From a virus: DNA of 30,085 nucleotides. The translations under genes were made by a program, and so were the position numbers. Location: the IMG/VR virus record IMGVR_UViG_3300036770_001511, positions 1 to 30,085 of that record, one strand, 5' to 3'. The notes under the pieces were generated by a model. That model searched no databases. It worked only from the letters and a program-made list of their open reading frames with translations, and was not told the DNA's origin. This document shows, piece after piece, positions 1-30,085 of this stretch (the first letter of the stretch is position 1; each line of letters starts with the position of its first letter).

Positions 1-439
1 CCTCGCGTGTTTCGATCTCGGAATAGGGATCGTCCTGCGGGTCGATGGATGTGCAGTTTCCGCCGACCTTTCGCGCAAGCGCCTCGGCCTCTTCGCGGGA
101 CTGCACGCGGCAGCCGTACCAGGCGTTCGGTACACCGTGCCTGCTGGTGCGCTTCCACGACACATGCCACGTTGACGTTGCGTTCTGCCGCGACTGGTTC
201 GGCTCTGGGTACTGCTGCGCGGTCAGTTCGCCGCAGCGCGCCAGCACCCACTTCAACTCGGGTTCGCGGCTGGTGTACATGGCCCTGACCTCCTTCAGCG
301 CCTGCCGAACCACCGACTGCTTCAGCCCCTTCAGCCGTTCAATCCAGACCTCGCGCAGCGCGGGTGTCCACGCAAAGTGCGTCCACAACTGCTCGGCCAG
401 CGCGATGCTGTCGGTGACGCTCTCCTGTCGCTCGCTCAC
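1..439 (-). CDS. Hypothetical protein, partial (runs off left end)
   Basis: An open frame starts with GTG at 439 and runs off the left edge (146 codons visible). A GGAGG Shine-Dalgarno lies about 6 nt before the GTG. The start overlaps the stop of the winged-helix gene upstream as GTGA, so the two are probably translationally coupled. The product begins MSERQESVTDSIALAEQLW. Its first half is helical and Trp/Leu-rich, with a segment around residues 45-70 (VVRQALKEVRAMY, then KWVLARC) of the kind seen in small phage replication-accessory proteins. The second half is polar and acidic, with paired Cys. I do not recognise the family. Its position directly after DUF1376 and winged-helix genes suggests a role in replication or its control, but that rests on context only. 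The alternative frames here are rejected because they lack a ribosome-binding site. Confidence 0.72.
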   Translation of the reverse strand, partial: MSERQESVTDSIALAEQLWTHFAWTPALREVWIERLKGLKQSVVRQALKEVRAMYTSREPELKWVLARCGELTAQQYPEPNQSRQNATSTWHVSWKRTSRHGVPNAWYGCRVQSREEAEALARKVGGNCTSIDPQDDPYSEIETRE

Positions 440-729
440 TGTCGTGTCCTCCAGCGGAATTCCGGCAGCGTGAACCCTTCCGTAGGCCCACTGCGGTCGC
501 AATCATACCGCTCGTATACGTAGTCCTCAAGTCCCCACACGCCCACTTTGCGAGATTTTCCGGACAGGCGCTCGCCGACCTGATGGACGATCCCGGCCAT
601 TGTGAGGCGCGTGACGGCGTTCGCAGCCTGGACTGCCGTGATGGGCAGTTCCTGCGTCAGTTCGTTCGTGGTCATCGGGCGCTTGCGCAGCGCCGCCAGC
701 ACCTGCGCCTGCAGCAGCACGCCGCTCAT
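436..729 (-). CDS. Small winged-helix DNA-binding protein
   Basis: The product has 97 residues. Residues 8-55 look like a MarR/ROK-style winged helix: an N-terminal helix (QAQVLAALRKRP), then MTTNELTQELPI, then a recognition-helix candidate (AVQAANAVTRLTMAGIVHQV), then a beta-wing with basic residues (GERLSGKSRKVGVWGL). The tail (about 70-97) is acidic then Arg-rich. The ATG at 729 is chosen over a GTG at 738 because it overlaps the previous stop as ATGA and has GGAG upstream. It sits between the DUF1376 protein and a partial unknown gene. A likely job is binding DNA, either at the origin together with the DUF1376 protein or as a small operon regulator. The fold is read from pattern only; the target is unknown. 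Confidence 0.78.
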   Translation of the reverse strand: MSGVLLQAQVLAALRKRPMTTNELTQELPITAVQAANAVTRLTMAGIVHQVGERLSGKSRKVGVWGLEDYVYERYDCDRSGPTEGFTLPEFRWRTRQ

Positions 730-1586
730 ATGCACCACTCCCCGTTGCGCTTGCGCCAGATCGCTGGCATCCTCGGCTTGCCTTCCGGCGAGAAGAACAG
801 GCGACGGTCATCGGGGTGGACATCCTCGGGGATGTGCGACTCGTCGCGCATCGGCCTTCGGGGTCCGCTGTCCACGCTGCCGCCGCGCTCCTGGGCCTTG
901 CCGAACCACCGCGTGATGAAGGCGCGCCACTTCTTCTTCCGCGCCTTCTCCGGGTTGCCCTTCAGCCACTGTTCGGCCTTGGCCAGTTCCTGCGCCTGGT
1001 TGACTGCCGGGTACGCCACCACCCAGTCGGCCCGGTCCTCGTCCGTGATCCCTGTCCAGCCATCGGAAGGATCCCACCAGATTGAATCAGTCGGCTTCGC
1101 GCTCGCAGAGCGATGCGCGGAGCATGATTCTTCTTCTGTCTCTTTCTCTGTCTCTGTTTCTGCTTCTGTATCTGTATCTGTATCTGTATAGCAATGCGAC
1201 TGCCTCTGCGGATCTATCCCGTTTGGCAATGCGGCGGCATCCGACTTGGCATTGCCGCCGCATGAGGACTGGCTCTGCCACTTCTTCTTCGCAGCCACCT
1301 TTCCGTTCTCGGACCGCGACTTGGCATCGGCCCGTTCTTCCTCCAGCCGCTCATTGACCAGCCAGCCGTCGATCTCCTGAAAGTGCTGCAGCAGTTCCCG
1401 GTACACCCTGGCGTTGACGTCTGGGAAGATCATCGCCAGTTCGTCCAGGCTTGCCGGAAGCCTGCGACCGTTCCACTGCATGCACAGCATGTCGATGTAC
1501 ACGCCCTTGGCGACCGGGGACATGCCCTGCGTGTCCGATGACCAGTCTCCGGCAAAGAACTTGAACCAACGCATTTTCGTTGTCAT
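726..1586 (-). CDS. DUF1376-type phage replication protein
   Basis: The product has 286 residues. The N-terminal part (about 1-90) matches my memory of the DUF1376 (YdaU-like) domain: MRWFKFFAGDW, then MSPVAKGVYIDMLCMQW, then LPASLDELAMIF. This domain is typical of phage initiator or helicase-loader-type proteins. A basic stretch (KVAAKKKW) follows, then a Thr-Asp/Thr-Glu repeat at about 134-153, then a C-terminal region rich in W and basic residues (about 200-225, KARKKKWRAFITRWF). The ATG at 1586 is chosen over one 12 nt upstream because GGAGG sits 5 nt before it. Directly upstream lies a cluster of inverted repeats that could be the origin it acts on. Origin binding or helicase loading is inferred from the family and context; no ATPase motif is present. 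Confidence 0.82.
   Translation of the reverse strand: MTTKMRWFKFFAGDWSSDTQGMSPVAKGVYIDMLCMQWNGRRLPASLDELAMIFPDVNARVYRELLQHFQEIDGWLVNERLEEERADAKSRSENGKVAAKKKWQSQSSCGGNAKSDAAALPNGIDPQRQSHCYTDTDTDTEAETETEKETEEESCSAHRSASAKPTDSIWWDPSDGWTGITDEDRADWVVAYPAVNQAQELAKAEQWLKGNPEKARKKKWRAFITRWFGKAQERGGSVDSGPRRPMRDESHIPEDVHPDDRRLFFSPEGKPRMPAIWRKRNGEWCI
1128..1190 (-). repeat. ACAGAT/ACAGAA-type hexamer microsatellite in the DUF1376 gene
   Basis: Read on the minus strand, units of ACAGAT give way to imperfect ACAGAR/GAAACA units over about 60 nt. They encode alternating Thr-Asp then Thr-Glu (residues about 134-153 of the DUF1376 protein), ending in a run of Glu. Because the unit is 6 nt, gain or loss of copies keeps the frame and would only change the length of an acidic linker between the N-terminal domain and the C-terminal basic part. 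Confidence 0.85.
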
Positions 1587-1610
1587 AGCAACCTCCATTG
1601 AATCGGTTAG

Positions 1611-1728
1611 GATGCAGGCGGCGCGTATGCCTATCCGCGCCCTGTTGCCAGCCTGACCGATACCAGGCGTGGCAACGCCAGTTTACCCAACCTGGCAGGG
1701 CGTCAAATGCATTTCCTGCCAGGTTGGG
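1611..1728. repeat. Cluster of inverted repeats, possible replication origin
   Basis: Three nested-spaced inverted repeats fill the gap of about 150 nt between the DnaA-C-like gene and the DUF1376 gene. (1) About 1611-1644: imperfect arms CAGGCGGCGCG and CGCGCCCTG. (2) 1644-1676: GTTGCCA/TGGCAAC extended by GCCTG/CAGGC with one bulge. (3) 1686-1728: perfect 14-nt arms CCCAACCTGGCAGG and CCTGCCAGGTTGGG around a 15-nt loop that itself contains the palindrome AAATGCATTT. There is no T-run after the hairpins on the minus strand, so a simple terminator explains them poorly. Position beside replication genes suggests an origin or an operator; this is inference. Confidence 0.6.
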
Positions 1729-1734
1729 GACTGG

Positions 1735-2067
1735 TCAACCAATCTTGCCCAGCGCGACCTTGGCTGCCTTCAGCACGGCGTCGCGCTCCTTCAGCCGCTC
1801 AAAGGCTGCGATGCGCGCCTGCGCCGTCGCCTTGCCGCAGCGCAGTTTCCTGCCAAGTTGGGCATACGAAACCCGGCAGAATCTGTAAAGCACGCCTGCA
1901 ATGACGTACCTCGCCAGGACGGCGTCAGGCTCCCGCGTGGCGGATCCTGCGCGCTTGGGGTCTATGCCAATGGCCTGTAGCGCCACCTGCGCCGCGACCA
2001 CTGCACGGTCGGGCGTGGCAGTTCTTGACCCCTCGCGGATGGCACGCAGGCTTTCAGAAAGGGACAT
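1735..2067 (-). CDS. Small DnaA domain IV-like DNA-binding protein
   Basis: The product has 110 residues. Residues about 45-88 resemble the DnaA C-terminal DNA-binding domain: Arg-rich entry, then VLARYVIAGVLYRFC, then VSYAQLGRKLRCGKATAQARI. This mirrors the DnaA pattern in which a helix leads to 'S-x-x-x-I-G-x-x-x-G-x-x-x-x-T-V' and a DnaA-box recognition helix. The canonical DHTTV signature is not conserved (KATAQ instead), so the DNA sequence recognised is likely different. The ATG at 2067 has GGAGG 6 nt upstream, and the start overlaps the end of the ERF gene by 14 nt. No ATPase domain is present. The inverted-repeat cluster lies immediately downstream, which makes an origin-binding or autoregulatory role plausible. 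An unrelated helix-turn-helix protein is the alternative. Confidence 0.72.
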   Translation of the reverse strand: MSLSESLRAIREGSRTATPDRAVVAAQVALQAIGIDPKRAGSATREPDAVLARYVIAGVLYRFCRVSYAQLGRKLRCGKATAQARIAAFERLKERDAVLKAAKVALGKIG

Positions 2068-2965
2068 CGGCGTCCTCCGGGACCGGGCTGGCGAACGCCA
2101 CATTGACCATGTCCCAGCCGAAGTTGCCCTTGCGCACGGTCACCCGTACGGGCTTGCCGCTGTCCTTGGCCTCTGTGAACACGCCCTGGGCGATGTGGTC
2201 GAAGGTAGTGGCGTACACGACCTCGCCGCCATCTTCCGGCTTGACGCCGAAGCGCAACTTGGTGTAGGGGCGGCCAGCCTTGTTCTCGCCGTGGTCCACC
2301 TTGATGTACGTCACCGTCCCCAAAACCTCCCGCTCGTCATCGGAAAGGGCGTCCCGATCCTCCGAACCGCCCTTGGAGGCGCTAGGAGCCGCTGTGGGGC
2401 GTTCCTCGGCTTGGGGGGTAGTCTGGGTAGGGACAGGCTTGGAAGCCGTCCTAGCGCCTTCCTGCGCCTGCTGCCGGGATCCGGCGTTCCCGGACTGCTG
2501 GCGGGTCACTCCGGAATTTCCCGGAGCGGACCCCTGATTCCGGGCCAGCCGCTCGTCGGTGTCCTCCTGGGCGTCCAGATCGTCTGCGGCAAGCGACAGC
2601 ACGCTCTGCAAACTGTAACGACGCATGTAACTCACTGCCCCTCCGATTGCTTGCTGGCTCATGCCGTTGGTCAGTGGGGTGGCGTAGGCCGGGAACGTGA
2701 CCTGATCGCCGGACTCATGCACGAACATGGTCTGGATCTCAATGAACCCGCCGACCTTGTCGGTGCTGATCGGCTGGAACACTGCCAGCCCGTGCTTCGT
2801 CAGCACAGGCTTGATGACCTCCAGGAACGCGTTGAGACTGGCGTAGCGGTACGGCTTGCCGTCCTGCTTGTAGGCCGAATTCTTGCTGTCGGTGTGCGGG
2901 TTTGGGATGTCCTGCGCTGCCTTGACGAGCGCAAGCACTGCTCTGTTGGGTGGCGTTTCTGCCAT
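2054..2965 (-). CDS. erf: ERF-family single-strand annealing protein with C-terminal OB-like domain and SSB-like tip
   Basis: The product has 303 residues. Residues about 8-132 match the ERF superfamily of phage annealing recombinases: YKQDGKPYRYASLNAFLEVI, TKHGLAVFQ, and the hallmark SYMRRYSLQSVLSLAADDLDA. A polar linker rich in Gln, Ser, Pro and Gly spans about 133-213. Residues about 214-291 form a beta-rich segment (VLGTVTYIKVD, YTKLRFGVK, PVRVTVRKG, DMVNVAFA) that looks like an OB fold. The protein ends PEDADVPF, very like the DDDIPF tip of bacterial SSB that recruits repair proteins. AAGGAG lies 8 nt before the ATG at 2965; an upstream in-frame start lacks a site. It is first in an operon with replication genes behind the promoter at 3035-3063. 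Annealing of single strands in phage recombination/replication is established for the family; the fusion's role is inferred. Confidence 0.9.
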   Translation of the reverse strand: MAETPPNRAVLALVKAAQDIPNPHTDSKNSAYKQDGKPYRYASLNAFLEVIKPVLTKHGLAVFQPISTDKVGGFIEIQTMFVHESGDQVTFPAYATPLTNGMSQQAIGGAVSYMRRYSLQSVLSLAADDLDAQEDTDERLARNQGSAPGNSGVTRQQSGNAGSRQQAQEGARTASKPVPTQTTPQAEERPTAAPSASKGGSEDRDALSDDEREVLGTVTYIKVDHGENKAGRPYTKLRFGVKPEDGGEVVYATTFDHIAQGVFTEAKDSGKPVRVTVRKGNFGWDMVNVAFASPVPEDADVPF

Positions 2966-3034
2966 GACTGTCTCTCCTTGCCGCCGGGTTCGGAAGCGCA
3001 GGCACGGTGGCGGCAACCGCGCATGCGTACGGTG

Positions 3035-3063
3035 AATATACCTTGGTTCTACGGTGCAGGCAA
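3035..3063 (-). promoter_or_regulatory. Sigma70-like promoter for the erf/replication operon
   Basis: On the minus strand a -35 box TTGCCT (3063-3058) is separated by exactly 17 nt from a -10 box TATATT (3040-3035), about 70 nt before the erf start. The spacer contains CCTGCACCGT, half of the perfect palindrome found at 3722-3736, so a shared operator is possible. The match to consensus is 4/6 and 5/6. Confidence 0.65.
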
Positions 3064-3066
3064 GGT

Positions 3067-3094
3067 GGGGGACGGCCCTCCGTGACCGCCCCCC
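3067..3094 (-). terminator. Terminator-like hairpin after the small membrane-protein gene
   Basis: On the plus strand GGGGGACGG (3067-3075) pairs with CCGCCCCCC (3086-3094) across a 10-nt loop, a 9-bp stem with one G-U pair. It lies 17 nt after the stop of the 29-aa gene and just before the erf promoter, where a transcription barrier makes sense. No U-tract follows, so it may be a weak or Rho-assisted terminator. Confidence 0.5.
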
Positions 3095-3110
3095 GAACCG
3101 AGATGCCTGC

Positions 3111-3200
3111 TCATTGCCGCCTGTCGAAGGCGCGGCAGTAGCCGAAGCCTACCAGCAGGCCGATGCCAAGCAGCACGATGGCGATGATGTCCTGGCTCAT
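3111..3200 (-). CDS. 29-aa single-pass membrane microprotein
   Basis: A very short frame starts at ATG 3200 and ends at TGA 3111. The start overlaps the stop of the preceding 89-aa gene as ATGA. The product has one hydrophobic segment, residues 5-23 (IIAIVLLGIGLLVGFGY), followed by a basic tail (CRAFDRRQ), so it is predicted to sit in the inner membrane with a cytoplasmic C-terminus. The coupling, the clean TM pattern and the position right before a terminator-like hairpin support it as a real gene. It could be a small holin-like or host-interaction peptide. No family is recognised. Confidence 0.62.
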   Translation of the reverse strand: MSQDIIAIVLLGIGLLVGFGYCRAFDRRQ

Positions 3201-3466
3201 GCGCACTCCAGCCTGTCGCGCAGGTGCTGGACCAGCGCATTGACCTTGGCAGCCTGGTCAACCACGCGGCTGTCGTTGAACGGATACTGGGCCTTGTGCA
3301 TGCCCAGCGTGATGGCCTCGCTGCGGATGGCATCCACCAGTTCGCACGCGGAGGCCACGAACATGGACCTGCCATTGACGATGGGCGGCGCTGCGTCAGG
3401 CTTCTTGAGCATGTCCGCGATCACGCCAGCGATGCGCTGGTAGGGATTGGGTGTGGGGTCGCTCAT
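3197..3466 (-). CDS. Hypothetical 89-aa protein
   Basis: The product (89 residues) begins MSDPTPNPYQRIAGVIADML. It has two predicted amphipathic helical regions separated by a segment carrying SMFVASACELVDAIRSEAI, and ends DRLECA. GGAGG lies 7 nt before the ATG at 3466, and the stop overlaps the next start. It follows the 75-aa gene by 3 nt. No signal peptide, membrane segment or catalytic motif is visible, and I do not recognise it. Confidence 0.78.
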   Translation of the reverse strand: MSDPTPNPYQRIAGVIADMLKKPDAAPPIVNGRSMFVASACELVDAIRSEAITLGMHKAQYPFNDSRVVDQAAKVNALVQHLRDRLECA

Positions 3467-3469
3467 CGG

Positions 3470-3697
3470 TCAGTCCTCCAGCCTGCGGATCGTCACCGCG
3501 AACTGCTCGCCGCTCTCCAGCAGGATGACGCAGCCGTGGCCGTGGTCGCGGTACTGGGTGTGGCGGAACGAGTCAACGTCGCTGATCGGCGCAGCGCCAA
3601 TGCGCTCCAGATCCTCCGTCGCGTCGGCGCGGTGCAGCGCCTTCACGATGGTGTCCTCAAGTCGGCGCTCAATTGCGCCCGGTGCAAGCATGTGCAT
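3470..3697 (-). CDS. Hypothetical 75-aa protein
   Basis: The product has 75 residues beginning MHMLAPGAIERRLEDTIVKA and ending QFAVTIRRLED. The first half is helical, the second a likely beta hairpin (GHGCVILLESGEQFAVTI). The ATG at 3697 is chosen because it has AAGGAG 7 nt upstream in the leader shared with other genes here; the longer in-frame extension has no site. A perfect palindrome lies 25 nt upstream of the start. No family is recognised. Confidence 0.76.
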   Translation of the reverse strand: MHMLAPGAIERRLEDTIVKALHRADATEDLERIGAAPISDVDSFRHTQYRDHGHGCVILLESGEQFAVTIRRLED

Positions 3698-3721
3698 GGT
3701 GTCTCTCCTTGTGTTGCGTGT

Positions 3722-3736
3722 CCTGCACGGTGCAGG
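3722..3736. repeat. 15-nt perfect palindrome, possible operator
   Basis: CCTGCAC-G-GTGCAGG reads the same on both strands about its centre and sits 25-39 nt upstream of the start of the 75-aa gene. A half copy (CCTGCACCGT on the minus strand) lies inside the spacer of the erf promoter. Such a pair would suit a small regulator; a 5'-UTR hairpin is the alternative. Confidence 0.45.
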
Positions 3737-3773
3737 CCGTTCGCCGCCGTAGCGGGGTCCGGCGCGCATCGGG

Positions 3774-4046
3774 TCAGTCCCGTGCGTTGTAGTACGACGT
3801 CACGGTAACCCCGGCGCAGGTGTACTTGGCCTTCAGCGCCTCCAGCGTCTGGCGGCAGTTGGCATCGACCGCATCGACGTAGCCCACCTTGGCCTCCCAC
3901 GCCAGAATCGGGAAAGCGCGAGCGCCATACACGCGCACCTTGCCAGTGTTGAACTGACGGCACTTGGCGCGGTCGATGCCCGCGGCGATGAGGTCACGGA
4001 CGCGGCTTGCGGTTGCGGTCACGGTGTAGAAGTCGAAGGTGTTCAT
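3774..4046 (-). CDS. Hypothetical 90-aa protein
   Basis: The product has 90 residues: MNTFDFYTVTATASRVRDLI, then IDRAKCRQFNTGKVRVYGARAFPILAWE, ending SYYNARD. It has a helix-strand-rich pattern, with Cys at about 29, 64 and 77. AGGAG sits 7 nt before the ATG. It is the first gene after the promoter at 4092-4119 and a leader hairpin, so it heads a small transcription unit that continues to 3111. No known domain is recognised; being first behind a strong promoter suggests an early-expressed accessory function. Confidence 0.8.
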   Translation of the reverse strand: MNTFDFYTVTATASRVRDLIAAGIDRAKCRQFNTGKVRVYGARAFPILAWEAKVGYVDAVDANCRQTLEALKAKYTCAGVTVTSYYNARD

Positions 4047-4048
4047 TT

Positions 4049-4119
4049 GGCTCTCCTGTTGGTTGCGGGCTACGTTGCCCTTGATGTATGAACTATACGG
4101 CTAATCTACCCTTTGTCCA
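4049..4119 (-). promoter_or_regulatory. Sigma70-like promoter plus leader hairpin (copy 1)
   Basis: On the minus strand TGGACA (4119-4114) and TATAGT (4097-4092) are spaced by 16 nt, a good sigma70 match of 5/6 in each box. Downstream, GGGC-loop-GCCC (4067-4080) forms a small hairpin inside the motif AAGGGC..CGTAGCCC.CAACC. The same leader arrangement occurs before the lysozyme gene at 4561-4620. Confidence 0.62.
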
Positions 4120-4140
4120 CCACAATTTGGGCCGGAATCT

Positions 4141-4545
4141 TCAGCGCAACTTGGCGCGGACCTTGGCCCAGTAGCCCAGGGTGGCCTTGCGGACATGGCC
4201 CTTAGGGCCGCCGTTGTGGATCCGGGCAAGGGTCTGCGCGTCCCAGGACGGCGCATAGCGGCTCCAGTAGGCCAGGATGACCCGCTCGGCGTACGCGGCG
4301 TCCCTGACGCTGTCGTAGGTCTGCCCATTGGCGACCAGCGACTTGTCGTGGTCTACGGCGTCGAGCCAGTACACGCGGTGAATCTGGTAGGGGCCGAGGG
4401 CCTTGCCGCCGTCACCGACCGCGTTGGCCTGGTCGGCGCAGGATCCTGACTCGACGGCGCGGATGGCGTCAAGGATCGGGCGGGGGTTGAAGTCGGCGGG
4501 CTGGGCGACGGCGAGCGTGAGCGTGACGATGAGGGTGGCAAGCAT
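4141..4545 (-). CDS. Secreted invertebrate-type (destabilase-like) lysozyme
   Basis: The product has 134 residues and likely cuts peptidoglycan between NAM and NAG. Residues 1-14 (MLATLIVTLTLAVA) form a signal peptide or signal-anchor. The mature part follows the i-type lysozyme plan: AIRAVESGSC with Glu32 as candidate catalytic acid, Asp45 in GDGG thirteen residues later (family Glu and Asp are about twelve apart), GPYQIHRVYWLDA at 51-63, YAERVILAYWSRYA, and the hallmark ARIHNGGPKG near 107-116 followed by TLGYWAKV. Many of the family's disulphide Cys are missing, as expected for a bacterial/phage member. AAGGAG precedes the ATG by 8 nt. It stands far from the membrane-protein group at 25-26 kb. 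An SLT-type transglycosylase annotation is the alternative. Confidence 0.82.
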   Translation of the reverse strand: MLATLIVTLTLAVAQPADFNPRPILDAIRAVESGSCADQANAVGDGGKALGPYQIHRVYWLDAVDHDKSLVANGQTYDSVRDAAYAERVILAYWSRYAPSWDAQTLARIHNGGPKGHVRKATLGYWAKVRAKLR

Positions 4546-4560
4546 TGGTGTCTCTCCTTG

Positions 4561-4620
4561 GGTTGGGGGCTACGCGCCCTTGTACCTCTAGTATCCGCTT
4601 TCTATACCCGATCCCTTTAG
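4561..4620 (-). promoter_or_regulatory. Leader hairpin and promoter-like region before lysozyme (copy 2)
   Basis: The leader repeats that at 4049-4119. On the plus strand it reads GGTTGGGGGCTACGCGCCCTTG against GGTTGCGGGCTACGTTGCCCTTG in the other copy, with the hairpin GGGC-TACGC-GCCC at 4567-4579. Farther upstream there are TATAGA and GATACT hexamers as -10 candidates and an AAAGGG in common with copy 1, but no good -35 box at the right spacing. The rest of the gap up to 4674 shows no gene. Confidence 0.5.
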
Positions 4621-4674
4621 CCAATCCCGAGGATTTGCCCAAACCCCGTTTCCAGCCTCCTAGAGGGGGTCGGA

Positions 4675-6069
4675 CTAGCCGATATGCGTGGCCGCGAACG
4701 TCGGGCTGGTGCTGGTGGGCAACTGGATGTCCCGGCCTGCCAGGTTCAGGTAGCGGTCTAGTTCCACCTGCCACTCGGCGCTGGTCTTGGCGACGGACGC
4801 CGACATGCGGTCATCCAGTTCCCAGTCCGAAGTGCCAGCGACCACCGCGACGCCTACGCCTCCGCTGTAGAGCGGCACGACTTCCGCCAACACGACCTCG
4901 TCCACCAGCAAGGTCTGCGCGCCCATCGCCACCGTGAAGTTGATGGCAAAGCGCGTGTCCTGCCCCAGTGTCAGCGGGGTCGTGAATGTCCCGGTGATGC
5001 GCGTCCATCCTGTGTTCGGCACGTTGTCCGTGTTCATGGCGCGCACGATGGCGCAGCCGCTGATCTCGGCATTGCTGCTGTCGCGCAGGCCGAATCGGAT
5101 CGTCCCTGTGTTGACCGTGCCGCCGTCGCCGCGCAGGTAGGCGCTGATCGCGTACACGGTGTTCGTCTTCAGGTTGGGCCGGGGTCCATTGCCCATGACG
5201 AGGTAGATGCTGTGCAGCACGCTGCTGTTCCCGGTGAACTTGATGGAGTTGAGTCCGCGTGCGGCGGTCTTGGACATCGTCAGGTTCGTCCCCTTGGTCC
5301 CGGTCGCCACCAGCCAGTCCAGCGCGAATGTGCCATCGTCGCGCTCAAAGCCGGAATTGGACAGCATGTTCTGCCCACGCGTGCGCGACGCCTCGACGTC
5401 GCCGCAGGTCGAGTTGAGCGCCAGCACAGCGCCGGACCCGAAGCCGCTGGTCCCGTCCTGCCAGCGCCTGTCGAGCCTGTCGATGGCTCCCTGCCCCTCC
5501 ACCTGCCACTGCTCGTTGCCGCGCAGCAGGCCGCCGTCACGCGCATCGCGGATGCAGCGTGCGTTGATTGTCTCGGGCAAGATGTTCTGGTTGACGCCCT
5601 GCTTGGCTGCGTACTTCGCGCCGCCATACACGAACTTGCCGTCCGTCGCCAGGATGATCGTGCCGCTGCCGCCTGCCGTGTTCGTCACCGCGCTGGCGCT
5701 GATGTTCGTCGTGGCGATGGACTGGCTCTGCGCGATCATGTCCACCGCAAGCACGCGTAGCGCCGTGTCAACGTCTGGAACCTCGCGCAGGCCGTCGTTG
5801 ACCGTCATCAGCACCGTCTTCTCCACCGCCTCGCGCACGTTCTCCTGGAGCGGACGCGCCATCTGGTCCGCGATCATGTTGACGTCGCGGGTCAGCAGCG
5901 TGCCGACATACTCGGCCTTGTCCAGCGTGGTCGCCGTGTACTGCGCCGCGACCTCCTGGATGTTGGTGATCGTGCTGCCCTGCTGCGAGCGCAAGTCCTT
6001 GCCCGTCGAGATGATCTTGCCGAGCCGGACCTGAAGTGAGCCTGTGGTGCTGGTGTAGTCAATGGGCAT
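4675..6069 (-). CDS. Tail-associated protein with carbohydrate-binding-like region
   Basis: The product has 464 residues. Residues 1-115 are rich in helix and polar residues (LGKIISTGKDLRSQQGS, DVNMIADQMARPLQENV). A middle region (about 120-225) is Gly/Ala rich with repeated dipeptides. Residues about 230-400 look like a beta-sandwich of the CBM4/9/22 type: NMLSNSGFERDDGTFALDW, then LNSIKFTGNSSVL, TVYAISAYLRGDGG, TGWTRITGTFTTP, FAINFTV, LLVDEVVLAEV. That order of motifs is common in phage and glycoside-hydrolase binding modules. The C-terminus returns to a helical stretch. It is last in the tail cluster, just before the lysozyme, so a receptor- or surface-glycan-binding fibre or tip protein is the best guess. 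No catalytic motif is seen. Confidence 0.76.
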   Translation of the reverse strand: MPIDYTSTTGSLQVRLGKIISTGKDLRSQQGSTITNIQEVAAQYTATTLDKAEYVGTLLTRDVNMIADQMARPLQENVREAVEKTVLMTVNDGLREVPDVDTALRVLAVDMIAQSQSIATTNISASAVTNTAGGSGTIILATDGKFVYGGAKYAAKQGVNQNILPETINARCIRDARDGGLLRGNEQWQVEGQGAIDRLDRRWQDGTSGFGSGAVLALNSTCGDVEASRTRGQNMLSNSGFERDDGTFALDWLVATGTKGTNLTMSKTAARGLNSIKFTGNSSVLHSIYLVMGNGPRPNLKTNTVYAISAYLRGDGGTVNTGTIRFGLRDSSNAEISGCAIVRAMNTDNVPNTGWTRITGTFTTPLTLGQDTRFAINFTVAMGAQTLLVDEVVLAEVVPLYSGGVGVAVVAGTSDWELDDRMSASVAKTSAEWQVELDRYLNLAGRDIQLPTSTSPTFAATHIG

Positions 6070-6445
6070 GGCGTTGCCTGAATGGTATGGCGCGGTTCAG
6101 CGCGTCCTGCCGCGCCTTGCAGCCGCAGCCCTTGCGCTTGGGCGCGGACGGCGACGCGGGAGCCTTGCGGACGGCCCACGCGCCGACACGCTCCGCGATG
6201 TCGAGCCTGCGCAGGAACAGCAGGAACACCAGCCACGCGACTAGGTCGCCCATGCCGCGCAGCCTCGCCCTGCCGACGATGGGCAGGCGCACCGGGCATT
6301 CCGCGCACTGAAGCACGGTCGGGCCGGACGGGCGAGCCGCGCAGGTGGCCTTGCAGCCCCTTCCCCTCCAGCGGCGGCAGTTGATGACCGTCAGCGGCAT
6401 GTCCCCGCAGGCGTGCGCGCCCAGCATCAGCGGCGATTCGCTCAT
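6059..6445 (-). CDS. Cys-rich small protein with one membrane-like segment
   Basis: The product has 128 residues. It carries several Cys (CGDMPLTVINC, GCKATC, LQCAEC), which could bind a metal or form disulphides. A hydrophobic stretch follows at about residues 68-82 (GDLVAWLVFLLFLRR), and then the C-terminal motif GCGCKARQDALNRA, a short ending I have seen in other phage proteins of unknown role. ATG 6445 lies 4 nt after the previous stop; its Shine-Dalgarno is weak, so it may depend on coupling. The stop overlaps the next gene's start. It sits between tail-tip genes; a membrane-associated accessory or an ejected protein are possibilities. Confidence 0.7.
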   Translation of the reverse strand: MSESPLMLGAHACGDMPLTVINCRRWRGRGCKATCAARPSGPTVLQCAECPVRLPIVGRARLRGMGDLVAWLVFLLFLRRLDIAERVGAWAVRKAPASPSAPKRKGCGCKARQDALNRAIPFRQRHAH

Positions 6446-6449
6446 GCGC

Positions 6450-7397
6450 TCACGATACCTGCGCGGTCGCGGACCGCGTCGTGGTCCATGAGTAGGCAGG
6501 GAATCCGGCAGTCCCGCTGGACGATGCCGCGTGCATGAGGGTGTACGTCCCGCGCACGCTGTCGGATGCGTTGCAGCACGGCTTGCTGTACCACGCCTGA
6601 TGCATGCCGTAGAAACTGGTGTTAGGCGGATTGATGAGTCCAGGCGGTGCGCACCCGCTGGGGAAGTCCGCAATCACTCCTGCGCTGCGTATCTGAACCC
6701 GGACCAGCAGGTGATAGCCGTACTCGGTGGCGAAGTCCGACGCTGGGCAGTTGCATGGGCGCGCCACTTCCCAGTCCGGCAGGTGGATGCAGCCGTAGCG
6801 GATCTCGAACGATGCGCGAGCCTCCCATGACGCCACGTTGCCGCCCGTGTCGATCACGGCTGCGCCGCCGCAGCAGGCTGGGCAGCCGACCAGCGACGGC
6901 ACGATGACCTCCGACGGGTTGTAGGACACGAACGCACCTATAGGCGCATGCTGCCTCGGGATCGTGTGCGTGTCCCCGCAGCACTGGATCGCAAAGCACC
7001 CCGGCGCATTTGCAACGCACAGGCAGATGCTGCCGCCGCATGCGCGCTTGGTGATGCCGTGCTGAAGCGGAGTCACGCTTGCGCTGCCGCTTCCGCATCC
7101 GGCCCACACATCGCCTTGCCACTGGAGGGAGCCGCTTGACACGCTCGCCAGCGCCTGCTCGGGGTAGGTCGGCGATGGCTCAATCTCGCACTGGCCGCCC
7201 AGCGAGCCGCCGACGTTAGTCGCCACGACCATCGATGTCAGGGACAGCGACACGTTGACCGTGTCGATGACGCTGTCGGCAGGCGTTCTCGGCTGCGTGT
7301 TGAGGATCTGGGGGCAGTCGCCTGCGCCGCCTCCATTGTCGCCGCCAGCCGTGCAGCAGCATCCTGCCGCAAGCGCAGCGGCCTGCGCTCCGCTCAC
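6450..7397 (-). CDS. Cys-rich tail-region structural protein
   Basis: The product has 315 residues from a GTG at 7397 that overlaps the previous stop as GTGA. It is strikingly rich in Cys (about 25), often paired: CCC near the start, CGGSICLC, CCGD, CPACCGG, CNCP, CCN. The rest is Ser/Thr/Gly-rich with short beta-like segments and aromatic motifs (YGMHQAWYSKP, YSWTTTRSA). The pattern suggests a disulphide- or metal-stabilised extracellular beta protein. The neighbours are also tail-tip proteins, so it is likely a minor tail or tip component. The family is not recognised. An upstream extension to 7445 in the same frame is rejected because it overlaps the previous gene without a site. Confidence 0.75.
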   Translation of the reverse strand: MSGAQAAALAAGCCCTAGGDNGGGAGDCPQILNTQPRTPADSVIDTVNVSLSLTSMVVATNVGGSLGGQCEIEPSPTYPEQALASVSSGSLQWQGDVWAGCGSGSASVTPLQHGITKRACGGSICLCVANAPGCFAIQCCGDTHTIPRQHAPIGAFVSYNPSEVIVPSLVGCPACCGGAAVIDTGGNVASWEARASFEIRYGCIHLPDWEVARPCNCPASDFATEYGYHLLVRVQIRSAGVIADFPSGCAPPGLINPPNTSFYGMHQAWYSKPCCNASDSVRGTYTLMHAASSSGTAGFPAYSWTTTRSATAQVS

Positions 7398-7711
7398 AGT
7401 TCGATCCCGTATACCGCCATCGTGACATCGTCGCCGCTGACCCACAGCGACTCGCCTGGAGACAACGGCAGCGGATGCGTCAGGAACTCCACCGCATGCT
7501 TGCTGGTCACTGCCACGTTGTAGGCCAGCGCATTGGCCGCTCCGACGGATGTCTGTCCGTAGCGCAGGTGGTGGATCTCATACGATCCGTTCGCGTTCGT
7601 TGGCGCGCAGATGCGGATGCTGGTGATGATCGCCTTGCCGCCGTTGGTGATCTGGATGATCGGCTCGACTGCGGTGGTGGGCTGGCCGATGTACAGCAAC
7701 TTGGACTGCAT
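7394..7711 (-). CDS. Small virion beta protein (105 aa)
   Basis: The product begins MQSKLLYIGQPTTAVEPIIQI, with ITSIRICAPTNANGSYEI and HPLPLSPGESLWVSGDDVTMAVYGIEL. This layout matches a compact beta-barrel type common in phage tail/adhesion clusters: an early TSI strand, a middle 'N.. A' loop, then 'L.PG.. L.. D.. VTV.. G'. The ATG at 7711 (overlapping the previous stop, TGATG) is preferred over a GTG 3 nt upstream because AAAGGA is then 7 nt away. It lies among tail-tip genes. A capsid-decoration or fibre-base role is possible; the assignment is by pattern only. Confidence 0.78.
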   Translation of the reverse strand: MQSKLLYIGQPTTAVEPIIQITNGGKAIITSIRICAPTNANGSYEIHHLRYGQTSVGAANALAYNVAVTSKHAVEFLTHPLPLSPGESLWVSGDDVTMAVYGIEL

Positions 7712-8529
7712 CACATGATCCTTTCGGCAATGCCCAGCATTGCGCTCGCCGCCTTGCTCTCAATCGACGCCAGCGCACGCGCTGCGCCAGGTCCGGTCGT
7801 GTCATCGTTGCATGTGCAGGTCACGCTGAACGGCGTCGGCACGCAGGTGAACCACTCCGTGCGGTAGCGGAACGCCCAGATTCGGCTGCCGTCCGGGATC
7901 GGCAGCGGCGAGATCGACGCGCACTCGGGCTGCTCGTCCATCGCGCCGTAGTAGACCTCGGACTCGTACAGGTTCTGCACGATGATGCGCTCCCCAGTCC
8001 CCTCGACGCTGACGGTGTATTCGGAGCCGGATCCGGGTCCGCCGATCACGATTCCGGTCACGACCGCAGACGGCGCGGAGATCGGGGTGGCGATGTAGAC
8101 CATGCCCTTGTCCACCGCCGTCGCGTAGTCGGAGCGGGACGCCAAGTGCGCCTTCACGACTGCGCCGATCTCCAGCGATGGCTCGGCCTCCATCATCAGC
8201 AGGAACGCGCCGTTGGTGTCCGTGAGGCCGCCTTCGATGGCGTATGTCTCAATGCAGGTGTCGGACTTGATCGCGCCTTCCTTCTGGATGCCAAGGCCGA
8301 CTTCCTCGAACGGGTAGGACACGGCACGGACTGCGCGCTGGCAGGAGTCAAAGTCCGCCTGCACGCCTGTCCCGGTGATGCGCGCCAGGATGACGTCCTT
8401 GGTCGGCTCGTACGGGCGCGACATCTGCTCCACACGCTGCTCAAGGCGCATGACAGCGTCCACCAGTTGGTTCAGGCGTCCGGCGTCAAGCGCGCCGAAC
8501 TGGAAGTTCTGGAACCGCTGGAGGGTCAT
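7711..8529 (-). CDS. Tail-tip structural protein, unknown family
   Basis: The product has 272 residues. It opens with MTLQRFQNFQFGALDAGRLN and a short coiled-coil-like helix (LVDAVMRLEQRVEQM), then becomes beta-rich (VILARITGTGVQADF; YEVGLG-type strands; DNGAFLLMM; RIIVQNLYESEVYYGA; FRYRTEWFTCVP), ending in a helix (ARALASIESKAASAMLGIAERIM). A short N-terminal oligomerising helix ahead of beta domains is typical of trimeric tail or fibre-base proteins. The ATG at 8529 is chosen because the in-frame upstream part overlaps the previous gene. It sits in the tail cluster after the tape measure. No family is recognised. Confidence 0.76.
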   Translation of the reverse strand: MTLQRFQNFQFGALDAGRLNQLVDAVMRLEQRVEQMSRPYEPTKDVILARITGTGVQADFDSCQRAVRAVSYPFEEVGLGIQKEGAIKSDTCIETYAIEGGLTDTNGAFLLMMEAEPSLEIGAVVKAHLASRSDYATAVDKGMVYIATPISAPSAVVTGIVIGGPGSGSEYTVSVEGTGERIIVQNLYESEVYYGAMDEQPECASISPLPIPDGSRIWAFRYRTEWFTCVPTPFSVTCTCNDDTTGPGAARALASIESKAASAMLGIAERIM

Positions 8530-8533
8530 GGCA

Positions 8534-8917
8534 TCACGCCGAGAACACCTGCCACTGCACAAACGCGGTCCCGTTCGTCGGCTCTATGACCTTCAGCACC
8601 GGGCTGGTGGTCGTGGTCGCGGAGAGCCGCAGCACGGCAGGCTCCCCAGCGCGCAACTCCCCGAACGCATGGAAGGTCGTGCCGTCGTACGAGCCGACTT
8701 CCACCTTCGTGCCTGTGGACAGGTTGATGAAGTTCGCCATGCCCCGCGTCGTGACGTCGATCAGCGCGCATGCCTCGGTGGCCGTGGCGACCAGTTGCAC
8801 GCCGCCTGCCGCTGCGTCGCCCAGCAGGGTGATGGACGCCGGGACTGGCGCGAACTGGTAGCGCAGCGAACCCTTGCTGACGCTCATGTTGACCGATAGT
8901 GAGATTTCGTTTGCCAT
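8534..8917 (-). CDS. Small tail-region beta protein (127 aa)
   Basis: The product (127 residues) begins MANEISLSVNMSVSKGSLRYQ and is beta-rich throughout: SITLLGDAA, VQLVATATEACALIDV, FINLSTGTKVEVGSYD, AVLRLSATTTTSPVLKVI, AFVQWQVFSA. This looks like a jelly-roll or beta-sandwich virion protein. AGGAC precedes the ATG by 6 nt. Flanking genes are tail-tip proteins. Its exact position in the virion is unknown. Confidence 0.78.
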   Translation of the reverse strand: MANEISLSVNMSVSKGSLRYQFAPVPASITLLGDAAAGGVQLVATATEACALIDVTTRGMANFINLSTGTKVEVGSYDGTTFHAFGELRAGEPAVLRLSATTTTSPVLKVIEPTNGTAFVQWQVFSA

Positions 8918-8926
8918 GTTCGTGTC

Positions 8927-9826
8927 CTACGAGATGAAGGCGAAGCGCGGTGATATGTTGTTGAAGTCAGCCACTCGCGGGTATGGCTGGTGATACGAAA
9001 CGACCTTTGCCTGCCCGGTGGCGGTCACATCGTCCGGATTGTTGGGAAGGTCAAGGACCACATAGCCGTTGGCCTGCCGCTTGGGAATCTGCTTCAGGTG
9101 ATACCACCAGTCCAGTTCAAAGTTGTACGACGAACTGAAGAACCCGTTGGGCAACTCGACGGAATTGACGCCGACGAACACCAGCAGTCCCTTGGCGTAC
9201 GAGAGGAACGGCTGGCTGTTCCTGGTTCCGATCAGGTTCGGGACGAAGATTGGGTAGATGTTGTCGATCAGGTCAATCGTGAGTTTCAGGGTGTGCCGCA
9301 GCACGCTGGTCGGGTATCCGGCGGCGTCGATCTTCTTGCCGCCAATGTCGCTCTCTGGCGTGAACGGCGCATAGACCGGAACCTGGTTGGCGTCGAGCAG
9401 GCGCGAGTTGAACTGGATCTCGTCGGTCGTGAGCCACTGCCGCCACGCGTCCTCGTACTTCGCCATGTGGTCAAGGCGGATTGTGGCCGCACCAGGCTGG
9501 TTCGGCGTGATCTGGAACTGCGGCTCGACCGATGCGAAGTTGCCGCGCTGCCTGTATGTGACCGTAACGATCCACGCCTGCGTCACGTTGGGGTCGCGGC
9601 GGATCGCGTGGTCAAATACCAGCAACTGCGTTCCCTGAACTGGGAACACCTCGGTGCTGGTCGAGGGCCACGCGAACATCTTTCCGGGAAGCCCTCCGAC
9701 CGCGCCGATCAGCGCCACCACCTCCTGCTCGGTCGGGTACGGATGGCAGTGGAACTCGCGGATGCCAGTGGGCTGGCCTTCGTTGTACGAGATGTTGCGG
9801 CTGGTTGTCAGTTCGCGTACGGCCAT
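8927..9826 (-). CDS. Tail protein following the tape measure (distal-tail-like position)
   Basis: The product has 299 residues from the ATG at 9826, with GGGAGG about 9 nt upstream. It is beta-rich with repeated aromatic motifs: IREFHCHPYPTEQEVV, PGKMFAWPS, AWIVTVTYRQRG, FNSRLLDANQVPVYAPF, SYNFELDWWYHLKQIP, YHQPYPRVADFNNISPRF. It directly follows the tape measure, where siphoviruses encode the distal tail protein and hub. The 'Y..P' and 'W..' patterns and the size (about 300 aa) suit a distal-tail or hub protein, but no family signature is certain. Confidence 0.74.
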   Translation of the reverse strand: MAVRELTTSRNISYNEGQPTGIREFHCHPYPTEQEVVALIGAVGGLPGKMFAWPSTSTEVFPVQGTQLLVFDHAIRRDPNVTQAWIVTVTYRQRGNFASVEPQFQITPNQPGAATIRLDHMAKYEDAWRQWLTTDEIQFNSRLLDANQVPVYAPFTPESDIGGKKIDAAGYPTSVLRHTLKLTIDLIDNIYPIFVPNLIGTRNSQPFLSYAKGLLVFVGVNSVELPNGFFSSSYNFELDWWYHLKQIPKRQANGYVVLDLPNNPDDVTATGQAKVVSYHQPYPRVADFNNISPRFAFIS

Positions 9827-9827
9827 G

Positions 9828-10679
9828 TCAGTTGCCTCCCACGATGCCGCGCCCCAGTGTCTCCACGATGGCATTCAGCCGCCGCTGCTCCCACAACTGC
9901 TCGTCTGCCTTCTTGATGATCTCGCGTGACGCTGCTGCGGGGTCGCCAGCGGCGAACTTCATCGTGCCGAACGCCGTGTCCACCTGCCCGTACGCCAGTT
10001 GCGTGCGCTGCGCGATCATCTGCGAACGCTGGTCCTGCTGCTGCCGGACCTGCTGGCGTCCCATCAATTCCGCGAACTCGTCGCGCAGCCCTGACACCAG
10101 ATTTTCGTTCGGCCCTATGGGAACGCCGGGAGTCGGAAGCCGAAACCGCGTTCCGTACATGACCGCGTCCATCATTTCGGACAGCGACTCCATGATGCCG
10201 ACGCCAGTCCCAGCATGGAACCGTTCCGCAAACTTGATCGGTCCCTTTCCCGCCCCGAACAGCGAGTCCTGGAGCATGGTGTAGAAGCCTTCCACGAAAC
10301 TGATTCCGGCTTCCTCTCCGTACGGCTTGAACAGGTCGGCTGCCTTCAGCGTTGCAGGCCCAAGCACCGGGATCATGCCGACGGCATCGCGCATGGTCCC
10401 GATGATGACCTCATCAAGGTCGATGCGCGCACCGAATTCCTTGGTCATGCGCTCGGCAAGGTTGCCGACCACATCCGCGACGGCGGCGGCAGTGCCGAGG
10501 GTCTTCAGCCCCTGCACGATGCCGGATCCGAACCGCCCCGTGGCGGCGTCCATCTTCTTGCCCATGTTCTGGGCCGTCTGGTTCACCTGCGCCTCTGCCT
10601 GCGCAAGTCCGCCGCCCAGCCCTGCGAGGTTGGTCAGGATGTCGATGGTTAGTGCGGCTGCGCCGCCTGCCGTACTCAT
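9828..10679 (-). CDS. Short tape-measure-like tail protein
   Basis: The product has 283 residues. The N-terminus (LTIDILTNLAGLGGGLAQA, then QVNQTAQNMGKKMDAATGRF) resembles the start of phage tape-measure proteins, followed by hydrophobic/glycine segments (IVQGLKTLGTAAAVADVVG; MRDAVGMIPVLGPATLKAA) and long helical, Gln/Glu-rich stretches at the C-terminus (MGRQQVRQQQDQRSQMIAQ). It lies right after the tail-chaperone frameshift region, the usual tape-measure position. At roughly 0.15 nm per residue it would set a tail of only about 40 nm. The ATG at 10679 overlaps the previous stop (ATGA) and has AAGGA upstream. If the tail is longer, another protein must share the role. Confidence 0.8.
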   Translation of the reverse strand: MSTAGGAAALTIDILTNLAGLGGGLAQAEAQVNQTAQNMGKKMDAATGRFGSGIVQGLKTLGTAAAVADVVGNLAERMTKEFGARIDLDEVIIGTMRDAVGMIPVLGPATLKAADLFKPYGEEAGISFVEGFYTMLQDSLFGAGKGPIKFAERFHAGTGVGIMESLSEMMDAVMYGTRFRLPTPGVPIGPNENLVSGLRDEFAELMGRQQVRQQQDQRSQMIAQRTQLAYGQVDTAFGTMKFAAGDPAAASREIIKKADEQLWEQRRLNAIVETLGRGIVGGN

Positions 10680-11277
10680 CCGTGGATCCTTCGCATCTCT
10701 GCCTCAACTCTAGCGCGGTGGTCGGCAGCAGGGTCCATACCGGGCTGCTCGTCGCGCAGCAGCGCATTCAGGGCGTCTGTCCATTCCCTGATGTCATCCA
10801 GCGTCAGGTCCATAGGGTTGCCCAGACCCGGCAGGTAGCGCGCTATGGTCGCGGCTGCGCGCCGCCAGTCCTCGTCGGACGGCGGCTCTACGGGTTTCCC
10901 TGGCTGGCGTCCTGCGTCGGCTTGATGTCCCAGCCGCAGCAGCGCATGGCAAGCACGCACACGCTGTCCGGGTCCATGCCCTCCAGCGCGGCGTCGAGCG
11001 CGGGTGCTGCAATGCCGGACCGCTCCGCGCTGCGCGACAGCACGGACAGCGCGCCGTCGTAGGTCTTGCACATGTCGATCAGGGTCGAGTACGCGGATTT
11101 CCTGCTCGCGTACTCCTGCGCGGCCAGCGCCATGTCGGTCGCGGTCGCATTGGCGCGGCGCAACGCGGACTCATGCTCCTGCTGCCGAGCGGCGAGCCAT
11201 GTGGCGGTCAGTTCTGTCCAGTCGCGGAGGGTCAGGAAGCGCAGCGTGAGGCTGCCGACGGTCACGGGTGCTTTCAT
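10676..11277 (-). CDS. Tail assembly chaperone GT fusion made by -1 frameshift
   Basis: Reading starts at ATG 11277 as the G-type protein. At the heptamer GGGAAAC (10900-10894) a -1 shift would continue into the overlapping frame as ...SQGN-PVEPPSDEDWRR and end at 10676, giving 200 residues. The 602-nt span plus one re-read base is an exact multiple of three. The downstream frame has no start of its own with a convincing site; its upstream part is just a shadow of the G frame. In lambda and many siphoviruses the G/GT ratio chaperones tail-tube assembly around the tape measure. The location between the major tail protein and the tape measure fits exactly. Confidence 0.88.
10861..10900 (-). promoter_or_regulatory. 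Programmed -1 ribosomal frameshift signal
   Basis: On the minus strand the slippery heptamer G-GGA-AAC is in the zero frame at 10900-10894. A 7-nt spacer holding the zero-frame TAG stop follows (10893-10887). Then comes a hairpin at 10886-10861: GCCGCC plus GTCC pairs with GGAC plus GGCGGC, about 10 bp with one bulged base and a 6-nt loop region. Slip site, spacer length and stem match canonical bacterial/phage -1 signals. Confidence 0.9.
10888..11277 (-). CDS. Tail assembly chaperone, G-type (zero-frame product)
   Basis: The product has 129 residues beginning MKAPVTVGSLTLRFLTLRDW. It is helical after the first strands (AARQQEHESALRRANATATDM, ALAAQEYASRKSAYSTLIDMC), as expected for gpG-like chaperones. 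It ends KPTQDASQGNP just past the slippery site. The start overlaps the previous stop as ATGA. It is the major product; a fraction of ribosomes shift to make the 200-aa fusion. Identification rests on gene order and the frameshift signal more than on sequence identity. Confidence 0.85.
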   Translation of the reverse strand: MKAPVTVGSLTLRFLTLRDWTELTATWLAARQQEHESALRRANATATDMALAAQEYASRKSAYSTLIDMCKTYDGALSVLSRSAERSGIAAPALDAALEGMDPDSVCVLAMRCCGWDIKPTQDASQGNP

Positions 11278-11561
11278 AGTGTCCGGGATCGTAACCAGTC
11301 CGTGTCCACGCGCACGCACATCTCCACATCCTTGCGGCGGTGGGCGGTGATCCACTCAAGGGTCATGGGCGACAGCCGCAGCGAGAACGCCGCAGCGCGG
11401 ATCGCCTCGTCCTTGGTCACATGATTGCTGACGTATGCCTTGAACGGCTTGCCTGCGTTGACCCCGGTCACCACCCAGTCGGTCTCGGTGGTGACGGCAT
11501 CAATCGGGCAGCCGGGAATGGGCAGGCCGACTATGGTCGCGTCCCGGCCCATGCTGACCAT
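11274..11561 (-). CDS. Hypothetical 95-aa protein next to tail chaperone
   Basis: The product has 95 residues beginning MVSMGRDATIVGLPIPGCPI, with VVTGVNAGKPFKAYVSNHVTKDEAIRAAAFS split by beta and helix parts, and ends RVDTDWLRSRTL. The start overlaps the stop of the major tail protein as TGATG and the stop overlaps the next start, so it is tightly coupled to tail genes. A small tail-assembly accessory role is likely; I recognise no domain. Confidence 0.75.
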   Translation of the reverse strand: MVSMGRDATIVGLPIPGCPIDAVTTETDWVVTGVNAGKPFKAYVSNHVTKDEAIRAAAFSLRLSPMTLEWITAHRRKDVEMCVRVDTDWLRSRTL

Positions 11562-11986
11562 CAGACCGCCCAGACGATGGTGAACGGGCTGTTGGTCCCG
11601 TTCGTGTGGGACAGGCTGAAGTTGAAGGTCACGGTGGCGTCGCCGCCCTTGCTGCTCGCCAGCGCGACCGAGTCGCAGACGCCGTTGAACACGATGTGGT
11701 TCGTGCCGCTGGTGTTGCTGCGCGCCGCAAGCGTGATGGCCGCTCCGGTCAGGTTGGTGTGGCAGACCAGTTCGCCCAGCGTGGTGTTGGCAAAGCCTGA
11801 CTTGGTGTCGATCACGCCGCCTGCGCTGCCCGTCAGGTCGTACACGCCCAGCAGGCGCTTGCGTCCGGTGTCCGTGAACTCCGTGACATCCGAGGACGCA
11901 CGGGTGATCGTCGCGCTCCAGGTGTTCAGGCTGGCGACGATGCCGTTTCCGCTCACGTTGCCCGTATTGCCGTTCAGTGCTGCCAT
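11561..11986 (-). CDS. Major tail (tube) protein
   Basis: The product has 141 residues with the beta-rich composition of siphovirus tail-tube proteins: NGIVASLNTWSATITRASSDV, EFTDTGRKRLLGVYDLTGSA, GELVCHTNLTGAAITLAARS, DATVTFNFSLSHTN. The early 'W.a.i' strand, the 'v.t.f' segment and the 'G..D..GsaG' turn are typical. It lies just before the tail chaperones, and GAGG precedes the ATG by 7 nt. It is shorter than lambda V and closer to the compact tubes of other phages. The call rests on order and composition. Confidence 0.82.
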   Translation of the reverse strand: MAALNGNTGNVSGNGIVASLNTWSATITRASSDVTEFTDTGRKRLLGVYDLTGSAGGVIDTKSGFANTTLGELVCHTNLTGAAITLAARSNTSGTNHIVFNGVCDSVALASSKGGDATVTFNFSLSHTNGTNSPFTIVWAV

Positions 11987-12402
11987 TAGGCGATCCTCGT
12001 CGTAAAGAGGGAGTAGGTGGTGGTGATGACGATGAACTCGTCAGTTACAGATGGTACGCCCCGGACCAGGCATTGCATGGAGGTGATGCCGTAGGTCGAG
12101 CCGACCCCGGCCAGTTCCTGCTGGTCCAGCAGCGTGAACAGCGCCTCTTCGATGTCCATAGCCGCAGCCGCGCCCAGGCGCGCCTCGCAGTAGATGTCGA
12201 AGGTGATGGCCCCGGTCAGGATGCGTGAGCCGCCGTACTGGTTGGCGTTGTCCACCGGGTCGAGCGCGTAGACGCAGTGCGGGAACCCGATGTTCTGCGG
12301 CGCTTCCATGTGGTAGTAACGACCGTCCAGCAGGGCATGGAACGACCCAGTGCTGGTCGTGCTGCCGAGCCTGTCATAGATGGCGTCTACTACGTCCTTC
12401 AT
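11986..12402 (-). CDS. Tail completion/terminator protein (DUF3168-like)
   Basis: The product has 138 residues with the plan of tail-terminator proteins: an N-terminal helix (MKDVVDAIYDRLGS), beta strands around GRYYHMEAP, FPHCVYALDP, ITFDIYCEARLG, a helix AMDIEEALFTLLDQQ, then strands SMQCLVRGVP and FIVITTTYSLF. It lies between the gp10-like gene and the major tail protein, the usual place. The stop and the next start overlap (TAATG). In such phages this hexameric protein caps the tail tube and joins it to the head. Confidence 0.82.
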   Translation of the reverse strand: MKDVVDAIYDRLGSTTSTGSFHALLDGRYYHMEAPQNIGFPHCVYALDPVDNANQYGGSRILTGAITFDIYCEARLGAAAAMDIEEALFTLLDQQELAGVGSTYGITSMQCLVRGVPSVTDEFIVITTTYSLFTTRIA

Positions 12403-13112
12403 GCTGTCGGGAATCCTGCCAATCGTATGCGGTTGGCGATGACCTTGGGCGCTATCGGCCTCATCAGTTCAAGGGTCGGGGCGACGTACGGGCGCGCCTT
12501 CATGCGCTCCGTGCCTTCCTCCAGCCACAGCGCGTACAGCAGCCTAATGCCAATGCCCCAGCCCTGAAGCGGACCTTTGTTGACCTTGCGCGGACGGGCC
12601 ATCTGCACAGAGCGCCGCAGGCGGCCCGTACGGACCGCTGGAGGCTGTCCGGGCGCGGATGCCCTGTGCAGCCCTATCTCGCCCAGGTTGGCGTAGGAGC
12701 CGCCGCCCTTGCCCCGCTTGGTCAGCAGCCCCTGAATCTGCGCGTCGGTCAGGGCGACGCCCCGGCGCTGCGCGAGCCACTGGCGCTGCCCCTTCTGGCG
12801 CGCCGCCGCTTCCTCGCCGATGACGTCGCGGGTCAGCACCTTGCCACGCCCCTTGAATGCCGCATGCAGCCGCCGAGCCGTGGACATGCGCTCGCGCTCG
12901 TCCTTGCGCAGGCCGACATCCTGCCCGATGAACTGGTCGAGCCGACGCGCCGCCCCTGCTGTCTTGGCGTAGACCTTGCCCGTACCGGGCTTGGACAGCA
13001 TCTGCTGGATCTCCGTCTGCGTCTGCACCAGCACCTCCAGCGCGCCCTGGCTCGCGGCGGCTGTGACCTGCCGAGCGATCCGGTTGGCGTTGAAGTTGTG
13101 GCGCGCAGGCAT
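12399..13112 (-). CDS. HK97 gp10-like head-tail component (extended)
   Basis: The product has 237 residues from the ATG at 13112; a longer same-frame reading is rejected because it runs through the next gene's frame. The C-terminal part fits HK97 gp10-type proteins: PAVRTGRLRRSVQMAR, GIRLLYALWLEEGTERMKARPYV split as 'YALWLEEGT' and 'ARPYVAPTLE', the hallmark 'E.Gt..m.arPf..pa'. The N-terminal 120 residues are basic and helical (ARRLHAAFKGRGKVLTRDV, RQKGQRQWLAQRRGV) and make the protein longer than usual. No strong Shine-Dalgarno is seen before the start, 2 nt after the previous stop, so coupling is likely. Confidence 0.82.
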   Translation of the reverse strand: MPARHNFNANRIARQVTAAASQGALEVLVQTQTEIQQMLSKPGTGKVYAKTAGAARRLDQFIGQDVGLRKDERERMSTARRLHAAFKGRGKVLTRDVIGEEAAARQKGQRQWLAQRRGVALTDAQIQGLLTKRGKGGGSYANLGEIGLHRASAPGQPPAVRTGRLRRSVQMARPRKVNKGPLQGWGIGIRLLYALWLEEGTERMKARPYVAPTLELMRPIAPKVIANRIRLAGFPTA

Positions 13113-13114
13113 GG

Positions 13115-13468
13115 CTACAGCGGCAGCGTGCGCGTGAGTGAAAGCCGCATGTGCGCGAGGCCGTCGATGTAGGTCCGCTCGTCTGGCGTCCGCACCTCTT
13201 GGATGTCCCAGAAGGTGGTCCCCACGAACAGCCTGTCCTGCGGCCTGATGTCCAGCCCGAGCGTGCAGTAGCCCGTAGCCGTCAGCGTGTTGCGCTGCGC
13301 GCCCATCATGTCCGATTCCGTGCCGCCGCCCTGCTGCAAGTACACGGTGACCGTGGACAGCGCGGTGGTGTAGGTGTTGATGATGCTGCCCGTGGCGTCC
13401 CGAGTGGTGGTGGGCCTGCGCGTGCTTGCCGCGACGCCCCACTGGGCGATCATGCTGTCCACGCTCAC
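13115..13468 (-). CDS. Head-closure / head-tail joining protein
   Basis: The product has 117 residues starting with GTG at 13468, which overlaps the previous stop as GTGA. It follows the phage head-tail joining plan: AAST-rich start, then TRDATGSIINTYTTALSTV, TVYLQQGGGTE, 'G...N.Ltatgy', DRLFVGTTFWDIQEVRTPDE, 'MRLSLTR'. The 'R.. G...TW. .....v....' and 'I....v.' order matches this small-barrel family. It sits between the connector and gp10-like genes, which fits. The protein would close the portal vestibule before tail attachment. Confidence 0.82.
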   Translation of the reverse strand: MSVDSMIAQWGVAASTRRPTTTRDATGSIINTYTTALSTVTVYLQQGGGTESDMMGAQRNTLTATGYCTLGLDIRPQDRLFVGTTFWDIQEVRTPDERTYIDGLAHMRLSLTRTLPL

Positions 13469-14328
13469 GCGATGTCCTTCCAGCGCGCAAGCAGCGTGTC
13501 CAGGCGTGCGTTCATCTCCTGCGCGGTGGCACGGGTGTACGAGTAGTCGCCCAGACCCTCGGACACCAGGTTGCCATCCCTGCGGCGGTCGCGGTAGAGC
13601 ATGGACGCGACATCGATGCACGCCTGCTCAATGTCCTCCGGTACGGTCGCGTACCCGGCGGTGTACTCAATCAGCACGGACTTCATGGGCGACGGCATCA
13701 CACCCTTGTCCAGCGGCCAATACGCGAACCACGACCTATCGATGGCAAGCCTGCCAGTCGGGTAGTCATAGGTGTACTCCGATGGGATGTCAGCCCCGTA
13801 CAGCGTCACGGTGGCAAGGATCGCGTCCGCGCCTGCGCGTGGGCGCAACTGGATGCTGCGCATGTTCTTGCCAAGCGAGCATGCGAACCCGGCGGTGGAA
13901 CCGATAGCGGTTCCCAGCGCAGCCGTGGTCGGGTAGGTGCTGAACGCGAGGGTAGTCACGGTGGTCGTGCCTGCCGATGTCGTGCGGGTCAGCACGGCTG
14001 CGGCGGTCGGTCCTTCCTGATTGATGGCGACGCTGGCGCGAATGTCGGTCGCGTCCGTGCTGGTCACGACCAGCGATGCGTACGCGCCGCTGAACACGTT
14101 CGTGACCTGCGACACGGGCCACTGGTAGAGCCGGATCATGTCCACGCCTGCGCCGCTGCGCCACTCCGCGTAGGAACGCTCGCGGATGTTGCGCTCCAGG
14201 TATGACTCGATGCGGCTGGTGGCGCGGTCGATTGCCGCCTCCAGTACCGCATCGTCAGTCGATGTCGTGATGCCCAGCCAGGACTTCAGGTTGGCGAGCG
14301 ACGTCAGCGCGTAGGGTCCGACAGCCAT
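13465..14328 (-). CDS. Head-tail connector protein (gp6-like) with inserted domain
   Basis: The product has 287 residues. N-terminal residues about 5-60 follow the gp6-like connector pattern: LTSLANLKSWLGI, DDAVLEAAIDRATSRIESYLERN. A beta-rich middle (about 80-190, full of Thr and Ala: TSAGTTTVTTLAFSTYPTT) interrupts it. The C-terminal part resumes helical connector-like sequence: VLIEYTAGYATVPEDIEQACIDVAS, YRDRRR, LDTLLARWKDIA. The stretch YTAGYATVPEDIEQA is very typical of this family. The usual length is 100-200 aa, so the middle insert is notable and could be a surface domain. It forms the ring under the portal. Confidence 0.85.
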   Translation of the reverse strand: MAVGPYALTSLANLKSWLGITTSTDDAVLEAAIDRATSRIESYLERNIRERSYAEWRSGAGVDMIRLYQWPVSQVTNVFSGAYASLVVTSTDATDIRASVAINQEGPTAAAVLTRTTSAGTTTVTTLAFSTYPTTAALGTAIGSTAGFACSLGKNMRSIQLRPRAGADAILATVTLYGADIPSEYTYDYPTGRLAIDRSWFAYWPLDKGVMPSPMKSVLIEYTAGYATVPEDIEQACIDVASMLYRDRRRDGNLVSEGLGDYSYTRATAQEMNARLDTLLARWKDIA

Positions 14329-14344
14329 GAGCGAATCGTATGCC

Positions 14345-15520
14345 CTACCGGGCGTACCACGGTTTGCCCTGCGAGTAGTACTCGTTCGTGCTTTGCCACT
14401 GCCGCTTCAGGTCGCGGTCCACCCACGCGATGACCAGTTCCGCGTGGCCCACCTGCACCTTGGGAGTCAGCCACGCCTTCAGTCCGGCCTTCTCCCACTG
14501 CCGCCAGAAGGTGATGTCATCGTCGGTGCGCCCCTCGCCCCATGTCCCGTCCGGCGCAGGCACACCGATGAACCACGGGCGCTCGACCTTCTTCAGCGCC
14601 TCGCGCCGGATCAGCGTCAGCCCGAAGTGGGCGGTGGCGACCTGAATGGCGTCCTTGTCCAGTTCGCTCGACAGGATGCCTGTGCGCAGGTTGCCCTTCT
14701 CGTCACGCATCGTCAGCAGCGGCGACGTCCGCTCGCGTCCGGCCTGCATCGGCGCGAGGATGTCGAGGTCGTTGCGCTCCGCGATGTCGCGCATCTGCAC
14801 GATGTCCTCGGCGGTGAAGATCGTGTCGTAGTCGGTCGTGATGATCCATTTGACGGACTCGCGTCCCATCGCCTCCGTCATCACGCGGTCGATGCCCTGC
14901 GTCCAGAACACGCCGCTGTAGCGCGTCAGGTTGATGCCAAGCGCCTTGGTGGCGACTGCGGCGCAGTACATGTGGTCCATGAAGCCAAGTCGCGGACAGG
15001 TCTGCACCAGCCACATGTCGGAGTAGGTAGGCAATTCCGCCGGGATGCTCTTGTGCGGCTTGCGTCCCTTCAGGTTCAGGCTGACCGGATGGCGCGAGCA
15101 GTCATCCCAGTCGCCTTCCCACGGGCAGATGTCCTCAAGGCCAGCCTGCTCCATCAGTTGCTGCAACTTCTGCGCCTGGTAGATCGCGTGATGCGCGTCG
15201 TTGTGGTTGGAGTGGCCGCCCATCAGCATGCCTTCCAGGTTCAGTTCGCCGCCGCGTCCCTCCTGGTACCACTTCACGATGAGGTCGAAGTTGGGGACTG
15301 CGACCTTGAGCCACGCACCGGGCTTCAGCACATCCACCCAGTGCGCCAGCACCTGCTTGGCCTCGCAGAACGGAATGTGTTCAAGCACATGGCTGGCGCG
15401 GATCTCGTCCGCGACGTTGCTGGCGAACGGCAAGGCGCGCACATCATGGCCCATCGACGCATCGACCTGCACATAGCCAGGGATGCGGACATTTCCTGAA
15501 CCGAGGTCTAGTTTGAGCAT
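14345..15520 (-). CDS. Methyltransferase-glycosyltransferase fusion enzyme
   Basis: The product has 391 residues with two domains. Residues 1-155 are a class I SAM-dependent methyltransferase: motif I LDLGSGNVRIPGYVQVD, DVRALPFASNVADEI, then ASHVLEHIP and VLKPGAWLKVAVPN, all typical of Methyltransf_11-like proteins. Residues about 165-365 look like a GT-A glycosyltransferase: IIT-TDYDTIFTAEDI (DYD, 230-232, as the metal-binding DxD), DILAPMQAGR, FGLTLIRREALKKVERPWF, a DDD at 333-335 and VGH near 357-359. ATG 15520 follows a strong terminator and has a weak Shine-Dalgarno. It lies between capsid and connector genes, an odd place for sugar chemistry. Targets (capsid, DNA or host glycans) are unknown. 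Confidence 0.84.
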   Translation of the reverse strand: MLKLDLGSGNVRIPGYVQVDASMGHDVRALPFASNVADEIRASHVLEHIPFCEAKQVLAHWVDVLKPGAWLKVAVPNFDLIVKWYQEGRGGELNLEGMLMGGHSNHNDAHHAIYQAQKLQQLMEQAGLEDICPWEGDWDDCSRHPVSLNLKGRKPHKSIPAELPTYSDMWLVQTCPRLGFMDHMYCAAVATKALGINLTRYSGVFWTQGIDRVMTEAMGRESVKWIITTDYDTIFTAEDIVQMRDIAERNDLDILAPMQAGRERTSPLLTMRDEKGNLRTGILSSELDKDAIQVATAHFGLTLIRREALKKVERPWFIGVPAPDGTWGEGRTDDDITFWRQWEKAGLKAWLTPKVQVGHAELVIAWVDRDLKRQWQSTNEYYSQGKPWYAR

Positions 15521-15545
15521 GCGCGGACGATACCGCACAAATGAA

Positions 15546-15571
15546 CAGGGGCGGCCCGTAGGCCGCCCCTG
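15546..15571 (-). terminator. Rho-independent terminator
   Basis: A perfect 11-bp inverted repeat, CAGGGGCGGCC and GGCCGCCCCTG, encloses a 4-nt loop. On the minus strand it is followed by TTCATTT. It lies about 50 nt after the stop of the 167-aa gene and before the fusion-enzyme gene, so it should cut transcripts after the capsid genes and lower expression of what follows. Confidence 0.82.
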
Positions 15572-15622
15572 CTCGCGGGTGTGCGTCGTGCGCACTGTGC
15601 CTGACCGAAGTCAGGCGGGGGA

Positions 15623-16126
15623 TCAGGACAGTTCGCCGCCGGGGCCAACGACCAGGCCGACCGTGGTCGTGCCTGCGCCGTGCGCTCCGTCGGTTCCGAG
15701 GCTGCCGATGGACTCCGCAGTGCTGTCGGGTCCGGTGGCCGGACGGGACAGGTTCGCCACGAACGCGTAGGTGACCGTGGTCTGCGGACTGACCGACAAC
15801 TTGAGGAATCGCTTCTTGCCGAGCATGTCCACGTTCAGCACATAGGGCTGAACGGCGGTCGCTGCCGTGGCAATGGCGGTCGGGATGGTGAATCCATTGG
15901 TCGCGCCGCCGACATACCCGTCAAGGTTGCCGAAGGCGCTGGTGGAATCGCCATGCTCCAGTTTCAGCACGGTCGGGATGTTCGTCGAACCCGTCCCTGC
16001 GGAGGGGGCGACGATGATCTGGGCCGATGCGAAACCGCGAGTGTCCACGATGAACGTACCCGTACCGCCGTTCGTCACGGTGGCGGGGTTTGAGCAGATC
16101 GTCTTGATGCTTTGGTTGTACTGCAT
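15623..16126 (-). CDS. Capsid decoration/secondary virion protein candidate
   Basis: The product has 167 residues: MQYNQSIKTICSNPATVTNG, then TFIVDTRGFASAQIIVAPS, VLKLEHGDS, LNVDMLGKKRFLKLSVSP, TVTYAFVANLSRPATGP. It is beta-rich. The 'T.. D..GF..a.i.v....' followed by 'L.h.d....f', 'v...g.kRyl.l.v....' pattern is common in phage capsid-decoration or virion proteins encoded after the major capsid gene. GAAGGGAC precedes the ATG. The strong terminator behind it suggests high expression together with the capsid protein. The call is by position and pattern. Confidence 0.76.
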   Translation of the reverse strand: MQYNQSIKTICSNPATVTNGGTGTFIVDTRGFASAQIIVAPSAGTGSTNIPTVLKLEHGDSTSAFGNLDGYVGGATNGFTIPTAIATAATAVQPYVLNVDMLGKKRFLKLSVSPQTTVTYAFVANLSRPATGPDSTAESIGSLGTDGAHGAGTTTVGLVVGPGGELS

Positions 16127-16145
16127 GGTGTGTGTCCCTTCAGGG

Positions 16146-17498
16146 TCAGAGTGTGAACTTGATCATCGCGCCAGCCACCGAAGCATCGCCGCAGTTGCCG
16201 CAGTTGATGTCGAAACGCTGAGTGCCACGGACCACCAGTTCGTCCTGCTCGAACGCGTTGAGCGCAGCGTTGCTGAACTCCACGGTGGTCGAGCGTCGGT
16301 CGCCCAGGTATGCGGCCAGTGACATGTCGCCGAAGTAGGCAAGCGGGTCGCCGTCGTTGCTAGGCGCAGCGATGGCCTGCGACAGCACGACCGGGTAGCC
16401 GAAGAACGAAAGGCCACCATCCTCGTTGCGGATCTCGTTCGCGGTGACGCCGCCAGCGGCCTCCGACAGACGGAGGAACACGTTGTTCCAGATGGCACGG
16501 TTGATGTACCACTTGGTGTTCGGCGTGTCCGCCCACTGGGCCAACTTGCCAACCACCTGACGGCACTCGCCCAGGCTGACGTTGGCAAGGGTCGTGTCCG
16601 ACGCGTGGCTGACCGTGCCGCCTGCGAGGATGGCGTTCTGGAGGCCGACGATGCCGCCGTAGGTCGAAGTGCCGTCGCCGAGGAATCCGCACTCGTCTTC
16701 CTTCTTGGCGAAGGCGTATGCGATCTCGCTTGCGAGTTCGTCACCGAGGCTGACCACATTGTCCTCGTTGAGTTCGCTGCTGATCTTGGACAGCACCATC
16801 AACTTCTTGGCGACCAGGTTGATCTGGTCAAACTGCTGCTGCGACTGCGTTCCGGCAGAAGCCTCGCCGACGAAATACGCGGTCACCGTGCCGTTGCGGC
16901 GCGGCATGCGCTTGACGTCGCTGGACATCGGCACGATGCGTGCATTCTGGCGGAACACGCCGAAGGTGTCGCGCAGCGTGATCAGGCTGTTCTCAAACTC
17001 GTCGGGGACGAGGTAGCCGCCTGCGCTGTTGACGTTCTCGGTGTGGCCCTTGGTCACGAGGATGTCGTGATCCGCGCACCACTGGGCCGACTTGGTCGAA
17101 CCCATGCACGCGAGCGCCCAGCGACCGAAGCGGTACGCCTCGTCCACGGACTTGAGGCCGCGAAGGCGACCGTAGACCTTGGGCGACTCGACCTTGACGG
17201 CAGCCTTGGACGATGGCTTGGCGGACTTGCGCTCGGCCTGAATGGCTGCGCGGACCTCCGCTGCGATGCTCTTGCCCATGTCCTCCTTGGGCTTGTCCTC
17301 GCCCTCGGCGTCAGTCTCGACCTCTGCCGGGGGCAGGCTGATCGTCACATCGACGTCCTCGACGGGGTTGCCGTCCATGTCCACGACCATGACGTCCTGC
17401 ATGTACAGGGACTTGGCCTTGGCGTAGCCAGCCGCGCCCTTCTGATTGGCGAGCGCCTGCAAGTTCTTTTGCAGTTGCTCAACGGTAACAGTCTTCAT
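16146..17498 (-). CDS. HK97-fold major capsid protein with N-terminal delta domain
   Basis: The product has 450 residues. Residues 1-130 are a helical, charged, Lys/Glu-rich delta (scaffold-like) region normally cut off by the prohead protease. Residues about 145-450 carry the HK97 capsid pattern: GGYLVPDEFENSLITLRD, FRQNARIVPMSSDVKRMPR, TAYFVGEASAGTQSQQQFD, LMVLSKISSELNEDN, KKEDECGFLGDGTSTYGGI, NTKWYINRAIWNNVF, FGYPVVLSQAI, ... AYFGDMSLAAYLGDR. The 'L.vP..f...I...' and 'f..GdGt....Gi' motifs are the clearest. GGGAG lies about 9 nt before the ATG. It follows the protease gene after a 171-nt gap holding a hairpin. This builds the icosahedral head. Confidence 0.96.
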   Translation of the reverse strand: MKTVTVEQLQKNLQALANQKGAAGYAKAKSLYMQDVMVVDMDGNPVEDVDVTISLPPAEVETDAEGEDKPKEDMGKSIAAEVRAAIQAERKSAKPSSKAAVKVESPKVYGRLRGLKSVDEAYRFGRWALACMGSTKSAQWCADHDILVTKGHTENVNSAGGYLVPDEFENSLITLRDTFGVFRQNARIVPMSSDVKRMPRRNGTVTAYFVGEASAGTQSQQQFDQINLVAKKLMVLSKISSELNEDNVVSLGDELASEIAYAFAKKEDECGFLGDGTSTYGGIVGLQNAILAGGTVSHASDTTLANVSLGECRQVVGKLAQWADTPNTKWYINRAIWNNVFLRLSEAAGGVTANEIRNEDGGLSFFGYPVVLSQAIAAPSNDGDPLAYFGDMSLAAYLGDRRSTTVEFSNAALNAFEQDELVVRGTQRFDINCGNCGDASVAGAMIKFTL

Positions 17499-17669
17499 TG
17501 GAAATGCTCCCTAAATGGGGGTGTTGGTGTCTGGGTTGAAACGTGCGGCGCAGGTCATCTGTTCGGCGTTAGCCACCAGCCCGACCAACCGATGCCGTAA
17601 CACTAGGCAGGCACATAGCAGCGCGAGCCGCCCGGTAGGACGGCTGCGCCGAAAGGAGAGAGCGTTGGA
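17499..17669 (-). promoter_or_regulatory. Leader region before capsid gene, with strong hairpin
   Basis: This 171-nt gap, long for this genome, holds no convincing gene. Near the protease stop, AGCCGTCC-TACC-GGGCGGCT (core 17626-17645) forms an 8-bp stem, extended by GCGC arms to 17621-17650 with one bulge. No U-tract follows. It may stabilise or process the capsid mRNA 5' end or partly terminate the upstream transcript. No convincing -35/-10 pair was found. Confidence 0.45.
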
Positions 17670-18377
17670 TCAGTCCGCGTAGATGCTGCCGCGTGCGCGC
17701 AGGATCTCGTCGCGGACGATGGTCTTGGCCTGAAGCGTTCCCACTGGCGGCACGACCACGCTGATGCGGTAGCGGCGGGGTCGCTCGACTGCCTTGGCGG
17801 CTGGCGCAGGCTTGGGCGCTGCGGCAGGTTTCGCGTCCGGCACGAACTTGACGCCGAATCCCTTGGCAGCGTCGGCGCTGACCAGCCCCTTGCGGACTGC
17901 CGTCACGATGGCGTCCTGGTTGGCCGGGATGGACACCACGCTGACCTCCAGCAGTTTCCACTTGCCGTAGACGCGCCTGCATCCGCTGCCGTACTTCTCC
18001 ATGTCCGCCTTGCTGGCCGGACGCGCCTCGGTCCCCATGAACCCAATGGACATGGTGTTGAGCGCGCCGAACTCCATCAGGCTGGCGACGGTGTCGGGGA
18101 ACCACTCGCCCTCATGGTTTGCCGGACGGGGAGCCAGGGCAAACTCGGCTTCGATGGAGCGTTCCTTGCGCGCCATCTTCAGCATCTTGCCGATGGGCTT
18201 CTGGACGTCATGCTCGTACAGCAGCACGGGGTTGCGCTCGTAGTCGCGGCTGTGCATGCCGCTCGGCACGACCACCTCACCGTCGCGGTCCACGCTGTCG
18301 GTGGTGATCGTCGCCACGAACGTGCTGGGCTTGCCTGCTGCCTTGACGATGGATGCCTGTAGGTGCTTGCTGTTCAT
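17670..18377 (-). CDS. HK97-type prohead protease
   Basis: The product has 235 residues of the S78/U35 prohead protease family. Key motifs: TITTDSVDRDGEVVVPSGM, then NPVLLYEHD with catalytic-His candidate His56, FALAPRP, MEFGALNTMSIGFMG with Ser110 as nucleophile, and LLEVSVVSIPANQDA with Glu144 as third residue. It cuts the capsid delta domain and itself during head maturation. The C-terminal 60 residues are Pro/Ala-rich then basic, likely an interior-targeting tail. The start overlaps the minor-head stop as ATGA. The order MuF-like, protease, capsid is standard. Confidence 0.95.
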   Translation of the reverse strand: MNSKHLQASIVKAAGKPSTFVATITTDSVDRDGEVVVPSGMHSRDYERNPVLLYEHDVQKPIGKMLKMARKERSIEAEFALAPRPANHEGEWFPDTVASLMEFGALNTMSIGFMGTEARPASKADMEKYGSGCRRVYGKWKLLEVSVVSIPANQDAIVTAVRKGLVSADAAKGFGVKFVPDAKPAAAPKPAPAAKAVERPRRYRISVVVPPVGTLQAKTIVRDEILRARGSIYAD

Positions 18378-19312
18378 TCCAGTACCTGCGGGTCAATGGT
18401 GGCGATGGTGTCGCAGCGGCAGTTGGGGTGCAGCGGCGGCCCGTCCACGTTACGGTAGGTCAGTCGCATCGTGCCTCCCCGCGTGCCTGTCAGCGTGTGC
18501 GGGATGACGTAGAACGGCTGGTCCAGCGGGATCGTCTTCTGCCCGTACTCGCGTGCCGCAGCCTCGCAGAACTCGCAGGCGTCCGGCGACAGCAGCCACC
18601 GCTTGCCCTGCACGACGCCCGTGTCCTGCCATGCCTCAATCCGGCCCTGCGTGTAGGCGTAGGCGCTCTCCGTCCTGGCGATCATCATGGCGCGCTCGGG
18701 CGACATGCCGCCAGCGGCTGCGATCTGGTCCGCGATCTCGTCGGTGGTCAGTCCGGCGTCCACGCCATCCGCGACGATGGCGCTGATGCGTCCGGCGACA
18801 TCCTCCGACACGCTGGTGGCAAGCCGCGTGGCGCTGTTCTGCGCGGCGCGCACGGCAAGCGGGTTGGCGTCCCCGAACAACACCATCTCCTGAACCACTG
18901 GCAGGCGCTGCGGCAGCGCGTCCAGGGCTGCGCGTGCGCCTGCGTCAGCCATCGCCTGCGCGTAGGGCTGCGAGATCGCCTGCACTTCCTTGGCAAGGTC
19001 GCTGCGCATCGCCTCCATGCGCTCGCGTACGCGGCGCTTCAGGTCACCTGGCGTGCCTGTCCAGTTCTCAACGATGGCCTGCGCCTCGTCGGCGGGAAAC
19101 TGCACGACGATCCCCAGTTCCCTGATGTACCGCCGCAGTTCCCGCGCCTCCACATCGCGCAGCGGCTCGTCAAGCGCCTTCGTCCTGATGCGCTGCGCGT
19201 CAGCCGTAAACGGGAGCCACGGCATCGCGGCGTCGGGGTCGATGCACCGCGCCGCAGGCGAGCGCGCCAGCGCCTTCGCCGCACGGAGGATGATGCGCTC
19301 GCGGCTGCACAT
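18374..19312 (-). CDS. Mu F-like minor head protein
   Basis: The product has 312 residues. The C-terminal half matches the phage Mu protein F family: GMSPERAMMIARTESAYAYTQ, then WLLSPDACEFCEAAAREYG with a paired-Cys zinc-type site, and the hallmark PPLHPNCRCDTIA at the end. The N-terminal half is helical and charged (LRRYIRELGIVVQFP, KRRVRERMEAMRSDLAKEVQ). These proteins sit on the portal/inner head and some are ejected with DNA. The ATG at 19312 overlaps the previous stop as TGATG. The length is typical, and I see no added toxin domain. Confidence 0.9.
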   Translation of the reverse strand: MCSRERIILRAAKALARSPAARCIDPDAAMPWLPFTADAQRIRTKALDEPLRDVEARELRRYIRELGIVVQFPADEAQAIVENWTGTPGDLKRRVRERMEAMRSDLAKEVQAISQPYAQAMADAGARAALDALPQRLPVVQEMVLFGDANPLAVRAAQNSATRLATSVSEDVAGRISAIVADGVDAGLTTDEIADQIAAAGGMSPERAMMIARTESAYAYTQGRIEAWQDTGVVQGKRWLLSPDACEFCEAAAREYGQKTIPLDQPFYVIPHTLTGTRGGTMRLTYRNVDGPPLHPNCRCDTIATIDPQVLE

Positions 19313-19629
19313 CAGGTGTCAGGCTCGCCGTCCCACACCCAAAGGCAGGTCGCCTCGTCAAGCACCGCGTCGGCGTGCGGTCGTGGCGGGATGAACGCAT
19401 CGCGTCCCGCGTCGTACGTGTAGCCGATGCCTGCGTAGTTGAAGCGCAAAGCCTTGCTCTGGTCGGCGCTCGGCTCGCCCGTCTGCGGGTCGTAGTGAAC
19501 GCCGCCGCGAGTGTTGTAGGAAGTCCTCAGATAGAGCGCGCCATCCGGCAGCGTGTCTATGAAGTCTTGCTCGGCGACGATGACCCTATCGACCTTGCCC
19601 GTGACGTTGACTCTTGCGAAGTGTCCCAT
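19312..19629 (-). CDS. Small conserved aquatic-phage protein (105 aa)
   Basis: The product has 105 residues with a very characteristic layout: MGHFARVNVTGKVDRVIVAEQ, DFIDTLPDG, YLRTSYNTRGGVHYDPQTG, ALRFNYAGIGYTYDAGRDAFI, PPRPHADAVLDEATCLW. I recall close relatives, often next to fibre genes, in marine phages and cyanophages ('TSYNT..GVH', 'NYAGIGYTYD..RDAFIPP'). The function is not established; a fibre-assembly or adhesion role is a guess. It directly follows the collagen-like fibre gene here, which agrees with that. It overlaps the next gene. Confidence 0.84.
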   Translation of the reverse strand: MGHFARVNVTGKVDRVIVAEQDFIDTLPDGALYLRTSYNTRGGVHYDPQTGEPSADQSKALRFNYAGIGYTYDAGRDAFIPPRPHADAVLDEATCLWVWDGEPDT

Positions 19630-19637
19630 GTGTTCCC

Positions 19638-21263
19638 TTATGCGACGAGCGCGAACGTGCCGGAAGTTGTGAAGGTGTGGATCGTGTAGCCGCCGCTGCT
19701 TGTGACCGTGCCGCCCGTAGCGCGCTGCGCGCCGAGGTAGCGCACGACCACGATTCCGGAGCCGCCGGAACCGCCTGCATAATTCGTTGCACCAACCGCG
19801 CCTCCGCCACCACCGCCGCCGCCTGTGTTTGCCGAGCCGGGAGAGCCGTTTGCATCGTCGTTAGCACTTCCGCCTCCATCTGTGGCAACACCGCTGCGAC
19901 CTGTCCCAAACCGTCCGCCACCTCCACCGCCACCGCGTGCCACGCTTGTCCCTGTTATCGAACTTGAAAGACCTGCGCCGCCATCTCCAAAGGTTCCGCT
20001 TCCGGTGTTGTCTCCACCATTTGCGCCAACCGCCCCAGCGCCGCCTCCGCCCGCGCTTGTTGTGTTTCCCGTTGTCGGATTTGCGACCGATCCTCCGTCG
20101 TTTCCTTCTCCCGCAGTCCCTGCGCCGCCCGTTCCGTTATTAGATGCTACTGAACTTGAGATTCCGCCACCGCCTGAACCACCTGCATTTCCGTCGATAG
20201 TCGCTACGATTCCATTTGAACCGCCGCCGCCTCCGCCGACCGTTGAAATAGAAGTGAATGACGATGCAGTTCCATTGCTTCCCTTGACCGTCGATCCTGC
20301 TGGCGCTCCGGCTCCGCCGCCGCCAACCGTCACGGTGTATGACGTTCCGCTAGCAAGCGAAACGAGTGTTCCGCCAACATTCGTTCTGTATCCGCCTGCG
20401 CCTCCACCACCACCAAAACGACGCCCACCACCACCGCCACCCGCCACGACGAGGTACTCGACCTCAAGCGTTTCGGGCTGGAACGTCTGCCACGCCGTGC
20501 CGTTGTAGTACTCAAGGCGGCTGCTTGTGCTGTTGTGCCGGATCATGCCTGCCGCAGGCGTGCCGGGACGCTGCGCGATTGTGCCGCCGGGAATCGTGAT
20601 CGCGCCCGTGCTGGTGAAGGTCGCGTTGCCGCCGACCGTCATCGCCTTGGCGATGCCGACGCCGCCCTCGACGATCAGCGCGCCCGTGGCGACCGTCGTG
20701 CTGTCGGTCTTGTCGGTGACCGTGACAGGCGCATTCGCCGTCGCCGCCGCGTCCATGTTCACCGTGCCGTTGAAGTCGGCAGCGCCGTTGACCGTCAGCG
20801 TGTCGGTGATCGTCACATCGTCACCGAGCGCAAAGTCGCCGTCTACCTGAAGGTCGCCCTTGATGCGCGTGTTGCCGCGCACGGACAGCGTTTCAAACTC
20901 GGGATTGACGAGAACAGGCGCGCCGCCTGCGGGACCGCGTGCGCCGCGAGGTCCAGCGGGACCGCGTTCCCCGGGTTCGCCCTTCTCGCCGGGTTCGCCT
21001 TGGGGACCGGGGACGGTCGAGTCCAAGCCGTCGCGGCCGTCGCGGCCGGGTGGGCCTTGCTCGCCTTGTGGGCCTTGGGGACCGGGTACGCCCTGTGGAC
21101 CCACCGGACCCTGCTTGATGACCGCAAGAGCCTTGTGCGCGCCCTGCGCCTCTTCGCGTGCGGCGTCGGCTGCGAGCCGTGCGCGCTCGGCGCGCTCGCT
21201 CGCCTTCTTGGCGAGAGCGGCTGCGAGGACTGCTGGCGGGATCATCGGGTCAGGTGTGGTCAT
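19638..21263 (-). CDS. Collagen-like, glycine-rich tail fibre/adhesin
   Basis: The product has 541 residues. Residues 14-50 are a helical, likely coiled-coil start ([19 protein letters not shown]). Residues 52-115 are collagen-like Gly-X-Y repeats ([13 protein letters not shown] and [16 protein letters not shown]), interrupted once by LDSTV at about 80-84. Residues 120-265 are beta-rich, with [20 protein letters not shown] and TDTLTVNG resembling a fibre shaft, and end [15 protein letters not shown]. Residues about 275-515 are a glycine-rich domain with runs of 5-8 Gly that may pack as polyglycine II helices, closing with [11 protein letters not shown]. Such domains occur in phage adhesins. 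AAGGAA precedes the ATG. Its place between portal and minor head genes is unusual. Confidence 0.88.
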
Positions 21264-23442
21264 CTGTCAGTTCCTTGGCCTTGGTGATGGCGGCATCCTT
21301 GAGGTGGAACGCCTTGAGGAGAATATCCGTGTCGAGTTCGACCTCGGCGTCTAGGTCGGAGTAGATGTAGTCGAGCAGCGCCTTCTCGTTCACGAACGCC
21401 GGGGAGTACGCCTTCTCGACGGCGACCATCATGCGCTCAAGTTCGATGTCATCGGCGCTCTTGGCGCTGCGGTCCATCTCCGCGACGATGTCCAGCACGG
21501 CGGCGCGGGTCGCGCTCTTCTCGCGTGCCGCGTCCAGTTCCGCGACCTTGCGCGATGCCCAGCCTGCGCCTGCGCCCGTGGGGTCGGACGGGTTGCCGCC
21601 CCACAGCATCCACGCTATGGCTCCTGCGGACGGCCAGCCTTCCTCGCCGGGGCGTGCGCCCTCGGCGTCGAGGTCGATGCGGTGGCGGCTGAAGTACGAG
21701 TGCATCCGGCGGATGGTGTCCTCGGACAGGTTGCGCCGCCCTGCGATGTCGCGTGCGCGTGCGACGCCGACCGCCGTGCCTCCGCGCCCATGCTCGCGGC
21801 GCAGCGCAAGGCCGCGCTCGGCGAGGCTCGCCATCTCTTCGGTCGGGCGCAGGTCCACATCCTCGACGGCCTTGACCGGGTCCGCGTCGCTCCACGCCTT
21901 GCCCTCGCAGACGCTGATGGCGATGGCGATGGCCTGATCCTGCGGGTAGCCCTCGTCCATGAGCGTGCGGACGTTGTTGCCGATGCAGTCCTCGCCGCCC
22001 GTGTCCAGAGGCTTGCTGACGAGGCGCTTGGACGCCTGCACCTGCTCAAGGGGCTGCGGATCGTCCTGCGGCTGCTCCTGCGCCTCGGGCAGCATCGGTG
22101 GTCTGATGGACGCCCCGAATGGCCCGAACGGAACCTGGGGCATTGCCGTGGCTCCCAGAGGCTGTCCACCCAAGTACAGGCGATCAGCCGCCGGATCCTG
22201 CATCGGCTCGTAGCCAGCCTCTAGCCGCGCCTCATTCGGCGTCATCCAGCCGCCTGCGACCGACGTCTGCCGCTCAACCAGATCCTGCTGGCGATCCGCT
22301 GGCACGGGGTTGTCATACGCCAGGTAGCAGTCATCCTCCAGGTTGAACAAGGGCAGCAGTTTGGCATTGAGCGTTTCCTCGTCCAGGCGGCAGATGGGGG
22401 CAATGGTGGACTCGCGCCACTGCGCGTAGCCCGACTTGCTCGCCGCCAAATTGGGGTCGTTCGCCTTGAGCATGGAGACAGGCACGCCGAACACGGCTGC
22501 GATCTCTTCCACCACATCCTCGCGCCCGTTTAGATCCTTCGGCGGGAAGGACAGCGGCTGCATTTCGATGTCGCCGCTGATGGCGAGGAACTTGCCTGAC
22601 TTGCGCGTGCCTTGCAGCGCCTCGCGCACCTTGGTTTCAAAGCGGTCCAGTTGCTCGCGCCCTGCGCCGCCCTTGACGATGATGGCGTAATCGGGGCGCG
22701 CCATGTTCTCGAAAAACGAATAGTCCATGTCGTGCATGGCCTCGCTCTGCTGGATTACGGACCAAGCCGCCTCGACCTTGCCCAGACCGTACAGCAGGGA
22801 CTTGGGGTTGGGCCGCTTGAAGTGGATCACCTCATCCGGCTCAAAGTCCACCTCGCTCTGCGTGTCCATGCCGTAGCGGTAGCCGCCGATCAGGCCGTCC
22901 GTGCTGGGGATGATCTTCACGCGGTGGCTGGGCATCGTCCACAGTTCCGCCGGGATGCCAAGCGCATCGTCCATCACGGGATGCAGGTAGGCGTTACCCG
23001 TCAGTTCCAGGAACAGAATGCGGGTCGTGGCGAGTCCGAACCCGTCATCGACAGAGTTGGCCTTGCGCAGCACCTCCAGTACGGGGTGGTCAGTCGCCAC
23101 TTCCTCAAACTCGCCTGCAATGGCCTTGCGCATCACTCGGTGTGACGGCTGGTGCTGTGCGTCGCCGCACAGGTACGCCTTGCGGCTGCGCGACACTGGG
23201 CGGGTGGCGAACAGTTTGCGTCCGGGCCTGCTGCGGACGTAGAGCCGCAGCGGGTTGGCTGCGACCGCCTGCGCGTTGAGCGTTGCCGCCGCGTACACCC
23301 ACGATGTGTAGAGCCGGATGGCGCTGCTGTAGTTGAACGGCTGCTGCTTCGCCTTGCCCGTCTTGTCCATCAGCGTCAGGCTGGCCTCAACGTACTTGTC
23401 TGGCGTGTCCTGGCGCTTGCGGAGGAAGTCGAAGATTCCCAT
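21250..23442 (-). CDS. HK97-type portal protein with long C-terminal extension
   Basis: The product has 730 residues. Residues 1-425 are an HK97-family portal: [108 protein letters not shown]. After a Pro/Gln linker (430-470), residues about 486-515 carry [19 protein letters not shown] with [11 protein letters not shown]. Residues 538-640 hold a recurrent phage domain, with [36 protein letters not shown] and [16 protein letters not shown]. This domain is common, by memory, in aquatic phages, often within portal or head-maturation genes. Portal rings are the DNA entry gate. The family's usual length is 400-450, so the extension is the odd part. Confidence 0.92.
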
Positions 23443-23445
23443 AGG

Positions 23446-24654
23446 TCAGATGATCCGTATGTCGAGGGTCTGCGTAGCCGCGAGCGACAGGTGACGCACT
23501 GCAAGCGCCAAGGCGCACACGCCGTCATCGTGCAAGCCAGGTGGCGCTTCATAGCGTACGCCTGTGCGCGTGTGTTCGTAGCCGAACGCCTCCAGTTCGG
23601 CGCGCAGCCAGCCGTCCGGGATCCTGACGCGGCCCTGCTGGATCCACGCCGCCAAGCCTTCCATGAGTTGCTGCTTGCTGCCGCTGGTGAACTTGAACCC
23701 CTCGACGCAGGGCAGTTCGCGCTGGAGGTCTTCCACGATGGGGTCACCGACTCCGGTCGAGTCGATCAGGGCTGGCGTGTCACCGACCAGTTGCGCGAGC
23801 CGCTGGCGCGTTTCCGACCACTGCCCCTGCCACCGCTCAAGTGCCACAACTGACCCATTGGCCTCCAATCCGACCGCAACTGTCCAGTCTTGGCTCTTTG
23901 CGAGGTCCACGCCCCAGACCGCTGGCTTGCCTGTCCCCATCGGCCCGATGCAGCGTGCGATGGCGTCGATGCCAAACGGGTTCAGGCCGTCCTCGCTCGG
24001 CTCGGCCAGGTACAACTCCTTGAACACGCTGGCAGGCAGGTCGCGCTGGGCTGCCTCGACTTCCTCGCGCTTGATGATGCCGCCCTCGACGGCATCCCAT
24101 GCCGTCAGTCGGTGGTAGCCCACATCGCCTGCCGGGTTCTGCAAGGCGCGCTGCGCCATCGCATGGACCCAGTTCTTGCGCCCCCGCACGTTGCCGATGA
24201 TGCGAACGGGTCCGCGTGTGGCCGTCAGGGTCGAGCGGACGGCGTGCCACGCGTCCTCCTTCATGCGCGTCGCCTCGTCCAGGACAGCGCCGTAGACATC
24301 CTCGCCGTAGAGGTTGTCGGGGTCATCCCCTGACTTGAACCAGATCCGGCTCCCGGACGCCAGTTCGATCCACATTTCCGTATCGTGGCTGCGCCAGACG
24401 CGTTTGGCCTCGTCAGCCTGCCGCAGGGCGGCCTTCATGCGGTCGAAGGCGATCTTGGACTGGCTGAACACGGGAGCCACCCACCAGTAGGCATGGCTGC
24501 CCTTGGTGTCATTCCACGCGTTGCCCAGCAGCCAGATCAGGCAGCCAGCCGTCTTGCCGCACTTGGTCGCGGCTTCGATCACGACGATCCGGCGCGGGTC
24601 GTGTATCGCCTCGTACTGCCGTCCGTAGAGGGCTGGCAGGCGCAGTTCGACCAT
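23446..24654 (-). CDS. terL: Terminase large subunit
   Basis: The product has 402 residues. The ATPase domain has the P-loop IEAATKCGKT (about 28-35, a degenerate Walker A with Lys34-Thr35) and the Walker B VYGAVLDEAT (Asp126-Glu127), with a coupling region GPVRIIGNVRGRKN. The RNase H-like nuclease domain shows GVDLAKSQDWT (Asp250), ALIDSTGVGDP (Asp298) and LHDDGVCALALA (Asp376/377) as metal-binding acids. It powers packaging through the portal and cuts DNA at the end. The start overlaps the previous stop (TGATG) and the stop is 3 nt before the portal gene. It is compact compared with the 450-550 aa usual length but has all motifs. Confidence 0.95.
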   Translation of the reverse strand: MVELRLPALYGRQYEAIHDPRRIVVIEAATKCGKTAGCLIWLLGNAWNDTKGSHAYWWVAPVFSQSKIAFDRMKAALRQADEAKRVWRSHDTEMWIELASGSRIWFKSGDDPDNLYGEDVYGAVLDEATRMKEDAWHAVRSTLTATRGPVRIIGNVRGRKNWVHAMAQRALQNPAGDVGYHRLTAWDAVEGGIIKREEVEAAQRDLPASVFKELYLAEPSEDGLNPFGIDAIARCIGPMGTGKPAVWGVDLAKSQDWTVAVGLEANGSVVALERWQGQWSETRQRLAQLVGDTPALIDSTGVGDPIVEDLQRELPCVEGFKFTSGSKQQLMEGLAAWIQQGRVRIPDGWLRAELEAFGYEHTRTGVRYEAPPGLHDDGVCALALAVRHLSLAATQTLDIRII

Positions 24655-24989
24655 CAGTCGCGCCGCTCAAACGTCACAGGCTTCAGTTCGATGCGCTCGG
24701 TCGCCTCGCCGCTCTCCAGCCTGCCGATCTTGTCGAGCAATGCCAATGCCTCGACATCGTCCTTGCGCATCTGCACCAGCAGTCGCACGGCTGCGATGCG
24801 GTCGCGGTCCACCGGGCTGCTGCGCATGATGCTGGCCGCGATGTCCATGGCGTCGCGCCGGACATCCTCCGGCACATCCCATCCGGCTCGCAGGGCCGCC
24901 GTCAGCGTGCGCAGATCCTGCCTGATGTGGTGTGGATCCTTGAACAGCGAAGAGCCGCCCTGACCCTCCGTTGGAACGATATCGCCCAT
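24654..24989 (-). CDS. Putative terminase small subunit
   Basis: The product has 111 residues: MGDIVPTEGQGGSSLF, HIRQDLRTLTAALRAGWDVPEDVRRDAM, DIAASIMRSSPVDRDRIAAVRLLVQMRKDD, then LALLDKIGRLESG. The helical central part with 'd.ra..i.ll.. d' and the position directly ahead of the large subunit are what one expects of TerS. The DNA-binding helix-turn-helix is not clear. The ATG at 24989 has almost no Shine-Dalgarno, unlike its neighbours, so the start is less sure. A hairpin lies 25 nt upstream. It could instead be an unrelated small gene. Confidence 0.68.
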   Translation of the reverse strand: MGDIVPTEGQGGSSLFKDPHHIRQDLRTLTAALRAGWDVPEDVRRDAMDIAASIMRSSPVDRDRIAAVRLLVQMRKDDVEALALLDKIGRLESGEATERIELKPVTFERRD

Positions 24990-25013
24990 GCGATTGAGGA
25001 TACGGATACGACA

Positions 25014-25041
25014 GCGCCCGCACCAATCCAGGCGCGGGCGC
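25014..25041 (-). terminator. GC-rich hairpin between membrane genes and terminase
   Basis: Arms GCGCCCGC and GCGGGCGC form a perfect 8-bp stem with a 12-nt loop, 24 nt after the stop of the 40-aa gene and 25 nt before the small terminase start. No U-tract follows on the minus strand. It may be a weak terminator or mRNA-processing/stabilising structure marking the border between the lysis-like and packaging modules. Confidence 0.5.
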
Positions 25042-25064
25042 GTGTCGCTTCCGGGGGGTTCAGT

Positions 25065-25187
25065 TCACTTCTTCTTGAACAGCGTGTGGATCGGGAACAC
25101 ATGCCCGAGGACGTATCCGGCGAGGAACGTCAGTCCGGCGAACCACAGCGATCCGAGGAACGAAGCAGCGTCAGCGATCAGGTGCAT
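25065..25187 (-). CDS. 40-aa membrane protein in the lysis-like group
   Basis: A short frame starts at ATG 25187 with GGAG 8 nt upstream (GGAGACACCAA) and overlaps the preceding gene's end by 17 nt. The product begins MHLIADAASFLGSLWFAGLT and has one hydrophobic segment through about residues 9-33, ending in Lys-Lys-Lys. That is a single-pass membrane protein with a basic tail, which resembles small class III holins or their antagonists, though nothing identifies it firmly. It is the last gene before the packaging module. Confidence 0.7.
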   Translation of the reverse strand: MHLIADAASFLGSLWFAGLTFLAGYVLGHVFPIHTLFKKK

Positions 25188-25467
25188 TTGGTGTCTCCAG
25201 CGTTGCGCGTGCGATCCGTAGCGCACGCTCCAGATCGACTAGGGCGATGGTAGCGGAAAGCGCCTGGTCCGGCACGCCCTCCATGACGATTGTGACCGAC
25301 GTCCCTGCCACGGGGTCGATCTGCATGGACAGGCTGCGCGTCCCCGTGCCGCATGGGTCGAAGGCGAACACGGGCCAGTTCACCTCTGCCCAGGCGCTAC
25401 CGGGCTGGTCCAGTTCCGGCTCCACCAGTTCCTTCAGTTGCCTGATCCTGTCGCTTTCGCTCATCAT
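25171..25467 (-). CDS. Hypothetical 98-aa protein overlapping the lipoprotein gene
   Basis: The product has 98 residues: MMSESDRIRQLKELVEPELD, then AEVNWPVFAFDPCGTGTRSL, SMQIDPVAGTSVTIVMEG, and a C-terminal helix (ATIALVDLERALRIARATLE). AGGAAGG lies 5 nt before the ATG at 25467, so the start is well supported even though it overlaps the end of the lipoprotein gene by 71 nt in another frame. No TM or signal peptide is present. I do not recognise it. Confidence 0.74.
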   Translation of the reverse strand: MMSESDRIRQLKELVEPELDQPGSAWAEVNWPVFAFDPCGTGTRSLSMQIDPVAGTSVTIVMEGVPDQALSATIALVDLERALRIARATLETPNAPDR

Positions 25468-25996
25468 GCGCCTTCCTGAACGCGATGTCAAACATGGGGT
25501 CTGCCGCACGGCGTGCGGCAATGTACTCGCGGATGCCTTCCGCAGACTGATCGTCCATGACCTTGGCGGCAAGGTCTGCGTCCTGCCGCTGCCTGCGCGG
25601 GATGAAACCGCCCACACTTGCCAGCAAGGTGCGCAGGAACTGTCCGACCCCCGTCATCCACAGCAGCGCGACGATGCCGACGATGGCGAGCGCCACCGCC
25701 CCGTAGGTCAGCATGGTCGCCCACCACGGCACGACGTCCTTGACTCCGGGCAGGGCGCTGACGATGGTCTGGCTAGCCCCGATGATGGCGCGCTGTTCAG
25801 CCGCGCCGCCCTTGGCCTCCGTGACGATTCGTCGGTCCCCAGCCGCAGCGCCATACGTTTCTACACGGGCGAACCTGTCCAGGCTGCTTTCGGCGTTGGT
25901 GCGGATCACGCCGCTTGCATCGGCTATCCGGGCCGCCGGACTGCACCCAACCGCAAAAAGGGTAGCGGCAAGGTACAGGCACGGTACGAGTCGCAC
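25397..25996 (-). CDS. Lipoprotein with internal TM segment (possible unimolecular spanin)
   Basis: The product has 199 residues from GTG 25996, 2 nt after the previous stop, with GGGG about 7 nt upstream; a TTG-based longer start is rejected because it overlaps that stop. Residues 1-17 are a lipoprotein signal (MRLVPCLYLAATLFAVG) with lipobox Cys18. A hydrophilic region of about 70 residues follows, then a strong TM helix at about 92-115 (WWATMLTYGAVALAIVGIVA and LLWM), then a basic cytoplasm-like tail (PRRQRQDADLAAKVMDD). A lipobox plus later TM is the topology of unimolecular spanins that fuse inner and outer membranes; the C-terminal tail is longer than usual. Its neighbour is XhlA-like. 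Predicted, not proven. Confidence 0.74.
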   Translation of the reverse strand: MRLVPCLYLAATLFAVGCSPAARIADASGVIRTNAESSLDRFARVETYGAAAGDRRIVTEAKGGAAEQRAIIGASQTIVSALPGVKDVVPWWATMLTYGAVALAIVGIVALLWMTGVGQFLRTLLASVGGFIPRRQRQDADLAAKVMDDQSAEGIREYIAARRAADPMFDIAFRKAHDERKRQDQATEGTGGAGTGPAR

Positions 25997-25997
25997 G

Positions 25998-26228
25998 CTA
26001 CACCCCAAACTTCACGAATCGGGTCAGGATCGCCACGATGCCGCCCACCACCGCAGCCGCACCCAGCATGCGGTGCTTGTAGCCCTCGACGTCATGCACC
26101 CGGGACTCCAGACGCTGGATGGCTCCGGCCAGTTCGTCCTGCCGCGCAAGCAGGCTGTCCACCTTGCCCTCCAGCCGCCCGATGGCGAGCATGATGGAGG
26201 CCAATTCGGATTCGGTGGTCTGGGTCAT
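25998..26228 (-). CDS. XhlA-like coiled-coil membrane protein
   Basis: The product has 76 residues from ATG 26228 with GGAG 11 nt upstream. Residues 8-50 form an amphipathic coiled coil (SIMLAIGRLEGKVDSLLARQ, LAGAIQRLESRVHDVEGY). The segment HRMLGAAAVVGGIVAILTRFV at about 52-72 is a C-terminal TM helix. This is the layout of phage XhlA/hemolysin-type lysis accessory proteins, which sit in the inner membrane with a holin. A long in-frame extension upstream is rejected because it runs antiparallel through the phosphoesterase gene's frame. It heads the lysis-like group. Confidence 0.8.
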   Translation of the reverse strand: MTQTTESELASIMLAIGRLEGKVDSLLARQDELAGAIQRLESRVHDVEGYKHRMLGAAAVVGGIVAILTRFVKFGV

Positions 26229-26244
26229 GTCTGGATGCACTCCG

Positions 26245-27156
26245 TCAGGCGGGGATGAGGTCGATGCGGGGGCGCGACGATTCAACCCTATTCCGCCGCG
26301 ACCGCTCCACGCCGACGCGCATCCAGTAGCCGCCATCCGGCTTGGGAGGCCCACCGCGCTCCACATGCCAGCCGCCCCTGCCCTGGCCGTACTCGTCCTT
26401 GTACGTCCCCACCCTGACATGCCGCTGGATCTTGCGCTCGACCTTGAACGTGCCGTTGGTGTGCAGAACCTCCTGCGCGATCTCAAGCGCCCAGCGCTCA
26501 TGCACATGGCCGCAGACCACGACATCGGCTCCGGGGATGAACGATGCCTGACGCCGGACGCGCAGGGTATCGAACGACATGAGTCCACCCCCTCCGCTGC
26601 CGTGATACCAGCGCAGCGCCAGCGTCGTGATGCGCCCGTGCGTGTTCAGCGTGAAGTGGACCCAGCCGCCGTAGCCGCCTGCCACCACGCTCGTCCCGGC
26701 CTTGGTGTTGATGCGCTCGACCAGCCGCGTAGTGAGGTCCGTTTCTTGCCGCTTCAGCACGGCGGTTTCGTGGTTGCCCTGCCCGATCACGACGAGGTTG
26801 CTGGCGTACGGCAGCAAGAAGTCCGCGTTGTGCCGCACCAGCGAGTCGAAGTAGTCATTCGCCATCGCATGCTCGGGGCGCGTGACGCCGTGCTTGACCA
26901 TGCGCGGATCCGCCTTCCCGCCCATAGCGCAGAAGAGGTCGCCCACATCGACCACCAGCGCGTCGCGCTCCAGCGCCTCGTCCAGGTGCTTGCGCTGCAA
27001 GTCGTGGTCACTGTGCGGGTTGTCGTGGTGCGCGTCGCCGCGCAGCAGCACCCACAGGCAATCGTCTGCGCTTGGAAGGTCGGCCCACACCCGGACCACT
27101 GTCGGCGCGACCTGCTTGTGTCGCCAGATGCGCGGCTTGCCCGTGCGCGGGGTCAT
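26245..27156 (-). CDS. Calcineurin-like metallophosphoesterase
   Basis: The product has 303 residues. Metal-site motifs appear in order: RGDAHHD (Asp41, His43), VVDVGDLF (Asp73), IGQGNHET (Asn128, His129), RWYHGSG (His184) and VVCGHVHERW (His217, His219). This is the full set for the family. It may be a nuclease, a cyclic-nucleotide phosphodiesterase or a DNA-end processing enzyme; specificity cannot be read. The ATG at 27156 overlaps the rusA stop as ATGA, supporting a nucleic-acid role. The last 60 residues are basic (VERKIQRHVRV; RSRRNRVESSRPR), which would suit DNA/RNA binding. Confidence 0.9.
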   Translation of the reverse strand: MTPRTGKPRIWRHKQVAPTVVRVWADLPSADDCLWVLLRGDAHHDNPHSDHDLQRKHLDEALERDALVVDVGDLFCAMGGKADPRMVKHGVTRPEHAMANDYFDSLVRHNADFLLPYASNLVVIGQGNHETAVLKRQETDLTTRLVERINTKAGTSVVAGGYGGWVHFTLNTHGRITTLALRWYHGSGGGGLMSFDTLRVRRQASFIPGADVVVCGHVHERWALEIAQEVLHTNGTFKVERKIQRHVRVGTYKDEYGQGRGGWHVERGGPPKPDGGYWMRVGVERSRRNRVESSRPRIDLIPA

Positions 27157-27647
27157 TCGTCCTCCCATTCCAGGCTGTCGGATGCGCTCACGCGCAGTTC
27201 CCGAATCGTAATCCGGGCTGATGGTTTTTCGCTCGGATGCGCATACAACTTGGCAACCCACTGCTCAACGATTGTGGCGTCATCCGCCCACGCGATGCCC
27301 GTCAGCGCGTCCTCGGTGCTGCGCAGCAACTTGGTCAGGTCAGGGCGGGATGTCGGGAACACGGGGCTGCTGCGGCGCAACTTGCCGCTGCGGTTCAGGT
27401 GGCTGGCCGGACGCGGCATGCGGAAGAGGACCGTGAGCGCCAGCGGAGGGTTCAGCGGTTCGCGGCCTTCCATTGCCTCGCGGCCTGCCGCCGCGACGGC
27501 TGCGCGCCAGTCCTTGGTCCGCTTGCCGCCTGCATCCACGACCACGATGCGTCCGGTGGACCTGTGCCGGAATGCGGACTTGCTGCCGCCGGGTGCGGGA
27601 GTGCCGACCACATCGAACACGACTCTGGGCAACTTGTGCGGGGTCAT
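27153..27647 (-). CDS. rusA: RusA-type Holliday junction resolvase
   Basis: The product has 164 residues. It begins VVFDVVGTPAPGGSKSAF, typical of RusA-like enzymes. The catalytic region reads RPDLTKLLRSTEDALTGIAW then ADDATIVE: Asp103, Asp113 and Asp122/123 with Lys106/Leu107 near the catalytic Lys site. In E. coli RusA the first motif is D-x-D; here the second acid is Thr105, a substitution to note. These enzymes cut four-way junctions formed in replication/recombination, agreeing with the erf gene elsewhere in the window. The start and stop overlap the neighbouring genes. Confidence 0.9.
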   Translation of the reverse strand: MTPHKLPRVVFDVVGTPAPGGSKSAFRHRSTGRIVVVDAGGKRTKDWRAAVAAAGREAMEGREPLNPPLALTVLFRMPRPASHLNRSGKLRRSSPVFPTSRPDLTKLLRSTEDALTGIAWADDATIVEQWVAKLYAHPSEKPSARITIRELRVSASDSLEWEDE

Positions 27648-27919
27648 TCGTCGGTGACCTGTATCGGCATCCCCCGGTCGCGCAGTTCACGGAATGTCTC
27701 GTCGGTGCAACGCTGGGCGACGATCTCCAGCGTTTCCTCGTCCAGCGCAAGGTGCGCCAGGTGCGCGTCGGTCGCCTCGCCTGCCATCCACGACACGGTG
27801 ATGGCGCGGATGCGCGCAAGGCGCTGCGCGTCGAGCGCCTGCGACTGCCAGCGGTCGCGCTCGTCCTCCAGTTGCTGCACGCGACGCGCCAGGACCGTGT
27901 GCAGTTCCGCGTGCGTCAT
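27644..27919 (-). CDS. Hypothetical 91-aa helical protein
   Basis: The product has 91 residues: MTHAELHTVLARRVQQLEDE, then RDRWQSQALDAQRLARIRAI, then SWMAGEATDAHLAHLALDEET and VAQRCTDETFRELRDRG, ending QVTDE. The first 40 residues are a likely coiled coil. The stop overlaps rusA's start as ATGA. It lies 3 nt after the 60-aa gene. No enzymatic motif is visible. A structural or accessory partner to neighbouring nucleases is possible but unsupported. Confidence 0.78.
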   Translation of the reverse strand: MTHAELHTVLARRVQQLEDERDRWQSQALDAQRLARIRAITVSWMAGEATDAHLAHLALDEETLEIVAQRCTDETFRELRDRGMPIQVTDE

Positions 27920-27922
27920 GGT

Positions 27923-28105
27923 TCAGCCTATGCCGCTGCGGTTGCCGCAGTCGCGCTCAAGCCGCCGCAATGCCTCGGTGCGCCTCCGTGCGCATCGCAT
28001 CGCAACCATGCGCTCGGCGTCTGTCGGCTTGCCCATGTGCGCAGCACGCAGATAGGCGCGCTGTAGCGCAGCAACGATGCATGGCCGTGTCAGCGGATCG
28101 CGCAC
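27923..28105 (-). CDS. Hypothetical 60-aa basic protein
   Basis: A 60-residue frame starts with GTG at 28105 and has only a weak Shine-Dalgarno (GAG about 7 nt upstream). The product (MRDPLTRPCIVAALQRAYLR, then HMGKPTDAERMVAMRCARRR) is very basic and helical. It fits the compact operon (33-nt gap before, 3-nt gap after). The Arg-rich makeup suggests DNA/RNA binding, but the frame could also be chance in high-GC DNA. Confidence 0.58.
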   Translation of the reverse strand: MRDPLTRPCIVAALQRAYLRAAHMGKPTDAERMVAMRCARRRTEALRRLERDCGNRSGIG

Positions 28106-28138
28106 GGCGGGACTCTACCCGTGCGCTACCCGCACCTG

Positions 28139-28372
28139 TCAAGTCGCAGGCGCGTTCATCTGCATGATCTTGGCAAGGTCGTACGGCCCGAACCCCTCGC
28201 GTGGCGCGACCTCGTACACCAGCCTGCCGTTAGGTTCCTCCCACCCGTACATGATGCTGTGCGTATCGACGTTGAACCACATCGTGCCGTAGCGGTCCAC
28301 AGCGATGTAGCCGCTCGGCGTCCTTGCGACTGCGAATCCCTTGGCCTGCAACAGCCCTGCGATCTCCTTCAT
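28139..28372 (-). CDS. Hypothetical 77-aa protein
   Basis: The product has 77 residues: MKEIAGLLQAKGFAVARTPS, YIAVDRYGTMWFNVDTHSIM, YGWEEPNGRLVYEVAP, then PYDLAKIMQMNAPAT. A helix followed by four beta strands is suggested. GGAGACACC precedes the ATG, which overlaps the previous stop as ATGA. I do not recognise the family; it is soluble with no metal motif. Confidence 0.8.
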   Translation of the reverse strand: MKEIAGLLQAKGFAVARTPSGYIAVDRYGTMWFNVDTHSIMYGWEEPNGRLVYEVAPREGFGPYDLAKIMQMNAPAT

Positions 28373-28566
28373 GGTGTCTCCTTTCGCTTGCGGTGAATGC
28401 GGTCAGCCCAGCCCAGGTTGGGCATGAGCGGGTAGTGCTTGAGCAGCCGCCGCGCCCGTTGCCGGATCGCTGCGGGAACCCTCGGCGTCAGCCTTGGGTC
28501 CAGCAACTCAAACATGAACTGGCGCGTGGCGTCGATGGCTCGCGCTTCCTCGTCTGGCAAGGTCAT
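28369..28566 (-). CDS. Small protein of BPSL0761-like type
   Basis: The product has 65 residues: MTLPDEEARAIDATRQFMFE, then LLDPRLTPRVPAAIRQRARRL, then LKHYPLMPNLGW. The order 'ER.rAl..tR.fl..L.. p..P..vr..Ar.LLrHyP' matches a small uncharacterised bacterial family (BPSL0761-type) as I remember it. Both ends overlap neighbours as ATGA. The function is unknown; members occur on mobile elements. Confidence 0.7.
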   Translation of the reverse strand: MTLPDEEARAIDATRQFMFELLDPRLTPRVPAAIRQRARRLLKHYPLMPNLGWADRIHRKRKETP

Positions 28567-29081
28567 GGCGTCACCTCATGCGCGGTCGTGGTCAGCAGTT
28601 GATCCATCGGATGCAGCCTCTGCCTGTGCAGCGCGTAGCCAGGTCCGTACCCAAGGTTGACCAGGTTCTCGGCGCGCAGCAGTTCGTAACTGTGCGCCCA
28701 TCCGGCCATCGTGAATGTCGGCGGCTCGCCAATGACCAGCGCGTACACATCACATGCCCTGTCTGCCTTCTTGGTTGTCGCAAGCAGCCTGCCATGCGCG
28801 CATGTTGTGGTCTTTACGTCAATCGCCATGCCGTTGATCCACGCATCCACCCCACCCTTGCGCGGCCCGATGGTCATGTCGGGGTAGAGGTTGAACACCT
28901 TGCAGAACGCAAACTCCCCGCATATGCCGATGCGGTCCGTTTCCTCGCTGGCCTGCGGACCCATCTGCGCATCTGTCACGCCGCCCTTGCGCGCAGACTC
29001 ATATCGGTTCTTGGATAGCCAGGTGCAGATGCGCACCTCCCATTTGTTCAGCGTCACCTTCCATGTCGCTGGCAGGCTCAC
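28563..29081 (-). CDS. Predicted PD-(D/E)XK-type nuclease
   Basis: The product has 172 residues. The core suggests a PD-(D/E)XK fold: ICGEFAFCKVFNL (Glu56 in the first helix), GGVDAWINGMAIDVKTT (Asp79, then Asp88-Val-Lys90), then GRLLATTKKADRACDVYALV as the next strand-helix part and WAHSYELL. The spacing 'D-x(8)-D-x-K' is the classic catalytic pattern. Such phage proteins are commonly annotated hypothetical; they may process phage DNA or degrade host DNA. It lies with rusA and the phosphoesterase. The start and stop overlap flanking genes. Confidence 0.75.
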   Translation of the reverse strand: MSLPATWKVTLNKWEVRICTWLSKNRYESARKGGVTDAQMGPQASEETDRIGICGEFAFCKVFNLYPDMTIGPRKGGVDAWINGMAIDVKTTTCAHGRLLATTKKADRACDVYALVIGEPPTFTMAGWAHSYELLRAENLVNLGYGPGYALHRQRLHPMDQLLTTTAHEVTP

Positions 29082-29320
29082 GGCGTCCCCTTCTTGTAAG
29101 GATTCCTTGCACGTTCTTCCGACACGACTGCGCGCAGGTCGGTGGCCCGGTTCTCCCTGCCAATCACGACTTCCTGCGGCGCAGCCACGCCCAGCCGCAT
29201 GCGCCCGTTGACGGTGCGCACGACTGTCAGCGACGCAAGCAGCCTGCCAGCCTTGTCGCGCAGCACGACTCGCTCCTTGGGCCGCATCGTCAGCACCAGC
29301 ATGCCAAGGTCATTGGTCAT
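29078..29320 (-). CDS. csrA: CsrA/RsmA-like RNA-binding regulator
   Basis: The product has 80 residues. Starting at Met7, it follows the CsrA plan: MLVLTMRPKERVVLRD (beta 1-2), LASLTVVRTVNGRMRLGV (beta 3-4 core) and APQEVVIGREN (beta 5, with Arg55 at the position of CsrA Arg44, which contacts the GGA motif). CsrA's Arg6 equivalent is Met12, but Arg13 remains. The tail (VVSEERARNPYKK) is basic. CsrA dimers bind GGA in mRNA leaders and block or stabilise translation. ATG 29320 overlaps the previous stop and has GGTGGAG upstream. Phage copies exist but are not common. Host or phage Shine-Dalgarno sequences are plausible targets. Confidence 0.85.
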   Translation of the reverse strand: MTNDLGMLVLTMRPKERVVLRDKAGRLLASLTVVRTVNGRMRLGVAAPQEVVIGRENRATDLRAVVSEERARNPYKKGTP

Positions 29321-29676
29321 GCTCCACCGCCCTGCTTGAGCCGCCATACCTTGATGGCGCGTGCATGCGTCGATACGCGCTGCGATGTAACCACCTCGCC
29401 CGTCCATACAAACGGTCCACGGAACACGCTGCCGCTGGCATTGCCCAAGGCCGCGTAGTCCATGCCGTTGGCTGCCATGCGCGCCGCGACATCGTCAGCC
29501 GTGACCGTTCCGCGCTGCAATGCCACTTGCATGGCGATGCGCTTTGCCTCGGCAAGCAGCGTCGGACGCGCTGCCGCAGCCCTTGCCATGCCTGCCTCGC
29601 GCTGGACGATTGCCGTGGCCGCATCGAACAGCGGTGCGTCAATCCCAAACAGGCGACCATTCATGTACTCGCGCAT
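29317..29676 (-). CDS. Small winged-helix-like phage protein
   Basis: The product has 119 residues. The second half, AMQVALQRGTVTADDVAARM, ALGNASGSVFRGPFVWTGE and STHARAIKVWRLK, fits a small winged-helix family I have seen in phage early regions, where 'g.vtaddv...' and 'f.. g..v....p..ha r.i.vw.l.' recur. The N-terminal half is an Ala/Arg-rich helix (QREAGMARAAAARPTLLAEA). DNA binding is probable. The stop overlaps csrA's start. The target is unknown. Confidence 0.72.
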   Translation of the reverse strand: MREYMNGRLFGIDAPLFDAATAIVQREAGMARAAAARPTLLAEAKRIAMQVALQRGTVTADDVAARMAANGMDYAALGNASGSVFRGPFVWTGEVVTSQRVSTHARAIKVWRLKQGGGA

Positions 29677-29678
29677 GG

Positions 29679-29999
29679 TCAGTCGCCTTCCTTGTAGGAC
29701 TCGCGTGCGGTTTCCTCCAGCGCGGCGAGCGTGTCAGGCCATCCGCGATCCTTGGCGTACTCGCGCTTGTCGTATGTGACCAAGCCAGACAGGATCTCCA
29801 TTCTCGCCTCGTCGCGCTCGGCCTTCAGCGTGTTCTGCGCGGCTTCGGCCTCGTCGCGCTGGCGCACCAGGCGTTCGATGATGATTGCGGCCTGCGTTGT
29901 CCACCACGCATCGTCCGTGCTTGACCAGCCCTTGTCCAGGCGCTCATGCATGGCGCGCAGGTGCGCCACGACGTTGGTTGGTGTCGGGATCGGCTTCAC
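29679..29999 (-). CDS. Hypothetical 106-aa coiled-coil protein
   Basis: The product has 106 residues from GTG at 29999, chosen because AAGGAGG lies about 8 nt upstream and the start overlaps the previous stop as GTGA. Residues 45-75 (AIIIERLVRQRDEAEAAQNT, LKAERDEARMEIL) are a clear coiled coil. The tail GLVTYDKREYAKDRGWPDTL is mixed. Similar small coiled-coil proteins are common in phage early operons. No function can be assigned. Confidence 0.8.
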   Translation of the reverse strand: MKPIPTPTNVVAHLRAMHERLDKGWSSTDDAWWTTQAAIIIERLVRQRDEAEAAQNTLKAERDEARMEILSGLVTYDKREYAKDRGWPDTLAALEETARESYKEGD

Positions 30000-30085
30000 T
30001 TGACCACCTCCTTTCCGTACAGGTACGACCAGTCCCGATCCGCTGCCACGGTGGTCGGCGTGCCGCATTCCAGCGATCCGTTCGC
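29996..30085 (-). CDS. 3' end of a gene cut by the right edge
   Basis: The last 29 codons of a frame enter from the right edge and end at TGA 29996. The visible residues are ANGSLECGTPTTVAADRDWS then YLYGKEVVK. The stop overlaps the next GTG start, as at other real junctions here. The GS..C-GT..D-x-D-W spacing resembles a nucleotidyltransferase motif, but it is too near the C-terminus for a usual enzyme, so no function is claimed. Confidence 0.6.
   Translation of the reverse strand, partial: ANGSLECGTPTTVAADRDWSYLYGKEVVK

Follow-up and report, generated by a model that had tools for sequence, protein, structure and literature searches.

In phage lambda, the slippery heptamer is GGGAAAG. In E. 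coli dnaX, a heptamer works together with a 3′ stem-loop stimulator and a 5′ Shine-Dalgarno-like stimulator. The lambda G and GT proteins are the short and long products of a -1 frameshift, and their genes are located between those of the major tail protein and the tape measure (PMC5009743). Frameshifting in certain tailed phages seems to proceed without stimulators, according to a review (PMC5009743), and downstream structure is rare at phage tail frameshifts, with none in P2-like phages (PMC3091744). A G_GGA_AAC shift site is found in the tail genes g-t of Haloarcula virus HCTV-1 (PMC5009743), and the tail G-T genes gp18/gp19 of Burkholderia phage KL1 contain GGGAAAC, an adjacent stop, and a predicted downstream stem-loop (PMC3483164).

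Here we analyze a stretch of viral DNA of 30,085 nucleotides (IMG/VR record IMGVR_UViG_3300036770_001511, positions 1 to 30,085), referred to as the window. Sequence evidence from the window and its relatives indicates that this uncultivated tailed phage very probably uses a -1 programmed ribosomal frameshift of the lambda G/GT type. The locus is a well-supported addition to the G/GT frameshifts, from a phage group in which no cultured relative is close enough to be detected at these genes. A tail frameshift whose 3′ stem is both strong and conserved in evolution is, moreover, rarely seen.

Two overlapping reading frames and the heptamer at their junction

The reading frames, the slippery site, and the two candidate flanking genes are as follows.

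11561..11986, minus strand: major tail protein candidate, upstream (weak match to phrog_9522 major tail protein, E 0.007)
10888..11277, minus strand: G-like ORF in the zero frame, 129 aa, from ATG 11277 to the stop TAG 10890-10888
10894..10900, minus strand: slippery heptamer G_GGA_AAC, P site GGA and A site AAC, in the frame of the ORF with ATG 11277
10887..10893, minus strand: 7-nt spacer CCGTAGA, holding the zero-frame TAG 10890-10888
10676..10894, minus strand: T-like -1 extension, 72 aa (PVEPPSDEDW...EAEMRRIHG), with the stop TGA 10678-10676
9828..10679, minus strand: candidate tape measure, the next gene, 283 aa (weak match to phrog_2854 tape measure, E 0.046)

A sequence-only reading of this locus had described G-GGA-AAC in frame, a 7-nt spacer, and a stop within the spacer. 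All of these are present on the minus strand, and the figures given in that reading were all correct when rechecked there. A single codon, CCG, separates the heptamer from the zero-frame TAG. The product of a -1 shift is a 200-aa fusion (128 + 72), and it ends on the start of the next gene as had been claimed, with TGA 10678-10676 overlapping ATG 10679-10677. The site follows the X_XXY_YYZ pattern, with an in-frame heptamer inside the overlap of two frames in both the window and its relatives, and a 10-bp stem begins 7 nt past the heptamer, inside the 5-9 nt range for a 3′ structure.

In-frame X_XXA_AAN heptamers are few in the window, just 3 in 19 ORFs (6100 codons), so chance is an unlikely source of one at a gene end, in the right frame, and with a long -1 frame following. 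The others are a GGGAAAG at 10251, within the candidate tape measure, and a GGGAAAC at 20070. Both were rejected as shift sites: their -1 frames open 145 and 67 codons, respectively, with translations that resemble frame noise. The heptamer at 20070 is contained in a 541-aa ORF (19638-21263, minus strand) that has tail-fibre-like and unknown-function profile matches and lies between the portal and head morphogenesis genes. A search for a 5′ stimulator found AGG-like motifs upstream of the G/GT heptamer, and a dnaX-like Shine-Dalgarno-like stimulator was rejected, as binding energies were no different from those of codon-resampled sequence.

The ATG of G sits inside the stop of the preceding gene (CTATGA, 11274-11279, minus strand), and the GT stop is inside the start of the next gene (GGATGAG; ATGA, 10676-10679, minus strand). 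Such overlaps at both ends of G/GT suggest possible translational coupling. Two relatives, L074 and L079, have different stop-start overlaps (TAATG, TGATG).

Relatives retain the heptamer and both frames

IMG/VR was searched for relatives twice with G and once each with T and the neighboring major tail protein candidate, the last search being independent of the frameshift signal. In the major tail protein search, 31 of the 34 loci examined reach the site, and the in-frame heptamer is found in 31 of these 31. The 31 related IMG/VR contigs and the window together represent 23 distinct fusion proteins, and in every one of these contigs, as in the window, an X_XXA_AA(C/A) heptamer is retained in frame and neither reading frame is lost. 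The G homologues in IMG/VR are 61-90% identical. The sequence-only reading had proposed an alignment of related phages as a check on the heptamer and stem; the heptamer is kept at every site reached, and the stem shows compensatory changes. Relatives that lack the heptamer and have separate starts for both frames had been named as contrary evidence, and no such relative occurs among the 31 loci.

These sequences also bear on whether T could be a separate gene with its own start, the heptamer being incidental. The -1 frame of the window does contain potential starts (relative to the slip point, GTG at -177 and -66 nt and ATG at +81), and mechanical ORF calling yields a 131-aa ORF beginning with GTG. 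However, no start for the -1 frame is conserved across all members, since L030 has none before +81 and L023 has only one, at -168. Translation from +81 would omit PPSDxDW and ARYxPG, the most conserved N-terminal part of T, and the heptamer is retained in every relative, even across a switch from GGG to CCC. Because no independent start is conserved, full-length T has frameshifting as its only conserved route, and we consider a separately started T very improbable. Variability at the three codon positions is 0.249/0.148/0.432 in the -1 frame past the slip site and 0.246/0.178/0.435 in the G gene; on sequence comparison, the -1 frame between the stem and the first internal ATG varies like a coding frame.

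In the phylogenetic tree, the GGGAAA and CCCAAA sequences form two clades, and the branch separating them has a support of 100/100. The clade of the window (16 distinct signals and L079) has GGGAAAC, in one case GGGAAAA, with a 7-nt spacer that contains the stop, followed by a stem of 10 bp or more. The first six heptamer bases are unchanged throughout this clade, and the spacer stop is TAG or TGA, located immediately after the heptamer in L049. The sister clade has CCCAAAC or CCCAAAA, at 8 of the 31 loci. The X bases have switched together, from GGG to CCC, so that tandem slippage stays possible.

Stems in the CCCAAA clade differ in sequence from those in the clade of the window. In one pair of this clade, L070/L074, the stem is strong and the stop is at +3. 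In L063, L064, L065, L066, L068, and L082, the heptamer is CCCAAAC or CCCAAAA and the zero-frame stop is 27 nt past it; the stems of this subclade are at most modestly, and not clearly, better than codon-resampled sequence. Stem strength is therefore not universal, and placement of the stop within the spacer, though typical of the window's clade, is not required, as one sister subclade has its stop at +27.

A separate DNA-pattern search returned L088, L099, and L101, which have GGGAAAT without a strong stem and were judged unrelated, and L092, a noise match. Named phages contained nothing matching G, T, the major tail protein candidate, or the gene preceding G, and 84,980 prokaryote (bacterial and archaeal) genomes yielded no relative. 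The large terminase (23446-24654, minus strand) has its best named relatives at about 30-36% identity, for example in Tunturiibacter, Thermus, and Halorubrum phages; having only distant named relatives, it places the phage far from cultured groups.

A strong stem-loop downstream of the heptamer

The spacer is followed by a stem-loop with these parts.

10861..10886, minus strand: 3′ stem-loop, candidate stimulator, 10 bp with one bulged T (U in RNA)
10886-10877, minus strand: 5′ arm of the stem, GCCGCCGTCC
10876-10872, minus strand: loop GACGA, 5 nt
10871-10868, minus strand: 3′ arm of the stem, GGAC, continued after the bulged T (10867) by GGCGGC (10866-10861)

The stem of about 10 bp reported in the sequence-only reading is present, with one bulged T that had been left out of that description. 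Its computed folding energy is about -20 kcal/mol. The chance of such a stem was estimated by keeping the downstream protein fixed and resampling synonymous codons from the usage of the window. An equally stable stem appeared in 0.9% of the draws for the window (z -3.0), and all 16 distinct signals of the GGGAAA clade have z between -2.2 and -4.3 in stem stability against codon-resampled sequence.

The six lower pairs of the stem are invariant in the 16 sequences, including four third-codon positions, and the third-codon positions just outside the lower stem vary freely in the same sequences. As these six pairs show no variation, they neither back nor contradict pairing by covariation. In the upper stem, changes are mostly matched, although the covariation is modest (3 cells). 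Paired changes occur in L001 (G-C to U-A, where one side alters the amino acid) and in L009 and L029 (C-G to A-U), and wobble pairs are found in L011, L030, and L049. The bulge is relocated in L007, L028, and L042, whose stems retain 10-11 bp, and the stem of L024 has 11 bp and is unbulged. An Rfam search found no match. On these sequence data, a stem that is both strong and conserved in the window's clade is the one departure from ordinary tail frameshift signals.

Transcriptional slippage, or an error in sequencing or assembly, would likewise join the two frames. For efficient polymerase slippage, GGGAAAC is too short and too mixed, and conservation of a 7-nt spacer and a stem is characteristic of slippage by ribosomes, not of transcriptional slippage. 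The identical frame relation recurs in independent assemblies from many metagenomes, which argues against an error. We regard these explanations as extremely improbable.

Gene order and predicted function

The genes of the window are ordered as terminase, portal, head morphogenesis, protease, major head protein, head-tail adaptor, neck, major tail protein candidate, a small gene, G/GT, and the 283-aa ORF. A two-product gene with T in the -1 frame is thus located between the major tail protein and the tape measure, as expected for G/GT, with both flanks weakly identified. From gene order and architecture, we infer that G and GT are probably tail assembly chaperones.

Profile and sequence searches of G and T against known tail chaperones and families found no match. 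The AlphaFold model of G is mostly helical and confident (pLDDT 86.5), and its only good structural match is an uncharacterised phage protein, A0A6J5QV40 (TM 0.82). The G model has no convincing neighbor among solved structures; solved-structure matches to glucoamylase and helical bundles, with E 0.03 or worse or low Z, were taken as noise. The confidence of the T model is low (pLDDT 67.8). For the labels "tail chaperone" and "tape measure" that had been assigned to these genes earlier, the position fits, but the profile, sequence, and solved-structure searches gave no strong match.

The frameshift could be real and the genes something other than tail assembly chaperones, a reading that is in keeping with the missing profile and solved-structure matches and with the weak matches of the tape measure and major tail protein candidates. 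However, the gene order and the two-product architecture match G/GT, and the stop of the C-terminal extension falls on the next gene's start. A non-chaperone function is therefore unlikely in our assessment.

At only 283 aa (215-305 aa in relatives), the candidate tape measure would correspond to a short tail. Conservation is seen at its N-terminus (LTID...LG.GL.QAEAQV...MG), whereas its middle is very variable.

Discussion

The reading of this locus as a G/GT-type -1 frameshift is supported by the frames, the conserved heptamer, the compensatory changes in the stem, and the gene order. In the mechanism we propose, most ribosomes would read GGA-AAC-CCG and stop at TAG, releasing the 129-aa G-like protein. 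A minority would be paused by the 10-bp hairpin 7 nt downstream while GGA occupies the P site and AAC the A site, re-pair one base back on GGG and AAA, and read on through the hairpin to give the 200-aa GT-like fusion; the ratio of the two proteins would then be fixed. If the lambda analogy applies, G would coat the tape measure protein, with the T portion of GT recruiting the major tail protein. We infer slippage in the cell, its efficiency, and the pausing role of the stem from the sequence features described above.

The sister clades, with their different heptamers, form a natural experiment in which the tuning of signal strength to protein ratio can be compared. It is conceivable, though rather doubtful, that the strong conserved hairpin drives GT:G to an unusually high ratio to suit a short tape measure that requires fewer copies of G for each GT, and that the GGGAAA/CCCAAA split, in which stems and stop positions also differ, records the natural replacement of one frameshift signal by another while the site stayed fixed. 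Only the conserved strong stem and the heptamer switch between clades go beyond the routine.

The window resembles lambda G/GT in the -1 direction, the two products, the G-rich/A-rich heptamer, and the gene position, the flanks in the window being weakly identified. The sequence-only reading had likened the heptamer to that of lambda, and the two do share this common type; the A site holds AAC in the window and AAG in lambda. The window further differs from lambda in its strong conserved 3′ stem-loop and its spacer stop, and profile searches found no protein match between them. KL1 shares GGGAAAC, a stop right after the heptamer, and a proposed downstream stem-loop, but its downstream fold is weak when refolded here (-5.8 kcal/mol for 45 nt, against -23.3 in the window), an extra gene precedes its tape measure, and no protein similarity to the window was found. 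HCTV-1 has the same G_GGA_AAC in its tail genes, but it is an archaeal virus, and no protein similarity to it was found in the phage collection. E. coli dnaX likewise combines a heptamer with a 3′ stem-loop, but it also has a 5′ Shine-Dalgarno-like stimulator, for which no counterpart is supported in the window. Every part of the window signal is thus already known, and its combination with a strong conserved stem is unusual, not new.
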